This document shows, one piece after another, positions 1-64,000 of a DNA stretch of 64,000 nt. Below the pieces are notes generated by a model. It searched no databases, was not told the origin of the DNA, and saw nothing but the letters and a program-made list of their open reading frames with translations. The translations under genes were made by a program, and so were the position numbers. Source of the DNA: Paenibacillus lycopersici (lineage in GTDB: Bacteria > Bacillota > Bacilli > Paenibacillales > Paenibacillaceae). The stretch's first letter is position 1; each line of letters opens with the position of its first letter. The stretch spans positions 2,855,001 through 2,919,000 of the forward strand of contig NZ_CP048209.1 in NCBI RefSeq assembly GCF_010119935.1, read 5' to 3'.

Positions 1-221
1 ATGAGTTCTTCTTGAAAGAATCGCTGATTCGCGGCATCGATCGTCTGACCGAGAAGGAAAGAACCGTGATATCGCTGTTCTACTACGAGGAACTGTCGTT
101 GAGCGAAATCGCCGAGGTCATGTCATTGTCGCCTTCGCGAATTTCGCAGCTGCATTCCAAAGCGATTCTGAGACTTCGGGGGGCATTGGAGAAACAAAAA
201 GACCAATTGATGCAGCATTAG
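1..221 (+). CDS. sigD: RNA polymerase sigma factor SigD/FliA (WhiG family), 3' end only
   Basis: Only the C-terminus is present; the gene enters from the left edge and the frame is open from base 3. The visible part is sigma-70 region 4: a helix-turn-helix that recognises the -35 element, with the LTEKERTVISLFYYEELS and IAEVMSLSPSRISQLHSKA segments typical of the motility sigma factor. Sigma-D drives flagellar, chemotaxis and autolysin genes, and in Bacillus it is the last part of the fla/che operon, just upstream of swrB and rpsB. That neighbourhood holds here. The protein ends in a short charged tail. Family assignment is firm; the exact name rests on gene order. Confidence 0.88.
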   Translation, partial: EFFLKESLIRGIDRLTEKERTVISLFYYEELSLSEIAEVMSLSPSRISQLHSKAILRLRGALEKQKDQLMQH

Positions 222-241
222 ACCGTAAAGGAGGGGCAGTA

Positions 242-1648
242 TTGACTACGACAGAAAACTTACAGCATTATCTTGTGATCCAGCAATCGCCGGACAAACT
301 GGCCGCTTACTTAACCTTCAACGTGGCGGACGATAATTTCTCCTGCACGGCCGAGCAGTTGGACGATTTCCTGAAGAGCCACGGCATTAAGTACGGCGTA
401 ATGCGTGACGTGATCGATCAGCTGGTCAAGCTGCCGAGCCGATATTTCCACAGCCAGACGTTAATCGCGAAGGGCGACGCTCCGGTAAGCGGAGAGGACG
501 GGTACATCCGGTTCGCCTACGATATGAACGAAGGCGAATATCAACCGTTGGAGCTTGAAAGCGGCAAGGTTGATTTCAAGGAAGTGACGCAGCTGAAGAA
601 CGTCAAGCGCGGCCAGCTGATCGCGGAGAAGGTGAAGGCGACGCTCGGCAAGGACGGGACCGCCGTCACGGGTGAGCCGATTCCGAGCCGTAACGGCAAA
701 GAAGCGTACTTCAAGCTGGGCAAGAACGTCGTGCTCAATCCGGAGCAAACGGCGATGTATGCCGCGATCGACGGCTTGATCGCCATGACCGATAAGGCCA
801 AAGTCAATGTGTTCCCGGTGTTCGAAGTCAACGGAGACGTGGACTACAAGGTCGGGAATATCGACTTCGTCGGCAATGTCGTTATTCGGGGCAATGTGTT
901 AACGGGCTTCAAGGTGAAGGCCGCGGGCGATATTCGCGTCATCGGCGGCGTTGAAGGCGCCGTTATGGAAACGGACGGCTCCATCGAGATCACCGGCGGC
1001 GTGCTTGCGACCAACAAGGGATACATCAAGGCGGGCAAGAACGTCAAATGCTCCTTTATTCAAGACGGCAACGTGACGGCGGCCGACGACGTGATCGTCT
1101 CCCAGAGCATTATGCACTCTCAAGTTCGCGCAGGGCGCAACGTGCTGTGCACGGGAACGAAAGGACTGGTCGTCGGCGGCAGCATTCAAGCCGGCGAACG
1201 GGTTGTCGCGAGAACGATCGGCAATACGATGTCGACGGCTACCGTCATCGAGGTCGGCGTTCGTCCGGAGCTCAGAAGCGAACTGCTGGAACGGCGAGGC
1301 CAAATCAAGCAGCTAAGCGAAAATCTGGATAAATCCGAGAAGGCGCTTGCGCTGCTTGATCAGATGGCCGCGGCCGGCCAGCTGCCGCCCGACCGGATGG
1401 CGATGCGCGTCAAGCTGGGCTCGACCAAACGCGCGTCGATCGAGGAAATCGCCGTGAACAAGGAACGCGTGCTGGAGATCGAGAAGTCGCTGGAGGATAT
1501 GGAGCGCGCCAAAGTCGATGCCGTGAACATCGTTTACGGCGGCACGAAAATCGTAATCGGGCGCAATACGCGTTTCATTAAAGAAGGCATGCAGCGCGTG
1601 TCTTTCCGCTATGCGGACGGCGATATCGTCATAGCGCCCTATATTTGA
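242..1648 (+). CDS. fapA: FapA family protein (DUF342)
   Basis: A 468-residue FapA/DUF342 protein. The middle shows the family's beta-helix-like repeats (VKAAGDIRVIGGVEGA, KAGKNVKCSFIQDG), followed by a helical coiled-coil stretch near residues 345-420 and a short beta-rich end. The start is TTG, 6 bases after a strong AAAGGAGGG ribosome site; no better ATG exists nearby. In flagellar regions of many bacteria FapA is linked to polar flagella, but its biochemical role is poorly known. Here it lies 20 bp after sigD, so it is probably co-transcribed with motility genes. The family call is secure; function is inferred from location. Confidence 0.85.
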   Translation: MTTTENLQHYLVIQQSPDKLAAYLTFNVADDNFSCTAEQLDDFLKSHGIKYGVMRDVIDQLVKLPSRYFHSQTLIAKGDAPVSGEDGYIRFAYDMNEGEYQPLELESGKVDFKEVTQLKNVKRGQLIAEKVKATLGKDGTAVTGEPIPSRNGKEAYFKLGKNVVLNPEQTAMYAAIDGLIAMTDKAKVNVFPVFEVNGDVDYKVGNIDFVGNVVIRGNVLTGFKVKAAGDIRVIGGVEGAVMETDGSIEITGGVLATNKGYIKAGKNVKCSFIQDGNVTAADDVIVSQSIMHSQVRAGRNVLCTGTKGLVVGGSIQAGERVVARTIGNTMSTATVIEVGVRPELRSELLERRGQIKQLSENLDKSEKALALLDQMAAAGQLPPDRMAMRVKLGSTKRASIEEIAVNKERVLEIEKSLEDMERAKVDAVNIVYGGTKIVIGRNTRFIKEGMQRVSFRYADGDIVIAPYI

Positions 1649-1716
1649 ACAAGCCGCCGACCCGCCGATAGTCAGACCGAACCGCCCGGCCGCCGATTCG
1701 AAGGGAGGACGCCTCA

Positions 1717-2046
1717 ATGCCCTATAAGCCGATCGATTTCCAAATCTCGATTCCGCGGACGCAGGAGACCGGGGTGCAGCAAAATCAGCTTAACCAGCGT
1801 TCGCTGCTCGAACAATCGATGCTGAAGCAGGATACGGAGAAGCACGCGGAGCGGCAGCGCACGCGCAATGCCGGCGTCGAGCAGAGCGGCAACCAAGGGA
1901 TCGCCCCGAATCGTCATCGCGATTCCGGCTCGTCCAAGCGGAAGCGGCAACGGGAGGGGCACGAGGAGCGCGAGCCTGGACAGCAGCCGGATCCGGAGCC
2001 GGCGGCTCACCCGTTTAAAGGAAGACATATTGATTTATCGCTCTGA
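1717..2046 (+). CDS. Small hydrophilic protein of the sigD-fapA locus, unknown function
   Basis: A 109-residue, very polar protein with no membrane segment and no domain I recognise. It begins MPYKPIDFQISIPRTQE, is rich in Gln, Arg, Glu and Asn (likely disordered), and ends with a compact HPFKGRHIDLSL motif that looks conserved-protein-like. The ATG follows a good GGGAGGACG ribosome site. Overlapping antisense and +1 frames are also open here, but only this frame has a proper ribosome site and sits between co-directional genes. It may be a flagellar export or assembly accessory, judging only from its neighbours. Confidence 0.65.
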   Translation: MPYKPIDFQISIPRTQETGVQQNQLNQRSLLEQSMLKQDTEKHAERQRTRNAGVEQSGNQGIAPNRHRDSGSSKRKRQREGHEEREPGQQPDPEPAAHPFKGRHIDLSL

Positions 2047-2080
2047 GAACGATTTTAAACATAAATAGCAGGTGAACATA

Positions 2081-2701
2081 ATGGAGCCGTGGCAAACGAT
2101 CATGCTTGTCGGAGGGATTGTCGTCGTATCCGCGGTCATGCTGCCGAAACGGGCGGGCAAGGAGAGTCCGGCCAACGACAGTCAAACCGTACGCAATATG
2201 GAGACAGCATTGGAGCAGTTCATGGAGAACATGGAAGCGGACAGCCGGGAAATCGCCGGATTGGTCAGCAAGTCGAACGAAGAATCGCAGGCGCAGGCGG
2301 CAAAACGCGATGATCGCGTCGGTCAATTGGAGCGGCGGATCGCCGAGCTGGAGCAGACGCTGGCCGAGCAGGCGGCATGGGCGGCGAACGCAGCCGCCGC
2401 CACTGGGGTGTCATCCGAATTCGGCGTCAGATTCGATCGGTCTGCTTCGCCGTTCGTTCCGCAGCCATCCGTTCAATCGGCGGAACGACCGGCTGACGCA
2501 TCCGAGGTCTTGGAACCGGCCGAAGCCGCGGAAGAGACAGCGCCGCCGGCGCCGTCCATTCGCAGCCGATATGCCGAATTGTTCGAGCTGCACCAAGCGG
2601 GCAAATCCATCGAGGCGATCGCCAAGAAGCTTGGCCTGAACAAAGGAGAAGTTCAGCTCATTCTTCAATTGTCGAGGCAAGAGGAGGCGTCGCGAGGATG
2701 A
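2081..2701 (+). CDS. SwrB-like membrane protein (DUF6115)
   Basis: About 206 residues: an N-terminal membrane anchor (IMLVGGIVVVSAVML), a long coiled coil (about residues 35-110), a low-complexity Pro/Ala/Glu linker, and a C-terminal helix-turn-helix-like segment (LHQAGKSIEAIAKKLGLNKGEVQLILQ, split as two helices). This layout and its place between sigD and rpsB match Bacillus SwrB (YlxL), which activates flagellar type III export. I chose ATG 2081, 7 bases after GGTG, over the in-frame GTG at 2072 that lies inside that ribosome site. The last codons overlap the next gene by 4 bases (ATGA), so the two are translationally coupled. Confidence 0.75.
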   Translation: MEPWQTIMLVGGIVVVSAVMLPKRAGKESPANDSQTVRNMETALEQFMENMEADSREIAGLVSKSNEESQAQAAKRDDRVGQLERRIAELEQTLAEQAAWAANAAAATGVSSEFGVRFDRSASPFVPQPSVQSAERPADASEVLEPAEAAEETAPPAPSIRSRYAELFELHQAGKSIEAIAKKLGLNKGEVQLILQLSRQEEASRG

Positions 2702-3375
2702 ACAGAAGACTATTCGTGTTCGGCATCGGCGTCGGGATCATCGTCGGAGCGGGTTTGCTGCAGTTCATGCTCATCGGCGAGCGGCAAGCGGATGCGCTGA
2801 CGAATGACAGCGCCGCGAAGACCTACACGCAGGCGGAGCTCGATCAAGCCGTTGCCGACGAGCGAGAACGGGTTCAAGCCGAACTGGCCAAGCTTGGCGC
2901 GGGCGCCGCTGATCGAACTGCCGCCGAGCCGGGGAAGGCAGACGACCAAACGACCGATCCGGCGACACCCGTTCAGTCGGACCGGAAGACGGATCCGATC
3001 GATTCCGCAACGCCGTCGTCCGGCGAGGCAGCTTCCGATTCTTCAGGGTCTGCGTCGCAAGCGGATAACGCCGATAAATCCGCGGATAAGCCCGAATCCG
3101 GAGCCGCGGGGGAAGCGGCCGATGCAGAGCCGGCGCGCGTCATCGTGCGCATTCCGCCGAATGCCAGCGTTGCGGACACCGCTGGGCTGCTTGCGGCCCG
3201 CGGCATCATTTCCGATAAACAGGCGTTCATAGACCTGATGCGTAAGCGGACGATACGCGCAGGCTATTTTGCTTTCCAAGGGAAATTGAGCCTCCAGCAG
3301 GTGCGTGTTATCATTACGAGCAAGCCGCTCGACCCGGCAGCGGCGCGCATGGAATTGGAAGCAAGCGGGGAATAG
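2698..3375 (+). CDS. Membrane-anchored protein with MltG/YceG-type LysM-like domain
   Basis: A 225-residue protein: one N-terminal membrane helix (FGIGVGIIVGAGLLQFML), a coiled stretch, a long Ala/Asp/Ser-rich linker (about 65-150) and a C-terminal domain with IPPNASVADTAGLLAARGII and the phrase RAGYFAFQGKLSLQQV. That last part resembles the LysM-like substrate-binding subdomain of the endolytic transglycosylase MltG. The catalytic domain that should follow, with its Glu, is absent, so this is probably a wall-binding protein, not an enzyme. It is coupled by a 4-base overlap to the SwrB-like gene. Automated pipelines may call it MltG; I consider that misleading. Confidence 0.68.
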   Translation: MNRRLFVFGIGVGIIVGAGLLQFMLIGERQADALTNDSAAKTYTQAELDQAVADERERVQAELAKLGAGAADRTAAEPGKADDQTTDPATPVQSDRKTDPIDSATPSSGEAASDSSGSASQADNADKSADKPESGAAGEAADAEPARVIVRIPPNASVADTAGLLAARGIISDKQAFIDLMRKRTIRAGYFAFQGKLSLQQVRVIITSKPLDPAAARMELEASGE

Positions 3376-3417
3376 CCCGCTCAAGTAATCGAAGTCTATG
3401 GAAGAAGTCAATAGCGG

Positions 3418-3447
3418 TTGCATGGCCGCATGCAGATGTGGTATAGT
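3418..3447 (+). promoter_or_regulatory. Sigma-A promoter for rpsB
   Basis: TTGCAT, an 18-base spacer and TATAGT, about 130 bases before rpsB. Good -10, fair -35. It would give the S2/EF-Ts genes their own transcript separate from the motility operon. Confidence 0.6.
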
Positions 3448-3482
3448 AATTGACGGTGTTAAAAACACACGCCGATTAATTT

Positions 3483-3518
3483 CGCCATTGGTGCTTCGAC
3501 CCGGTCGAAGTGATGGCG
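3483..3518 (+). promoter_or_regulatory. Structured rpsB leader stem-loop
   Basis: Between the promoter and rpsB lies a two-part hairpin: outer arms CGCCAT/ATGGCG and an inner 7-bp stem CTTCGAC/GTCGAAG with a CCG loop. It is not followed by a U-run, so it is not a terminator. A ribosomal-protein leader bound by S2 would fit, but I cannot match it to a named family. Confidence 0.5.
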
Positions 3519-3574
3519 GGAAATGAGATTGGCGGAGGAAACCAAAAAACCATTTAACAGGAGGTGTTGAAGAG

Positions 3575-4273
3575 ATGGCGGTTATTTCCATGAAACAGCT
3601 TCTTGAAGCTGGGGTACACTTCGGTCACCAAACACGTCGTTGGAACCCAAAGATGGATCGTTATATCTTCACAGAACGTAACGGGATTTACATTATCGAC
3701 TTGCAGAAAACGGTTAAGAAAGTCGAAGAGGCTTACAACTTCGTTCGTTCGATCGGCGAAGAAGGCGGCACAATTCTCTTCGTAGGCACGAAAAAACAAG
3801 CGCAGGATTCGGTTAAAGAAGAAGCGGAGCGTTGCGGCAACTTCTACATCAACCAACGTTGGCTCGGCGGTACGCTGACGAACTTCTCCACGATCCAGAA
3901 GCGTATCGATCGCCTGAAAACGATCGAGAAATGGGAAGAAGACGGTACGTTCAACGTGCTTCCTAAGAAAGAAGTTATCATTCTCCGCAAAGAGAAGGAT
4001 CGCCTCGAGAAATTCCTCGGCGGCATCAAAGGCATGAGAAGTCTGCCAAGCGCACTGTTCATTATCGATCCTCGCAAAGAGCGCATCGCTGTTGCCGAAG
4101 CGCGCAAGCTTGGTATCCCTATCGTGGGTATCGTCGATACGAACTGCGATCCGGACGAAATCGACTACGTTATCCCAGGTAACGATGATGCAATCCGCGC
4201 AGTTAAGCTGCTGACAGCTAAGATGGCCGATGCAATCGTTGAATCGCGCCAAGGCGAGCAAACAACTGCTTAA
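3575..4273 (+). CDS. rpsB: 30S ribosomal protein S2
   Basis: A 232-residue S2 protein with hallmark segments [32 protein letters not shown] and [13 protein letters not shown] (quoted in parts). S2 binds the 30S subunit late in assembly and is needed for initiation with S1. ATG is preceded by AGGAGGTG with ideal spacing. The pairing with tsf downstream is universal. Codon use is strongly biased toward abundant tRNAs, as expected for a highly expressed gene. Confidence 0.98.
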
Positions 4274-4295
4274 TATTGATTTAGGAACCGACAGG

Positions 4296-4340
4296 AAAGG
4301 GTGGTCAGAAGGTGTATGCCTCTCTCACCGCCCTTTTTTT
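4296..4340 (+). terminator. Terminator or attenuator between rpsB and tsf
   Basis: A 10-bp stem (AAAGGGTGGT pairing with ACCGCCCTTT, one G-U pair), a 21-base loop and seven T residues. It probably lets only part of rpsB transcripts continue into tsf. Confidence 0.8.
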
Positions 4341-4404
4341 AAGGTAAAAGCTTAAATACTTAACCAGGTCAGCATACTTAACCAATTTCAGGAGGTCACG
4401 AACG

Positions 4405-5055
4405 ATGGCAGTTAGTGCAAGTGCGGTTAAAGAATTGCGTGAAAGAACAGGCGCGGGCATGCTGGATTGCAAAAAAGCGCTTGACGAAACAAACGGCGAC
4501 ATTGCGAAAGCGATCGACTTGCTTCGCGAGAAAGGTCTTGCCGCGGCAGCGAACAAAGCAGGCCGTGTAGCAACGGAAGGTACGGTGGAATCCTACATCC
4601 ACGCCGGCGGACGTATCGGCGTGCTTGTCGAAATCAACTGCGAAACGGACTTCGTCGGCAAAACCGAACAATTCCGCGAATTCGCTCGCGATATCGCGAT
4701 GCAAATCGCCGCTGCAGGACCTAAATTCGTAAGCCGCAGCGAAGTGCCTAACGACGAGCTGGACAAAGAACGCGAAATCCTGCGCGCGCAAGCGCTGAAC
4801 GAAGGCAAGCCTGAGAAGATCGTCGAAAAAATGGTCGAAGGCCGCATCAGCAAATACTACGAAGAGTACTGCCTGCTTGAGCAGTCCTTCATCAAAGATC
4901 CGGACAAAACGATCCAAACGCTGCTGAACGAAAAAATCAGCACGATCGGCGAGAACATCTCGATCCGTCGTTTTGCTCGTTTCGAGCTTGGCGAAGGCAT
5001 GGAGAAAAAAGAAGACAACTTCGTTGCCGAAGTTATGTCGCAAGCTAAATTGTAA
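4405..5055 (+). CDS. tsf: Elongation factor Ts
   Basis: A 216-residue EF-Ts, the nucleotide exchange factor for EF-Tu. It has the N-terminal UBA-like domain with [18 protein letters not shown] and the core exchange motif [20 protein letters not shown] (in parts). The length is that of the shorter Gram-positive/cyanobacterial form, not the 283-residue E. coli type. ATG follows AGGAGGTC. It sits between two terminators, so tsf may be read from rpsB read-through. Confidence 0.97.
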
Positions 5056-5072
5056 TCCGAACGCACAGGCGG

Positions 5073-5100
5073 GGCGGGGCGTTCGCCCCGCCGTTTTTTT
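5073..5100 (+). terminator. Rho-independent terminator after tsf
   Basis: GGCGGGGC, loop GTTC, GCCCCGCC, then G and seven T residues: a perfect 8-bp GC stem. Confidence 0.93.
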
Positions 5101-5174
5101 AACTCAATATTCGAATCCGACAGGCAGCATTTTTCTAGTATGCGGCCTTTAAACAAGGTCCAAGATGGAGGTAA

Positions 5175-5911
<737 letters not shown>

Positions 5912-5912
<1 letters not shown>

Positions 5913-6466
5913 TGCCACAATCCATTAAGAAGAATGCCGAAGAACGGATGGACAAAGCCATCGCCGCGTTGAAGCGCGATTTGGCGACGCTGCGCGCGGG
6001 CCGCGCCACGCCGGCGCTGCTGGATCGTCTTCAAGTCGAATATTACGGCGCTATGACGCCGGTCAATCAGCTGGCGAACATCAACACGCCGGACTCGCGC
6101 ACGCTGCTCGTGCAGCCTTGGGACAAATCGTCGCTCGGCGCGATCGAGAAAGCGATCATGAAATCCGATCTGGGCTTGACGCCTTCCAACGACGGTGCAA
6201 CGATTCGCCTGTCGATTCCGATGCTGACGGAAGAACGCCGCTCGGAGCTCGTGAAATTGACGAAGAAGTTCGGCGAAGAAGCGAAGGTAGCGATCCGCAA
6301 CATCCGCCGCGATGCGAACGACGATATCAAGAAGCTCGAGAAATCGGAAATCTCCGAAGATGAATCCCGCCGCCATCAAGACGATATTCAGAAGTCGACG
6401 GATAAATTCATCGCCGAAGTCGAGAAAGTGCTCGCCGCTAAAGAGAAGGACATAATGGAAGTCTAA
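5912..6466 (+). CDS. frr: Ribosome recycling factor
   Basis: A 184-residue RRF that splits post-termination ribosomes together with EF-G. It shows [20 protein letters not shown], the [15 protein letters not shown] helix and the three-helix-bundle tail. The GTG start overlaps the pyrH stop by one base; AAAGGGAG lies inside the pyrH end as ribosome site. Length matches the family norm (about 185). Confidence 0.97.
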
Positions 6467-6537
6467 TATTGCTCACCGGCCCCTCCGAATGGTGGGGTTT
6501 GTTGCATAAATCGACGCTAGCGGCGGGGGGAACGAAC

Positions 6538-7302
6538 ATGTTACAGCGATTGAAAGCCTTGTTTGGCAAAGCGTCCGCGAAACCGTTGCCGATGCATGGG
6601 ACTGATAACATACCGCAGCATATCGCAATCATTATGGACGGTAACGGCAGGTGGGCGAAGAGCCGCGGATTGCCGCGCATGGCCGGGCATCATTCCGGAA
6701 TGAAGGCGGTCAAGCGGATTACGATGGCTGCCGACAACCTTGGCGTCAAATTCTTAACGCTGTACGCTTTCTCGACGGAGAATTGGAAGCGTCCCAAGGC
6801 GGAAGTCGAATTCCTGATGAAGCTGCCGCAAGAGTTTCTGACGCTGGAAATCAGGGATTTGATGGCGAAGAACGTTCAAATCCGTTTGATGGGCAACAGG
6901 GAAGGCTTGCCCGATCATACGCTGCGGGCGGTTGAAGAGGCAGTGGAGCGAACGTCCGGCAATAATGGGCTCGTGCTCACGTTCGCCTTGAATTACGGCA
7001 GCCGCAAAGAAATGATCGATGCGATTAAGTGTATCAGCCGGGACGTGAAGGACGGGAAGCTGTCCCCGGACGAGATCGACGTATCTCATATGGAAAGCCA
7101 TTTGTTATCGGCCGGCCTTCCGGATCCGGATTTGCTCATTCGTACGAGCGGCGAGCTGAGGCTCAGCAATTTCATGCTCTGGCAGCTGGCTTACAGCGAG
7201 ATGTGGTTTACGGACGTCTATTGGCCGGAGTTTTCAGACGAGCACTTTTATGAGGCAGTCCGGGAGTACCAGCGGAGAGCTCGCCGATATGGCGGACTGT
7301 AA
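6538..7302 (+). CDS. uppS: Undecaprenyl diphosphate synthase (cis-prenyltransferase)
   Basis: A 254-residue UppS that builds the C55 lipid carrier used for peptidoglycan and teichoic acid. Motifs: IIMDGNGRWAKSRGLPRMAGH with the Mg-binding Asp, and the C-terminal IRTSGELRLSNFMLWQLAYSE (in parts). An in-frame TTG at 6469 would add 23 residues that do not look like the family; ATG 6538 after GGGGGGAAC is preferred. It starts the uppS-cdsA-dxr-rseP envelope cluster. Confidence 0.95.
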   Translation: MLQRLKALFGKASAKPLPMHGTDNIPQHIAIIMDGNGRWAKSRGLPRMAGHHSGMKAVKRITMAADNLGVKFLTLYAFSTENWKRPKAEVEFLMKLPQEFLTLEIRDLMAKNVQIRLMGNREGLPDHTLRAVEEAVERTSGNNGLVLTFALNYGSRKEMIDAIKCISRDVKDGKLSPDEIDVSHMESHLLSAGLPDPDLLIRTSGELRLSNFMLWQLAYSEMWFTDVYWPEFSDEHFYEAVREYQRRARRYGGL

Positions 7303-7328
7303 CAGTTGAACTGGAGCGTGTCGATGGC

Positions 7329-8123
7329 GTGAAACAACGCATAATTTCTGGCGTCTTGGCAGGTGCGGCCTTTATGGTGCTGACCGTGCTTGGCGGATGG
7401 TATTTCTTCGCCTTATTGCTATTTTTGACGATCGTCGGCATGACGGAATACATCCGCATGAACGGCGTATCGATGAAGCAGCCGCTCGCTTGGATCGCCA
7501 TGGCGGGCGTACTGTTGTTATTTCTGCCCTGGGGCGATCTGGGGCTGAACCAGCCGGCTGCCTTACATATGATTTGGATGCTGATGTTCGTATTGCTCAG
7601 CGTGACCGTTCTGACGAAGAACGAGGTGACGATCGACGGAGCGGCGCTGATGCTGCTCGGCGCGCTGTACGTGGGATACGGCTTTCATGCGATGTACGAC
7701 ATCCGCAATGCCGATTCCCATGGCTTGATGACGACGATTATGGCGTTCTTCGCCATCTGGGCTTCGGACGTCGGCGCGTATTTCACGGGGAAAGCGATCG
7801 GCAAAAACAAGCTGTGGCCGGCGATCAGCCCCAACAAAACGGTCGAGGGCTCCCTGGGAGGCGTCGTGCTCTCCCTCATCATCGCGCTCGTCTTCGCCTT
7901 CATCTATCCGGACGTCATCTCGATCGGACGCGCGATCATGATCGGACTTATCGCCGCCGTTGCCGGACAGCTCGGCGACTTGATTCAATCCGCCTACAAA
8001 CGCGTCCGCGGCATCAAAGACTCGGGCTCGATCATGCCCGGACACGGCGGCGTGCTCGATCGCTGCGACAGCTGGCTGATCGTGTTCCCGCTGCTCATCA
8101 TGACGAATTTGCTGCCGCTGTAA
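7329..8123 (+). CDS. cdsA: Phosphatidate cytidylyltransferase
   Basis: A 264-residue polytopic membrane enzyme making CDP-diacylglycerol from phosphatidic acid and CTP, the precursor for all phospholipids including PgsA's product. About eight hydrophobic helices are visible. The family signature is complete near the C-terminus: SAYKRVRGIKDSG then MPGHGGVLDRCDS. GTG start, weakly preceded by GGAGCG. Follows uppS by 26 bp. Confidence 0.95.
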   Translation: MKQRIISGVLAGAAFMVLTVLGGWYFFALLLFLTIVGMTEYIRMNGVSMKQPLAWIAMAGVLLLFLPWGDLGLNQPAALHMIWMLMFVLLSVTVLTKNEVTIDGAALMLLGALYVGYGFHAMYDIRNADSHGLMTTIMAFFAIWASDVGAYFTGKAIGKNKLWPAISPNKTVEGSLGGVVLSLIIALVFAFIYPDVISIGRAIMIGLIAAVAGQLGDLIQSAYKRVRGIKDSGSIMPGHGGVLDRCDSWLIVFPLLIMTNLLPL

Positions 8124-8145
8124 AGCTTGCAAGGAGGCTTAAGCT

Positions 8146-9285
8146 TTGAAGAAAATATCGATTCTCGGATCTACGGGATCCATCGGCACGCAGACGCTGG
8201 ACATCGTCGGCCGCGAGCCGGACCGGTACTCGGTCGAAGGCCTGGCTGCCGGCAGCAATCTCGAATTGCTGATCGAGCAGGCCAAGACGTTCCGTCCGAA
8301 GACGGTCTGTCTGGCTACCAAGACGCTGGCGGGCGAAGCGAAGCTGCGTTTACCGGCCGGCGTGAACGTCGTTTACGGCGATGAAGGCTTGATCGAGGCT
8401 GCCGCCGGAACCGATGCCGACACGGTCGTTACGGCGATCGTCGGCAGCAGAGGGCTTCCGGCGACGCTTGCCGCCGTCGACGCGGGCAAAACGATCGCGC
8501 TGGCCAACAAGGAAACGCTGGTGACGGCAGGCCATATCGTGATGCGGCGCGCAGCTGAGCGAGGCGTGGCGATCCTGCCGGTCGACAGCGAGCATTCCGC
8601 GATCTTCCAGTGCCTGAACGGCGAACGGCGCGTCGATGTCAATCAGATTACGCTGACGGCTTCCGGCGGATCGTTCCGCGACCGCAAGCGGGAAGAACTG
8701 CAGGGCGTAACCGTAGCCGAAGCGCTGAACCATCCCAATTGGTCGATGGGCGCGAAGGTGACGATCGATTCCGCGACGATGGCGAACAAAGGGCTGGAAG
8801 TCATCGAAGCGCATTGGCTGTTCGGATTGCCGTATGATCGGATCAAGGTGCTGATCCACCCGGAAAGCATCATTCATTCGTACGTGGAATTCGTGGACCA
8901 CAGCATCATTGCACAGCTTGGCTTGCCGGACATGCGGGTACCGATTCAATATGCGCTGACCTATCCCGAGCGGAGAGCGACGCCGACGGACGCGCTGGAT
9001 TTGGCGAAGCTGTCCGCGCTGCATTTCAGGGAAATGGATTTCGATCGCTATCCTTGCCTGCGATATGCTTACGAGAGCGGAAGAGCCGGCAAATCCGCGC
9101 CGACGGTGTTCAACGCGGCGAACGAAACGGCGGTGGCCCGTTTTCTGGCGGGCGAGATTGCGTTCCTGGAGATCGAAGCGATCATCGCGACGGTGCTGGA
9201 GCGCCATGAAATCGTCGAAGTTCCCGACGTGACGGCCATATCCGAAGTGGATGCCTGGGCGCGCCGGACGGCTGCCGGCATCTAA
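8146..9285 (+). CDS. dxr: 1-deoxy-D-xylulose 5-phosphate reductoisomerase
   Basis: A 379-residue DXR, the committed step of the MEP isoprenoid pathway that feeds UppS. Motifs: ILGSTGSIGTQTLD (NADPH loop), NKETLV, the metal-binding SEHSAIFQ, ASGGSF and HPESIIHSYVEF. TTG start after AAGGAGGC. Full length compared with the usual 380-400 residues. Confidence 0.97.
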   Translation: MKKISILGSTGSIGTQTLDIVGREPDRYSVEGLAAGSNLELLIEQAKTFRPKTVCLATKTLAGEAKLRLPAGVNVVYGDEGLIEAAAGTDADTVVTAIVGSRGLPATLAAVDAGKTIALANKETLVTAGHIVMRRAAERGVAILPVDSEHSAIFQCLNGERRVDVNQITLTASGGSFRDRKREELQGVTVAEALNHPNWSMGAKVTIDSATMANKGLEVIEAHWLFGLPYDRIKVLIHPESIIHSYVEFVDHSIIAQLGLPDMRVPIQYALTYPERRATPTDALDLAKLSALHFREMDFDRYPCLRYAYESGRAGKSAPTVFNAANETAVARFLAGEIAFLEIEAIIATVLERHEIVEVPDVTAISEVDAWARRTAAGI

Positions 9286-9296
9286 CCTGGGTTCTC

Positions 9297-9324
9297 TTGT
9301 ATCGAACGGGAGAATAATGATAAT
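9297..9324 (+). promoter_or_regulatory. Possible sigma-A promoter before rseP
   Basis: TTGTAT, 16-base spacer, GATAAT in the 77-bp gap between dxr and rseP. Plausible but not strong; rseP could equally be read from upstream. Confidence 0.35.
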
Positions 9325-9362
9325 CTAAGTACAGGCCGTTACGAACAGGAGGCTCGTGAGCG

Positions 9363-10640
9363 ATGCATATGATTCAAGTCGTCTTTTTGACGGTAATGGT
9401 CTTCTTCGTCATCGTGACCATACATGAATGGGGTCACTTTTATTTTGCGAAGCGCGCCGGAATTTTGGTGAGGGAGTTTGCGATCGGGTTTGGCCCGAAA
9501 CTGTTCTCCATCAAACGCGGCGAGACGCGGTATACGCTTCGGCTCGTGCCTGCCGGCGGCTTCGTCCGCATGGCCGGCGAAGATCCGGAGCTGGTCGAGG
9601 TGCAGCCGGGACAGACGGTCGCCATCCGCGTGAAAGACGATAAAGTCACCCGTATTTATTTGGACCGGCTGGACGATCGCAGCAACGTCGTCCGCGGCGA
9701 AGTGGAAACGATCGATATCGAGCAGAAGCTGAAGATGACCTTGAACGCGGACGGGTTGATCGAAAGCTTCGCCATCCATCCGCAGGCGCTGTTGATCGCG
9801 AAAGGGAGAGAGACGCAAATCGCGCCGCTCGACCGGCAATTCGGCAGCAAGACGGTCGGACAGCGCGCGCTGGCGATCGTCGCGGGACCGGTCATGAACT
9901 TCGTGCTCGCCTTCGTGCTGTTCTTCGCGTATATCCAGATGGCGGGCGTTCCGATGGAGAATCCGGACCGGCTGTTGATCGGCGATGTCGTGCAGGGCAT
10001 GCCGGCCTCGCAGGCCGACATTAAGGTCGGCGACGTGATCTACGCGGTGAACGGCGTCAAGATCGGCACCGATTCCGATAAAATGATCGAACTGATCAGC
10101 AAATCGGCCAATAAGCCGCTTACGTTTACCGTTGTCCGGAGCGGCAAGGAGATTACGTCCAAAATCACGCCGAAGCCCGATGACAACGGCGACGGGAAGC
10201 TGGGCATCTCCGCCGCGCTGCCGTCGCGTCCGGCGAAGATCGGCGAAACGTTCAAATACGCGGGCAATGCGATGAAGAACATGACGGTAATGATTTTCCA
10301 AGGCTTCAAAAACCTGGTGACCTTGAAGGTCAAGCTCGACGATCTTGGCGGTCCGGTAAGGACGGCACAAGTGACGAGCCAGATAGCACAGCAAGGACTG
10401 ACCCAGCTGACATCGTGGGTTGCCGTGCTTAGCTTGTATTTGGGGATATTCAACCTGCTGCCGATCCCCGCGCTCGATGGAAGCCGTTTGCTCTTCCTCG
10501 GCCTGGAAGCGGTCCGCGGACGACCGGTCGATCCGAACCGCGAAAGCATGGTCCATTTTATCGGCTTTGCGATGCTCATGCTGCTGATGCTGGCCGTAAC
10601 GTATAATGATATTTTGCGCTTGGTAAGAGGGGAGCACTAG
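9363..10640 (+). CDS. rseP: Site-2 zinc metalloprotease RseP/RasP
   Basis: A 425-residue intramembrane protease. HEWGH at residues 21-25 lies in the first membrane helix and binds zinc; a PDZ domain occupies roughly 180-270; the second active-site segment NLLPIPALDG lies near residue 370 in a membrane helix. In Bacillus, RasP cleaves anti-sigma factors such as RsiW and remnants of signal peptides. Good GGAGG ribosome site. Placement after dxr and before proS is the conserved order. Confidence 0.95.
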   Translation: MHMIQVVFLTVMVFFVIVTIHEWGHFYFAKRAGILVREFAIGFGPKLFSIKRGETRYTLRLVPAGGFVRMAGEDPELVEVQPGQTVAIRVKDDKVTRIYLDRLDDRSNVVRGEVETIDIEQKLKMTLNADGLIESFAIHPQALLIAKGRETQIAPLDRQFGSKTVGQRALAIVAGPVMNFVLAFVLFFAYIQMAGVPMENPDRLLIGDVVQGMPASQADIKVGDVIYAVNGVKIGTDSDKMIELISKSANKPLTFTVVRSGKEITSKITPKPDDNGDGKLGISAALPSRPAKIGETFKYAGNAMKNMTVMIFQGFKNLVTLKVKLDDLGGPVRTAQVTSQIAQQGLTQLTSWVAVLSLYLGIFNLLPIPALDGSRLLFLGLEAVRGRPVDPNRESMVHFIGFAMLMLLMLAVTYNDILRLVRGEH

Positions 10641-10646
10641 TCGGCC

Positions 10647-12095
10647 ATGTCGAAGGAAAAACAATTCGTAACGGAAATCACGCCGCAGAGCGAGGATTTC
10701 TCCCGTTGGTATATCGATGTTATCAAGAAAGCCGAACTGATGGATTATTCGCCGGTTCGCGGCTGTATCGTGTTCCGTCCGGAAGGCTTCGAGATCTGGG
10801 AGCATATGCGCGACGAGCTGGACCGCCGTTTCAAGGAAACCGGTCACCGCAACGCCTACTTCCCGATGTTCATTCCGGAGAGCTTCTTCTTGAAGGAGAA
10901 GGAGCATGTCGAAGGCTTTAACCCGGAGCTGCCGTGGGTTACGGAAGCGGGCGGCGAGAAGCTGGAAGAGCGCCTGGCCATCCGTCCGACGTCGGAAACG
11001 ATCATCGGCCATATGTATTCGAAATGGGTGCAGTCGTACCGCGATCTGCCGGTTCTGATCAATCAATGGGCGAACGTCGTCCGCTGGGAGAAGCGGACGC
11101 TGCCGTTCCTGCGCACGACGGAGTTCCTGTGGCAGGAAGGCCATACGGCGCACGAGCTGGAGAGCGAAGCGCGCGAAGAGACGAACCGCATGCTGGAAAT
11201 TTACCGCGATTTCTGCGAGAACTACCTTGCGATTCCGGTTATCATGGGCCAGAAGACGCCTTCCGAGCGGTTCGCCGGCGCGGTGGACACGTACTCGATC
11301 GAGGCGATGATGAAGGACGGACGCGCCGTTCAGGCGGGGACATCCCACTACCTCGGCACGAAATTCGCCGTCGCGTTCGATATCAAATATTTGGACCGGG
11401 AGAATACGCAGCAATTCGTGCATACGACGTCATGGGGCGTCTCGACGCGGCTGATGGGCGCGATGATCATGGTGCACGGCGACGACCGCGGCCTCGTGCT
11501 TCCGCCGAAGGTTGCGCCGACGCAGGTCGTGATGATTCCGATCGGACCGCCGAAGACGCGCGAGCAAGTCGTCGGCCGGGTGGACGAGCTGTACGCAGAG
11601 CTGAAGAAAGCCGGCATTCGCGTCAAAGTCGACGACCGCACGGACGTCAGTCCGGGCTGGAAGTTCAACGAGTATGAAATGCGCGGCGTACCGCTGCGGC
11701 TTGAACTCGGACCGCGAGACATGGAGAACGGACAAGTCGTGCTCGTGTCGCGCGTGACCGGCGAGAAGCGCATCGTGCAGCAGAGCAGCCTGAAGGAAGA
11801 AATTGAACGTATGCTGGCGGATATTCACCGTGATATGCTGGAGCGTGCAAAGCAATTCCGTACGGAACATTCGTATTCGGTCGAAACGCTGGACGAAATG
11901 AAGGCCTTGTTCGAGGAACAGCGCGGCTTCGCGCTGGCGGGCTGGTGCGGATCGGACGCATGCGAGCGTCAAGTGAAGGAAGAAACGGGTGCTACGAGCC
12001 GGAACATTCCGTTCGAGCCTGCCGAGCATAAAACGACATGCTTGGTGTGCGGGGAGAAGGCGGAGCATTCCGTCGTATTCGCTCGGGCGTATTGA
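10647..12095 (+). CDS. proS: Prolyl-tRNA synthetase, archaeal/eukaryote-type (ProS type 3)
   Basis: A 482-residue class II ProRS. It lacks the editing (INS) insertion of the common 565-residue bacterial enzyme and instead carries archaeal-type features: the start EITPQSEDFSRWYIDVIKKA, motif 2 with FLRTTEFLWQEGHTAH near residue 155-175, an anticodon domain, and a C-terminal zinc domain with paired cysteines (WCGSDAC near 433 and CLVCG near 465). It begins 6 bp after rseP. The bacterial form usually fills this locus in Bacillus subtilis, so replacement by an old transfer is likely. Confidence 0.95.
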   Translation: MSKEKQFVTEITPQSEDFSRWYIDVIKKAELMDYSPVRGCIVFRPEGFEIWEHMRDELDRRFKETGHRNAYFPMFIPESFFLKEKEHVEGFNPELPWVTEAGGEKLEERLAIRPTSETIIGHMYSKWVQSYRDLPVLINQWANVVRWEKRTLPFLRTTEFLWQEGHTAHELESEAREETNRMLEIYRDFCENYLAIPVIMGQKTPSERFAGAVDTYSIEAMMKDGRAVQAGTSHYLGTKFAVAFDIKYLDRENTQQFVHTTSWGVSTRLMGAMIMVHGDDRGLVLPPKVAPTQVVMIPIGPPKTREQVVGRVDELYAELKKAGIRVKVDDRTDVSPGWKFNEYEMRGVPLRLELGPRDMENGQVVLVSRVTGEKRIVQQSSLKEEIERMLADIHRDMLERAKQFRTEHSYSVETLDEMKALFEEQRGFALAGWCGSDACERQVKEETGATSRNIPFEPAEHKTTCLVCGEKAEHSVVFARAY

Positions 12096-12113
12096 GTTTT
12101 GGGGGAGGGCGAC

Positions 12114-15100
12114 ATGAACCAAACCGGGGATAAGCGGCAGCGGTTCGAACTGCTCTTGAAGCAGGCGGACCTGCCGCAGCAATTGACGGATGAGCATTTT
12201 GGCGATGGATTCATAGACAAAGTGATCGTAAGCCGGAGCAACCGGGAATGGACGTTTTGCATAAGCAAAACGTCTTTGGTTCCTTTACCGGCTTTTAGTG
12301 TTTTTTGCAGGGCGGTACAAAGCAAGTTCGCGCATATTGCGCAAATCTCGTTCCGGTTCCAGTTCGGCGGCGAGGTCGCCAGAGCGGATATCGTGACCGA
12401 ATATTGGCCGGCCTTCGTCGAATGGCTGCAGCAAAGCAATGCGTCCATCAACGGCTGGATCAGCAAAGCGAAGATGGAGACGGACGGCGAGCTCGTCACG
12501 CTCTATATGATGGACGAGATGGGACTCGAAATGGCGAAGAAGAAACGGATCGACGAATTGGCGGTCGCCTTCTTCAAGGATCAATTCACGGTTCCCTGCC
12601 GCATCAAGATGAAGGTGGCGGAATCGAAGCAGGAAATCTACGAGGCGTTCGAACAGAAGCGGATCCAGGAAGAGCGCGACGTGATCGAGCAGATGATGAC
12701 GGCCTCGATTGCGGAAGCGCCGCCTGTCGAAGAAGGCGATGTCCGGCTCGTCGTGGGCTACGACATTCGCGAGGAAGCCGTGCCGATCATGAACATTATC
12801 GAAGAAGAGAAGAAAATTACGGTCCAAGGCGCCGTGTTCGGGCTGGAAGAGAAAGAACTGCGCAACGGCAGCACGCTCTTCACCTTCAACGTAACCGACT
12901 TCTCCGATTCGATCGCGCTGAAAATGTTCGCCAAGACGAAGGACGACGTCAAAGTGCTCAAACAGCTGGCGAACGGCAAATGGGTCAAGGCGCGCGGCCG
13001 CGTGGAATACGACCGGTTCATGATGGAGCCGGAGCTCGTCATGATGCCGTCCGACCTGCACGAGGTCATGGCGCCGAGGGAACCGAAGGACGATGCGGAA
13101 GAGAAGCGCGTCGAGTTCCATTTGCACACGACGATGAGCACGATGGATGCGGTCACGTCCGTCGATACGTACATCAAGCAAGCTGCCAAATGGGGACATA
13201 AAGCGATTGCCATCACGGACCACGGGAACGTGCAGTGCTTCCCCGAAGCGGCGAAAGCGGCGAAGAAGAACGGCATTCAAGTGCTGTACGGCTTGGAGGC
13301 CAATGTCATCAACGACGCCATTCCGATGGTGATGAACGACCGCGAGGAACCGCTGGCGACGGCCGTTTACGTCGTTTTCGATATCGAGACGACGGGGCTG
13401 TCGGTCGTGAACAACAAGATCATCGAGCTGGCGGGCGTCAAAATGCAGGAAGGCAAAGAAATCGGCCGATTCTCGACGTTCATCAACCCGCATGAGAATA
13501 TACCCTATAATATCCAGCAGCTGACGAACATCACGAACGAGATGGTTGCCGACGCGCCGGAGCTCGGGCCGAAGATCAAGGAATTCGTCGCGTTCATCGG
13601 CGACGCCGTTCTCGTCGCGCATAATGCCCGTTTCGATATGGGATTCATCCAGGCGGCGTGCAAGCTGCACGGGCTGCCGGAAGTGAAGAATCCGGTGCTC
13701 GATACGCTCGAGCTGGCGCGTTTCCTGCATCCTTCGATGAAGAACCACCGTCTCGGGACGCTGGCGGATAAATTCAAAATCAGTCTGGAGAACGCTCACC
13801 GCGCGATCGACGACTCCATCGCCCTGGGCGGCGTATTGTTCGCGTTGATCGGCGACGCCGCGGCTCGCAACATTACCGGCCTGCATATGCTGAACGACTA
13901 TGTCGGACTGGACCTGTCCAATATGCGGCCGTTTCACTGCTGCATCTACGCACTGAATGCGGCAGGCAAGAAGAACTTATTCAAATTAATCTCGATGTCG
14001 CATACGCAATATTTCAAACGCGTCGCAATCATACCGAAGAGCAAGCTGACGGAGCTGCGGGAAGGGCTGCTCGTCATTTCCGGCTGCGAGAAAGGCGAGT
14101 TCTTCGAGGCGGTACTGAACAAGTCCATGGAAGAAGCCGAAGAGGTCGCGCATTATTACGACGTGCTCGAAATTCAGCCGATCACGTTCTACATGCATTT
14201 GGTGGAGAAGGGCTTCGTGGCAAGCCGCGCCGAAATCGAACAGGCGCTTCGCCGCGTGTGCGAGATCGGCGACAAGCTGGGCAAACCGGTCATCGCGACC
14301 GGCAACGTGCATTATTTGCAGGAGCGGGACAAAATGTTCCGCGACATTACGATTCACGGCATAACGGGCTTCAGTCCGCTCAAGGACATTACGAAGCCGG
14401 ACGCGCATTTCCGGACGACCAAGGAGATGCTCGCCGAGTTCGCGTTCCTTGGCGAAGCCCGTGCGTACGAGGTGGTCGTGAAGAACACGAACGGGCTTGT
14501 CGACCGGTTCGAGGCATTCGATCTGTTCCCGTCGAAGCTGTTCGTTCCGATCATGGAAGGCGCAGACGAAGAGATGCGCGAAACTTGCTACGAAACGGCC
14601 AAGCGGCTATACGGCGAGCCGATTCCGGACGTTGTCGTGCAGCGGCTGGAGAAAGAGCTCGTGCCGATCACGAAGGCCGGCTTCTCCGCGAACTATTTGA
14701 TATCCGAGCGGCTCGTGAAGAAGTCCAACGCGGACGGGTATCTTGTCGGCTCCCGGGGCTCGGTCGGTTCGTCCGTCGTGGCGACGTTCCTCGGCATTTC
14801 CGAGGTTAACCCGCTTCCGGCGCACTATACCTGTTTGAACGAAGCGTGCAAATACAGCGAATGGTTCCTCGACGGCAGCTATCCGAGCGGCTTCGACCTG
14901 CCGGACAAGATTTGCCCGAATTGCGGCAGGCCGCTCAAAGGGGAAGGCCAGGATATTCCGTTCGAGACGTTCCTCGGCTTCAAGGGCGATAAAGTTCCCG
15001 ATATCGATTTGAACTTCTCGGGGGAATATCAGCCGACGGCGCATAACTTCACGAAAGAAATGTTCGGCGACAAGGCCGTTTACCGCGCGGGTACGATCGG

Positions 15101-16421
15101 CACCGTCGCCGAGAAGACCGCCTACGGCTTCGCCAAGAAGTACGAGGAAGAGAAAGGCAAGAAGTGGCGCGGCGCGGAGCTGTCCCGCCTGGCGTCCGGG
15201 TGTACCGGCGTCAAACGGAGCACGGGACAGCATCCCGGCGGCATCGTCGTCGTACCGGATTACATCGACGTGGAAGACGTTACGCCCGTGCAATACCCGG
15301 CGGATGACTTGAATGCCGAATGGCAGACGACGCATTTCGATTATCACGCGTTCGAAGAAAACCTGCTCAAGCTCGATATTCTCGGACACGACGATCCGAC
15401 CATGATGCGGATGCTGCAGGACTTGACCGGGGTCGATCCGACGACGATTCCGATGAACGATCCGAAAGTCATGAGCATGTTCAGCTCGACCGACGCGCTC
15501 GGCGTCACGCCTGAGCAAATTCGCTCCTCCGTGGCGACGTACGGCGTTCCGGAGATGGGAACGAAGTTCGTTCGCCAGATGCTCGAGGAGACGAAGCCGT
15601 CGACCTTCGCGGATTTGCTGCAAATTTCGGGCTTGTCCCACGGCACCGGCGTTTGGCTCGGCAACGCGCAGGAGCTGATCAAGAACCGGACCTGCACGAT
15701 CAAGACGGTTATCGGCTGTCGTGACGATATCATGCTCTACTTGATCTACAAGGCCGGCATGGACGCGGGCCTCGCGTTCAAAATTACCGAGAGCGTTCGT
15801 AAGGGACGCGGGCTGACCCCGGAATGGATCGAAGAGATGAAGAATTGCAAGGTGCCGCAATGGTACATCGATTCCTGTCTCAAGATCGAGTACATGTTCC
15901 CGAAAGCCCATGCCGCGGCCTACGTTATCTCCGCCGTGCGGACGGCGTTCTTCAAATTGTATTATCCGATCCATTATTATGCGACGTACTTCTCGATCCG
16001 CGCCGAGGACTTTGATCTGGAATTGCTGTGCCAAGGCTACGATGCGATTCTGAAGAAGCTGATCGAAATCGAGCAAAAAGGATTCAGCGCCACGCCGAAA
16101 GAGAAGAACAGCGTCTCGCTGCTCGAGATGGCGCTCGAAATGACCGCGCGGGGCTTCACCTTCAAGCCGATCGACCTGTACCGGTCCGAAGCGACGCGCT
16201 TCATCGTCGAAGGCACGTCGCTCATCCCGCCGTTCGGCGCGATCAGCGGCATCGGTGAGAACGCCGCCCGCAACATCGCGGGAGCGCGCGACTTCGGCGA
16301 GTTCCTGTCGATCGAAGATTTCCAGCAGAAGTCGAAGGCGACGAAGACGATCGTCGAAGTGCTGACCGGCATGGGATGTTTCCGCGGACTGCCGGAATCG
16401 AACCAGCTGTCGTTGTTCTAG
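12114..16421 (+). CDS. polC: DNA polymerase III alpha subunit, PolC type
   Basis: The Gram-positive replicative polymerase, about 1435 residues. In order: N-terminal domain, OB fold (around 230-330), PHP domain starting at HLHTTMSTMDAV (around 335), an inserted 3'-5' exonuclease with FDIETTGLS (around 420) and HNARFDMGF, the rest of PHP, a zinc finger (CPNCGRPLKG with an upstream Cys pair, around 920-945), then palm/fingers with PDIDLNFSGEYQ. ATG 12114 follows GGGGGAGG and is preferred to the in-frame TTG at 12099. It is 18 bp after proS. Length is normal for PolC. Confidence 0.98.
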   Translation: MNQTGDKRQRFELLLKQADLPQQLTDEHFGDGFIDKVIVSRSNREWTFCISKTSLVPLPAFSVFCRAVQSKFAHIAQISFRFQFGGEVARADIVTEYWPAFVEWLQQSNASINGWISKAKMETDGELVTLYMMDEMGLEMAKKKRIDELAVAFFKDQFTVPCRIKMKVAESKQEIYEAFEQKRIQEERDVIEQMMTASIAEAPPVEEGDVRLVVGYDIREEAVPIMNIIEEEKKITVQGAVFGLEEKELRNGSTLFTFNVTDFSDSIALKMFAKTKDDVKVLKQLANGKWVKARGRVEYDRFMMEPELVMMPSDLHEVMAPREPKDDAEEKRVEFHLHTTMSTMDAVTSVDTYIKQAAKWGHKAIAITDHGNVQCFPEAAKAAKKNGIQVLYGLEANVINDAIPMVMNDREEPLATAVYVVFDIETTGLSVVNNKIIELAGVKMQEGKEIGRFSTFINPHENIPYNIQQLTNITNEMVADAPELGPKIKEFVAFIGDAVLVAHNARFDMGFIQAACKLHGLPEVKNPVLDTLELARFLHPSMKNHRLGTLADKFKISLENAHRAIDDSIALGGVLFALIGDAAARNITGLHMLNDYVGLDLSNMRPFHCCIYALNAAGKKNLFKLISMSHTQYFKRVAIIPKSKLTELREGLLVISGCEKGEFFEAVLNKSMEEAEEVAHYYDVLEIQPITFYMHLVEKGFVASRAEIEQALRRVCEIGDKLGKPVIATGNVHYLQERDKMFRDITIHGITGFSPLKDITKPDAHFRTTKEMLAEFAFLGEARAYEVVVKNTNGLVDRFEAFDLFPSKLFVPIMEGADEEMRETCYETAKRLYGEPIPDVVVQRLEKELVPITKAGFSANYLISERLVKKSNADGYLVGSRGSVGSSVVATFLGISEVNPLPAHYTCLNEACKYSEWFLDGSYPSGFDLPDKICPNCGRPLKGEGQDIPFETFLGFKGDKVPDIDLNFSGEYQPTAHNFTKEMFGDKAVYRAGTIGTVAEKTAYGFAKKYEEEKGKKWRGAELSRLASGCTGVKRSTGQHPGGIVVVPDYIDVEDVTPVQYPADDLNAEWQTTHFDYHAFEENLLKLDILGHDDPTMMRMLQDLTGVDPTTIPMNDPKVMSMFSSTDALGVTPEQIRSSVATYGVPEMGTKFVRQMLEETKPSTFADLLQISGLSHGTGVWLGNAQELIKNRTCTIKTVIGCRDDIMLYLIYKAGMDAGLAFKITESVRKGRGLTPEWIEEMKNCKVPQWYIDSCLKIEYMFPKAHAAAYVISAVRTAFFKLYYPIHYYATYFSIRAEDFDLELLCQGYDAILKKLIEIEQKGFSATPKEKNSVSLLEMALEMTARGFTFKPIDLYRSEATRFIVEGTSLIPPFGAISGIGENAARNIAGARDFGEFLSIEDFQQKSKATKTIVEVLTGMGCFRGLPESNQLSLF

Positions 16422-17284
16422 GTTGCGAGAGGTAACTGGGGCCGCTGCGGCCACGTTCGTGAGCAAGCGAGTCTATAGCATGTGAGCGAGCGCCGCTGGG
16501 CGAGCTAAAGTGGTGCTAGGTTTACCGCAGGTAAACGAGCGACGCAGGAGCGACGAAGCCCTTCGCCCGGTTTCCGCAGGCGGTTGTCCAGGATTGGACA
16601 AGGCCAAACTTGAGGAATATATGGCCTTAGATTGTAGAGAAGCCCCATTACAGGTATCGGATGCGCAAGCGCACCGGCCAGAACCTTAAATTGGATGATT
16701 CGAGCAGGCTCGTGATAACTTGAGCTTGGAGCACGGACTGATTCAGCAGCGCTTCACCGGCTTGGACCGGACTGCACTGCACAAACCGTTTTGACCGAGC
16801 CGTCTTCATGACGGCCCGGTCGCGGTACGTCCGTCCGGTGAAGGAACGAAACGGACAGGGGATCCGTTATACACGTCATGATCGCGTCTTTTCGTGCGTT
16901 GGCGGACAGGGGATCCGTTATATCGGCCGATGCGCGTGTTTTCGATGTCATTCGGGGACATTAACGGATCCTGTGTCCAATCGCTCGTGGAAATAACGAA
17001 TCCTCAGTTGGACCTGGAGGAGATCGATTCGTTCTGCACCTTCGGCGTCGAGACTTTTTCGACAGCCGCGCCTGCCTTGCCCTATAGCGCCGGCAAGCGA
17101 GTGGGAAGAAGGGAGCGCAGGGCGGGGCGGGGGTGCAGCCGGAGAGTTTACGTGCCGCCTTGAACTCGGATGCATCCATTGCCGGTTCGATCCCGGCATC
17201 GCGCGTTCAAAAGCGGCCGCAGGCGCATCCCACGCCAGGAGCGGCGGGGCACGCCCCAAGCGAGCCCGCCAGCGCCCCGACATA
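16422..17284. other. Gene-free structured spacer between polC and rimP
   Basis: No credible gene. It holds many stem-loops: GGCCG/CGGCC (16440-16452), GTTTAC/GTAAAC (16520-16536), TTGTCC/GGACAA (16584-16601), AGGCCA/TGGCCT (16601-16627), and an 11-bp arm pair GACCG-A-GCCGTC / GACGGC-C-CGGTC (16793-16821). Then comes a repeated BamHI-site-bearing motif, and a GC-rich stretch to 17280. Small open frames here lack ribosome sites and protein-like composition. Could be a dispersed intergenic repeat element, a decayed mobile element or an unnamed RNA. Confidence 0.5.
16852..16978 (+). repeat. Three copies of a GGACAGGGGATCCGTTAT-type motif
   Basis: The 20-mer CGGACAGGGGATCCGTTATA occurs exactly at 16852-16871 and 16903-16922, 51 bp apart. 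A third, inverted copy (AACGGATCCTGTGTCC, 14 of 16 matching) lies at 16963-16978. Flanks are also similar in style (GCG..TTTTCG). Confidence 0.8.
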
Positions 17285-17313
17285 TTGTCACCATTGCATG
17301 GTTATGGTATAAT
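17285..17313 (+). promoter_or_regulatory. Sigma-A promoter of the rimP-nusA-infB operon
   Basis: TTGTCA, 17-base spacer, TATAAT: near-consensus. Transcription would begin around 17320, giving a leader of about 280 bases before rimP. Confidence 0.82.
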
Positions 17314-17350
17314 ATTTCTGGTAATGCTGATGATACGACTTTTTCGCAGA

Positions 17351-17370
17351 AGAGTGGGGAAACCCACTCT
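17351..17370 (+). promoter_or_regulatory. GNRA-capped hairpin in the rimP leader
   Basis: A perfect 8-bp stem AGAGTGGG/CCCACTCT closed by a GAAA tetraloop, about 30 bases into the transcript, followed by a mixed TTACGTTTTG rather than a clean U-run. It may be a conserved 5' element or a weak attenuator of the nusA operon. Confidence 0.6.
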
Positions 17371-17601
17371 TTACGTTTTGTCTGCACCTTTTTACGCTTA
17401 CGGATGCCAACGGAGCTCTACCGCGTTCAAGCCCGCCGGGAGATTTGCCTGACGACGCGCTTGAATTGCTCCGGGAAGAAACCATCTTTCGCTGCCCGGC
17501 GAGGGCGGCAGGCCGTTCTTCCTGCAGGGTCGATAATCAGCTGAAAATTAAACTGACAGCTCGCCTTAAGACGACCAGCTGCAGTAGGAGGTACATCTTT
17601 T

Positions 17602-18063
17602 TTGAGCAAATCGAACATCAAAACCGTCATAGAGGAAATGGTCAAACCGTTTCTGGACGAGAATGGATTTGAACTCGTGGACGTGGAGTACGTCAAAGAA
17701 GGAAGCAACTGGTTTCTTCGGGTCTACGTTGATAAAGAAGGCAATATCGATATCGACGAGTGCGGCCGGATCAGCGAGTATCTGAGCGAGAAGCTCGACG
17801 AGAACGATCCGATTCCCGACGCGTACTTCCTGGAAGTATCCTCGCCGGGTGCCGAACGTCCGCTGAAGAAGCCGGAAGACGTCGCCAAATCGGTAGGCAA
17901 GCATGTCTTCGTTACGACGTACGAGCCGGTCGGCGGCTTGAAAGAATTCGAAGGCACGCTGGTTTCGTTCGACGGGGAGGAAGTCGTCGTCGAGATCGGC
18001 AAGAAGAAGCACGCGATTCCGTACGCGAAAGTTGCAAGCGCCCGTTTAGCCATTATCTTCTAG
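17602..18063 (+). CDS. rimP: Ribosome maturation factor RimP
   Basis: A 153-residue RimP, needed for 30S assembly. It contains [23 protein letters not shown], the motif [16 protein letters not shown] and a C-terminal SH3-like barrel. TTG start 10 bases after AGGAGGT. First gene of the large rimP-nusA-rnpM-rplGA-infB operon, 67 bp before nusA. Confidence 0.96.
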
Positions 18064-18130
18064 CAGAAGCGAGAAGCAGCGGCTTTACTATAATGTTAGG
18101 GAAACAGTCGAAAGGGGGAACTCATTTCCA

Positions 18131-19228
18131 ATGAGCATGGAATTTATCGAAGCATTGAATGAAATCGAAAGAGAAAAAGGGATCGGCAAGGACATTTTGC
18201 TGGAAGCGATCGAGGCTGCCCTGATTTCCAGTTACAAACGCAATTTCAATACCGCGCAGAACGTGCGGGTGGACATTAACCGGTTTACGGGCGTCATTAA
18301 AGTCTATGCGCGCAAAACGGTCGTCGAAGATGTATTGGATCCGAGACTGGAAATTTCGGTGGAGGCTTCCCGCGAAATCAATCCGCACTACCACCTGGAC
18401 GATATCGCGGAGATCGAAGTAACGCCGCGCGATTTCGGCCGTATTGCGGCGCAGACGGCGAAGCAGGTCGTGACGCAGCGCATTCGCGAAGCGGAGCGGG
18501 GACTCATCTACAATGCGTTCATCGATAAAGAAGAGGACATCGTGAACGGCATCGTGCAGCGCCAGGACGTGCGCAACCTGTTCATCGATCTGGGCAAGGT
18601 CGAAGCGGTGCTGCCGTTGACCGAGCTGATGCCGACGGATAAGTTCAAGCATGGCGACCGCGTGAAGTCGTTCATCACGAAAGTGGAGAATACGACGAAG
18701 GGACCGCAAATTTTCCTCTCGCGCACGCATCCGGGGCTGCTGAAGCGGCTGTTCGAGCTGGAAGTGCCTGAAATTTACGACGGCGTCGTCGAAATTCGCT
18801 CCGTTGCGCGCGAGGCGGGCTTCCGTTCCAAAATCGCCGTGCATTCCCGTAATCCGGAAGTCGATCCGGTCGGATCCTGCGTAGGCCAGAAGGGCATGCG
18901 CGTGCAGACGATCGTTACCGAGCTGAAGGGCGAGAAGATCGACATCGTGCGGTGGTCGGAGAACGTGGAAGAGTATGTGGCGAACGCGCTCAGCCCGTCC
19001 AAGGTCATCGAAGTCATCGTGTACGAGCAAGAGAAAATGGCGCGTGTCATCGTGCCGGATTACCAGCTCTCGCTGGCCATCGGCATCAAAGGACAGAACG
19101 CGCGTCTGGCCGCTAAGCTGACGGGCTGGAAAATCGATATTAAGAGCGAGACGCAAGCCGAGCAGGAGTTCGGCCGTCCGAAATCGCCAATGAGCACCAT
19201 GCATCAGGATTCCGTCTCCATCGACTAA
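18131..19228 (+). CDS. nusA: Transcription termination/antitermination factor NusA
   Basis: A 365-residue NusA: N-terminal RNA-polymerase-binding domain (1-125), S1 domain (GDRVKSFITKVENTTKGPQIFLSRT), and two KH domains (VGQKGMRVQTI; GIKGQNARLAAKLTGWKIDI). It ends after KH2 without the acidic repeats of E. coli NusA, as in other Firmicutes. It controls pausing, termination and rRNA antitermination. ATG 18131 follows AAAGGGGG; an ATG two codons later is possible. Confidence 0.97.
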   Translation: MSMEFIEALNEIEREKGIGKDILLEAIEAALISSYKRNFNTAQNVRVDINRFTGVIKVYARKTVVEDVLDPRLEISVEASREINPHYHLDDIAEIEVTPRDFGRIAAQTAKQVVTQRIREAERGLIYNAFIDKEEDIVNGIVQRQDVRNLFIDLGKVEAVLPLTELMPTDKFKHGDRVKSFITKVENTTKGPQIFLSRTHPGLLKRLFELEVPEIYDGVVEIRSVAREAGFRSKIAVHSRNPEVDPVGSCVGQKGMRVQTIVTELKGEKIDIVRWSENVEEYVANALSPSKVIEVIVYEQEKMARVIVPDYQLSLAIGIKGQNARLAAKLTGWKIDIKSETQAEQEFGRPKSPMSTMHQDSVSID

Positions 19229-19260
19229 CAGCCGGTCAGGAAGCGTTCAGGGGGGGATGA

Positions 19261-19581
19261 ATGGTGAGACCGAGAAAAATTCCGCTGCGCAAATGCGTGG
19301 CTTGTCAAGAAATGAAACCCAAGAAGGAATTGATTCGTGTCGTACGTACGCCGGATGAAGCCGTCCTGATTGATTTAACGGGCAAAAAGGCTGGCAGAGG
19401 CGCGTACCTGTGCGGTCAAGTGGATTGCTTCAGGCTGGCCAAGAAGAGCCGGGCGCTCGACCGGGCTTTGAAACAGACGGTCGGACCGGAAATATACGAT
19501 CAACTCGCACAGGATTTCATTGCCGTTGAGGATGAGTTCATCGCGGGCAAGGATGAGATGGATGATGATGAAGAAGCATAA
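19261..19581 (+). CDS. rnpM: RNase P modulator RnpM (YlxR family)
   Basis: A 106-residue YlxR protein. It has RKCVACQEMKPKKELIRVVR, GRGAYLC and the second cysteine pair region, the YlxR fold signature. In Bacillus the protein binds and modulates RNase P RNA. ATG follows GGGGGGATGA. The acidic C-terminal tail (DEMDDDEEA) overlaps the start of the next gene in another frame. Confidence 0.93.
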   Translation: MVRPRKIPLRKCVACQEMKPKKELIRVVRTPDEAVLIDLTGKKAGRGAYLCGQVDCFRLAKKSRALDRALKQTVGPEIYDQLAQDFIAVEDEFIAGKDEMDDDEEA

Positions 19582-19897
19582 GGCGCTTGCCATGCTCGGC
19601 ATGGCCATGCGCGCAGGCAAGCTCGTAACCGGAGACGAAACCGTGCTGAAAGCCGTTCGGCAGGGCAAAGCGAAACTGGTTATAGTTGCGGCGGATGCAT
19701 CAGATAATACGAAGAAGAAGTTTCGTGACAAGTGCGCGACATACAACGCGAACTGCTTGGAGGCATTTGACCGGGTTGCGCTGGGAGAAGCGATCGGCAA
19801 GTCGGAGCGGGTTATTCTGGGAGTGACGGACGCGGGCTTCGCCAAGAGCATCGTTCAAAGCTTAACTGAACCTTCGGAGGTGGCGTATATTGACTAA
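19562..19897 (+). CDS. rplGA: L7Ae-family ribosomal protein (YlxQ)
   Basis: About 111 residues of the L7Ae/L30e/S12e RNA-binding fold, with [32 protein letters not shown] and [15 protein letters not shown]7Ae-like proteins bind kink-turns. The start is within an ATGATGATG run at 19562-19570, overlapping the end of rnpM; I take the first, after AAGGATGAG. Its 3' end overlaps infB by 8 bases. Tight coupling with rnpM and infB is typical. Confidence 0.9.
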
Positions 19898-22859
19898 ACA
19901 ACAAGACAAAGACAATAAAGATAAATTGCGCGTGTATGAATACGCAAAATCGCTCAGCATGAGCAGCAAAGAGATCATCACCATTCTAAAACGTCTCAAT
20001 CTGCCCGTGAACAACCATATGAGCGTCATGGAGAACGAGATGGTTTCGAAAGTGGAAGGTTTCTTCCGCGATATCAAGGCGAACGCAGCAGCCAAACGCG
20101 CGCAGGAGAACGCGACGGTCTCGGCGGCGGCGCAATCGTCCAATCGGCCTCAGCAGCAAGGGCAGCCAGAACGCAAGCAGGGTACGTTGAACGCTTCCGT
20201 GCAGCAGGGGCAAGGCAACAAAAATACGATAGAAAAACAGGGGAATATGAATATAACACACTCAAACACATCCACTACGCCCGCGGGATCATCCGCGAAT
20301 TCGTCGAACAGTCAAGCGCCGGCTTCGAGCGCGCAAACGTCAGGTACATCTTCGCAAGGCAATGAGAACACCAGCACTGCCGGCAGCAATAGCAACAACG
20401 GCAGCGAGCGTCCGCAAGGCCAAGGCGGCGGCTATCAAGGCAACCGTCCGCAAGGCCAAGGCAGCCGCCCGCAAGGCCAAGGCGGCGGGTACCAAGGCAA
20501 CCGTCCGCAAGGTCAAGGCGGCGGGTACCAAGGCAACCGTCCGCAAGGCCAAGGCGGCGGCTATCAAGGCAACCGTCCGCAAGGCCAAGGCGGCGGGTAT
20601 CAAGGCAACCGTCCGCAAGGCCAGGGCCAAGGCGGAGGCGGGTATCAAGGCAATCGACCGCAAGGTCAAGGCGGCGGTCAAGGCAGCCGTCCGCAAGGCC
20701 AAGGCGGCGGGTATCAAGGCAACCGTCCGCAAGGCCAGGGCCAAGGCGGAGGCGGCTACCAAGGCAATCGTCCGCAAGGCGGAGGCGGTCAAGGCGGCGG
20801 TTACCAAGGCAACCGTCCAGCGGGCGGAGGCGGCGGTCAAGGCCAGGGCGGTTTCCGTTCTTCTGCGCCGGCGCCTAGTCAAGCGGCGAATCGCGGAGGC
20901 AGCGGTACTGCTCCTGCGCGCACGTTCGACAACAATCGCGGCTCGTCCGATGACCGGAGAAGAACGAATCCGAAAGCGGCGAACAATTCCTATAACAGCA
21001 ATAAGCGTTTCGAAGACAACAACCGCGGCGGTTTCAAGAACAAAGGCGGCAAGAACAACCGCGGCAGAGGCGGTCAACAGCAAGAGCGCCGCGAGAAAAT
21101 CGACAATACGCCGAAGAAAATCATCGTTCGCGGCACGGTAACGGTCGGCGATTTGGCTAAACTGCTCCATAAGGATGCATCGGAAGTCATCAAGAAGCTC
21201 ATCATGCTCGGCGTTATGGCGACGATCAACCAAGAGGTGGATCTGGATACCGTTCAACTGATCGCGTCGGAATACGGCGTCGAGGTTGAAGTGAAGATCC
21301 CTGTCGAGGAAGATCAATTCGAGACGCTCGAAGAGAAGGACGACGAGGAATTGCTCGAGAGCCGTCCGCCGGTCGTCACGATCATGGGTCACGTCGACCA
21401 CGGCAAAACGACCTTGCTCGACGCCATTCGTCAGACGAACGTTACAAGCGGCGAAGCAGGCGGCATTACGCAGCATATCGGCGCCTACCAAGTCGAGATC
21501 AACCATAAGAAAATCACGTTCCTGGATACGCCGGGCCACGAAGCGTTTACGCTCATGCGCGCCCGCGGCGCCCAAGTCACGGATATTACGATTATCGTCG
21601 TTGCGGCGGATGACGGCGTCATGCCGCAAACCGTCGAAGCGATTAACCATGCGAAAGCGGCGAACGTGCCGATTATCGTAGCTGTCAACAAGATCGACAA
21701 GCCGGACGCCGATCCGGACAAAATCAAGCAAAGCTTGACGGAATACGGTCTCGTTCCGGAAGAGTGGGGCGGCGACACGATTTTCGTCAACGTATCCGCT
21801 AAGCAGCGCATGGGTCTGGAAGAACTGCTTGAAATGATTCTGCTCGTCGCCGAAGTGAACGACTACAAAGCGAACCCGAACAAGCGGGCGCGCGGTACCG
21901 TCATCGAAGCCGAGCTCGACAAAGGCAAAGGGCCGGTCGCGCGTATTCTCGTGCAGCATGGCACGCTCAAGATCGGCGATGCGTTCGTTGCCGGCAATTG
22001 CTTCGGCCGTGTCCGCGCCATGGTCAACGACAGGGGCCGCCGGCTCAAAGAAGCGGGTCCGAGCACGCCGATCGAGATTACGGGCTTGACGGAAGTGCCG
22101 CAAGCGGGCGATCCGTTCCTCGCGTTCGAGGACGAGCGCAAAGCGCGGGCGATCGCAGAGCGCCGCGCCATCAAGCAGCGTCAATCCGAGCTCGGCGCGA
22201 ACTCGCGCGTAACGCTCGAAGATTTGTACAATCATATTAAAGACGGCGAGATCAAGGATCTCAACGTGATCATTAAAGCGGACGTTCAAGGTTCTTCCGA
22301 AGCGCTGAAAGGCTCCCTGGCGAAGATCGACATCGAAGGCGTTCGCGTCAAGATCATTCACAGCGGCGCAGGCGCCATCACCGAGTCGGACATCAACCTC
22401 GCTGCGGCATCGAGCGCGATCGTCATCGGCTTTAACGTTCGTCCCGAGCCGCAGGCGCTTGCGACGGCCGAGCTGGAGAAAGTCGACATCCGCCTCCACA
22501 GCATCATTTACAACGTCATCGACGAGATCGAACATGCGATGAAAGGGATGCTGGATCCGGTGTACAAGGAAGTCGTTATCGGCCAGGCCGAAGTCCGCAA
22601 CCTGTTCAAAGTTACCAAAGTCGGCGTAATCGCAGGCTGTATGGTCATTTCCGGCAAAATCACGCGCAATGCGAAAGCGCGCCTGATCCGCGGCGGCATC
22701 GTTGTGTTCGAAGGCGAAATCGAATCGCTCAAACGGTACAAAGACGATGCTAAAGAAGTGGCCCAAGGCTACGAATGCGGCATTACGCTCGATAAGTTCA
22801 ACGACCTCAAAGAGGGCGACGTTATCGAGGCCTTCATCATGGAGTCCGTAGAGAGGTGA
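19890..22859 (+). CDS. infB: Translation initiation factor IF-2 with expanded repeat domain
   Basis: A 989-residue IF2, well above the 716 residues of B. subtilis IF2. N-terminal IF2N helix bundle ([20 protein letters not shown]), then a long low-complexity region with a Gly/Gln repeat block at about residues 174-320, a second IF2N domain, and the G domain: [24 protein letters not shown]. Domains II-IV follow at normal length. TTG start after GGAGGTGG, overlapping rplGA by 8 bases. IF2 places fMet-tRNA on the 30S subunit and drives subunit joining. Confidence 0.97.
20409..20850 (+). repeat. Coding repeat block in infB ([12 protein letters not shown] units)
   Basis: Nine YQGNRP units and two GSRPQGQG variants in tandem, mostly on a 36-base period with some 42-base units that insert GQGG. 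DNA identity between units is high, so the block can expand or contract by slippage or recombination. Confidence 0.9.
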
Positions 22860-22866
22860 TTGACCG

Positions 22867-23229
22867 ATGGCCAAAGTCCGCGTAGGACGCGTAGGCGAAC
22901 AAATCAAGAAAGAGCTCAGCACGCTCATTCAAAGCGAGCTGAAGGATCCCCGGATCGGCTTTATTACGGTGACAGGCGTTGAAGTTACGAACGACCTGTC
23001 CCAAGCCCGGGTTTACCTCAGCGTGCTTGGCAGCGATGAACAAAAGGCGGAAACGCTCAAAGCATTGGCGCGGGGAACGGGGTTCCTCCGTTCCGAGCTG
23101 GGCAAGCGCATCCGATTCCGCCACACGCCGGAGCTGTTGTTTAAATTCGACAGCAGCATCGAATACGGCAGCAAAATCGAATCGCTTCTTCACGATATCA
23201 ATGCCGGAAGCGGCAGAGGCGAACAATGA
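22867..23229 (+). CDS. rbfA: 30S ribosome-binding factor A
   Basis: A 120-residue KH-type RbfA involved in 16S rRNA 5' end maturation and 30S assembly. Visible: [40 protein letters not shown] and [21 protein letters not shown] (in parts). ATG 7 bases after infB's stop. Ends with a 4-base overlap to nrnA. Confidence 0.96.
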
Positions 23230-24236
23230 CGGCGGCAAAAACCGCCCTCTTCCCGGCCGCGTACATGGAGCAGCTTAAGGCTGCGCTGGATTTCATGCGG
23301 GACGGCAGCCGTTTTCTCGTCGTCGCGCATGTTCAACCGGACGGGGACGCAATCAGCTCGACGCTCGTCGTCGGCTGGCTGCTCCGGCAGCTGGGCAAAC
23401 AGCCCGTCATGATTAACGAAGGCGCCGTTCCCGTGCGCCTTCATTTCTTGGAGCAATCCGCGAGCATCATCAATTACGGCAAGCAGCCGCCGGAAGAGAA
23501 GTTCGACCGCGTGATCGCCATCGATTGCGCAGACTTCCGCCGAATCGGCCTTGCGAACGCTTGTTTCGAAGACGATGCGCTGCTGCTCAACATCGACCAT
23601 CATCCGACGAACAATGCGTTCGGCTCGCATAATCTCATTCGGACCGATGCCGCGGCAACGGTGGAGATCCTGTACGATCTGATCGAGTATGCCGGCATCG
23701 CGCCGGACACCGAAGCGGCGACGGCGATTTACACCGGTTTGCTGACGGATACGGGCGGATTCCGGTATTCCAATACGACGCCGCGCGTGATGCAGGTAGC
23801 ATCCCTGATGCTGGCGGAAGGCGTGAAAGGGCACTGGATCGCCAATCATCTGCTGGAGCGAATGACGAAGCCGCAGCTGCTGCTTCTACAGCGCGGGTTG
23901 AGCCGGCTGACGTTCTCGGACGACAACCAGATCGCTTGGCTGTACGTCGCTTTTGCCGACATGGCGGAAACCGGCGCGATCGGCGAAGATTTGGAAGGCC
24001 TCGTGAACTATGCGCTGAACGTCGAAGGCGTGCAGGTCGGGATCTTGTTCAAGGAAACCGAGAACGGCGACGTGAAGGTGAGCATGCGTTCCGCGGGGAA
24101 AGCCGATGTCGCGGCGATCGCGCAATCGTTCGGCGGCGGCGGGCATGTGCGCGCAGCGGGCTGCCGGTTAGAGCAAGGGATACAGGAAGCGGTCGCATCC
24201 GTGGTACAAGCCGTTAGAGAGGCGTTGAACCGATGA
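23226..24236 (+). CDS. nrnA: NanoRNase / pAp phosphatase NrnA (DHH family)
   Basis: A 336-residue DHH-DHHA1 phosphoesterase that degrades 2-5 nt RNAs and dephosphorylates pAp. Motifs: [19 protein letters not shown], the DHH signature [18 protein letters not shown], and the DHHA1 motif [15 protein letters not shown] overlaps rbfA by 4 bases and its end overlaps truB by 4, so all three are coupled. Confidence 0.95.
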
Positions 24237-25156
24237 TCGACGGCATTCTGGCAGTTTGGAAACCGGCCGGCTGGACCTCTCATGATGTCGTGGCGAAAGT
24301 CAGAGGCATTCTGAAGGTGAAACGTATCGGCCATACGGGCACGCTGGATCCGCAAGTGACAGGCGTTCTCCCGCTCTGCGTCGGACGCGCGACTCGCGTG
24401 GTGGAGTACGTGCAGGAACGCCCCAAATCGTACGAAGCCGTCATGCGGTTCGGACTGTCGACGGATACGGAAGACATGACGGGGACTGTGACGAACGAGC
24501 TGCCTTCGGTCTCGCTGACGGAAGCCCGGATCCGGGAAGTGCTGGCCTCGTTCATCGGCGAAATCGATCAGGTGCCGCCGATGTTCTCGGCCGTGCGGGT
24601 CGACGGCAAACGGCTGTACGAGCTGGCGCGGGAAGGTCAAGTGATCGAGCGGCAATCCCGCAAAGTGTCGATATACGAGCTGGAGCTGCTTGAAGCGCAA
24701 TTGGATCAGCCGCACCCGGTTATCCGCTTCTCGGTCGTTTGTTCGAAAGGGACGTACATTCGTACGCTGTGCGTCGATATCGGCGCGGCGCTTCAAGTGC
24801 CTGCCGTGATGGTGAAGCTGATTCGGACGATGTCGGGCGGATTCACGCAGACGGACTGTTTGACGCTCGAAGAAATCGCGCGGCACAAAGCAGACGGCAC
24901 GATCGCGGACAAGCTGACGGCGCTGGACGAAGCGTTGGACCATTTTCCGAAGATTACGATCAGCGATTCGGACGTGCGGCACGCCTTCCAAGGAAAGCGT
25001 GTCCCGCTGCGCAATATCGTCGCGCACGATCCATACGAGAACGATTCCCTGCTTCGCGTATACGGAGCAGACGGAATGTTCGCGGGCGTCTTTCAACCGG
25101 ATGCCGAATCCGGCACGCTCAAAGCCGTCAAGGTATTTACGCCGACGGCAGACTAG
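24233..25156 (+). CDS. truB: tRNA pseudouridine(55) synthase
   Basis: A 307-residue TruB making pseudouridine 55 in the T-loop of tRNAs. It has KPAGWTSHDVV, the catalytic Asp in GHTGTLDPQVTGVLP, YEAVMRFG, and CSKGTYIRTLCVDIG. The C-terminal part is PUA-like. ATG overlaps nrnA. The stop codon is immediately followed by three 64-bp tandem repeats. Confidence 0.96.
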   Translation: MIDGILAVWKPAGWTSHDVVAKVRGILKVKRIGHTGTLDPQVTGVLPLCVGRATRVVEYVQERPKSYEAVMRFGLSTDTEDMTGTVTNELPSVSLTEARIREVLASFIGEIDQVPPMFSAVRVDGKRLYELAREGQVIERQSRKVSIYELELLEAQLDQPHPVIRFSVVCSKGTYIRTLCVDIGAALQVPAVMVKLIRTMSGGFTQTDCLTLEEIARHKADGTIADKLTALDEALDHFPKITISDSDVRHAFQGKRVPLRNIVAHDPYENDSLLRVYGADGMFAGVFQPDAESGTLKAVKVFTPTAD

Positions 25157-25346
25157 GCTGGTCGTACCAGGCGCGAGTCATCCTCTCGCACCCAAGGTAC
25201 TGCTCGCCCATGCAACCAGGGCTGGTCGTACCAGGCGCGAGTCATCCTCTCGCACCCAAGGTACTGCTCGCCCATGCAACCAGGGCTGGTCGTACCAGGC
25301 GCGAGTCATCCTCTCGCACCCAAGGTACTGCTCGCCCATGCAACCA
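25157..25346. repeat. Three exact tandem 64-bp repeats
   Basis: Copies at 25157-25220, 25221-25284 and 25285-25346 (the last lacks its final two bases). They are identical. Each contains two small dyads: CCTGG-TCGTA-CCAGG across or near the junction and GCGAG-TCATCCT-CTCGC. The 64-base period is not a multiple of three, so the open frames through them do not encode a repeated protein. The block begins right after the truB stop and ends 28 bases before ribF. Confidence 0.97.
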
Positions 25347-25374
25347 AGCAAGATGATAAAGCAGGTGTGACTGC

Positions 25375-26331
25375 ATGGAAATCATTTCGTTGCAATATCC
25401 GATCGCAGATGCGGCGGCCGTTAAGCATTCGAAGCCGAAGACGCTTGCCATCGGTCATTTCGACGGCGTTCATCGCGGCCATCAGAACGTGATCGCGCAA
25501 GCGGTCGCGTCTGCGCGGGCTAACGGCCTTCAAGGAGCCGTCATGACGTTTCATCCCCATCCCAAAGAAGTGCTGGGCCGCAGCGGCCAGTATCAAGTCA
25601 GCCTGACGCCGCTCGAGGACAAGGTCGAGCGCTTCCGCAAGCTGGGCGTTGAAGTCGTGTATATCGTTCAATTTGACCTGGAATTCGCCGGCGTGACCCC
25701 GGCCGAGTTTGTCGACTTCGTGCTTCGGCCGCTGCAGGTGAAGCGGGCCGTTGTCGGCTTCGATTTTACGTTCGGAGCCAGAGGGGCAGGCAAACCGGAG
25801 ACGCTGTGGGCGCTCGGCGAGCCGGATATCGGGGTGGAAATCGTGGAACCATTCATTCAAGACGGCGATAAAGTAAGCAGCACGCGCATTCGCGAGGCAT
25901 TGATCGGCGGTCGTCCCGAAGAAGCGGCCTCGCTTCTCGGCGAGCCCTATGAAGTGCGCGGCGTTGTCGTGCGAGGGGAAGGCAGGGGCCGCAAGCTTGG
26001 ATATCCGACGGCGAACATCCAGCAGGAGTCCGGCTTCTTCATTCCGCGCCAAGGCGTCTATGCCATCATGGCGGAGGTCGAAGGCAAGCGCATTCCGGGC
26101 GTGCTGAATATCGGCGTGAAGCCGACGTTCCACGACAACCTGCCGGAGCCGGTCATGGAAGCGCACCTCTTCGACTTCAACGCAGATATTTACGGCGAGA
26201 CGGTCTCCATCCAATTTATCGCCTTCCTGCGCACGGAGAAGAAGTTCGGCTCGATCGATGAACTGATCGCGCAGATCCATGCCGATGGCGACCAAGCCCG
26301 CGCGTTATTGAGCGCCTATAATAAGAAATAG
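25375..26331 (+). CDS. ribF: Bifunctional riboflavin kinase / FAD synthetase
   Basis: A 318-residue RibF. The N-terminal nucleotidyltransferase has GHFDGVHRGHQNVI and the STRIREAL motif; the C-terminal flavokinase has GEGRGRKLGYPTANI and a conserved NIGVKPTF. It makes FMN and FAD. The ATG follows GCAGGTGTGACTGC, a rather weak ribosome site lying just after the tandem repeats, so the repeats may influence its expression. Confidence 0.95.
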   Translation: MEIISLQYPIADAAAVKHSKPKTLAIGHFDGVHRGHQNVIAQAVASARANGLQGAVMTFHPHPKEVLGRSGQYQVSLTPLEDKVERFRKLGVEVVYIVQFDLEFAGVTPAEFVDFVLRPLQVKRAVVGFDFTFGARGAGKPETLWALGEPDIGVEIVEPFIQDGDKVSSTRIREALIGGRPEEAASLLGEPYEVRGVVVRGEGRGRKLGYPTANIQQESGFFIPRQGVYAIMAEVEGKRIPGVLNIGVKPTFHDNLPEPVMEAHLFDFNADIYGETVSIQFIAFLRTEKKFGSIDELIAQIHADGDQARALLSAYNKK

Positions 26332-26340
26332 AATTCGCAT

Positions 26341-26369
26341 TTACTTCTTCTAGCTAGATATGCTATACT
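26341..26369 (+). promoter_or_regulatory. Sigma-A promoter for rpsO
   Basis: TTACTT, 17-base spacer, TATACT, directly after ribF. It sets up a leader of about 120 bases before rpsO. Confidence 0.6.
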
Positions 26370-26375
26370 CTAATA

Positions 26376-26495
26376 CGTTGCGTAGTCGCACTTATGATCC
26401 GGTAACGCGCAGCACGAACCTTAGCTTGGCCTGTCCGTCATTCACCGGGCGACGGCGAGGCTAACGGCGATTATGATACAAGGAGGTGAACACGG
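26376..26495 (+). promoter_or_regulatory. Structured rpsO leader, probable S15 binding region
   Basis: The leader has TTAGC/GCTAA arms enclosing a CCGTC/GACGG stem (26421-26464), and an AAGGAGGTG ribosome site. Firmicute rpsO leaders are known to fold into a junction bound by S15 for autoregulation; this is inferred here from position and pairing, not matched to a model. Confidence 0.5.
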
Positions 26496-26765
26496 ATGGC
26501 ACTTACGCAAGAACGCAAGCACCAACTGATCGACGAACACAAAACCCACGCGAACGATACGGGATCCCCGGAAGTTCAAATCGCTATCCTGACGCAAAAC
26601 ATCGTCAATTTGACAGATCATCTTCGGACGCACAAGAAAGATCACCACTCGCGCCGCGGTCTGCTCAAAATGGTCGGTCAACGCCGTAAGCTGTTGGCTT
26701 ACCTGAAGAACAAAGACGTACGACGTTACAGCGCATTGATCGAAAAACTCGGCCTTCGCCGATAA
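26496..26765 (+). CDS. rpsO: 30S ribosomal protein S15
   Basis: An 89-residue S15 with the full signature from [17 protein letters not shown] to [12 protein letters not shown], ending in LGLRR. It binds 16S rRNA at the 20/22 junction early in 30S assembly. The ATG follows AAGGAGGTG. A strong terminator separates it from pnp. Confidence 0.98.
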
Positions 26766-26778
26766 TAGATGCGGGGAT

Positions 26779-26839
26779 AAAAGCAACCTGGTTGTTACGC
26801 CGCCCGGGAATGACGGGCGGCTGCGCTGGGTTGCTTTTT
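26779..26839 (+). terminator. Terminator after rpsO
   Basis: Outer arms AAAAGCAACC / GGTTGCTTTT around an inner stem GCCGCCCG/CGGGCGGC, with the outer 3' arm running into T residues. Confidence 0.85.
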
Positions 26840-26981
26840 ATAAATAACAACCACGTTTCGCATACATAAACACGGCAAGCAGAAGCTCGCACGACGGGGC
26901 TTTTCTCATGCATAGATGCACATTTACAATACTGATGATGGGGATAATGGAAACAGCCCCATTGCAGTGAGGAGGAATTAT

Positions 26982-29084
26982 ATGCTGCAACGCGTAGAAA
27001 CAACTTTAGGCGGCCGTCCGCTTGTGCTGGAGACCGGACGCTTGGCGAAACAAGCCAACGCGGCGGTAACGGTCAAATACGGCGAAACGGTCATTCTGTG
27101 CACGGTCGTCGCATCCAACGAACCCAAGAACCTCGACTTTTTCCCGCTGACGGTCAACTATGAAGAACGTCTGTATGCCGTCGGCAAAATCCCGGGCGGT
27201 TTCATTAAGCGCGAAGGCCGTCCGAGCGAGAAAGCGATTCTGGCGAGCCGTCTGACGGACCGTCCGATCCGCCCGCTCTTCCCGGAAGGCTTCCGCAATG
27301 ACGTGCAGATCGCGAATATCGTCATGAGCGTCGATCAAGACTGCACGCCGGAAATCGCGGCGATGATCGGCACGTCCGCGGCGCTGACGATTTCGGATAT
27401 TCCGTTCAACGGCCCGATCGGCGGCGTCGTCGTCGGCCGCGTCGACGGCCAATTCCTGATCAACCCGACGGTCGAGCAGGAAGCGAAGAGCGACGTGTAC
27501 GTCGTCGTCGCGGGCACGAAAGACGCCATCATGATGGTGGAAGCCGAAGCGAACGAAGTGCCGGAAGAAGTCATGCTCGAAGCGATCATGTTCGGCCATG
27601 ACGAGATTCGCCGCATCGTTGCATCGATCGAAGAGCTTCAGACGCTTGCGGGCAAACCGAAGATCGAAGTGAAATTGCATGCGGTGAACGAAGACGTGAA
27701 CGGCGCGGTCCGCGCGTTCGCGCAGGCGCGTCTCGTCGAAGCGGTTCGCGTTATCGAGAAACACGCGCGCCAAGAAGCGATCGACGCCGTGAACAGCGAC
27801 ACCGTCGCCCATTTCGAAGTGGAGTACGCCGAAACGCCGGAACTGCTCGGCGACGTCAAGGAAGTGCTCTACGATATCGTCAAGGAAGAAGTCCGCCGCT
27901 TGATTACGCATGACAAAGTACGTCCGGATGGACGGGCATTGAACGAGATCCGTCCGATTGAATGCGATGTCGCGCTTCTGCCGCGCACGCACGGCTCCGG
28001 CCTGTTCACGCGCGGTCAGACGCAAGCGCTCAGCATCTGTACGCTTGGCGCGCTGGGAGACGTTCAAATTCTCGACGGCATCGACCTGACGGAAACGAAA
28101 CGGTTCATGCATCATTATAACTTCCCGCCGTTCAGCGTAGGGGAAGCTAGACCGCTCCGTCCTCCGGGCCGCCGCGAAATCGGCCACGGCGCGCTCGGCG
28201 AGCGCGCGCTCTCGAAAGTCATTCCGAGCGAAACGGAATTCCCGTATACGATCCGCCTCGTATCCGAGGTATTGGAATCGAACGGTTCCACGAGCCAGGC
28301 GAGCATCTGCGCTAGTACGCTTGCGATGATGGATGCAGGCGTGCCGATCAAAGCGCCGGTTGCCGGCATTGCCATGGGTCTGATCAAGGACGGCGACCAC
28401 TTCTCCATCCTGTCGGATATTCAAGGCATGGAAGATCACCTCGGCGACATGGACTTTAAGGTAGCGGGCACGGCAGCGGGCGTTACGGCGATTCAAATGG
28501 ACATCAAGATCGACGGCATCGATCGCGCGATTCTGTCGCAATCGCTGGAGCAGGCGCGCGAAGGCCGCATGCACATCCTCGGCAAGATGAACGAAGTGAT
28601 GCAAACGCCGCGTACAAGCCTGTCGCAATACGCGCCGAAGATCGTCATCATGAAAATCAATCCGGACAAGATCCGCGACGTTATCGGCTCCGGCGGTAAA
28701 ATCATCAATAAAATCATTGACGAGACCGGCGTGAAAATCGATATCGAGCAAGACGGCACCGTCTTTATCGCGTCGTCCAACGCGGAAGCGAACGAGCGCG
28801 CGAAGCAGATCATCGAAGGCATCGTACGCGAAGTCGTTGTCGGCGAAGTGTATTTGGGCACGGTGAAGCGGATTGAGAAATTCGGCTGCTTCGTTGAAAT
28901 TCTCCCGAACAAGGACGGCCTCGTCCACATTTCGCAAGTCTCCACGGAGCGCATTGCGAAAGTCGAGGACGTGCTCAAAATCGGCGATCAAATTACGGTT
29001 AAAGTAACGGAAATCGATGCGCAAGGACGGATCAACCTGTCCCGCAAAGCCGTCCTGGCGCCTGAAGTGCCGGCACAGCAATAA
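26982..29084 (+). CDS. pnp: Polynucleotide phosphorylase
   Basis: A 700-residue PNPase, the main 3'-5' phosphorolytic exoribonuclease and RNA degradosome member. Order: first RNase PH domain, helical domain, second RNase PH domain ([27 protein letters not shown]), KH domain ([17 protein letters not shown]) and S1 domain ([15 protein letters not shown]). An in-frame ATG 66 bases upstream lacks a ribosome site; ATG 26982 follows GAGGAGG. Confidence 0.97.
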
Positions 29085-29108
29085 GCGGCAGCATCGAACG
29101 AACATAGC

Positions 29109-29138
29109 GAGAGGCAGGCGAACCCTGTCTCTTTTTTT
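29109..29138 (+). terminator. Terminator after pnp
   Basis: AGAGGCAGG, loop CGAAC, CCTGTCTCT (one G-U pair), then seven T residues. Confidence 0.88.
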
Positions 29139-29214
29139 ATTTTGGCGCTTCCTTCTCCATTCACATATTGTGGGCCGAGCCATAATAAGATGAAGGAGAA
29201 GGGGGGCCAAGCGA

Positions 29215-30212
29215 TGAAGCTGAAGAAAGGAATCGTCATGCTGCTGACGATGGCCGCGCTGCTGATCGCGGCGAGATGGAACGGTCCGCTGTCCGCGTAT
29301 CTGTTCGCGGTCAAGCAAGGGGATGCTGCGGCCATGGCGGCGGCCGTGCCGGAACCGTCCGATCAGAGCAAAGCGTCGCTGCGGGAGACGATTGCAGCCG
29401 AAGCGGCCAAGCGAAGCATTGCGCCGGTCGATGCGACCGTCGACCGGGTGTGGAAGGCGATACCGGGCTACAACGGGCTCGAAGTCGACGTCGACAAGTC
29501 GTATCGGCTGATGCTGCATGCGCCGGCGGACGAGCCGCTTCGCTTGGTCTACCGGGAAGTGGAGCCGAAGGTCGGCCTTGACGATCTCGGACGCGTCCCG
29601 ATTTATAAGGGCAATCCGAACAAGCCGATGGTCGCGCTGATGATTAACGTCGCTTGGGGGAACGAGTATATTCCGTCCATGCTCCAGACGCTGAAGAAGG
29701 AGAACGTGAAAGCGACCTTCTTCTTCGACGGTTCATGGCTGAAGAAGAATATCGATATCGCGAAGCAGATTCAGGCGGCAGGCCATGAACTATCGAATCA
29801 TGCGTATACGCATCCGAACATGAGCCAGCTCGACCGCAACGCGGCGTACAATCAGATTGCGAAGACGGACGCGCTGCTGAAATCGGCGCTGCATGTCCAG
29901 AATCGCTGGTTTGCGCCGCCCTCGGGCGATTTCAACCAGATGACCGTCGACGTTGCCGCCGAACAGGGATTGAAGACCGTCCTGTGGACGCTCGACACCG
30001 TCGATTGGAAGCATCCGCCCGCGTATTCGATCATCCAGAAGGTACGGACGCGCGTCGAACCGGGCTCGCTTATTCTGATGCATCCGACGGATTCGTCCAG
30101 CCAGGCGCTGCAAGGCATCATTTCCGCAATCAAAGGAAAGGGGCTGCTGCTGGGCACCGTGAGCGAGACGCTATCCTCCAAGCGGGCATCCCTAGTTGAG
30201 GCGCAACCATAA
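29215..30212 (+). CDS. ylxY: Polysaccharide deacetylase-like protein YlxY, atypical active site
   Basis: A 332-residue secreted or membrane-anchored NodB-fold protein with an N-terminal hydrophobic segment (IVMLLTMAALLIAA). The fold is clear: VKATFFFDGSWLKKN, GHELSNHAYTHPNMSQL, WFAPPSGDFN, TVLWTLDTVDW, GSLILMHPT. Motif 1, normally TFDDGP with the catalytic and metal Asp, reads INVAWGNEY, so activity is doubtful. The place between pnp and mlpA matches Bacillus ylxY, tied to sporulation. ATG 29215 follows GGGGGGCCAAGCG; 73 upstream-frame codons' worth of signal is not needed. A CATAATA box with an upstream AC (29163-29189) is a weak sporulation promoter candidate. Confidence 0.85.
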
Positions 30213-30224
30213 TTTTGTTATAGT
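30196..30224 (+). promoter_or_regulatory. Candidate sigma-A promoter before mlpA
   Basis: TTGAGG, 17-base spacer, TATAGT, overlapping the end of ylxY; leader about 110 bases. Confidence 0.5.
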
Positions 30225-30339
30225 GAAGTCAATCATTTCAAGCTGTTGCTTGGGCGTATGTTCCGAAGTAGTTTTGCTATGTCTCGCCGGAGAAATCGGC
30301 TGCGGGCTGCGCCCACAGAACTTGTAGGAGGAGTCAGTA

Positions 30340-31605
30340 TTGAAGAATTATACGTTAAGCAACGGCCTCCGCGTCGTTGTGGAATACATTCCGACCTGCC
30401 GTTCCGTTTCGTTCGGTATCTGGGTCAAGACCGGCTCGCGCAATGAGACGCCGGACAATAACGGCATTTCCCACTTTATCGAGCATATGCTGTTCAAGGG
30501 CACGGAACGCCACAGCGCGAAGGATATCGCCGATTTGTTCGATGGCATCGGCGGCAACGTGAACGCGTTCACGGCCAAGGAATATACATGCTATTTCGCC
30601 AAAGTGCTGGATCAGCATCTGCCGATCGCGGTAGACGCGCTGGCGGACATGTTCTTCAATTCGAAGATGGACGCGGCGGAGCTTGCCAAAGAGAAGAACG
30701 TCATTCTCGAAGAAATCGCGATGTACGAGGATACGCCGGACGATAAGGTGCATGACGAAGCTTCGCGCGCGGCCTACGGCGATCACCCGCTCGCTTATTC
30801 CATCCTGGGCCTGGAAGAGCGCCTGAACGCGATGGACGGCGACACGCTGCGCGGTTACATGAACGGTCATTACCGGATCGACAATACCGTGATCGCCGTT
30901 GCGGGGAACGTGGAAGAAGGGCCGCTGCTGGAGCTGCTCGAGAAGCATTTCGGCGCCTTCAAGACGACCGGCTCGGAACTTGCCGTAACGACGCCGCAAT
31001 TCAACGGCAATTATTTGTTCCATAAGAAGAAGACGGAGCAGAACCATATCTGCATCTCGTTCCCGGGCTGCTCCATCGCCGACCCGCTGCAATATGCGAT
31101 GATTCTGCTGAACAACGCGATCGGCGGCGGCATGAGCTCCAGGCTGTTCCAGGAAATTCGGGAGAAGCGCGGCCTGGCGTATTCCGTCTATTCGTATCAT
31201 ACGTCCTACGCGGACAGCGGCTTATTCACCGTGTACGCTGGGACGGCGCCCAAGCAGACGAAGGACGTGCTGAACCTGACGATGGAGCAGATGCACGATC
31301 TGGCGGTGAAAGGCTTGACGGATGCCGAGCTCGCGCGCGGCAAGGAACAGCTGAAGGGCAGCCTGATCCTCAGCCTGGAGAGCACCAGCAGCCGGATGAA
31401 CCGGTTGGGCAAGAACGAGCTGATGCTCGGCCGTCATTACACGCTGGATCAGATGCTGGAGCGGATCGATGCCGTTCAAATGGGCGATATCCGCGAAGTG
31501 ACGAAACGGATGCTAGCGGTGCCGTTCGCGGTCGCGATGGTCGGCAGCAACGATAAAGCGGCGGCAGGGATCGGGAGGGACTCGCTTGTTTCAAGTATTG
31601 TTTAA
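30340..31605 (+). CDS. mlpA: M16 family zinc metallopeptidase (MlpA)
   Basis: A 421-residue processing-protease homolog with the inverted zinc motif HFIEHMLFKGT near residue 47 and the third ligand in EEIAMYED about 75 residues later. The second half is the usual inactive M16 repeat (RGLAYSVYSYHTSY). In Bacillus MlpA (YmxG) lies in the same place before dut. TTG start after AGGAGGAG. Its end overlaps dut by 20 bases. Substrate is unknown. Confidence 0.93.
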   Translation: MKNYTLSNGLRVVVEYIPTCRSVSFGIWVKTGSRNETPDNNGISHFIEHMLFKGTERHSAKDIADLFDGIGGNVNAFTAKEYTCYFAKVLDQHLPIAVDALADMFFNSKMDAAELAKEKNVILEEIAMYEDTPDDKVHDEASRAAYGDHPLAYSILGLEERLNAMDGDTLRGYMNGHYRIDNTVIAVAGNVEEGPLLELLEKHFGAFKTTGSELAVTTPQFNGNYLFHKKKTEQNHICISFPGCSIADPLQYAMILLNNAIGGGMSSRLFQEIREKRGLAYSVYSYHTSYADSGLFTVYAGTAPKQTKDVLNLTMEQMHDLAVKGLTDAELARGKEQLKGSLILSLESTSSRMNRLGKNELMLGRHYTLDQMLERIDAVQMGDIREVTKRMLAVPFAVAMVGSNDKAAAGIGRDSLVSSIV

Positions 31606-32029
31606 ACGGACGCCGGGCTGCGAGGACCTTCCGCTTCCGCGCAAAATGTCCGATCTGGCCGCGGGCTTCGACCTGCACGCCGCCGTAACGGAACCGGAAA
31701 CGCTGCAGCCGGGCGAACGCAGGCTGATTCCGACCGGCTTCGCGATGGCAATGCCGGCGGCGCTCGAAGCGCAAATCCGTCCGCGCAGCGGCCTGGCGTT
31801 CAAGCATGGCATTACGTGCTTGAATTCGCCCGGCACGATCGACGCGGATTACCGCGGCGAAGTGAAGGTGCTGCTGATCAACCACGGGCAAGCGCCGTTC
31901 GTCATCGAACGCGGCGAGCGGATCGCGCAGATGGTATTCCAGCTCGTGCCGGAAGTCGCGATCGCGGAGACGGACGAATTGCCGGAAACGGTTCGCGGCG
32001 CGGGCGGCTTCGGCCATACGGGCGTTTAG
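31586..32029 (+). CDS. dut: dUTP diphosphatase
   Basis: A 147-residue trimeric dUTPase hydrolysing dUTP to dUMP. All five motifs are present: AAGFDLHA, RPRSGLA, GTIDADYRGEVKV, RGERIAQMVF and RGAGGFGHTG (His where many enzymes have Ser). TTG start inside the 3' end of mlpA after GGGAGG; the overlap implies coupling. The first residues FQVLFKRTPGCEDLPLP fit the family well. Confidence 0.95.
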   Translation: MFQVLFKRTPGCEDLPLPRKMSDLAAGFDLHAAVTEPETLQPGERRLIPTGFAMAMPAALEAQIRPRSGLAFKHGITCLNSPGTIDADYRGEVKVLLINHGQAPFVIERGERIAQMVFQLVPEVAIAETDELPETVRGAGGFGHTGV

Positions 32030-32062
32030 TCGGGCTCCCTTAACAAGCATCAATAGCGCACG

Positions 32063-32097
32063 AAAGCACTGCAGTCTACGCTGCGGTGCTTTTTTTG
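32063..32097 (+). terminator. Terminator after dut
   Basis: AAAGCACTGCAG, loop TCTACG, CTGCGGTGCTTT (one wobble pair), then T residues. The remaining spacer to dpaA (about 300 bp) contains only the promoter candidate below and a small AAGC/GCTT-rich dyad near 32286-32312. Confidence 0.88.
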
Positions 32098-32134
32098 TCC
32101 GCGCAATTCTCCGCGCGGAGGCAATTTCATTTTC

Positions 32135-32162
32135 ACCACGCTCTGGGCGGATGCATAAGATG
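32135..32162 (+). promoter_or_regulatory. Candidate sigma-K promoter for dpaAB
   Basis: AC, 17 bases, CATAAGATG; the sigma-K consensus is AC-N16/17-CATANNNTA, so only the last base differs. The dipicolinate synthase operon of Bacillus is transcribed by sigma-K in the mother cell. It leaves a leader of about 220 bases, which is long, hence modest confidence. Confidence 0.4.
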
Positions 32163-32392
32163 GTCTGTAACCATGAGCGCACACCGTCATCCGGCCGCCG
32201 GCAGCGGGCATCCGGATGCGGTACGGACGACCGAACCGTGGACGAAACCTACGCGCGTATCGGTTGCTGCCTGAAATACAAGCAAGCATAAGCTTCCGCT
32301 TACATGCAAGCTTGCATTTCTCCGGAATGAGACGCGCCGCGCTGCCAGAAGGATGGCGACAGCCGTCTCACCTTGAAAGGAGTGATACCTTT

Positions 32393-33292
32393 ATGCTGAC
32401 AGGAGTTCAGGTCGTGCTGCTTGGCGGCGACGCTCGGGGACTGGAGATCATCCGCAAGCTGACCGAGCTCGATGCGACCGTAACGGTCGCGGGTTTCGAT
32501 CAACTGCATTCGTCCTTGGACGGCGCGGTTCGCGCGGAGATGAGCGAGTCGCTGTTCGTGAATGCGGATGCGCTGATCTTGCCGGCGGTCGGCACGGACG
32601 ACGAAGGGAAGATCGTAGCCGTATTCAGCGATCAAGAGCTGGTGCTGACCGAGGCGTACATCGCCAAGCTGCCGAAGCATTGCAAAGTTTACGCTGGCAT
32701 GGCCAAACCTTATCTGCGCGAGCTGTGCGCCAAGCATAGCATCGGTTTGGTGGAGCTGTTCGACCGCGACGACGTCGCCATATACAACTCGATTCCGACC
32801 GCGGAAGGCGCCGTCATGATGGCCATCCAGAATACGGACATCACGATTCACGGTTCCTCCAGCATGGTGCTCGGAATCGGCCGGACGGGGCTGACTTTGG
32901 CGCGGACGCTTCAAGGATTGGGCGCGAAAGTGAAGGTCGGCGTACGCAGGGAAGAGCATTTCGCAAGAGCCTGCGAGATGGGCTTCGAGCCCTTCTACAT
33001 CAAGGATTTGCTGCATCATGTGAGTAATATTGACTTGCTTTTTAATACAATTCCGACTATGATAGTCACAGCGCAAATTATAGCAAATTTGCCCTCGCGA
33101 GCGGTCATTATCGACCTTGCTTCCAAGCCCGGCGGAACGGATTTCCGCTTTGCCGAGAAGCGCGGAATCAAGGCCTTGCTCGCCCCCGGCCTCCCAGGAA
33201 TCGTCGCACCCAAAACAGCTGGACGCATCATGGCGGATTGTTTGAGTCGATTGATTATGGAAGATAACAGGTTACGGGGGAATGAGCAATGA
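32393..33292 (+). CDS. dpaA: Dipicolinate synthase subunit A
   Basis: A 299-residue SpoVFA protein with a Rossmann-type dinucleotide loop SSMVLGIGRTGLTLA around residue 155-170. With DpaB it oxidises dihydrodipicolinate to dipicolinic acid in the mother cell; this is packed with calcium into the spore core. ATG 32393 follows GAAAGGAGTG; a longer in-frame extension to 32216 is not protein-like. Overlaps dpaB by 4 bases. Confidence 0.95.
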   Translation: MLTGVQVVLLGGDARGLEIIRKLTELDATVTVAGFDQLHSSLDGAVRAEMSESLFVNADALILPAVGTDDEGKIVAVFSDQELVLTEAYIAKLPKHCKVYAGMAKPYLRELCAKHSIGLVELFDRDDVAIYNSIPTAEGAVMMAIQNTDITIHGSSSMVLGIGRTGLTLARTLQGLGAKVKVGVRREEHFARACEMGFEPFYIKDLLHHVSNIDLLFNTIPTMIVTAQIIANLPSRAVIIDLASKPGGTDFRFAEKRGIKALLAPGLPGIVAPKTAGRIMADCLSRLIMEDNRLRGNEQ

Positions 33293-33876
33293 AATGGCAA
33301 GGCAAAACGGTGGGCTACGCGCTCTCCGGTTCTCACTGTACGTTCGCGGAGGTTATGCCGGTTATCCAGCGCTTCGTCGACGAAGGAGCGAACGTCGTTC
33401 CGATCGTGACGCAGACGCTCATTACGACGGATACCCGTTTCGGAACGGCGGAAGAATGGCAGCGTCAGCTGAAGTCCATCACCGGGAATGAAATCATCTC
33501 GACCATCGTCGACGCAGAGCCCCTGGGGCCTTCCAAACTGCTCGACGTTCTCGTCATCGCCCCTTGCACGGGGAATACGACAAGCAAGCTCGCGAACGCC
33601 ATGACGGACAGTCCCGTTCTGATGGCGGCGAAAGCGCAAATGCGAAACCAGCGTCCGCTCGTATTGGCCATCTCGACCAATGACGGACTCGGGTTGAACG
33701 CGGCGAATATCGCCAAACTGCTCGTATGCAAGAACGTATATTTCGTTCCGTTCGGGCAGGATAATCCGATTCAGAAGCCGAATTCGCTGGTGGCCAAAAT
33801 GGAACTCGTTCCGGAAGCCTGCGAAGCGGCGCTGAACGGCAAACAGCTTCAGCCTCTCCTGATCGAGCGCGCCTAA
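33289..33876 (+). CDS. dpaB: Dipicolinate synthase subunit B (flavoprotein)
   Basis: A 195-residue SpoVFB of the FMN-dependent flavoprotein fold (KTVGYALSGSHCTFAEVMPVI; VIAPCTGNTTSKLANAMTD in parts). Coupled to dpaA by an ATGA overlap. In B. subtilis the next genes are asd, dapG and dapA; here asd is degenerate. Confidence 0.95.
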   Translation: MKWQGKTVGYALSGSHCTFAEVMPVIQRFVDEGANVVPIVTQTLITTDTRFGTAEEWQRQLKSITGNEIISTIVDAEPLGPSKLLDVLVIAPCTGNTTSKLANAMTDSPVLMAAKAQMRNQRPLVLAISTNDGLGLNAANIAKLLVCKNVYFVPFGQDNPIQKPNSLVAKMELVPEACEAALNGKQLQPLLIERA

Positions 33877-33918
33877 TCGCCGCAATAAGGGAGATGCGGC
33901 AATCAATGCCGCAGCAGA

Positions 33919-34517
33919 ATGTCATCCGCCCGTTCCGCGGGCAAGCGGCTGAGGTTTAAAGGCAAGGCATATACAGTCGAAGAAGCAGCGCCGGACAGTT
34001 TCCAAGGTGTAGTAATCGCTTGGTTCAGTGCGGGCGGCGAGGTGTCCAGAGCACTTGCCCCCACGCTGTCGGGCGCGGCGCGGATTGCATCGGCAACGCG
34101 AACGCTTCTCGCATGGATCCGGACACGCCGTTGATCGCGCCGGAAGTCTGCATCGATTAAGTGAACGAACATAAAGGCATTATCCCAATTGCGATTTATG
34201 CGATTCCGCAAATTTCCGTCGTTGAAGGCATTCCGGAATCGGCATACGCAGAACTCACAAACGATTACGAGCTGGAAGACGTCAAAAATGTGCTTGCTGG
34301 CGCTCCAATCGTCGTGTTGGCCGATGATCCCGCAAGCCAGCGGTATCCGCCTTCGACGGATGCGGCCGGCAAGCCTGATGTGTTCGTCGGTCGGCTGCGC
34401 CGCGATTGGGGTCGCGCACGCGGCCTGAACTAATGGATCGTATCGGATAATCTGCTTATAGGAGCAGCATGGAACGCAGTTCAGATCGCAGAATACATCG
34501 CCATTGCAATGCCATAA
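33919..34517 (+). pseudogene. asd: Decayed aspartate-semialdehyde dehydrogenase (asd) remnant
   Basis: Three asd pieces in the right order. First (33919-34062): SARSAGKRLRFKGKAYTVEE and FSAGGEVSRALAP. Then a frameshift: NANASRMDPDTPLIAPEV (34098-34150) in another frame, a TAA at 34158, VNEHKGII fused directly to AIPQI, then LEDVKNVLAGAPIVVLADDP, YPPSTDAAGKPDVFVGR, a TAA at 34431, and the C-terminal WIVSDNLLIGAAWNAVQIAE to a final TAA at 34515. The N-terminal nucleotide-binding loop and the segment with the catalytic cysteine (NPNCSTIQ) are deleted. About 600 bp remain of roughly 1050. It cannot be functional. It sits exactly where intact asd lies in Bacillus. Confidence 0.93.
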
Positions 34518-34589
34518 CGGTTAGCAGCAAGAGCAGGTTGTCAGACGGACGGTCCGGCGGGCTTCACAGTCGGATATGGAGGTTCGACA

Positions 34590-35804
34590 ATGCGCATCCT
34601 CGTGCAAAAGTTCGGAGGCACCTCGTTGTCTACGGACGAAGCAAGAGAGCTAGTAATCAAGCATATCGAGCGTGAACGGCAACGCCAGTACGGACTGGTC
34701 GTTGTCGTCTCTGCAATGGGGCGGAAAGGCGACCCTTACGCAACGGACACGCTGCTTGCGCTGATCGCGCGGCACGGCGATTCGCTGCCGGCCAAGGAGC
34801 GAGACATGCTTCAAGGCTGCGGCGAAATCATTTCCGCGTCCGTGCTCTGCAGTCTTGTGCGCGCGGCGGGCATTCCGGCCATCGCGCTTACGGGCGGCGG
34901 AGCGGGCATCATTACGGATTCGCAGTTCGGCAAAGCAAGAATTTTGGAAATTCGCACGGAACGCATCCATCAAGCGCTGCGGGAAGGCCGCGTCGTCATC
35001 GTGACCGGCTTCCAAGGCGTTACCGAATCGGGAGATTATACGACCCTCGGCAGAGGCGGCAGCGATACGTCGGCAACGGCGCTGGGCGCGGCGCTTCATG
35101 CGGAGCGAGTCGATATCTATACGGACGTGAACGGAATCCTTACGGCAGATCCCCGGATCGTCAAAGACGCACGCGCATTATCCGTTATCAGTTATTCGGA
35201 AGTCGCCAACATGGCAAGGCAAGGAGCCAAGGTTATTCATCCGCGGGCCGTGGAAATCGCGCAGCAGGCGCGGATACCGCTGCGAGTCCGTTCGACGTTC
35301 TCCGAGGACGAAGGCACGCTCGTGACGGATACGGCCGACGTGCTGCGGACGGCCGCCGTGCGAGACAGGCATGTCACCGGCGTCGCGCATGTGAGCGGCG
35401 TTACCCAAATTACGGTTCAAGCGCAGGACGGTCCGTCCGACGTGCAGCTGCAGGTGTTTCAAGCGATGGCCAAACATCATATCAGCGTCGATTTCATTAA
35501 CGTCAATCCGGGCGGAGCGGTGTATACGGTATTCGACCAGGATGCGGATAAAGCGGTTTCAGTGCTGCGGGATATCGGGTACGCGCCGCAAGCGGTGAAC
35601 GGATGCGTCAAAATCTCGGTCATCGGCGGAGGCATGAACGGCGTCCCCGGCATCATGGCCCGGATCGTGGAAGCATTGACGGAGAAGGGGATTCCGATTT
35701 TACAATCCGCGGACTCGAATACGACCATATGGGTACTGGTGCGCGAGACGTATATGGCCAGCGCGCTTCAGGCGCTGCATGCCAAGTTTTCGCTGCATGA
35801 GTAA
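34590..35804 (+). CDS. dapG: Aspartokinase I (diaminopimelate-sensitive type)
   Basis: A 404-residue aspartate kinase starting ILVQKFGGTSLSTDEA, with the substrate-binding GRGGSDTSATALG and two C-terminal ACT domains (around 265-400). It catalyses the first step of the aspartate pathway. By gene order it is DapG, whose Bacillus counterpart is inhibited by meso-diaminopimelate. ATG follows GGAGG at modest spacing. Downstream of the dead asd gene, it is apparently still intact. Confidence 0.94.
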   Translation: MRILVQKFGGTSLSTDEARELVIKHIERERQRQYGLVVVVSAMGRKGDPYATDTLLALIARHGDSLPAKERDMLQGCGEIISASVLCSLVRAAGIPAIALTGGGAGIITDSQFGKARILEIRTERIHQALREGRVVIVTGFQGVTESGDYTTLGRGGSDTSATALGAALHAERVDIYTDVNGILTADPRIVKDARALSVISYSEVANMARQGAKVIHPRAVEIAQQARIPLRVRSTFSEDEGTLVTDTADVLRTAAVRDRHVTGVAHVSGVTQITVQAQDGPSDVQLQVFQAMAKHHISVDFINVNPGGAVYTVFDQDADKAVSVLRDIGYAPQAVNGCVKISVIGGGMNGVPGIMARIVEALTEKGIPILQSADSNTTIWVLVRETYMASALQALHAKFSLHE

Positions 35805-35923
35805 CGGCCCTTGTTTGTTGCGGTTTCAGGCAATGAAGGCTCGAAGGGCCATTAGGCTTCGCAAGCGATCGTCATGGCTTTGATATTATGATTGTTGATG
35901 CAACAATTTTAGGAGGAATCGTT

Positions 35924-36787
35924 TTGGATTTCGGACGTTTAGTAACTGCGATGGTAACCCCGTTCTCTGCAGACGGTTCGATCGACTGGGACACGACAGG
36001 GCGGTTATTGACTTATTTGATTGACGACCAATCAAGCGACAGCATCGTCGTCTGCGGCACGACCGGCGAATCTCCGACGCTGACCGACGACGAGAAACGC
36101 GACTTGTTCACGTATGCGGTCAAGCATGCGGGCGGCCGCTGCAAGATCATCGCCGGCACGGGCAGCAACGATACGGCGCACTCGATCCATCTGACCAAGA
36201 TCGCCGAACAATGCGGCGTTGATGCGGTGCTTCTCGTGGCGCCGTATTATAACAAACCGACGCAAGAGGGACTGTATCAGCATTTCAAAGCGATCGCGGA
36301 GTCGACGATGCTGCCGGTCATGCTGTATAACGTGCCGGGCCGGACGATTATCAGCCTGTCCGCCGCTACGACGCTGCGTCTGGCGCAATTGCCGAACGTC
36401 ATCGCGACGAAGGAATGCGCATCGCTTGACCAGGTGACCGAGATTGTGACGGGCGCGCCCGAAGGCTTCCGCGTATATAGCGGCGACGACAGCGCCGCGC
36501 TTCCGGCGCTTGCCGTCGGCGCGCACGGGGTCGTGAGCGTCGCGAGCCATGTCGTCGGCAAGCCGATGAAAGCGATGATCCAAGCTTACCTGGAGGGCAA
36601 CGCAGCGCTAGCTGCCAAGCTGCACGGCGAGAACCTGCCGGTATTCAAAGGATTGTTCGATCTGCCGAATCCGGTGCTCGTCAAAGCGGCATTGGCGCTT
36701 CGCGGACTTCCGGTCGGCGGCGTGCGCCTGCCGTTGGTCGCGGCCAACGAAAGCGAAATTGCGACGCTTCGTCAAGTTTTAAACTAA
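35924..36787 (+). CDS. dapA: 4-hydroxy-tetrahydrodipicolinate synthase
   Basis: A 287-residue class I aldolase condensing pyruvate with aspartate semialdehyde. Visible: LVTAMVTPFSADGSID, CGTTGESPTLT, the Tyr in MLYNVPGRT and the Schiff-base Lys in VIATKECASLDQ. TTG 35924 is chosen since AGGAGG lies 8 bases before it; the upstream in-frame ATG lacks a site. Its product leads both to diaminopimelate and, with DpaAB, to dipicolinate. Confidence 0.96.
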   Translation: MDFGRLVTAMVTPFSADGSIDWDTTGRLLTYLIDDQSSDSIVVCGTTGESPTLTDDEKRDLFTYAVKHAGGRCKIIAGTGSNDTAHSIHLTKIAEQCGVDAVLLVAPYYNKPTQEGLYQHFKAIAESTMLPVMLYNVPGRTIISLSAATTLRLAQLPNVIATKECASLDQVTEIVTGAPEGFRVYSGDDSAALPALAVGAHGVVSVASHVVGKPMKAMIQAYLEGNAALAAKLHGENLPVFKGLFDLPNPVLVKAALALRGLPVGGVRLPLVAANESEIATLRQVLN

Positions 36788-36826
36788 TCATCACTGCTTC
36801 GTGGTTATAGCAGCTGCATTCGCCAC

Positions 36827-36853
36827 AAACCGGTGCGCTTGCATCGGTTTTTT
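36827..36853 (+). terminator. Terminator after dapA
   Basis: AAACCGGTGC, loop GCTT, GCATCGGTTT (one G-U) followed by T residues. Confidence 0.85.
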
Positions 36854-36997
36854 GTTTGATTTTCGATGGCGGAACGGTTAATTCGGCAGCTTGCTTCCCA
36901 TCAAGCGAAGCCGGACAAGCCTCGCGGGGCGCGGGATGTGCACACGGAAGCGCTCACAGCTCGCATGTTTCCTACGCGCCAAGTCAAGATAGGTTAC

Positions 36998-37027
36998 TTG
37001 TTTTTCCTATTTTCAATCATGTATAAT
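36998..37027 (+). promoter_or_regulatory. Sigma-A promoter for rnjB
   Basis: TTGTTT, 18-base spacer, TATAAT, about 240 bases before the gene. Between the dapA terminator and this promoter nothing else is apparent. Confidence 0.65.
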
Positions 37028-37104
37028 GAAGGCAAGTGACGATGTGCGGCAAAATTTAGAAAACATGCAGCGCCTTGGACGGCGTTCGACTAGCACGGGT
37101 TATT

Positions 37105-37218
37105 AATTGCATGCAGCGGCTTTCCTGAGGGAGGAAATAGCTGCCGTGCAATTCAAGTTTCGGATTATAAATGGAATAGATGGAACGGAGTGTCTTTTCC
37201 CGATTCAGTGAGATCGGG
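37105..37218 (+). promoter_or_regulatory. Two-hairpin 5' leader of rnjB
   Basis: A 49-base imperfect hairpin at 37105-37153 (outer AATTGCA/TGCAATT, middle CAGCGGC/GCTGCCG region, inner TTTCCT/AGGAAA) followed by CCCGAT/ATCGGG at 37199-37218. Neither is followed by a U-run. The mRNA of this ribonuclease thus has an unusually structured leader. Confidence 0.6.
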
Positions 37219-37264
37219 AGAGGTGCACCTTGTTTCCTACTACGATTAGGAGGTATGGATTCAC

Positions 37265-38947
37265 TTGTCTAATAAGAAGAACATCCAGGATAAGCTGCTT
37301 ATTTTCGCGTTGGGCGGCGTTGGTGAAATCGGTAAGAACATGTACGTCGTTCAATACGGTAATGATATCGTTGTCGTTGATGCAGGTCTCAAATTCCCTG
37401 AAGAAGATATGCTCGGTATTGATATTGTTATCCCTGACATTACGTACTTAACGGAGAATCGCGATAAAGTAAGGGGCATTCTCATTACGCACGGCCACGA
37501 GGATCATATCGGCGGATTGCCTTACGTGATGAAGCACCTCAACGTGCCGCTGTACGCGACCAAGCTGACGCTCGGCCTCATCGAAGGCAAATTGAAAGAA
37601 GCCGGCCTGCTTGGCGAAACGAAACGGATTCTGATCAATGCCGACAGCGAAGTGCAGCTCGGCTCGATCAAAGCTTCGTTCTTCAAAACGAACCACAGCA
37701 TTCCGGATTCGGTCGGCGTTTGCCTGGACACGCCTGAAGGCACGGTCGTACATACGGGCGACTTCAAATTCGACCATACGCCGGTTAACAATCAATACGC
37801 GGATTTGCAGCGCATTGCGGATATCGGCCGCCGCGGCGTACTGGCGCTGCTGTCGGACAGCACGAACGCGGAACGCGCAGGCTTCACGCCTTCGGAAAGC
37901 ATGATCGGTTCGGAGCTGGAAGATATTTTCCGCAAAGCGACGCAGCGCGTCGTCGTCGCGACGTTCGCATCGAACGTGCACCGGATTCAGCAAGTCGTCA
38001 ACGCAGCCATCGCGACGAAACGCAAAATCGCCGTCGTCGGCCGCAGCATGGTGAACGTCGTTACGATCGCTTCGGAGCTCGGCTACTTGAACATTCCGGA
38101 AGGAACGATCATCGAACCGGAAGAGATTAACAAAATGGCAGCCGACCGCGTTGCGGTCCTGTCGACGGGAAGCCAAGGCGAGCCGATGTCCGCGCTGACG
38201 CGGATGGCGCGTTCGACGCACCGCAAGGTCGATATTATGCCCGGCGATACCGTTATCATCGCAGCGACGCCGATTCCGGGCAACGAGCGTTACGTAGGCC
38301 GCACGGTCGACGAACTGTTCCGCCTCGGCGCGAACGTTATCTACGGACCAGGTTCCGTATCCGGCGTACACGTATCCGGTCACGGCAGCCAGGAAGAGCT
38401 GAAGCTGATGCTGAACCTCATCCGTCCGAAATATTTCATGCCGATCCACGGCGAATACCGGATGCTCCGCCAGCATGCGCTGCTTGGCGAAGCGGTCGGC
38501 ATCGAGCGCGAAAACATTTTCATCGTCGACAACGGCGATACGGTTGAATTCCAAGGCGGAACGGCCCGTAAAGGAAGCAAGGTGCCGGCAGGCAACGTGC
38601 TGATCGACGGGTTGGGCGTCGGCGACGTAGGCAACATCGTGCTTCGCGACCGTAAACTGCTGTCGCAGGACGGCATTCTCGTCGTCGTCGTGACGCTGAG
38701 CAAGCAAGACGGCGCGATCCTGTCCGGTCCGGACATCATCTCCCGCGGCTTCGTCTACGTCCGCGAGTCCGAAGGCCTGCTCGAAGAGGCGAACCGGATC
38801 GTTACCTCGACGCTGCATAAGCTGATGAACGATAAAGTGAACGAATGGGCATCGCTGAAGACGAACGTGAAGGATGCGCTCGGCCGTTTCTTGTACGAGC
38901 AGACCCGCCGCCGTCCGATGATCTTGCCGATTATTATGGAAGTGTAA
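37265..38947 (+). CDS. rnjB: Ribonuclease J
   Basis: A 560-residue RNase J with dual 5' exonuclease and endonuclease activity. Beta-lactamase motifs: ITHGHEDHIGGLPYV (around 72-86), HTGDFKFD, the beta-CASP part with STGSQGEPMSAL, HVSGHGSQEELKLM and PIHGEYRML. The symbol follows gene order (after dapA, as Bacillus rnjB); I cannot separate J1 from J2 by eye. TTG start 11 bases after AGGAGG. Confidence 0.93.
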   Translation: MSNKKNIQDKLLIFALGGVGEIGKNMYVVQYGNDIVVVDAGLKFPEEDMLGIDIVIPDITYLTENRDKVRGILITHGHEDHIGGLPYVMKHLNVPLYATKLTLGLIEGKLKEAGLLGETKRILINADSEVQLGSIKASFFKTNHSIPDSVGVCLDTPEGTVVHTGDFKFDHTPVNNQYADLQRIADIGRRGVLALLSDSTNAERAGFTPSESMIGSELEDIFRKATQRVVVATFASNVHRIQQVVNAAIATKRKIAVVGRSMVNVVTIASELGYLNIPEGTIIEPEEINKMAADRVAVLSTGSQGEPMSALTRMARSTHRKVDIMPGDTVIIAATPIPGNERYVGRTVDELFRLGANVIYGPGSVSGVHVSGHGSQEELKLMLNLIRPKYFMPIHGEYRMLRQHALLGEAVGIERENIFIVDNGDTVEFQGGTARKGSKVPAGNVLIDGLGVGDVGNIVLRDRKLLSQDGILVVVVTLSKQDGAILSGPDIISRGFVYVRESEGLLEEANRIVTSTLHKLMNDKVNEWASLKTNVKDALGRFLYEQTRRRPMILPIIMEV

Positions 38948-38968
38948 TGGAATAACGCAATGAACCAG

Positions 38969-39011
38969 ACGGTCTTTGGCGAAGCGAATGCTTCCGCCGA
39001 AGGCCGTTTTT
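38969..39011 (+). terminator. Terminator after rnjB
   Basis: ACGGTCTTTGGCG pairs with CGCCGAAGGCCGT (wobbles) and runs into TTTTT. The following 215 bases to tepA show no gene. Confidence 0.75.
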
Positions 39012-39228
39012 GCGATTGCCGGCGCTGCATGCGTTCTCAAGCTGCCGGCCTCGGCCTCGGGCTTCCGGCTACAGGTTCCGTCTGCCGGATCCGGCTGCTG
39101 CATCTGCCTGCTGCATCCATGTCCCGGCTGCCGTCTTGGCGGCCATTGCATAAATCCGCATGCAGATTCCATACTATGCAGAGCCAGCCATGGCAAAGCA
39201 TAGCATGCAAATTAAAGGAGGACAGGCA

Positions 39229-39993
39229 ATGTGGGAGGACGCAATCACATCGGAGCAGCCGGAACCGCCGGCGGGAGAACGCAGGCCGCCGATGGGCAAT
39301 CCCGTCGTCGAAACGATCCAGCAGTTGGGGCAGACGACGACGCCCGCTTCGGAATCGAATATTTTCTGCATGACGATCATCGGACAGGTAGAAGGGCATC
39401 TCGTGCTGCCGCCGCAGAACAAGACGACGAAGTATGAACATCTGATCCCGCAATTGGTCGCCGCGGAACAGAACGCGAAGATCGAAGGCATTATGATCGT
39501 CTTGAATACGGTCGGCGGCGACGTGGAGGCAGGCTTGGCCATTGCCGAAATGATCTCATCGCTTACGAAGCCGACGGTGACGCTCGTGCTGGGCGGCGGC
39601 CATTCCATCGGCGTCCCGATCGCGGTTGCCGGCAACGTATCCTTCATCGCCGAAACCGCGACGATGACCATCCATCCGATCCGGTTGAACGGACTCGTGA
39701 TCGGGGTTCCGCAAACTTTCGAGTATTTGGATAAAATGCAGGAGCGGGTCACGCGGTTCGTTACGTCCCATTCCAATGTGACGGAAGAGAAATTCAAGGA
39801 ACTGATGTTCAAAACCGGCGAACTGACGCGCGATATCGGCACGACGGTAATCGGCACCGACGCGGTCAAGCACGGGCTGATCGATCAGGTCGGCGGCATC
39901 GGACAGGCGCTGCGCCAGTTGAACATGCTGATCGAAGCGAGACGGCAATCGGCAGGGACGGCGGCGGCAAACGCAAGGGGGCTGACGCAATGA
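39229..39993 (+). CDS. tepA: ClpP-like serine protease TepA (YmfB)
   Basis: A 254-residue member of the ClpP/crotonase fold with Ser in GGGHSIGVP and His in TMTIHPIRL, matching the TepA/YmfB subfamily that lies before ylzJ and spoIIIE in Bacillus. TepA has been linked to protein export and spore outgrowth (degradation of small acid-soluble proteins). ATG 39229 after AAAGGAGG is clear; upstream in-frame ATGs lack sites. Ends overlapping ylzJ by 4 bases. Confidence 0.92.
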
Positions 39994-40214
39994 CGATCTA
40001 TTCGACGATGCCGCTGGAGCTCGTGTTCGAAGGCATTCATCAGCAGCCGGGGCCGTATGTTACCGTGCAAGCCGGCGACGTACGCCTGCAGCTCGAGGCG
40101 GTGTCGCCCGGCATCGGGCGCATCGTCAGAATTATGGACGGCCCGTTGGATGCGTTCCTGCGGTCGGAATTGACGCCGGGAACGCTCGTCGCCTACGGTC
40201 CATCGGCGCTGTAA
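39990..40214 (+). CDS. ylzJ: YlzJ-like small protein
   Basis: A 74-residue protein starting [15 protein letters not shown], of the YlzJ family found in spore-formers between tepA and spoIIIE. Overlap with tepA (ATGA) supports expression. No catalytic motif or membrane segment; function unknown. Confidence 0.85.
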
Positions 40215-40288
40215 ACCGCGCCGCTGCTGGATAATAGTAGCGCATCGCACCTTGCTCCTATGGTATAATAAGGGCAGAGGTGACGATT

Positions 40289-42961
40289 TTGGCGAAGAAA
40301 AAGAAGAAGCGAAAAAGTTCGGTCGGGACGAGCCTCAAATACGAAGTGTACGGCATTTTGCTTATCACCGTGTCGGTGATTGCGCTTTCGGGCGAAGCGA
40401 CGGTCGGCCGGGCATTATCCAAGTTATTCGGACTTGTATTAGGCAAGTTCTATTTTGTTTTGGCGCTGGTCGGCATCTACGTCGGTCTGGCGGTTATGGT
40501 CAAGCGGTCATGGCCGTCCGGATGGACGAGCAGGAAGACGGGCGTCCTGCTGGTGGTGCTAGCTTGTACGTTATGGAGCTCCATGGCCGTCATGGATCAG
40601 AAGATCGCGCCGACGGGAGGATTGACCTCCGCCTACATCTTGTCGCAGCTCGGCAGCGATATCCGCGGATCGCTCATGGATTCCCCATCGGATGCCGCGC
40701 AAGCGCATGAAGCGGTTCATGCCGCGAGCGGAGGCTATGCCGGCGCTATTCAGTACACGCTCCTGTTCTGGCTGTTCGGGTACTTCGGCGCGAAGTTCAT
40801 CATGATCGTGATGTTCGCGATTTCGATCATGCTCATGACGGGCAAATCGTACGTCGATTTGCTGCGCGCCGGCCGCATCAGGGGCGCACGGTTCTGGTCG
40901 CTGCTACGAATGAAATTCGCCGCGCGGCGCCAAACGCTGGCCGCATCGGGACCGAAGACGATGGGCAAGCCCGTCGTCTCCCTGGATGATCTGGACGATG
41001 ACGACGACGATGACGACTACGCCATGTCGATGAAATCGCGCGCGATGAAGAAGCGCCGCTCGCCGATCTTCTCCTGGTTCAATGACGTATCCAAATCGGA
41101 CAACGGGCATGAGCATGGCGACGGCGATCATGAATGGCAGCTCGAGGACGGCCAGGCGAAAGAAGCGTTCAGCCGCAAAGCCGGCCAGCCTGCCGCATGG
41201 GATGACGATGACGAGCAGGAAGTACCGCTTGAAGCTTGGCGTTCTTCCGTGCTGGAAGGCGGCGAGACGGCGGACGGGGTACCGGCGAATGCCGAACAGA
41301 CGCAGCAGGCGAGTCCGGTCATGGAGCGTCTCCATGACGATGCGCCCGATGGCGGCGAGCATGCGAATCAGCCTCCGGCTTCGCGCGCCTTCGACGAAGC
41401 GGAAGCCGCCGACGATGATGGCGATTACGCGGAAGAGCCTCCGGCATCGTCGCTGCCGCGCAGCCCGGCCATCGCCTCGCCGGACGAAGAGGACGGCGAG
41501 AGCGGGCCGGGAAGCATCGTCAAGCCGCCGACGGAGAAGCCGTACCTGCTGCCGTCGCTCGGACTGCTGCAGAAGCCGAGCGGAAGCGGCAAATCGGGCG
41601 ATTCCGCCGATTCGGTGGAGTCGCGGCGCAAGCTGGAAGCGACGCTCGAAAGCTTCGGCGTCCGGGCCAAAGTGCTGGACGTCGTCCGCGGACCGGCGGT
41701 TACGCGCTACGAGGTGCAGCCGGCGACAGGGGTTAAGGTCAGCCGGATCGTCGGGTTGACGGACGATATCGCGCTCGCGCTCGCGGCCAAGGACATTCGG
41801 ATGGAGGCGCCGATTCCCGGCAAATCCGCCATCGGCATCGAAGTGCCGAATACGGAAGTATCGGTCGTCACGATGCGCGAAGTCATGGAGACGCCGTCGT
41901 TTCAGAACGCGACGTCCCGGATGTCCATCGCGTTCGGACGCGATATCTCGGGTCAGCCGATCGTCGGCAACTTGGCCAAAATGCCGCATTTGCTCGTGGC
42001 GGGCGCGACGGGCTCCGGTAAATCCGTCTGCATCAACGGCATCATTACGAGCATTTTGTATAAGGCGAGACCGGACGAAGTGAAGCTGCTCATGATCGAC
42101 CCGAAGATGGTCGAGCTGAATATGTACAACGGCATTCCGCATCTGCTCGCGCCGGTCGTGACGGATCCTAGGCGCGCTTCCCTGGCGCTGAAGAAAATCG
42201 TCGTCGAGATGGAGAAGCGTTACGAGATGTTCTCGAAATCCGGCACGCGCAACATCGAAGGCTACAACACGTTGATGGCCGACAATCCGGCTGCCGTGCT
42301 GCCGTACATCGTCGTTATCGTCGACGAGCTGGCGGATCTCATGATGGTCGCGGCCAATGACGTCGAGGACTCGATCTGCCGGCTCGCGCAAATGGCCCGC
42401 GCGGCGGGCATTCACTTGATCATCGCGACGCAGCGGCCTTCCGTCGATGTCATTACGGGCGTCATTAAAGCGAACATTCCTTCGCGGATCGCGTTCGGCG
42501 TTTCGTCGCAGGTCGACTCCCGTACCATTCTGGACATGGCAGGCGCGGAGAAGCTGCTTGGCCGCGGCGACATGCTGTTCCTCCCGGTCGGCATGTCGAA
42601 GCCGATCCGGGTTCAAGGCGCATTCCTGTCCGACCAGGAAGTCGAGGCCATCGTGAACTATGCCCGCGGCCAAGGGGAAGCGGAGTACAAGGAAGACCTG
42701 GTGCCCGAAATCGACGATTCGGCGAACGAGAACGAAGAGATCCTGGACGAGCTGTACGAGCAAGCCGTCCGCATCGTGCTGGAAGCCAAGCAGGCCTCGG
42801 TCTCGCTGCTCCAGCGGCGCATGCGCATCGGCTATACCCGCGCTGCCCGATTGATCGACCAGATGGAAGCGCGCAGCATCGTAGGTCCGTATGAAGGCAG
42901 CAAGCCGCGCGAGGTGCTGCTGACGATCGATCAGTACGACGCGGGCCGCATCAGTTCATAA
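40289..42961 (+). CDS. spoIIIE: DNA translocase SpoIIIE/FtsK
   Basis: About 890 residues. Four or so N-terminal membrane helices, a very acidic linker (eight consecutive Asp near residue 238) with low complexity to about 430, then the motor with Walker A GATGSGKS (around 571), Walker [13 protein letters not shown] and a C-terminal gamma winged helix ([24 protein letters not shown] in parts). It pumps chromosome DNA into the forespore and resolves trapped DNA at septa. TTG 40289 is preferred: AGAGGTGA lies 8 bases before it, while the GTG at 40280 is inside that site. Confidence 0.95.
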
Positions 42962-42973
42962 ATTGGGCGGCAT

Positions 42974-43003
42974 GCATAGTTGTTCCCTCGATTTCTCATA
43001 ATA
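42974..43003 (+). promoter_or_regulatory. Sigma-G promoter for the sleB-like gene
   Basis: GCATA, 18-base spacer, CATAATA: exact fit to the forespore sigma-G/F pattern, 57 bases before the ATG of a cortex-lytic enzyme gene. Confidence 0.65.
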
Positions 43004-43059
43004 GGAATAAGCTTCGCTTGCTTTGCAATCCATTTGCAAAAGAAAGGCAGATCCTAAAG

Positions 43060-43839
43060 ATGAGAAATCGATTAATCGCGGTGACCATCGTCATCGTCCT
43101 CCTGTTGTTCGGCGCATTCACGTTCAAGCACGCGCATTTCGGCCGAACGACCGAGACGTTCAGCAGCGCCATCCTCAAGGTCGGCTCCACGGGCAAAGAC
43201 GTGAGCGAGCTTCAAGGGCGCCTGAAGTACCTCGGTTATTTCGACGGCACGGTCGACGGCGTGTTCGGCGACAAGACGAAGAATGCCGTGACGTGGTTCC
43301 AATGGAAGTTCGGCTTGAAATCCGACGGCGTCGTCGGCGCCAAGACGAAGCTGAAGCTGTGGGAGGCTACCAAGAACTGGGCGCCTTCGGCTGCCGACAA
43401 CGCCGGCGCGGGCAGCGGCGGCGGGAACGCCTCGAATCAAGGCAATGCGACGACGGACGTGCCGAAGTCGAACAATCTCGGGCTGTCCGCCAACGATCTG
43501 AAGCTGATGGCCAACGCGGTGTACGGCGAGTCTCGCGGAGAGCCTTATATCGGTCAAGTCGCGGTCGCTGCCGTCATTCTGAACCGCGTGAAGTCGCCCA
43601 GCTTCCCGAACACGGTTTCCGGCGTGATTTTTCAGCCGGGAGCGTTCACGGCCGTGGCGGACGGGCAAATCTGGCTGACGCCGAACGAGAATGCGAAGAA
43701 GGCGGTACAGGATGCGCTGAACGGCATGGACCCTACCGGCGGGTGCATCTATTACTTCAATCCGGAGACGGCGACGTCCAAGTGGATATGGTCGCGGCCG
43801 CAGGTGAAAACGATCGGAAAACATATTTTCTGCATGTAG
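43060..43839 (+). CDS. SleB-type spore cortex-lytic enzyme
   Basis: A 259-residue secreted protein: N-terminal signal/anchor (LIAVTIVIVLLLFGAF), a peptidoglycan-binding domain (VGSTGKDVSELQGRLKYLGY, about 40-105), a Gly/Asn-rich linker and a C-terminal hydrolase_2 domain with the catalytic Glu in NAVYGESRGEPYIGQ and the HIFC tail. SleB-like enzymes degrade muramic-lactam cortex during germination. ATG 43060 chosen over an upstream TTG. Its sigma-G promoter fits. It is inserted between spoIIIE and ymfF, which is not the Bacillus subtilis order. Could also be a CwlJ/YkvT-like paralog. Confidence 0.88.
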   Translation: MRNRLIAVTIVIVLLLFGAFTFKHAHFGRTTETFSSAILKVGSTGKDVSELQGRLKYLGYFDGTVDGVFGDKTKNAVTWFQWKFGLKSDGVVGAKTKLKLWEATKNWAPSAADNAGAGSGGGNASNQGNATTDVPKSNNLGLSANDLKLMANAVYGESRGEPYIGQVAVAAVILNRVKSPSFPNTVSGVIFQPGAFTAVADGQIWLTPNENAKKAVQDALNGMDPTGGCIYYFNPETATSKWIWSRPQVKTIGKHIFCM

Positions 43840-43847
43840 CATCGGCT

Positions 43848-43887
43848 GAAGCAGCCCGCTTAAGGACGCGGGTTGCTTCTTCCTTTT
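43848..43887 (+). terminator. Terminator after the sleB-like gene
   Basis: GAAGCAGCCCGC pairs with GCGGGTTGCTTC (one wobble) and is followed by TTCCTTTT. Confidence 0.75.
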
Positions 43888-43966
43888 CCGATCGGGTAGA
43901 ATGGAATAGATCGTTGCGAAATGGAATAGATTGACTTTATATTAGAGCGGAAGGGGACGTGAACGC

Positions 43967-45247
43967 GTGAGCAACACGTCATTTCAACGAGGCCAGCTGA
44001 ATCGGATTCGCCTCCATGTGCTGCCGACCAAACGTTTCAAAACCTTTTCGATTTCCCTGTATGCGGGACTGCCGCTTCATGAAAGTACCGTAACTTCGGC
44101 TGCATTGATTCCTTTCGTGCTGCGAAGGGGGACCGCTTCCACGCCGGAGACGATCGCGTTCCGCGAACGCCTCGATGAGCTGTACGGCGCCGGATTCGGG
44201 TTTGACGTATACAAGCGAGGAGACGCGCAAATCGTGCAGTTCCGCATGGATGTCATCAATGACCGGTTCGTTTCGTCGGATCAGCCGCTCTTGGCGGCAT
44301 CGCTGAAGCTGCTCGGCGAGGTCGTGACCGATCCCGTCTTGGAGAACGGCGGGCTGCGCGCCAAGTACGTCGATGCGGAGAAACAGACGCTGCGCAAACG
44401 GCTGGAAGCGATCATTAACGATAAGATCCGTTACGCGTCGGAGCGCTGCCTCGAAGTGATGTGCGCGGATGAGCCGTACAGGCTGCACCCGTTGGGACGG
44501 CTGGAGGACATCGACGCCATCACGCCGGATTCCATCACGGCCGCGTACCGGGAATGGCTGAACAACGCCGCTTTCGATCTGTACGTCGTCGGCGATACGA
44601 CGCTGGACGAGGTGAAGGCGCTCGTGGCGGAAGCATTCCGCGACAATCGGGGCGAGCCTGCCGTTTACGGGCTGCCGCAGGTGAATAAAACGGTCGGCGA
44701 GGTGAAGACCGTCGTCGAACGGATGGACGTGACCCAGGGCAAATTGAACATGGGCCTTCGCATCAACACGTCCTACGGCGACGACGACTATCCGGCCGCG
44801 CTGATGTTCAACGGGATATTGGGCGGCTACCCGCATTCCAAGCTGTTCCTCAACGTCCGGGAGAAGGCGAGCCTGGCGTATTACGCCGCATCCCGCCTTG
44901 ACGGCCATAAAGGGATCTGCACGATCCAGTCGGGCATCGAATTCGGCAATTACGAGAAGGCGAAGACCATCATTCAAGAGCAGCTGGAGCAGATGCGCGG
45001 CGGCTCGTACAGCGAGCTGGAGATGAGCCAGACGAAAGCGATGATCGCCAACCATCTGCGCGAGCTGCAAGATTCCGCGAACGAGATGATCGGCTTCGAC
45101 TTCAATGCCGTCCTATCGAAGCGGGAGCGCTCCGCCGCGCAGCTGCTGGAAGAAGTGCAGGCCGTGACGGCCGAGCAGATCGCGGCGGTCGCGCGCAAAA
45201 CCGAGCTGGATACGATTTACTTCCTGCGTGACAGAAAGGAGGACTAG
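43967..45247 (+). CDS. ymfF: M16-family protein YmfF, probably non-catalytic
   Basis: A 426-residue pitrilysin-fold protein. Where M16 enzymes carry HxxEH, it reads ALIPFVLRRGT, so it lacks zinc ligands; the rest (REKASLAYYAASRLD) follows the fold. Together with YmfH it resembles two-subunit processing proteases with one inactive partner. In Bacillus the ymfF-ymfH-ymfI set is associated with EF-P 5-aminopentanol modification. GTG start after GAAGGGGACGTGAAC. Ends 4 bp before the YmfH ATG. Confidence 0.88.
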   Translation: MSNTSFQRGQLNRIRLHVLPTKRFKTFSISLYAGLPLHESTVTSAALIPFVLRRGTASTPETIAFRERLDELYGAGFGFDVYKRGDAQIVQFRMDVINDRFVSSDQPLLAASLKLLGEVVTDPVLENGGLRAKYVDAEKQTLRKRLEAIINDKIRYASERCLEVMCADEPYRLHPLGRLEDIDAITPDSITAAYREWLNNAAFDLYVVGDTTLDEVKALVAEAFRDNRGEPAVYGLPQVNKTVGEVKTVVERMDVTQGKLNMGLRINTSYGDDDYPAALMFNGILGGYPHSKLFLNVREKASLAYYAASRLDGHKGICTIQSGIEFGNYEKAKTIIQEQLEQMRGGSYSELEMSQTKAMIANHLRELQDSANEMIGFDFNAVLSKRERSAAQLLEEVQAVTAEQIAAVARKTELDTIYFLRDRKED

Positions 45248-45251
45248 GCCG

Positions 45252-46538
45252 ATGGAAACTTTAGCTTACCCGGGCGTTCAAGAGACGCTCTACCGCGAAG
45301 CGATGCCGAACGGCCTTGAAGTCGTCGTGCTGCCGAAGGAAGGCTTCAGCAAGACGTACGCGACGTTCTCGACCAAATACGGCTCCGTCGACAACCGGTT
45401 CGCCGTAGGCGATCAGGCGCCGATCTCCGTTCCGGACGGCATCGCGCATTTCCTGGAGCATAAAATGTTCGAAGAGCCGACGGGCGATATTTTTGCAACA
45501 TTTGCCTCGCAAGGCGCGTCTGCTAATGCGTTCACCAGTTTTGACCGCACCGTGTATTTGTTCTCGGCTACCGAGCAGATCGAAGCCAACTTGTCGACGC
45601 TGATCGATTTCGTGCAGCATCCGTACTTCACGGACGAGAACGTCGAGAAAGAGAAAGGCATCATCGAGCAGGAAATCAACATGTACCGGGACAATGCGGA
45701 CTGGCGCGTATATTTCGGGCTGATCGACGCGCTCTACCATAAGCATCCGATCCATATCGATATTGCCGGCACGGTGGAGTCGATCCGCCAGATTGACAAA
45801 GAAACGCTGTATCGCTGCTACGAAACGTTCTATCACCCGTCGAACATGTTCCTGTTCGTCGTCGGCGGCGTGACGCCGGAGGCTGTGATGAAGCTGGTCC
45901 GCGACAATCAGGCGCGGAAGTCCTTCAAGCCGCAGGGCGAGATCAAACGCTTCTTCGATGCCGAGCCGGAGACGGTGAAGCTGCCGGTGAAGAAGACGTC
46001 GCTCCCCGTCTCGATGCCGAAATGCATGATCGGGTTCAAAGAAAGCCGAGGATCGGCCGATCCGGATCAATTGCTGCGCACGGAGCTGACGACGAAATTA
46101 ATGCTGGATGCGCTGCTTGGCTCGAGCTCGCCGATTTACCACGCCCTCTACGACGACTCGCTGATTACGGATTCGTTCGGACACGAGTTCAACAGCAGCG
46201 AAGACTACGCGTTCTCCGTCGTCGGCGGGGAGACGCGCGATCCCGACGAGCTGATCCGCCGGCTGCGCGAAGCGATCGAACGCGCGCAAGCGGAAGGCTT
46301 GGATCAAGCGGCTTTCGAACGGACGAAAAGGAAGAAGATCGGCGGATACTTGCGAATGCTCAACTCCCCTGAAGCGATTGCCAGTGAATTTACGCGCTAT
46401 CGGTTCCGCGGAGCCGACTTGTTCAAGCTTCTGCCGGTATACGAAGATATAACGCTGGACGAAGCCAACGCGCGGCTTCGCAGCCATTTCGATTGGAACC
46501 GGATGGCCGTGTCCGTCGTCGCGAAAGACGCCCAGTGA
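45252..46538 (+). CDS. ymfH: M16 zinc peptidase YmfH
   Basis: A 428-residue active-type pitrilysin: HFLEHKMFEEPTG near residue 72 and IIEQEINMYRD about 70 residues later give the zinc site. Likely partner of YmfF. Associated by gene order with EF-P modification; the substrate is not known to me. ATG 45252 follows AAAGGAGG; the upstream in-frame codons overlap ymfF. Overlaps ymfI by 4 bases. Confidence 0.92.
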   Translation: METLAYPGVQETLYREAMPNGLEVVVLPKEGFSKTYATFSTKYGSVDNRFAVGDQAPISVPDGIAHFLEHKMFEEPTGDIFATFASQGASANAFTSFDRTVYLFSATEQIEANLSTLIDFVQHPYFTDENVEKEKGIIEQEINMYRDNADWRVYFGLIDALYHKHPIHIDIAGTVESIRQIDKETLYRCYETFYHPSNMFLFVVGGVTPEAVMKLVRDNQARKSFKPQGEIKRFFDAEPETVKLPVKKTSLPVSMPKCMIGFKESRGSADPDQLLRTELTTKLMLDALLGSSSPIYHALYDDSLITDSFGHEFNSSEDYAFSVVGGETRDPDELIRRLREAIERAQAEGLDQAAFERTKRKKIGGYLRMLNSPEAIASEFTRYRFRGADLFKLLPVYEDITLDEANARLRSHFDWNRMAVSVVAKDAQ

Positions 46539-47284
46539 AAACGTTAAAGGAAATGACGGTGCTCATTACCGGGGGAAGCCGCGGGATCGGCGCAGCAATC
46601 GCTCGCCGGTTCGCCGTGGAGAGCATGAACGTCGTCATTCACTACAATCAAGCGCATGAGGCTGCGAACGAAACCGCTCGCAGCTGCATGCGGCTCGGCG
46701 CTGCGAACGTGATGACCGTCTCGGCGGATATCCGTTCAAGGGAACAGCTGCTGCGGATGCGCGAGAAGCTGGAACAGCGGGGGATGATCCCCGATATCGT
46801 CGTCAACAATGCGGGCGTTGCGCATTACGCCATGCTCGCGGACGTGACGGACGACATTTGGGACGAGATCATGAACGTCAACTTGAAGGGCATGTTTCTA
46901 TGCACGCAGCTCTTCATGCCCGCGATGATTCAGCAGCGCTTCGGCCGCATCATTAACGTCTCGTCGATTTGGGGCATTTCCGGCGCTTCCTGCGAGGTGC
47001 TGTATTCCACGAGCAAAGGCGGCATGAACGCCTTCACGAAAGCGTTGGCCAAGGAGCTCGCGCCTTCCGGCGTCACGGTGAACGCCGTAGCCCCGGGCGC
47101 CGTGGATACCGTCATGCTGGACAACCTGAACGCGGACGAGAAGGTCGCGCTGGAATCGGAAATTCCGGTCGGCCGCTTCGCGCAGCCGGCAGAAATCGCT
47201 TCGCTCGTTTATTTCCTGGCCTTGCCGGAATCGGCCTATATAACGGGCCAAATCATCAGCCCGAACGGCGGCTGGCTGACCTAA
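46535..47284 (+). CDS. ymfI: Short-chain reductase YmfI (EF-P 5-aminopentanone reductase type)
   Basis: A 249-residue SDR with TGGSRGIGAAIARRF, NNAGVAHYA, catalytic Ser in NVSSIWG and Tyr/Lys in LYSTSKGGM. In Bacillus YmfI reduces the 5-aminopentanone on EF-P Lys32 to 5-aminopentanol. FabG-like function cannot be excluded from sequence alone; gene order favours YmfI. GTG start overlapping ymfH's stop (GTGA). Confidence 0.88.
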   Translation: MKTLKEMTVLITGGSRGIGAAIARRFAVESMNVVIHYNQAHEAANETARSCMRLGAANVMTVSADIRSREQLLRMREKLEQRGMIPDIVVNNAGVAHYAMLADVTDDIWDEIMNVNLKGMFLCTQLFMPAMIQQRFGRIINVSSIWGISGASCEVLYSTSKGGMNAFTKALAKELAPSGVTVNAVAPGAVDTVMLDNLNADEKVALESEIPVGRFAQPAEIASLVYFLALPESAYITGQIISPNGGWLT

Positions 47285-47373
47285 TTCATCCGCATAAGAA
47301 TCGCTCCTTTCGCGAACAATACGGTTGTTGCTGATCAACACACAGCCAAACGCAAAAGGAGGAACTGTTCCAA

Positions 47374-47625
47374 ATGTCAAATGTCCTTTCTAATTTCGGC
47401 TCATGGAAAGAGTTTTTGTCCGACAGGGTGGAGCAAGCGAAAGGCATGGGAATGAATGAAGAGACGATTGCCAACCTCGCTTACGAAATCGGATCCTTCC
47501 TGGACGAGAAAGTCGACCCTAAGAACGAGCAGCAGCGCACGCTGAAGGAATTATGGGATGTCGGCGACGAATCGGAACGCAAAACGATTGCCGGCATGAT
47601 GGTCAAGCTCGTGCAAAAATCGTAA
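47374..47625 (+). CDS. ymfJ: DUF3243 protein (YmfJ)
   Basis: An 83-residue, mostly helical cytosolic protein with MNEETIANLAYEIGSFLDEKVDPKN and LKELWDVGDESERKTIA, typical of the DUF3243 family next to ymfI and ymfK. AAAGGAGG lies 13 bases before the ATG. No known function. Confidence 0.92.
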   Translation: MSNVLSNFGSWKEFLSDRVEQAKGMGMNEETIANLAYEIGSFLDEKVDPKNEQQRTLKELWDVGDESERKTIAGMMVKLVQKS

Positions 47626-47636
47626 CCACCTTTCCC

Positions 47637-47665
47637 GAAAAGCCTCCCGTGCGGAGGCTTTTCTA
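47637..47665 (+). terminator. Terminator after ymfJ
   Basis: GAAAAGCCTCC, loop CGTGC, GGAGGCTTTTC: perfect 11-bp stem with terminal T run. Confidence 0.88.
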
Positions 47666-47670
47666 TAATG

Positions 47671-47721
47671 TTCCTGCAGACATGCAGGAAGGTTGCAGGA
47701 TATTGACGAATATTGTAGAAT
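47671..47721 (+). promoter_or_regulatory. Promoter with upstream dyad before ymfK
   Basis: Promoter TTGCAG (47693), 17-base spacer, TAGAAT (47716). Two bases before the -35 lies a perfect 8-bp dyad TTCCTGCA/TGCAGGAA (47671-47690, loop GACA), and TGCAGGA recurs across the -35. A regulator could bind here. Confidence 0.5.
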
Positions 47722-47779
47722 AATATTTTTAGTGCATCCTACCGTCTAATTATCCTTTATTCCGTCTATGAGGTGTCCT

Positions 47780-48544
47780 ATGGAATTCAAACAATGGTAT
47801 ATGGAATACAAAATACATAAGAACCGCCCCGGTTTGCTGGGCGATATCGCATCGCTGCTCGGCATGCTCGAGGTGAATATTCTGACGATCAACGGCGTGG
47901 AGAACCGGACGCGCGGCATGCTGATCCAGACGAACGACGACGAGAAGATCGAAATTCTGGGCCGCATGCTGCAGAAGGTCGATAACATTACGGTGCTGAA
48001 GCTGCGCGAGCCGAAGCTCGTCGATATTCTCGCCGTGCGGCACGGCCGTTACATCGAGCGGGACTCCGACGACCGCAAGACGTTCCGCTTCACGCGGGAC
48101 GAGCTGGGGATGCTCGTCGATTTCCTGGGCGAAGTATTCAAGCGGGAGGGCAATCAAGTCATCGGCCTCCGCGGCATGCCGCGCGTGGGCAAGACGGAAT
48201 CGATTATCGCCGGCAGCGTCTGCTCCAACAAGCGGTGGACCTTCGTCTCCTCGACGCTGCTCAGGCAGACGGTTCGCAGCCAGCTGTCCGAGGAAGAAAT
48301 GACCCCGAACAATATTTATATTATCGACGGGATCGTGAGCACCATCCGTTCCAACGAGAAGCATCACGCCCTGCTTCAGGAAATCATGGCGATGCCGTCG
48401 ACCAAAGTGATCGAGCATCCGGATATTTTCGTGAAGGAATCGAATTATGAATATAGCGATTTCGATTATATTATCGAGCTTCGCAATACGCCGGACGAGG
48501 AAATTTCGTACGAGTCGTTCACGATGGGCTTCAACGATTTTTAA
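47780..48544 (+). CDS. ymfK: DUF3388 protein with ACT and P-loop parts (YmfK)
   Basis: A 254-residue DUF3388 protein: N-terminal ACT-like ligand-binding domain (KIHKNRPGLLGDIASLLGM, residues 8-80) and a C-terminal part with a Walker-A-like GMPRVGKTES and IYIIDGIVS. This pairing suggests a small-molecule-sensing NTPase, but the function is not established. ATG 47780 follows GAGGTG; another in-frame ATG 12 bases upstream overlaps that site. Confidence 0.88.
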   Translation: MEFKQWYMEYKIHKNRPGLLGDIASLLGMLEVNILTINGVENRTRGMLIQTNDDEKIEILGRMLQKVDNITVLKLREPKLVDILAVRHGRYIERDSDDRKTFRFTRDELGMLVDFLGEVFKREGNQVIGLRGMPRVGKTESIIAGSVCSNKRWTFVSSTLLRQTVRSQLSEEEMTPNNIYIIDGIVSTIRSNEKHHALLQEIMAMPSTKVIEHPDIFVKESNYEYSDFDYIIELRNTPDEEISYESFTMGFNDF

Positions 48545-48594
48545 TTGACGATGCAACGAGCAGCCATTTGCTAAACTGATGAGGAGGTGTGGAC

Positions 48595-49560
48595 ATGTCG
48601 GATTTGGGCGCATTGCTCAAAAAAGCAAGGGAGCAGCGCAATCTATCCTTGGATGATATACAGGATTTGACGAAAATCCGCAAGCGTTATCTTGAAGCCA
48701 TCGAGGAAGGCGATTACAGCGTGCTTCCCGGTTCCTTCTACGTGCGTGCATTTGTGAAAAACTATGCCGAGTCCGTAGGGCTTGACGCCGAAGAAGTGCT
48801 GCGGCTCTACAACAGGGAGATTCCGTCGAGCGTTCCCGAGCAGGTGATCGAGCCCGTCCAACGTCCGCGCCGCGCTCGGACGCAATCGGCCGACCGTTTA
48901 AGCAGATGGGGATTTCGGGTGCTGATGTGGTCGTTCCTGCTGCTGATCGTCGTGCTCGTCTACGTTTTCGCGATCAAACAGCCGAATAAGGACAATGTCG
49001 ATTCCGCGGATCAGACCAAGATGACGGATCAGACGCAGCCTCCGGCATCGTCTCCGGACAAGGATACGGTGAAGAATGGGGAAGGCAATGCCGCTGCGAA
49101 CGGTACGGGGGCGGGCACGGATACGACCCAGACGCCGGAAGATCAGACGCCGCCTGAGGACCAGACGACTCCGCCAGCGCCGACGACCACGCTGACGCTT
49201 GACCGGACGTCGGGAACGACGGATTACTACAATGTCTCTCCGGCCGGCAAGCATACGATCGAGATGAAAGCCAATGGCACGACGTGGGTAGGCATCTATT
49301 TGAAAAGCCGTACGGGTAAAATGGTGCTCAGCCAGACGATCGACCTTCAGAAGGTGCCGTCCGTTACGTACGAAGCGGACGGTCCGGTTTATATTAACGT
49401 CGCGCATGCCAAATCGGTTGAGATCACCGTTGACGGCGTAGCGATCGACGACGGCAACAAATCCGGTTCGCATCACGTCCAGCTGACGCCTGTCGAGGGT
49501 ACTGCCGGCACGACGGATACCGCGGGTACGACGAATACGGGAACGACAACGACGCCTTAA
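48595..49560 (+). CDS. rodZ: RodZ-type cytoskeletal membrane protein (YmfM)
   Basis: A 321-residue bitopic protein: N-terminal HTH_25 domain (LGALLKKAREQRNLSLDDIQ, 1-75) that in RodZ binds MreB, an Arg-rich joint, a membrane helix (VLMWSFLLLIVVLVYVFAI) near residue 110, a Pro/Thr-rich external linker and a C-terminal beta domain (DUF4115) around 195-300. Involved in rod shape. ATG 48595 is 8 bases after GAGGAGG. In Bacillus it lies between ymfK and pgsA. Confidence 0.92.
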   Translation: MSDLGALLKKAREQRNLSLDDIQDLTKIRKRYLEAIEEGDYSVLPGSFYVRAFVKNYAESVGLDAEEVLRLYNREIPSSVPEQVIEPVQRPRRARTQSADRLSRWGFRVLMWSFLLLIVVLVYVFAIKQPNKDNVDSADQTKMTDQTQPPASSPDKDTVKNGEGNAAANGTGAGTDTTQTPEDQTPPEDQTTPPAPTTTLTLDRTSGTTDYYNVSPAGKHTIEMKANGTTWVGIYLKSRTGKMVLSQTIDLQKVPSVTYEADGPVYINVAHAKSVEITVDGVAIDDGNKSGSHHVQLTPVEGTAGTTDTAGTTNTGTTTTP

Positions 49561-49578
49561 CCTGCTTCCGGGTTCGCC

Positions 49579-49623
49579 CAAAGGCATTCAGACTGAAGCG
49601 ATTCGGTTCTGGATGCCTTTTCT
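49579..49623 (+). terminator. Probable terminator after rodZ
   Basis: Long stem AAAGGCAT..ATGCCTTT with an imperfect inner arm, ending in TTTTCTT. Confidence 0.6.
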
Positions 49624-49646
49624 TGCGAAGCGGGATACGTTATAAT
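49618..49646 (+). promoter_or_regulatory. Candidate promoter for yajQ
   Basis: TTTTCT, 17-base spacer, TATAAT. Perfect -10 but weak -35; overlaps the preceding terminator. Confidence 0.45.
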
Positions 49647-49693
49647 ACATGACAAGATAAGGAAAGCAGAACGTAATAAAGGAGCTGCAGCAC

Positions 49694-50182
49694 ATGGCCG
49701 AGCATTCTTTCGATATCGTCTCGAAAGTCGATATGCAGGAATTAAGCAATGCGATTACCCAGGCGGAACGCGAAATCGACACGCGGTTCGATTTCAAAGG
49801 CACGAAGACCAGCTTCACGCTGGAGAAGGCCGATCTCGTCGTCGTCTCGGATGACGAATACAAATTGAAGAGCGTCATCGACATTCTTCAATCCAAGATG
49901 CTGAAGCGCGGCGTGCCGATCAAGAATATGGAGTTCGGCAAGGTCGAAGCCGCTTCCATGGGCACCGTCAGACAGAAGGTGAAGCTGAAGCAAGGCATCG
50001 AGCAGGACAGCTCCAAGAAGATCAACGTGCTGATCCGCGACTCCAAGATCAAAGTGAAGAGCCAAATCCAGGGCGATTCCATCCGGGTAACCGGCAAAAG
50101 CCTCGACGATCTGCAAGCCGTCATTGCCCTTCTCAGAGGCGCGGATTTGCAAATCGACCTGCAATTTAACAATTTTAAGTAG
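49694..50182 (+). CDS. yajQ: YajQ family cyclic-di-GMP-binding protein
   Basis: A 162-residue YajQ/DUF520 protein with two ferredoxin-like halves. Visible: FDIVSKVDMQELSNAI, DTRFDFKGTKTSF, and GDSIRVTGKSLDDLQAVIALL. In other bacteria YajQ proteins bind c-di-GMP or nucleic acids; role here unknown. AAAGGAGC ribosome site. Stands alone between terminators. Confidence 0.94.
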   Translation: MAEHSFDIVSKVDMQELSNAITQAEREIDTRFDFKGTKTSFTLEKADLVVVSDDEYKLKSVIDILQSKMLKRGVPIKNMEFGKVEAASMGTVRQKVKLKQGIEQDSSKKINVLIRDSKIKVKSQIQGDSIRVTGKSLDDLQAVIALLRGADLQIDLQFNNFK

Positions 50183-50213
50183 GCCGAAGCGTCTCGTCCT
50201 CGCATGGCGGAGG

Positions 50214-50255
50214 GGTCCCATTCGCAGCTTTTAATGCTGCCGGGTGGGACTTTTT
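50214..50255 (+). terminator. Terminator after yajQ
   Basis: GGTCCCA/TGGGACT outer stem with an inner GCAGC/GCTGC pair, followed by TTTTT. Confidence 0.75.
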
Positions 50256-50261
50256 CCTGTT

Positions 50262-50290
50262 TTGACACTGCATAGGGCTTGTATTATACT
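50262..50290 (+). promoter_or_regulatory. Sigma-A promoter for rimO
   Basis: Consensus TTGACA, 17-base spacer, TATACT, 41 bases before the rimO ATG. One of the best promoters in the window; probably drives rimO-pgsA. Confidence 0.82.
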
Positions 50291-50330
50291 TGTTAAGATA
50301 GCTTTTCGGAGGGGTTTGGGGGATACATCG

Positions 50331-51656
50331 ATGACTGAAAGAGTGAAAGTCGTAACGTTAGGATGCGAGAAAAATCTCGTCGATTCCGAAATCATGTCGG
50401 GCTTGATCGATGCCAGAGGTTACCAGCTGGTGGATCAGGCGGACGATGCAACCGTAATCATTGTGAACACTTGCGGCTTTATCGACGCCGCCAAAGAAGA
50501 ATCCGTCAACACGATTTTGGACATGGCGGAGTTGAAGGAGACCGGCCGCTTGAAGGCGCTGATCGTCTCCGGCTGCCTGACGCAGCGGTACAAGCAGCAG
50601 CTCATGGAGGAAATGCCGGAAATCGACGGCATTGTCGGAACGGGCGATTTTCATCATATTACCGACATCGTCGACGAAGCGCTTCGCGGCAAAAAGCCCG
50701 CGAAAGTCGGCAATCCGGTGTTCGATTACGACCAGAAGCTGCCGCGTCTTGTGACGACGCCCCGCTACACGGCATTCGTCAAGATCGCGGAAGGCTGCGA
50801 TAACGCCTGCACGTTCTGCTCCATTCCGATCATGCGCGGCAAGTTCCGCAGCCGTTCGATCGAGTCGATCGTGGCCGAAGTTAAGTCGCTCGCCGATCAG
50901 GGCGTGCGCGAAGTCAGCCTGATCGCGCAGGATTCCACGAATTACGGCACCGATCTATACGACAAGTTCATGCTTCCGGAGCTCCTTAACCGCGTCAGCG
51001 AAGTGGAGGGCATCTCTTGGGTGCGCCTGCACTATGCGTATCCCGGCTTCTTCACGGACGAGCTGATCGAAGCGATAGCGACGAACGACAAAGTGTGCAA
51101 CTATATCGATATGCCCTTGCAGCACAGCGAAGATTCCATCTTGAAGCGGATGCGCCGCCCGGGGCGCCAGCGCGACGCGCGTGAGCTTGTCTCCCGCATT
51201 CGTGCGCGCATTCCTGACGTCGCGCTGCGAACGTCGATTATCGTCGGGTTCCCCGGCGAAACCGACGAGGATTTCAACCGCCTGTGCGATTTCGTGCGCG
51301 ATATGAAGTTCGATCGTCTCGGCGTCTTCACCTATTCCCCTGAAGAAGATACGCCGGCCGTCCGTCTGCCGGACGCCGTGCCGGACGACGTGAAGGAATG
51401 GCGTTCCACTACGCTGATGGAGATTCAACGGGAAGTGTCCAAGGAACTGAGCGGCAAGCATATCGGCAAGGAAATCGACGTGCTGGTCGAGCGATACGAC
51501 GGCAGAAGCGACGTCTACGTCGGACGTTCTCCGTACGATGCTCCGGAAATCGACGGCGAAGTGTTTATTTCGAACTGCAAAGCGGCGATCGGTGAAATTC
51601 AGAAGGTGCGCATTACGCACGCTTACGAATTTGACATGTCCGGGGAGGGGCTATAG
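50331..51656 (+). CDS. rimO: Ribosomal protein S12 methylthiotransferase RimO
   Basis: A 441-residue radical-SAM methylthiotransferase acting on Asp88 of S12. N-terminal UPF0004 cysteines: LGCEKNLVDSE, NTCGFIDAA, SGCLTQRY. Radical SAM cluster CDNACTFCSIP around residue 155; C-terminal TRAM domain. ATG 50331 follows GGGGG at a reasonable distance; an earlier in-frame TTG falls in the promoter. Its paralog MiaB begins at the right edge of this window. Overlaps pgsA by one base. Confidence 0.96.
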   Translation: MTERVKVVTLGCEKNLVDSEIMSGLIDARGYQLVDQADDATVIIVNTCGFIDAAKEESVNTILDMAELKETGRLKALIVSGCLTQRYKQQLMEEMPEIDGIVGTGDFHHITDIVDEALRGKKPAKVGNPVFDYDQKLPRLVTTPRYTAFVKIAEGCDNACTFCSIPIMRGKFRSRSIESIVAEVKSLADQGVREVSLIAQDSTNYGTDLYDKFMLPELLNRVSEVEGISWVRLHYAYPGFFTDELIEAIATNDKVCNYIDMPLQHSEDSILKRMRRPGRQRDARELVSRIRARIPDVALRTSIIVGFPGETDEDFNRLCDFVRDMKFDRLGVFTYSPEEDTPAVRLPDAVPDDVKEWRSTTLMEIQREVSKELSGKHIGKEIDVLVERYDGRSDVYVGRSPYDAPEIDGEVFISNCKAAIGEIQKVRITHAYEFDMSGEGL

Positions 51657-52240
51657 TGAACTTAGCCAACCGCATTACGCTCGCGCGCATCTTCTTGGTG
51701 CCGATTATTATGGTGCTGCTGCTCATCAACGTCGACTTGAAGCCGCTCACGCTCGACGGCTCCGAGTTCTCGATCACGTGGAATCAAATCCTGGCTGCGC
51801 TTGTGTTTATCGTAGCGGCGAGCACGGACGGTCTTGACGGGTATATCGCGCGCAAGAACAAAATCGTGACCAATCTAGGCAAGCTGCTTGACCCGCTGGC
51901 GGACAAGCTGCTCGTCGCGGCCGTTCTCATTTCCCTCGTGGAGATGGAGAAGCTGCATGCCTGGATCGCGATCGTCATCATCAGCCGCGAGTTCGCGGTT
52001 ACCGGATTGCGTCAAATCGCGCTGCTGGAAGGGACGGTCGTCGCGGCCAGCAAATGGGGCAAGTGGAAAACGGCGGTGCAGATCACGATGATCATCGTGC
52101 TGCTGCTGAACAATTTCCCGTTCGCGTTCTTCGATTTCCCGTTCGATCAAATTTCGATTTACGCGGCTGCGATCATTACGGTGTATTCCGGAATCGATTA
52201 TTTCGTCAAAAACAAAAATCTTATTCCGCTTACGGCATAG
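51656..52240 (+). CDS. pgsA: CDP-diacylglycerol-glycerol-3-phosphate 3-phosphatidyltransferase
   Basis: A 194-residue membrane enzyme making phosphatidylglycerol phosphate from CdsA's product. The CDP-alcohol transferase signature is complete: DGLDGYIARKNKIVTNLG then LLDPLADK. Four to six hydrophobic helices. GTG start shares a base with the rimO stop; GGGGAGGGG lies just before. Confidence 0.95.
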   Translation: MNLANRITLARIFLVPIIMVLLLINVDLKPLTLDGSEFSITWNQILAALVFIVAASTDGLDGYIARKNKIVTNLGKLLDPLADKLLVAAVLISLVEMEKLHAWIAIVIISREFAVTGLRQIALLEGTVVAASKWGKWKTAVQITMIIVLLLNNFPFAFFDFPFDQISIYAAAIITVYSGIDYFVKNKNLIPLTA

Positions 52241-52355
52241 CTCGGCTTCTACGGCATCACTCTTTCGCATTTTACGGATCGGGTGATGCTTTGTCGTTCC
52301 AATGAACGTTCGGTTATTCGGGTTTATCCTATACATACGAAGTGGAGTTGATGAG

Positions 52356-53615
52356 ATGCGCGCAGAAATCATAGCCGTCGGAACGGAATTGCTGCTCGGC
52401 CAGACGGTGAACACGAACGCCACCTACATATCGCAGGGACTGGCGGAGCTCGGGATCGACGTGTACTTCCAGACCGTCGTCGGCGATAATGAGGGCCGCA
52501 TTCGCGAGGCGATCCGGCTGGCGCGGTCCCGCGCGGATTTGATCCTGTTCACCGGCGGATTGGGGCCGACGATGGACGACTTGACGAAGGACGCGCTGGC
52601 TTCGTACCTGGGACGCTCCGTCTCGGAGCATGAACCGAGCATGAACAAAATCGAAGCGATGTTCAAATCGCGCGGCGTTCATATGGTCGAGAGCAACCGC
52701 AGGCAGGCGAATTTGATCGAAGGCTGCGATCCGCTCGACAACGAAGCGGGGCTGGCCGTCGGCAACGCGTTGACGGTTGACGGTACGCACTACGTGCTGC
52801 TGCCCGGTCCGCCGCGAGAGATGAAGCCGATGTTCGACGGACCGGCGAAGGCATGGCTGCGCGGCATTATGAACGAGGATCGCAGGCTCTATTCGCGGCT
52901 GCTCAAATTCGCCGGGATCGGCGAGTCCAACCTGGAGCAGGCGCTGATCGACCTGATCGAGACGCAGACGGATCCTTCCATTGCGCCGTATGCCAAGGAA
53001 GGCGAAGTGGCGATCAGAATCTCTACGAAAGCGCTGAGCGAGCTCGAGGCGAACGCCAGGCTGGATGCGGCCGAGGAGCAGATCAACGAGCGCGTCGGCC
53101 AATATCTCTACGCCCGCGAAGACATCGCGCTGGAGGAAGCGGTCATTCGCCAATTGCGGGCGTCCAGACGGACGCTGGCGAGCGCGGAGAGCCTGACAGG
53201 CGGCTTGTTCGCGCAGCTCGTTACGCGGATTCCCGGCAGCAGCGGCGAGTTCACGGGCGGCGTCGTGACGTATACGAACGTCATGAAGCATCGCCTGCTG
53301 AGCATTCCGATGTCGCAGCTGGAAGGGACCGGCGCGCCGGGAGCGGTCAGCGAATCGACCGCGGCGCTGATGGCGGAGCGGGTGCGCGAGCTGGCGGACA
53401 GCGACTTCGGCGTATCGTTGACAGGGGTGGCGGGCCCTTCGGAATCCGAGGGCAAGCCGGTCGGCCTTGTTTATTTCGGGCTGGCCGAGCGGGGGAAGCA
53501 GACGAAAGTATTCACGGGGCATTTCAGCGGCAACCGGGAAATGATCCGCGTCCGCTCCGCGAAATCGCTTCTATACCGGCTATGGCAAGCTTTGTCCGGC
53601 AAAGAAGGATCCTAG
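52356..53615 (+). CDS. cinA: Competence/damage-inducible protein CinA
   Basis: A 419-residue CinA: N-terminal molybdopterin-binding-like (COG1058) domain with IAVGTELLLGQTVNTNATY and FTGGLGPTMDDLTKDAL, and a C-terminal nicotinamide-nucleotide amidase domain (LASAESLTGGLFAQLV, GVAGPSESEGKPVG). CinA salvages NMN and is linked to competence and RecA. ATG 52356 chosen over an upstream in-frame ATG lacking a ribosome site. A terminator follows, so recA has its own promoter. Confidence 0.94.
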   Translation: MRAEIIAVGTELLLGQTVNTNATYISQGLAELGIDVYFQTVVGDNEGRIREAIRLARSRADLILFTGGLGPTMDDLTKDALASYLGRSVSEHEPSMNKIEAMFKSRGVHMVESNRRQANLIEGCDPLDNEAGLAVGNALTVDGTHYVLLPGPPREMKPMFDGPAKAWLRGIMNEDRRLYSRLLKFAGIGESNLEQALIDLIETQTDPSIAPYAKEGEVAIRISTKALSELEANARLDAAEEQINERVGQYLYAREDIALEEAVIRQLRASRRTLASAESLTGGLFAQLVTRIPGSSGEFTGGVVTYTNVMKHRLLSIPMSQLEGTGAPGAVSESTAALMAERVRELADSDFGVSLTGVAGPSESEGKPVGLVYFGLAERGKQTKVFTGHFSGNREMIRVRSAKSLLYRLWQALSGKEGS

Positions 53616-53637
53616 GGAATGGTGTAACAAATAGAGC

Positions 53638-53666
53638 TTGCCAACGTTTTTGCGATCGACTATAAT
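53638..53666 (+). promoter_or_regulatory. Promoter-like site just ahead of the cinA terminator
   Basis: TTGCCA, 17-base spacer, TATAAT. Transcription from it would meet a terminator about 45 bases later. See findings. Confidence 0.45.
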
Positions 53667-53681
53667 CGACTTAAACGGAAG

Positions 53682-53720
53682 GACCGTGGCGAAGATTTAC
53701 TTTGCTGCGGTCTTTTTTTT
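53682..53720 (+). terminator. Terminator between cinA and recA
   Basis: GACCGTGGC pairs with GCTGCGGTC (two G-U pairs), then eight T residues. Confidence 0.85.
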
Positions 53721-53746
53721 CGCTCTATTGGCCGATAGAGAAAATA

Positions 53747-53760
53747 AGAATATATGTTCG
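53747..53760 (+). promoter_or_regulatory. LexA (DinR) SOS box of recA
   Basis: AGAATATATGTTCG against the Bacillus consensus CGAACNNNNGTTCG: right half exact, left half GAAT. It ends 9 bases before the -35, a normal place for LexA control. Confidence 0.65.
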
Positions 53761-53769
53761 CAAAAAGTC

Positions 53770-53798
53770 TTGTCAAAGCATCGGAAACAAGGTATCAT
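53770..53798 (+). promoter_or_regulatory. recA promoter
   Basis: TTGTCA, 17-base spacer, TATCAT, 31 bases before the chosen start. Confidence 0.75.
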
Positions 53799-53829
53799 GG
53801 GTATATAAATCAAGAGGGATGTGAGTTCG

Positions 53830-54885
53830 TTGGCAGATCGTAAAGCTGCGCTTGAAATGGCTCTGCGTCAAATAGAGAAGCAATTTGGTAAAGGCTCCAT
53901 AATGAAACTCGGTGAATCGACACATATGCAAGTTGAAACCGTATCCAGCGGTTCGCTCGCATTGGATATAGCGCTCGGCATCGGCGGCTTTCCCCGCGGC
54001 CGGGTTATCGAAGTCTACGGACCGGAATCTTCCGGTAAAACAACGGTTGCGCTGCATGCGATCGCTGAAGTTCAGCGCGCCGGCGGACAAGCCGCTTTCA
54101 TCGATGCGGAGCACGCGCTCGATCCTTCTTACGCGAACAAGCTTGGCGTAAACATTGACGAGCTGCTGCTTTCGCAGCCGGATACGGGCGAGCAGGCGCT
54201 TGAAATCGCCGAGGCGCTCGTGCGCAGCGGCGCTGTCGACATCGTCGTCGTCGACTCCGTGGCCGCGCTCGTGCCGAAGGCCGAGATCGAAGGCGACATG
54301 GGGGATTCCCACGTCGGTCTGCAAGCGCGCCTCATGTCGCAGGCGCTGCGCAAGCTCTCCGGCGCAATCAGCAAATCGAAGACGATTGCGATCTTCATTA
54401 ACCAATTGCGCGAGAAAGTCGGCGTTATGTTCGGCAATCCCGAGACGACGCCTGGCGGACGCGCTTTGAAATTCTATTCGACGGTACGGCTCGACGTTCG
54501 CCGCATCGAATCGATCAAGCAAGGCAACGACGTTGTCGGCAACCGTACGCGTATCAAAGTCGTGAAGAACAAGGTTGCGCCTCCGTTCAAGCAGGCGGAG
54601 ATCGATATTATGTACGGCGAAGGCATCTCGAAGGAAGGCAGTATCGTCGACATCGGCGTCGAGCACGATATCATTCAGAAGAGCGGCGCATGGTTCTCGT
54701 TCAACGGCGAGCGTCTGGGACAAGGCCGCGAGAATGCGAAGCAGTTCCTGAAGGAGCGCGCCGACATCGCTTCCGTTATCGAGAAGATGATCCGCGATGC
54801 CAGCAACGTTGCAGCAGCGACTGCGACGGCGGCATTCAGCGAAGACGAGGAAGACGAGGACGAATTGGATCTGGATCTCGAATAA
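53830..54885 (+). CDS. recA: Recombinase RecA
   Basis: A 351-residue Rec[20 protein letters not shown], Walker [13 protein letters not shown] around residue 65, [21 protein letters not shown], and an acidic tail ([14 protein letters not shown]) typical of the family. I favour TTG 53830 (giving MADRKAAL, as in relatives); the in-frame GTG at 53821 adds three residues and lies almost on the GAGGGA ribosome site. Regulated by LexA as seen upstream. Confidence 0.97.
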
Positions 54886-54914
54886 GAACTGTGCCGGCAG
54901 CGGGCCGACTAATC

Positions 54915-54948
54915 AGAGAAGCACCTGAGACAGGTGCTTCTCTTTTTT
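54915..54948 (+). terminator. Terminator after recA
   Basis: AGAGAAGCACCT, loop GAGAC, AGGTGCTTCTCT: perfect 12-bp stem with six T residues. Confidence 0.93.
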
Positions 54949-55097
54949 ACAGATGTTTCTGCGGAATGAGTAGACTCGAGCTTAGAGCTGGTAGAGTGAT
55001 AACGGCATGGATTGGAAGTTTAACTTTGTTGGCCGTCGTCATCATATACCTATTGTTGGCTGCAGGTTTGCCATGCGGAGAGCTTGCGATTACTGCG

Positions 55098-55802
55098 ATG
55101 AACGCGGATAGGAAACTTGTTAGAGGGGTGAGCGGCATTTTAACGATTACGAGCGTGGAGCAAGACCCGAAGAAGAAACAACGCTATTACCTATATGTCA
55201 ATGAAGCGCAAGAGCCATTTACGAGCGTGCACGAAGACCTGCTTATCAAGTTTCGGCTCTTGAAGGGAAGAGAAATCGAAGCCGATGAGCTGAAGCAGAT
55301 CGTGCTGGAAGACAGTCATCATCGTGCCTATGTCGCAGCGCTTGCCTATTTGGGAGCGAGACCGCGGACGGAGAAGGAAATTATGCGCTATCTGGCTCGC
55401 AAGGCGCTGGACGAGCAAGCGGCGCGGCAAGCGATCGAGCGGCTGCGGAAGGAAGGCCTCGTCAACGACCCCGTCTATGCCGAGCTGTATGCCGCGCAGC
55501 GGATGCGGTCGCAGATGAAGGGGCGGCGCCTTCTGCAGCAGGAGCTGCTTCAGCGAGGCATCAAGCGGGATACGGCCAAGGAAGCCGCTTCGAAGCTGAA
55601 TGCCGAGTCCGAGACGGAGATCGCGGTCAGCGCAGCAATGAAGAAATGGCCCCATATTAAAGGAGAAATCCGCGAGCGAAAGCAGAAGCTGGCCGCGTTC
55701 TTGCTGCGCCGCGGCTTTCCTTCATCCAGCGTCAGAGAGGCCGTGAAAGCGGCGGCGGAAGCGGAGCTCGACGACGATGATGGGCTAATGCTTGACAATT
55801 GA
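55098..55802 (+). CDS. recX: Regulatory protein RecX
   Basis: RecX, a three-helix-repeat protein that inhibits RecA filaments. Conserved part begins at ILTITSVEQDPKKKQRYYLYV, then SVHEDLLIKFRLLKG, HRAYVAALAYLGARPRTEKEIMRYL (in parts) and RLRKEGLVNDPVYAELY. The frame stays open far upstream through a hydrophobic stretch; ATG 54966 would give 278 residues with a membrane helix, ATG 55098 gives 234, GTG 55128 gives 224. None has an ideal ribosome site, so the start is uncertain. Confidence 0.85.
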   Translation: MNADRKLVRGVSGILTITSVEQDPKKKQRYYLYVNEAQEPFTSVHEDLLIKFRLLKGREIEADELKQIVLEDSHHRAYVAALAYLGARPRTEKEIMRYLARKALDEQAARQAIERLRKEGLVNDPVYAELYAAQRMRSQMKGRRLLQQELLQRGIKRDTAKEAASKLNAESETEIAVSAAMKKWPHIKGEIRERKQKLAAFLLRRGFPSSSVREAVKAAAEAELDDDDGLMLDN

Positions 55803-55821
55803 TTTTCACAAAAGATAAAAT
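55792..55821 (+). promoter_or_regulatory. Promoter for rny overlapping the recX stop
   Basis: Consensus TTGACA, 18-base spacer, TAAAAT. The -35 lies within the last codons of recX. Leader of about 145 bases to rny. Confidence 0.75.
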
Positions 55822-55970
55822 GAAAGTGTATTCTTACTTCCAGAATCGATTTTCCTTCCAAAAATTGATTCAAAACGATTATTTTCGTCAAAAATGAACG
55901 TTAAAAACCGGCTGGAAAACCAAATACTGTCCCAAGCGTTTGCTTAGGTGAACAACGAGGAGGTGAGATA

Positions 55971-57512
55971 ATGCCAATCTGGGCAACTATCCTGATCGCT
56001 CTCGTTGTTGGTGCAATTTTCTTTGGTGTCGGTTATTTTATTCGAAAATCGATCGCCGAGGCCAAAATTTCTAGCGCCGAGCAAGCCGCAAGCCAGATCG
56101 TAGACAATGCGAGGAAAGACGCGGAGGCGCTGAAGAAAGAAACGGTTCTCGAAGCGAAAGATGAAGTCCACAAGCTCCGTACCGAGGCTGAGAGAGATAT
56201 TCGCGAACGTCGCAATGAGGTACAGCGTCTTGAAAGACGACTGATTCAGAAAGAAGAGTCGTTGGATAAAAAAATAGAAGCACTGGAACGCAAAGAAGAA
56301 CAAGTAGCCAACAAAGAGAAGCGGATCGAGGAAACGCAAGAGCAAATCGATTCCATTTACAAACAGCAGCTTCATGAGTTGGAGCGGATTTCGAACTTGA
56401 CGATGGAGGACGCGAAGCAAGTCATCCTGACTAACGTCGAGCAAGAGGTTCGTCATGAAACGGCTCAAATGATCAAAGAGATCGAACAGCAGGCGAAAGA
56501 AGAAGCGGATAAGAAAGCTCGTGATATTATCTCGCTTGCCATTCAGCGCTGCGCGGCTGATCACGTAGCGGAGACGACGGTTTCCGTCGTAGCCCTGCCG
56601 AACGAAGAAATGAAGGGTCGCATCATTGGCCGCGAAGGCCGCAACATCCGTGCACTGGAGACGTTGACCGGTATCGATCTCATCATCGACGATACACCGG
56701 AAGCGGTCATCTTGTCCGGTTTCGATCCAATCCGCCGCGAAATCGCCCGTACTTCCCTCGAGAAGCTCGTTGCAGATGGACGCATCCATCCTGCGCGCAT
56801 CGAGGAAATGGTCGAGAAATCGCGTAAGGAAGTGGACGAGCGCATCCGTGAATACGGAGAGCAGGCGACGTATGAAGTTGGCGTTCACGGTCTGCACCCG
56901 GATCTGATCAAAATTTTGGGCCGTTTGAAGTACCGTACAAGCTACGGTCAGAACGTGCTCAAGCATTCCATGGAAGTCGCCTACTTGACCGGTCTGATGG
57001 CTGCCGAGCTCGGCGAGGACATCACGCTGGCAAGAAGAGCCGGCTTGCTGCACGACATCGGCAAAGCGCTTGACCACGAAGTGGAAGGGTCGCATGTCGA
57101 GATCGGCGTCGAATTGGCGAAGAAGTACAAAGAGCATCCGATCGTCATCAACAGTATCGCGTCGCATCACGGCGACTGCGAGGCGACTTCGGTCATCGCC
57201 ATGCTCGTCGGCGCGGCAGACGCCTTGTCGGCTGCACGTCCGGGCGCAAGAAGAGAAACGCTCGAAACGTACATCAAGCGTCTGGAGAAGCTGGAAGGCA
57301 TCTCGGAATCGTTCGACGGCGTCGAAAAATCGTACGCGATCCAAGCCGGACGCGAAGTTCGCGTCATGGTACAGCCGGACAAGATCGACGATACGGAAGC
57401 GTTCCGCCTTGCGCGCGACATTACGAAGAAGATCGAGAGCGAACTCGATTATCCGGGTCACATCAAAGTGACGGTCATCCGCGAAACGCGCGCCGTCGAA
57501 TATGCCAAATAA
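55971..57512 (+). CDS. rny: Ribonuclease Y
   Basis: A 513-residue RNase Y, the membrane endonuclease that starts mRNA decay. N-terminal membrane helix ([18 protein letters not shown]), a long coiled coil (30-200), KH domain ([19 protein letters not shown], about 215) and HD domain ([18 protein letters not shown], about 360). ATG follows GAGGAGGTG. It acts with RNase J and PNPase, both also in this window. In B. subtilis ymdB follows directly, as here. Confidence 0.97.
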
Positions 57513-57533
57513 TCGCATAAGCATGACAATCCG

Positions 57534-57562
57534 GAAAAGTGGCTGCTTGTCAGCCACTTTTC
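57534..57562 (+). terminator. Terminator-like stem between rny and ymdB
   Basis: GAAAAGTGGCTG, loop CTTGT, CAGCCACTTTTC: perfect 12-bp stem; the T-run is short, so read-through to ymdB is likely. Confidence 0.7.
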
Positions 57563-57590
57563 TGGTCTAAACAGAGAGGTCAGGAAGCAC

Positions 57591-58385
57591 ATGAACGTAT
57601 TATTTATCGGCGATATCGTCGGCAACGTAGGCCGCGCGGCGGTCAAGAAGGTACTGCCTGCGCTGCAATCGAAATACAACCCGCATATCATTATCGCGAA
57701 TGGCGAGAATGCGGCGGCGGGTAGAGGCATTACCTCGGCCATCGTCAAGGAATTGCTCGATGCCGGCGTGCACGGCATTACGATGGGCAACCATACGTGG
57801 GACAACAAAGATATTTTCGAATGGCTCGACGACCAGCCGCGCATCGTGCGGCCGGCGAACTTCGCGCCGGAAGCGCCGGGTCAAGGCGCGGCCATCATTA
57901 AAGCGAACGGCAAGGAGCTGGCGATCATCAATCTGCAGGGCAGGACGTTCCTGCCGCCGATCGATTGTCCGTTCAGGAAGGCCGACGAGCTGATCGAGCA
58001 GCTGCGGCAGCGGACCCGGAATATTTTCGTCGATTTTCACGCCGAAGCGACTTCGGAGAAGATCGCCATGGGCTGGCATCTGGACGGGAAAGCGTCGGTC
58101 GTCGTCGGCACGCATACGCATGTGCAGACGAACGACGACCGGATTTTGCCGAACGGAACGGCTTATATTACGGACGTCGGCATGGTCGGCTCCATGGACG
58201 GCGTACTGGGCATGGAACGCGGCGCTGTATTGCATAAGTTTCTCACCCAATTGCCGTCGCGGTTCGTCGTTGACGAAGGGGACTGGCATTTGCACGGCGT
58301 ATCGGTCGAAATCGACGAGGCGACGGGCAAGGCGAAGCGAATCCAGAAAATCCGCTTGACGGAAACGGAATGGCTGCTCATGTAG
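57591..58385 (+). CDS. ymdB: Metallophosphoesterase YmdB
   Basis: A 264-residue YmdB with metal ligands in FIGDIVGNVGR, ANGENAAAG, MGNHTWDNKDIFEW, FHAEATSEK and VVGTHTHVQTND. In Bacillus it has 2',3'-cyclic phosphodiesterase activity and controls biofilm and motility choices. ATG follows AGAGAGGTCAGG. The terminator for this transcript overlaps its stop codon. Confidence 0.95.
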   Translation: MNVLFIGDIVGNVGRAAVKKVLPALQSKYNPHIIIANGENAAAGRGITSAIVKELLDAGVHGITMGNHTWDNKDIFEWLDDQPRIVRPANFAPEAPGQGAAIIKANGKELAIINLQGRTFLPPIDCPFRKADELIEQLRQRTRNIFVDFHAEATSEKIAMGWHLDGKASVVVGTHTHVQTNDDRILPNGTAYITDVGMVGSMDGVLGMERGAVLHKFLTQLPSRFVVDEGDWHLHGVSVEIDEATGKAKRIQKIRLTETEWLLM

Positions 58386-58399
58386 CAGCCATTTTTTTG
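58369..58399 (+). terminator. Terminator overlapping the end of ymdB
   Basis: AATGGCTGCT, loop CATGT, AGCAGCCATT then T residues; the left arm is still coding and the stop codon is in the loop/right arm. Confidence 0.88.
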
Positions 58400-58577
58400 C
58401 GTCATTTTTTTGCGTTATTCGTTATTGTTGCAGGCAAGCATGGCGTGAATATATAGTTTAAGCAACGCCGCCGTAGACGGCCGGGTAGCGAACGAAGCAG
58501 CGGGCATGGCCGCAAGTCTAGCTTGCGCTATGAAAATTCTCGCAATTCAGAAGATTTGGCTAACATAGCAGAAGAAA

Positions 58578-58606
58578 GAAGGAATTATTTCGCCTCTCTC
58601 GAATAA
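58578..58606 (+). promoter_or_regulatory. Sigma-H promoter for spoVS
   Basis: GAAGGAATT, 11-base spacer, CTCGAATAA, against the sigma-H pattern RnAGGAWWW-N11/12-RnnGAATWW. Only one base of the -10 motif (C for R) departs. It lies 50 bases before spoVS, whose Bacillus homolog is a sigma-H gene. The rest of the 270-bp gap holds nothing else clear. Confidence 0.72.
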
Positions 58607-58655
58607 CTATCTTAATAGCGGTATTCATCCATCATTCCCGAGGAGGTCACTTTCC

Positions 58656-58916
58656 ATGGATGTCTTAAAAGTTTCAGCAAAGTCCAATCCAAATTCTGTT
58701 GCAGGAGCGCTTGCCGGCGTGTTGCGTGAACGCGGAGCGGCGGAATTGCAAGCAATCGGGGCTGGTGCGTTGAATCAAGCGGTAAAGGCGGTTGCGATTG
58801 CACGCGGGTTCGTTGCGCCAAGCGGGGTGGATCTCGTATGCATTCCGGCGTTCACGGACATCGTGATCGACGGAGAAGACCGGACGGCCATCAAGCTGAT
58901 TGTTGAGCCTAGGTGA
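58656..58916 (+). CDS. spoVS: Stage V sporulation protein S
   Basis: An 86-residue SpoVS of the Alba-like fold: DVLKVSAKSNPNSVAGALAG, GAGALNQAVKAVAIARGFVAPSG, VDLVCIPAFTDI. Extremely conserved among spore-formers; needed for stage V progress and coat/septum timing in Bacillus. ATG 8 bases after GAGGAGGTC. Confidence 0.98.
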   Translation: MDVLKVSAKSNPNSVAGALAGVLRERGAAELQAIGAGALNQAVKAVAIARGFVAPSGVDLVCIPAFTDIVIDGEDRTAIKLIVEPR

Positions 58917-58989
58917 AGCGGCTGTCGCGTCCGGTAACGGCGCGGCGCGTTTCATTCCGAAGAAATACAATGACAAGTGAACGGACTAG

Positions 58990-59018
58990 ACCTGTTTACG
59001 ACGTAGGCAGGTTTTTTT
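58990..59018 (+). terminator. Terminator after spoVS
   Basis: ACCTG/CAGGT outer arms with an inner TACG/CGTA pair, followed by seven T residues. Confidence 0.75.
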
Positions 59019-59056
59019 GCATTGCGCAGCCATTCGAACTTGGGAGGCGGATTCGA

Positions 59057-60010
59057 TTGAAACCTTTTCGCAAAGCCGATTTTCATTGCGATGTCTTGTG
59101 GAAGCTGCTCGAGGATCCTACGTTGTCCTTCATTCGGGACGATCAGAACAAGCTCGATGTCACGCTGCCGCGTTTGAAGCATGCCGGCGCGACCTTTCAG
59201 ACCTTCGCCATCTACGTGCCGGAACGAATGGAGAAGACGATGGCGCCGATTCTGCAGATCATCGACCTTTTCTACCGGAAGGTGCTGGTCTCGCCCGAGA
59301 TGACCTTTATACGCACGGGAAGCGATATAGAGGCGCTAGAGCGCAAGCCGGGGGCGATTGGCGCCATGCTGTCGCTGGAGGGCGCTGACGGCCTGCAAGG
59401 GGACCCTGCGATGCTGCGCATTCTGTTCAGGCTCGGCGTGCGGGCTGCGGGCCTGACGTGGAATCATGCGAATTGGGCAGCGGACGGCGCATTGGAAGCT
59501 CGCGGAGGCGGATTGACAAAAAAAGGCCGCGCCATCGTAGAAGAATGTAATAGATTGGGTATACTGTTAGATGTATCTCATTTATGCGACAGGGCTTTCT
59601 GGGACATGCTGAACGTTTCGTCCAGGCCGATCATTGCCTCGCACTCCAATTGCCGCAGTCATTGTCCGCACCCGCGCAATTTGAGCGACGATCAGATCAA
59701 AGCGCTGCTCGCCCAAGGCGGATTGATCGGCGTCACCTACGTGCCGCAATTCGTCTCGGCCGGCGTCTCGGCCGGCATTGCTGACGTGCTGCGTCACATA
59801 GAACGGATTTGCGAGTTTGGCGGCGAGCGGCAGCTGATGTTCGGCTCGGATTTCGACGGCATCGAGCGCTACGTCGACGGCTTGACCCATCCGGGCGAGC
59901 TGCACAGACTGCAGGATGCGCTGCTTGCGCGATACCCGGAGACGCTTGTGAAAGCGTTTTTCGAACGCAACGCGATGGCGTTCCTGGCCATGCATCTGCC
60001 GCGAGGATGA
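59057..60010 (+). CDS. Membrane dipeptidase (peptidase M19 family)
   Basis: A 317-residue amidohydrolase-fold M19 dipeptidase. Zinc-ligand segments: KADFHCDVLWKLL at the start, LSLEGADGLQGD, LDVSHLCDRAFWD, ASHSNCRSHCPHPRNL and FGSDFDGIE. It cleaves dipeptides, possibly those containing D-amino acids from wall turnover. TTG 59057 follows GGGAGG by 9 bases; the frame is open to 58913 but that part overlaps spoVS and its terminator. No operon partner; functional specificity unknown. Confidence 0.9.
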   Translation: MKPFRKADFHCDVLWKLLEDPTLSFIRDDQNKLDVTLPRLKHAGATFQTFAIYVPERMEKTMAPILQIIDLFYRKVLVSPEMTFIRTGSDIEALERKPGAIGAMLSLEGADGLQGDPAMLRILFRLGVRAAGLTWNHANWAADGALEARGGGLTKKGRAIVEECNRLGILLDVSHLCDRAFWDMLNVSSRPIIASHSNCRSHCPHPRNLSDDQIKALLAQGGLIGVTYVPQFVSAGVSAGIADVLRHIERICEFGGERQLMFGSDFDGIERYVDGLTHPGELHRLQDALLARYPETLVKAFFERNAMAFLAMHLPRG

Positions 60011-60019
60011 ATGCTTTCC

Positions 60020-60112
60020 TTCCAATCTCACAACGATATGGGTATAATCGAAAAGAACTATCCGATAAAAACGCGGGAATACCTTGCTTTTTAGTAATTA
60101 GAGACATAAAAT
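60020..60112 (+). promoter_or_regulatory. Two candidate promoters before korA
   Basis: P1: TTCCAA (60020), 17 bases, TATAAT (60043). P2: TTGCTT (60084), 17 bases, TAAAAT (60107). The stretch is notably AT-rich compared with its surroundings. P2 has the better -35. Confidence 0.5.
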
Positions 60113-60188
60113 TTATTTGATTATGTGATAGAATTGTTAAATGTTGTTGAAAATATTGCAGGTTTATTCAAAAGAGGAGATGGGCATT

Positions 60189-61922
60189 TTGATCAGTCAA
60201 TTGTCTTGGAAAATCGGGGGACAGCAGGGGGAAGGCGTTGAAAGTACCGACCGTATTTTCTCGACAGCTCTTAACCGTCTTGGCTACTACTTGTACGGGT
60301 ACCGCCATTTTTCGTCGCGGATCAAGGGCGGTCATACGAACAACAAGATCAGAATCAGCACGACGCCGAAGCTTGCGATTTCGGACGATTTAGATATTTT
60401 GGTCGCGTTCGACCAAGAGAGCATCGATTTGAACGCGCATGAATTGCGCGCGGGCGGTGTAGTCGTCGCTGACGCCAAGTTCAACCCGGTTCTTCCGGAA
60501 GGCATCAATGCCCGTCTGTTCCCAGTGCCGATCACTTCGATCGCGGAAGAACTGGGCACGTCGCTCATGAAAAACATGGTTGCGTCCGGCGCCTCGTGGG
60601 CGCTTCTTGGCCTGCCGCTGGACGTATTTAATAAAGCGGTCGAAGAAGAGTTCGGACGCAAAGGCCCGGCGATCGTCGAGAAGAACATCGAAGCCGTCAA
60701 GCGCGGCGCCGATTACGTGCTCGAGCTCGCAGGCGGTCCGCTGGAGGAATTCCGGCTTGAGCCGGCCGACGGCAAGCAGAAGCTGTTCATGATCGGCAAC
60801 GAAGCGATCGGGCTCGGCGCCGTAGCAGGCGGCTGCCGCCTGATGTCCGCGTATCCGATTACGCCGGCGTCCGAGATCATGGAATACCTGATCAAGAAGC
60901 TGCCGAAATTCGGCGGCACCGTCGTACAGACGGAAGACGAAATCGCGGCGGTAACGATGGCGATCGGCGCCAACTATGCCGGCGTGCGCACGATGACTGC
61001 GTCCGCGGGTCCCGGCCTCTCGCTGATGATGGAAGCCATCGGCCTGGCAGGCATGACGGAAACGCCGCTCGTGATCGTCGATACGCAGCGCGGCGGTCCT
61101 TCGACGGGTTTGCCGACGAAGCAGGAGCAATCCGACTTGAACGCGATGGTATACGGCACGCACGGCGAAATTCCGAAGATCGTCATCGCGCCCGCGTCGC
61201 TGGAAGACTGCTTCTACGATACGATCGAATCTTTCAATCTCTCGGAACAGTACCAGGTTCCGGTCATTCTGATGACAGACCTTCAGCTCTCGCTCGGCAA
61301 GCAGTCCTGCGAGCAGCTGGATCTCAATAAAGTGCCGATCAACCGCGGCAAGCTCGTTCGCGAGCTGCCCGAATTGCAGCCGAACGAATTGTTCAAGCGT
61401 TACGAGCTGACGGACGACGGCGTATCGCCGCGCGTCATTCCCGGCGATAAATTCGGTCTGCACCATGTGACGGGCGTCGAGCATGACGAGACGGGCCGCC
61501 CGTCGGAGAGCGCGGTTAACCGCAAGAAGATGATGGATAAGCGTCTTAACAAACTGGACGGCATGTACATCCGCGATGCCGTTCGCGCCGACGCTCCGCA
61601 TGCCGAAGCCGATCTGCTGATCATCGGAATGGGCTCGACGGGCGGTACGATCGACGAGGCTCGCGTTCGCCTGGAGAGCGACGGCTTGAAGACGAACCAT
61701 ATTACGATCCGTCAAATCCATCCGTTCCCGACGGCGCTGGTCGAGCCTTATCTGAACGGCGCGGCGAAAGTCGTCGTGCTGGAAAACAACGCAACCGGCC
61801 AGCTGGCCGATCAAGTGAAGCTGCATGCCGGTCATGCCGACAAAATCAAGAGCGTTCTGAAGTACGACGGCAATCCGTTCCTGCCTTCCGAAGTCCACAA
61901 AGCATGCAAGGAGTTGGTCTAA
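60189..61922 (+). CDS. korA: 2-oxoacid:ferredoxin oxidoreductase subunit alpha (gamma-alpha fusion)
   Basis: A 577-residue subunit: gamma domain first (LSWKIGGQQGEGVESTDRIF, about 1-190), then the alpha domain with MSAYPITPASEIMEYL, ASAGPGLSLMMEAIG and PLVIVDTQRGGPSTGLPTK. With KorB it decarboxylates a 2-oxoacid, probably 2-oxoglutarate, to the acyl-CoA while reducing ferredoxin. TTG 60189 (MISQLSW) lies 10 bases after AGAGGAG; an ATG at 60180 is too close to it. Followed by korB after one base. Confidence 0.93.
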   Translation: MISQLSWKIGGQQGEGVESTDRIFSTALNRLGYYLYGYRHFSSRIKGGHTNNKIRISTTPKLAISDDLDILVAFDQESIDLNAHELRAGGVVVADAKFNPVLPEGINARLFPVPITSIAEELGTSLMKNMVASGASWALLGLPLDVFNKAVEEEFGRKGPAIVEKNIEAVKRGADYVLELAGGPLEEFRLEPADGKQKLFMIGNEAIGLGAVAGGCRLMSAYPITPASEIMEYLIKKLPKFGGTVVQTEDEIAAVTMAIGANYAGVRTMTASAGPGLSLMMEAIGLAGMTETPLVIVDTQRGGPSTGLPTKQEQSDLNAMVYGTHGEIPKIVIAPASLEDCFYDTIESFNLSEQYQVPVILMTDLQLSLGKQSCEQLDLNKVPINRGKLVRELPELQPNELFKRYELTDDGVSPRVIPGDKFGLHHVTGVEHDETGRPSESAVNRKKMMDKRLNKLDGMYIRDAVRADAPHAEADLLIIGMGSTGGTIDEARVRLESDGLKTNHITIRQIHPFPTALVEPYLNGAAKVVVLENNATGQLADQVKLHAGHADKIKSVLKYDGNPFLPSEVHKACKELV

Positions 61923-61923
61923 G

Positions 61924-62790
61924 ATGGCGACATTTAAAGAGTTCCGCAATAATGTAAAACCGAACTGGTGCCCGGGCTGCGGAGACTTCTCCGTGCAGGC
62001 GGCCATTCAGCGCGCGGCAGCCAACGTTGGCTTGGAGCCTGAGAAACTGGCCGTCATTTCGGGTATCGGCTGTTCCGGCCGGATTTCCGGCTATATCAAC
62101 GCGTACGGCCTTCACGGCATTCACGGCCGCGCGCTGCCGATCGCGCAAGGCGTGAAGCTGGCGAACCGCGAGCTGACCGTAATCGCCTCCGGCGGCGACG
62201 GCGACGGATTCGCCATCGGCATGGGCCACACGGTTCACGCGATTCGCCGTAACATCGACCTGACATACATCGTCATGGATAACCAAATCTACGGCTTGAC
62301 CAAAGGCCAAACGTCGCCGCGCAGCGCGGAAGGCTTCAAGACGAAATCGACGCCGGAAGGCTCCATCGAGTCGACGCTGTCACCGCTCGAAATCGCCATG
62401 TCGGCCGGCGCGACGTTCATCGCGCAGTCGTTCTCCAGCGACCTGAAGCAGCTGACGGCATTGATCGAAGCGGGTCTGAACCACAAGGGCTTCTCCTTGA
62501 TCAACGTATTCAGCCCTTGCGTCACGTTCAACAAGGTGAACACGTACGACTGGTTCAAAGAAAACATCGTCAACCTGGACCAATTCCCGGATTACGATCC
62601 GTCCAACCGCGTGGCGGCCATGACGAAAATCATGGAAACGAACGGCATGCTGACCGGCCTGATCTATCAGAACAACGAGCGCTCCTCGTATGAAGCGATG
62701 ATCAGCGGCTTCAAGCCGGAAGGTCTGGCGAACCAGGATCTGACGCTGTCCGAAGACCAATTCGGCAAGCTCGTAGCCGAGTTTAAATAA
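61924..62790 (+). CDS. korB: 2-oxoacid:ferredoxin oxidoreductase subunit beta
   Basis: A 288-residue TPP-binding subunit with cysteines for a 4Fe-4S cluster (NWCPGCGDF, GIGCSGRI) and the TPP motif GGDGDGFAIGMGH..DNQIYGLTKGQTSPRS. No separate ferredoxin-like delta subunit is encoded beside it. Substrate specificity (2-oxoglutarate against pyruvate) is inferred from similarity to the Bacillus KorAB type. Strong ribosome site within the end of korA. Confidence 0.93.
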   Translation: MATFKEFRNNVKPNWCPGCGDFSVQAAIQRAAANVGLEPEKLAVISGIGCSGRISGYINAYGLHGIHGRALPIAQGVKLANRELTVIASGGDGDGFAIGMGHTVHAIRRNIDLTYIVMDNQIYGLTKGQTSPRSAEGFKTKSTPEGSIESTLSPLEIAMSAGATFIAQSFSSDLKQLTALIEAGLNHKGFSLINVFSPCVTFNKVNTYDWFKENIVNLDQFPDYDPSNRVAAMTKIMETNGMLTGLIYQNNERSSYEAMISGFKPEGLANQDLTLSEDQFGKLVAEFK

Positions 62791-62809
62791 GACCGGCGCA
62801 ATTCATAAG

Positions 62810-62851
62810 AATAAAGGCATACCGTTCGCGTTCGAACGGTATGCCTTTATT
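62810..62851 (+). terminator. Terminator after korB, perfect 19-bp inverted repeat
   Basis: Arms 62810-62828 and 62833-62851 are exact reverse complements (AATAAAGGCATACCGTTCG and its complement) with loop CGTT. T/A-rich ends allow termination in both directions. Confidence 0.9.
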
Positions 62852-62884
62852 AACGACACGGAAGAAAGCAGGTTGAATCCGCAT

Positions 62885-63457
62885 ATGACAAAGAAGGTTC
62901 CCGTCGGCGTATCCGCCCGGCATATCCATTTGACGCAGGAACATGTAGAGACGCTGTTCGGACAAGGCGCCGAGCTGTCGGAATTCAAGCCGCTCTCCCA
63001 GCCGGGACAGTACGCGGCGAACGAGACGGTCGAGGTCGTCGGCCCGAAAGGCGGCTTCGCCAAGGTCCGCATCCTCGGACCGGTGCGCAAGCGCACGCAG
63101 CTGGAAGTCTCGCGCACGGACGCGTTCGCGCTCGGCATCAATCCGCCGCTCCGCGAATCCGGCGACATCGCCGGTTCGGCGGGCATCACGATTAAGGGGC
63201 CGGCCGGCGAAGTGACGATCGAAGAAGGCGTCATCGTCGCCGCGCGGCATATCCATTTCCATACGAGCGACGCGGAGCGCTGGGGCATCGCGGACAAGCA
63301 GCGGCTGTCGGTGCGCCTGCACGGCGAGCGCGGCGTCGTCCTGGAGAATGTCATCGCGCGGGTATCGCCGGAGTTTGCGCTCGATATGCATATCGATACC
63401 GACGAGGCGAATGCCGCCGGCGCCAAGACCGGCGACGAGGCAGAAATCATCGGTTAA
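62885..63457 (+). CDS. pduL: Phosphate acyltransferase PduL
   Basis: A 190-residue PduL-type phosphotransacylase, unrelated to Pta, with two similar beta domains and zinc His clusters GVSARHIHLT near the start and AARHIHFH around 120. It interconverts acyl-CoA and acyl phosphate. No microcompartment shell genes are nearby and no N-terminal encapsulation peptide is visible, so it is probably cytosolic. ATG 62885 is chosen; an in-frame TTG at 62873 is an alternative. Confidence 0.93.
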   Translation: MTKKVPVGVSARHIHLTQEHVETLFGQGAELSEFKPLSQPGQYAANETVEVVGPKGGFAKVRILGPVRKRTQLEVSRTDAFALGINPPLRESGDIAGSAGITIKGPAGEVTIEEGVIVAARHIHFHTSDAERWGIADKQRLSVRLHGERGVVLENVIARVSPEFALDMHIDTDEANAAGAKTGDEAEIIG

Positions 63458-63460
63458 TCG

Positions 63461-63497
63461 AACGTTTGCCGCCATCGCTGGGGCAAACGTTTTTTTT
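63461..63497 (+). terminator. Terminator after pduL
   Basis: AACGTTTGCC / GGCAAACGTT, 10-bp perfect stem, 11-base loop, eight T residues. Confidence 0.9.
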
Positions 63498-63566
63498 ATG
63501 AGGATCGCTCTCATGAGGATCGCGCTCGATTCGGATTCGCCGGCTGGAAAGAGAGGTGCATTTTTC

Positions 63567-63595
63567 TTTCTAATCGCGGCGGATTTTGATATAAT
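63567..63595 (+). promoter_or_regulatory. Extended -10 promoter for miaB
   Basis: TTTCTA, 17-base spacer, TATAAT with an upstream TG (TGATATAAT), 38 bases before the miaB ATG. An ATGAGGATCGC direct repeat lies further upstream (63498-63525). Confidence 0.6.
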
Positions 63596-63632
63596 GCTGG
63601 AATGGACACGTATAGAGAGAGGACGTGAAAGC

Positions 63633-64000
63633 ATGAGCGGCACCGAGAAAGACTTCTCTAAGTATTTTGATTTTTCGAGTGCGAAGGTATTGAAGGAAGC
63701 GGACGGTAAAACGACCTACCGTATCAACGGCAGGAACATTACGATAAATGCGGCGCCAAGCTACAAGGATGAGAAACGGCGCGGCAAGGAAGAGATCAAA
63801 GTTCATTATGAATCTGCGATTCCGCCGGAGCTGCGCCGGCTCGGAGCCGGGAAGACATACAACATTACGACATACGGCTGCCAGATGAACGAGCACGACA
63901 CCGAAGTGATGAAGGGCCTCTTCGAGGAGATGGGCTATGCGCCCGTCGAGGATCGGAGCAAGGCGGACGTGATTCTGCTGAATACATGCGCGGTGCGCGA
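63633..64000 (+). CDS. miaB: tRNA-2-methylthio-N6-dimethylallyladenosine synthase MiaB, 5' part
   Basis: The first 122 codons only; the gene runs off the right edge. After an N-terminal extension usual in Bacillus-type MiaB comes the UPF0004 start: TYGCQMNEHDTEVMKGLFEE and ILLNTCAVR with two cluster-binding cysteines. MiaB adds methylthio to i6A37 of tRNAs. ATG follows GAGAGAGGACG. It shares family and mechanism with RimO at 50.3 kb. Confidence 0.95.
   Translation, partial: MSGTEKDFSKYFDFSSAKVLKEADGKTTYRINGRNITINAAPSYKDEKRRGKEEIKVHYESAIPPELRRLGAGKTYNITTYGCQMNEHDTEVMKGLFEEMGYAPVEDRSKADVILLNTCAVR

Follow-up and report, generated by a model that had tools for sequence, protein, structure and literature searches.

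How does a spore-forming bacterium manage with a dead copy of asd in an operon whose other genes are intact? The question is raised by a window of 64,000 nucleotides, the whole stretch of DNA that was analysed, which covers positions 2855001-2919000 of a genome of 6.74 Mb in a single contig (G000). The gene order dpaAB-asd-dapG-dapA is that of Bacillus subtilis. The asd relic of the window occupies the slot expected from this order but, unlike its intact neighbours, is dead. The features of the operon are collected in Table 1, in which the intactness of dpaA, dpaB, dapG and dapA is judged by NCBIfam cut-offs. The dpaA open reading frame opens at 32216, and its family match runs from about 32393. 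Within the operon stretch 31500-37500, no Rfam family reaches its gathering score.

Table 1. Features of the operon, given in positions of the window
Feature	Position	Strand	Support
dpaA, dipicolinate synthase subunit A, intact	32393..33292	+	TIGR02853 402.6 bits, cut-off 319.65
dpaB, dipicolinate synthase subunit B, intact	33289..33876	+	TIGR02852 299.3 bits, cut-off 229
asd pseudogene, bacterial class asd_B, old start to old stop codon	33906..34517	+	
Remnant of the old translation start: GGGAG 33889-33893, ATG 33906, three codons	33889..33919	+	alignment with intact relatives
Relic fragment 1, about residues 40-127	33919..34184	+	family match and alignment
Relic fragment 2, about residues 200-208, flanked by two deletions	34185..34212	+	alignment
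Relic fragment 3, about residues 246-346	34213..34517	+	family match and alignment
asd-dapG spacer	34518..34589	+	can be aligned to intact relatives and to the decayed G008 and G011 slots
dapG, aspartokinase I, intact	34590..35804	+	NF006068 584.5 bits, cut-off 474
dapA, 4-hydroxy-tetrahydrodipicolinate synthase, intact	35888..36787	+	TIGR00674 328 bits, cut-off 206.15

The relic adjoins dpaB on one side and dapG on the other. Its two longest pieces match the bacterial asd family TIGR01296 on their own (E 1.7e-13 and 3e-14; 50.4 and 52.9 bits), and chance is excluded as the source of the matches. A whole-genome search with TIGR01296 returns three relic matches, at model positions 32-84, 69-122 and 241-336, the best of which reaches 92.3 bits and thus lies below the curated cut-off of 324.2 bits. 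What is left is a remnant and no working member of the asd_B family.

The lesions are located by alignment with the relatives that have an intact gene, which are 18 of the 22 genomes of the genus. Beyond the three retained codons, an out-of-frame deletion has removed about 34 codons, and the reading from the old start runs into a stop at 33957. A block that is conserved upstream of asd in the intact relatives is also missing in the window genome. The C run at 34058-34062 differs in length by one base, which is the frameshift; in-frame stops are present at 34158-34160 in fragment 1 and at 34431-34433 in fragment 3, while the old stop is found at 34515. Two more deletions, of about 72 and 37 codons, lie on either side of the nine-codon fragment 2. 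The former removes the NPNCS motif, whose cysteine we take to be catalytic in asd_B, and the histidine of the PVVYGHSE motif, presumably also catalytic, is replaced. A preliminary description of this DNA had reported Asd fragments in order among intact neighbours, one frameshift, two in-frame stops and deletions that take the catalytic cysteine region, all of which the family matches and the alignment bear out. Its claim of a lost N-terminus holds for the deleted codons but not for the very beginning of the gene, where the start codon at 33906 and three codons are retained; the end that it gave for the relic, 34517, stands, and the start is corrected from 33919 to 33906.

The substitutions found only in the relic are distributed over codon positions 1/2/3 as 13/23/9 in 536 alignment columns, compared with 0/0/8 and 3/3/9 for two intact relatives in the same columns (Fisher P 3.9e-5). 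The asd of the window is, judging by these patterns, a real and fairly advanced pseudogene under relaxed codon constraint. An assembly or read error, or a working protein still produced through frameshifting or readthrough, is an extremely improbable explanation. One genome of the genus, G001, differs only by one base in the same C run and could contain a read error, but the three deletions, two stops and loss of an active-site motif in the window genome are unbridgeable, and the codon-position pattern of the relic is that of unconstrained sequence. For the window genome, a read error is refuted by the large deletions.

A second asd elsewhere in the genome had been predicted, and whole-genome profile searches do find one. 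The PF02774 search has matches in three places, namely the relic, argC and an intact gene of 361 aa, here called EA1, which lies on the minus strand at G000:C1:4960262-4961347, 2.07 Mb from the relic. The PF01118 search adds a second argC and one match below the cut-off (L008), and no third asd is found in the whole genome with either profile. EA1 passes the asd_EA equivalog TIGR00978 with 349.6 bits (cut-off 301.2) over positions 1-341 of the 342 in the model, and it fails TIGR01296 with 93.8 bits (cut-off 324.2). Its closest solved relatives, each aligned over the full length, are the ASADHs 5jw6 (9e-77), 3hsk (5.4e-76) and 1ys4 (7.7e-74). According to PMC4751538, 1ys4 is the ASADH of Methanococcus jannaschii and 3hsk that of Candida albicans, both belong to an archaeal/fungal branch, and the enzymes of this branch are tetramers. 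EA1 is like that branch in passing TIGR00978 and in its full-length alignment with these structures, and it differs by its spore-forming bacterial host and its T-box. Among 14 control genomes, TIGR00978 is passed only by Deinobacterium and four archaea. Changes unique to EA1 fall on the three codon positions as 4/2/12, and the gene looks conserved.

These class assignments bear on the earlier proposal that a duplicated or transferred asd replaced the operon copy. Replacement stands and transfer is plausible, but duplication of the same asd is rejected because EA1 belongs to the other ASADH class, which is only remotely related to that of the relic. A move of EA1 into the operon elsewhere is likewise rejected, since dpaA, dpaB, dapG and dapA are all absent from the 16 kb around EA1 of G000 and from the 7.8-11 kb around EA1 in 20 genomes of other genera. 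As a separate observation, both classes of argC are present in G000 (TIGR01850 and TIGR01851; L006:1384-2355, in the G000:C1:4749078 region), so that here, too, an enzyme exists in two distant versions.

EA1 is preceded by a T-box (RF00230; L009:8506-8771, minus strand) that scores 100.2 bits against a gathering score of 93 and lies 157 nt ahead of the EA1 start codon. As in other T-box leaders, the match to RF00230 is full-length, the antiterminator motif TGGTACC is present, and a terminator-like hairpin with a T run can be seen by eye behind the T-box; the difference is that here a lysine-codon T-box stands before asd. The specifier codon, read from the sequence at the position set by the tyrS leader of the same locus (which gives UAC), is AAA, for lysine. 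As a control in the same genome, the leader of glnS (TIGR00440 652 bits) gives CAA. Two earlier papers (PMC5584792, PMC11477304) place asd among the genes of lysine riboswitches instead.

The leader tends to occur together with the archaeal-class gene. In the genus it is present in 20 of 22 genomes and missing exactly in the two that have no archaeal-class asd, and the RF00230 gathering score is reached in 19 of the 20 genus loci (67.5 in the twentieth, G002) and in 10 of 14 loci of other genera. The AAA specifier is read in 117 of 121 archaeal-class loci, or in 108 of 112 distinct leaders when it is considered that the loci come from two partly overlapping collections, one of which was scanned with 80 of 247 loci kept and the genome of the window left out. 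Two of the loci counted as AAA (L177, L180) give CTT and ATG at the first pattern match and AAA at the second, and the four loci outside the count (L101, L104, L106, L181) have no recognisable T-box. A similarity search of the genus also yields eight secondary leaders, seven of which read CAA. Six of these seven precede glutaminyl-tRNA-synthetase-like ORFs (L270, L273-L277; family-tested with TIGR00440 for L270 only), and the seventh (G008) precedes another ORF. The eighth secondary leader (G014, L272) reads AAA and stands before what by eye is a methyltransferase-like ORF of about 290 aa, so an AAA T-box alone is no marker of asd.

In a survey of 255 genomes of the family, 127 have the archaeal class only, 91 the bacterial class only (a count that takes in G034), 36 have both (taking in G001 and G231), and the one with neither is G036, an 89% complete draft. 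In G231, asd_B (G231:C1:688835-689839) has an in-frame TAG and the archaeal class is also in the genome; in G034, a draft genome without the archaeal class, asd_B (G034:C124:4225-5228) is split between frames. The survey also bears on the role of EA1. That EA1 does something else, for example as a malonyl/succinyl-CoA reductase, with ASADH activity coming from an unrecognised enzyme, is very improbable, as this would leave the 127 archaeal-class-only genomes without asd. The same fold family does include a malonyl-CoA/succinyl-CoA reductase (4dpk), which ranks below seven ASADH sequences, but EA1 lies over the equivalog cut-off of TIGR00978 and its leader is a lysine-codon T-box.

The window holds a decayed operon asd whose work is most probably, as far as sequence can tell, done by EA1 behind a lysine (AAA) T-box leader. 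From the known T-box mechanism, uncharged tRNA-Lys would open the leader and turn EA1 on at lysine shortage. EA1 would then supply the aspartate semialdehyde for lysine, diaminopimelate, threonine and methionine, and in sporulation also for dipicolinate, and with EA1 in place the operon asd would be free to decay. The earlier proposal had the replacement uncouple asd from the sporulation-linked supply of dipicolinate. The lysine T-box suggests that EA1 is controlled by demand: a drain into dipicolinate could lower lysine charging and so induce EA1, and demand, in place of the operon, would then provide the coupling.

The order of events can be followed within the genus, where the dpa region is syntenic in 22 of 22 genomes. 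The operon asd is intact in 18 of them, with a dpaB-dapG gap of 1181-1289 bp. The gaps that bear a relic measure 716 bp (G000), 505 bp (G008) and 611 bp (G011). In G001 the gap measures 1218 bp, and the one lesion there is a change of a single base in the C run, which is altered in G000 as well. A tree built from eight proteins pairs G008 with G011 and G001 with the intact G019 as sisters, and it places G000 near the intact G013, G014, G004 and G002. The operon copy has therefore been damaged at least twice independently, and three times if the lesion of G001 is real. The C run at 34058-34062 is changed by one base in two lineages (G000; G001, L084), and six consecutive C are retained at this point in 12 of the 18 intact genes of the genus, even though other codons could be used; either the run is a frameshift hot spot or G001 contains a read error.

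EA1 was present before the loss of the operon asd, because 16 of the 22 genus members have EA1 and four more have a divergent cousin, EA2. All four genomes with a damaged operon copy have EA1, and the two genomes with neither archaeal-class gene both have an intact operon copy. Both classes are found together in 17 of the 22 genomes. Such redundancy can last, since both genes are kept in 36 of the 255 genomes of the family.

Outside the genus, 18 of 20 asd_B loci sit between dpaB and dapG. The other two are G027, which has dapG and no dpaB match in the stretch, and a second copy elsewhere in G167 that is 52% identical. Thirty genomes of nine other genera that have the archaeal class only were examined, and in none of them does a full asd lie between dpaB and dapG; the gap there is 34-1170 bp. 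A dpaA-like gene occupies this place in two of the 30 (G048, G060; L131, L132), in which the operon order has changed; the gene of G048, for which this was tested, reaches 346 bits with TIGR02853. With a nucleotide profile built from 18 intact slots and a limit of E 1e-3, asd fragments show up in 13 of the 30 genomes and in three decayed slots of the genus; G001 is left out of these counts, as are three weaker matches, two of them in the 5' half and the third in the 3' half. The operon slot has decayed repeatedly where the other asd class is present.

The fragments that remain are unevenly placed. In the 16 of 33 decayed slots that have them, from eight genera, all fragments fall in the 3' half of the gene (model 600-1206) except one fragment of G000 (208-484). 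A 3' weighting in eight of eight genera has a probability of 0.004 if the genera are independent, a figure that shared losses would weaken. A detection artefact is rejected as the cause, because intact genes of other genera match both ends of the profile about equally (72-76% mean identity per bin in the 5' part, 70-81% in the 3' part). One explanation of the retention could be a control element for dapG-dapA within the 3' end of asd or directly after it. It is rather improbable, though, that such a cis-element is what preserves the 3' third of asd or the adjoining spacer. Besides the bias itself, synonymous variation is low at KNDYELEDVK and WIVSDNLLKGAA, but the lowest synonymous window lies at the 5' end of asd (0.29), the two 3' dips (0.35 and 0.38) are not beyond those of shuffled data (median minimum 0.34), and the synonymous-constraint scan is only suggestive. 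A promoter scan of 31400-34800 returns 2 sites against 1.2 in shuffles, so that no clear promoter emerges; one of the two sites lies in the spacer (34563-34591, 9 of 12). No fragment at E 1e-3 is present in 17 of the 33 slots, and gaps can be as short as 34 bp.

The origin of EA1 is approached through its neighbours and its tree. The genes beside EA1 are common mainly to close groups, such as selO and tyrS in G000 and G013 and selO in G008, whereas the dpa region is syntenic. In this comparison the EA gene is not flagged automatically in three of 20 loci (G009, G021, G005), each with a longer opposite ORF. The species topology is rejected for EA1 (75 log units, AU P 0.00025) and, more weakly, for the operon asd_B (27 log units, P 0.0125); the species tree was built from neighbours of asd_B, a choice to the advantage of asd_B. 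Taken together, neighbours and trees favour some lateral movement of EA1, and its acquisition by transfer is plausible. The presence of both ASADH classes in the family ancestor, followed by repeated differential loss, is somewhat improbable yet a serious alternative. The two classes coexist in the 36 genomes noted above and in nine of the 19 genera seen, EA1 of 20 other-genus loci is 80-93% identical to that of G000, much as dpaB is 77-87% identical over 30 genomes, and the EA1 leader and gene stay together in the genus. Differential loss is opposed by the restricted sharing of neighbours, by the stronger rejection of the species topology for EA1 than for asd_B, and by the presence of EA2 instead of EA1 in four genomes at three places in the tree.

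EA2 is a second archaeal-class ASADH lineage. It is 36% identical to EA1, its members are 80-91% identical to each other, and it lies over the TIGR00978 cut-off and behind an AAA T-box. The four genus members that have it instead of EA1 (L027-L030: G007, G020, G010, G002) fell below the E cut-off of the first locus comparison and entered in later comparisons. The leaders of EA1 and EA2 that were compared are 72-83% alike by blastn; the seven glutamine-codon leaders are also 71-75% like the EA1 leader, and the leader tree is poorly supported. The EA1 and EA2 loci have no shared neighbours that would settle an in-place replacement behind one leader. An extended and unlikely reading regards the T-box as a fixed socket, in which EA1 and EA2 never occur together (22 genus genomes), either gene would let the operon copy decay, and the 3' end of the dead asd would be kept longest as a control element for dapG-dapA. 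In the genus, operon decay is so far seen only alongside EA1. Should the socket reading be true, three ASADH lineages would swap one essential step while the control stays put.

That a distant paralogue can displace an essential enzyme is known. Here too a distantly related enzyme takes over one step and the old gene decays; the difference is that the stages can be seen in one family, as both genes intact, a one-base lesion, a large relic, a faint relic and an emptied slot. Neither the components nor this type of event is new, and a T-box before asd may be in print already. What appears to be new is the family-wide decay series with its T-box link, since in the open-access literature searched we did not find a family-wide displacement of asd linked to a lysine T-box.

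The value of the family is that it shows an essential enzyme giving way to a distant cousin at many different stages, with the lysine-sensing leader as a candidate reason why the newcomer wins. Anyone who infers lysine and dipicolinate supply from the operon would, in some species, be relying on a dead gene. An inhibitor of the bacterial-class ASADH would have no target in about half of the family members sampled, the 127 of 255 genomes that have the archaeal class only.
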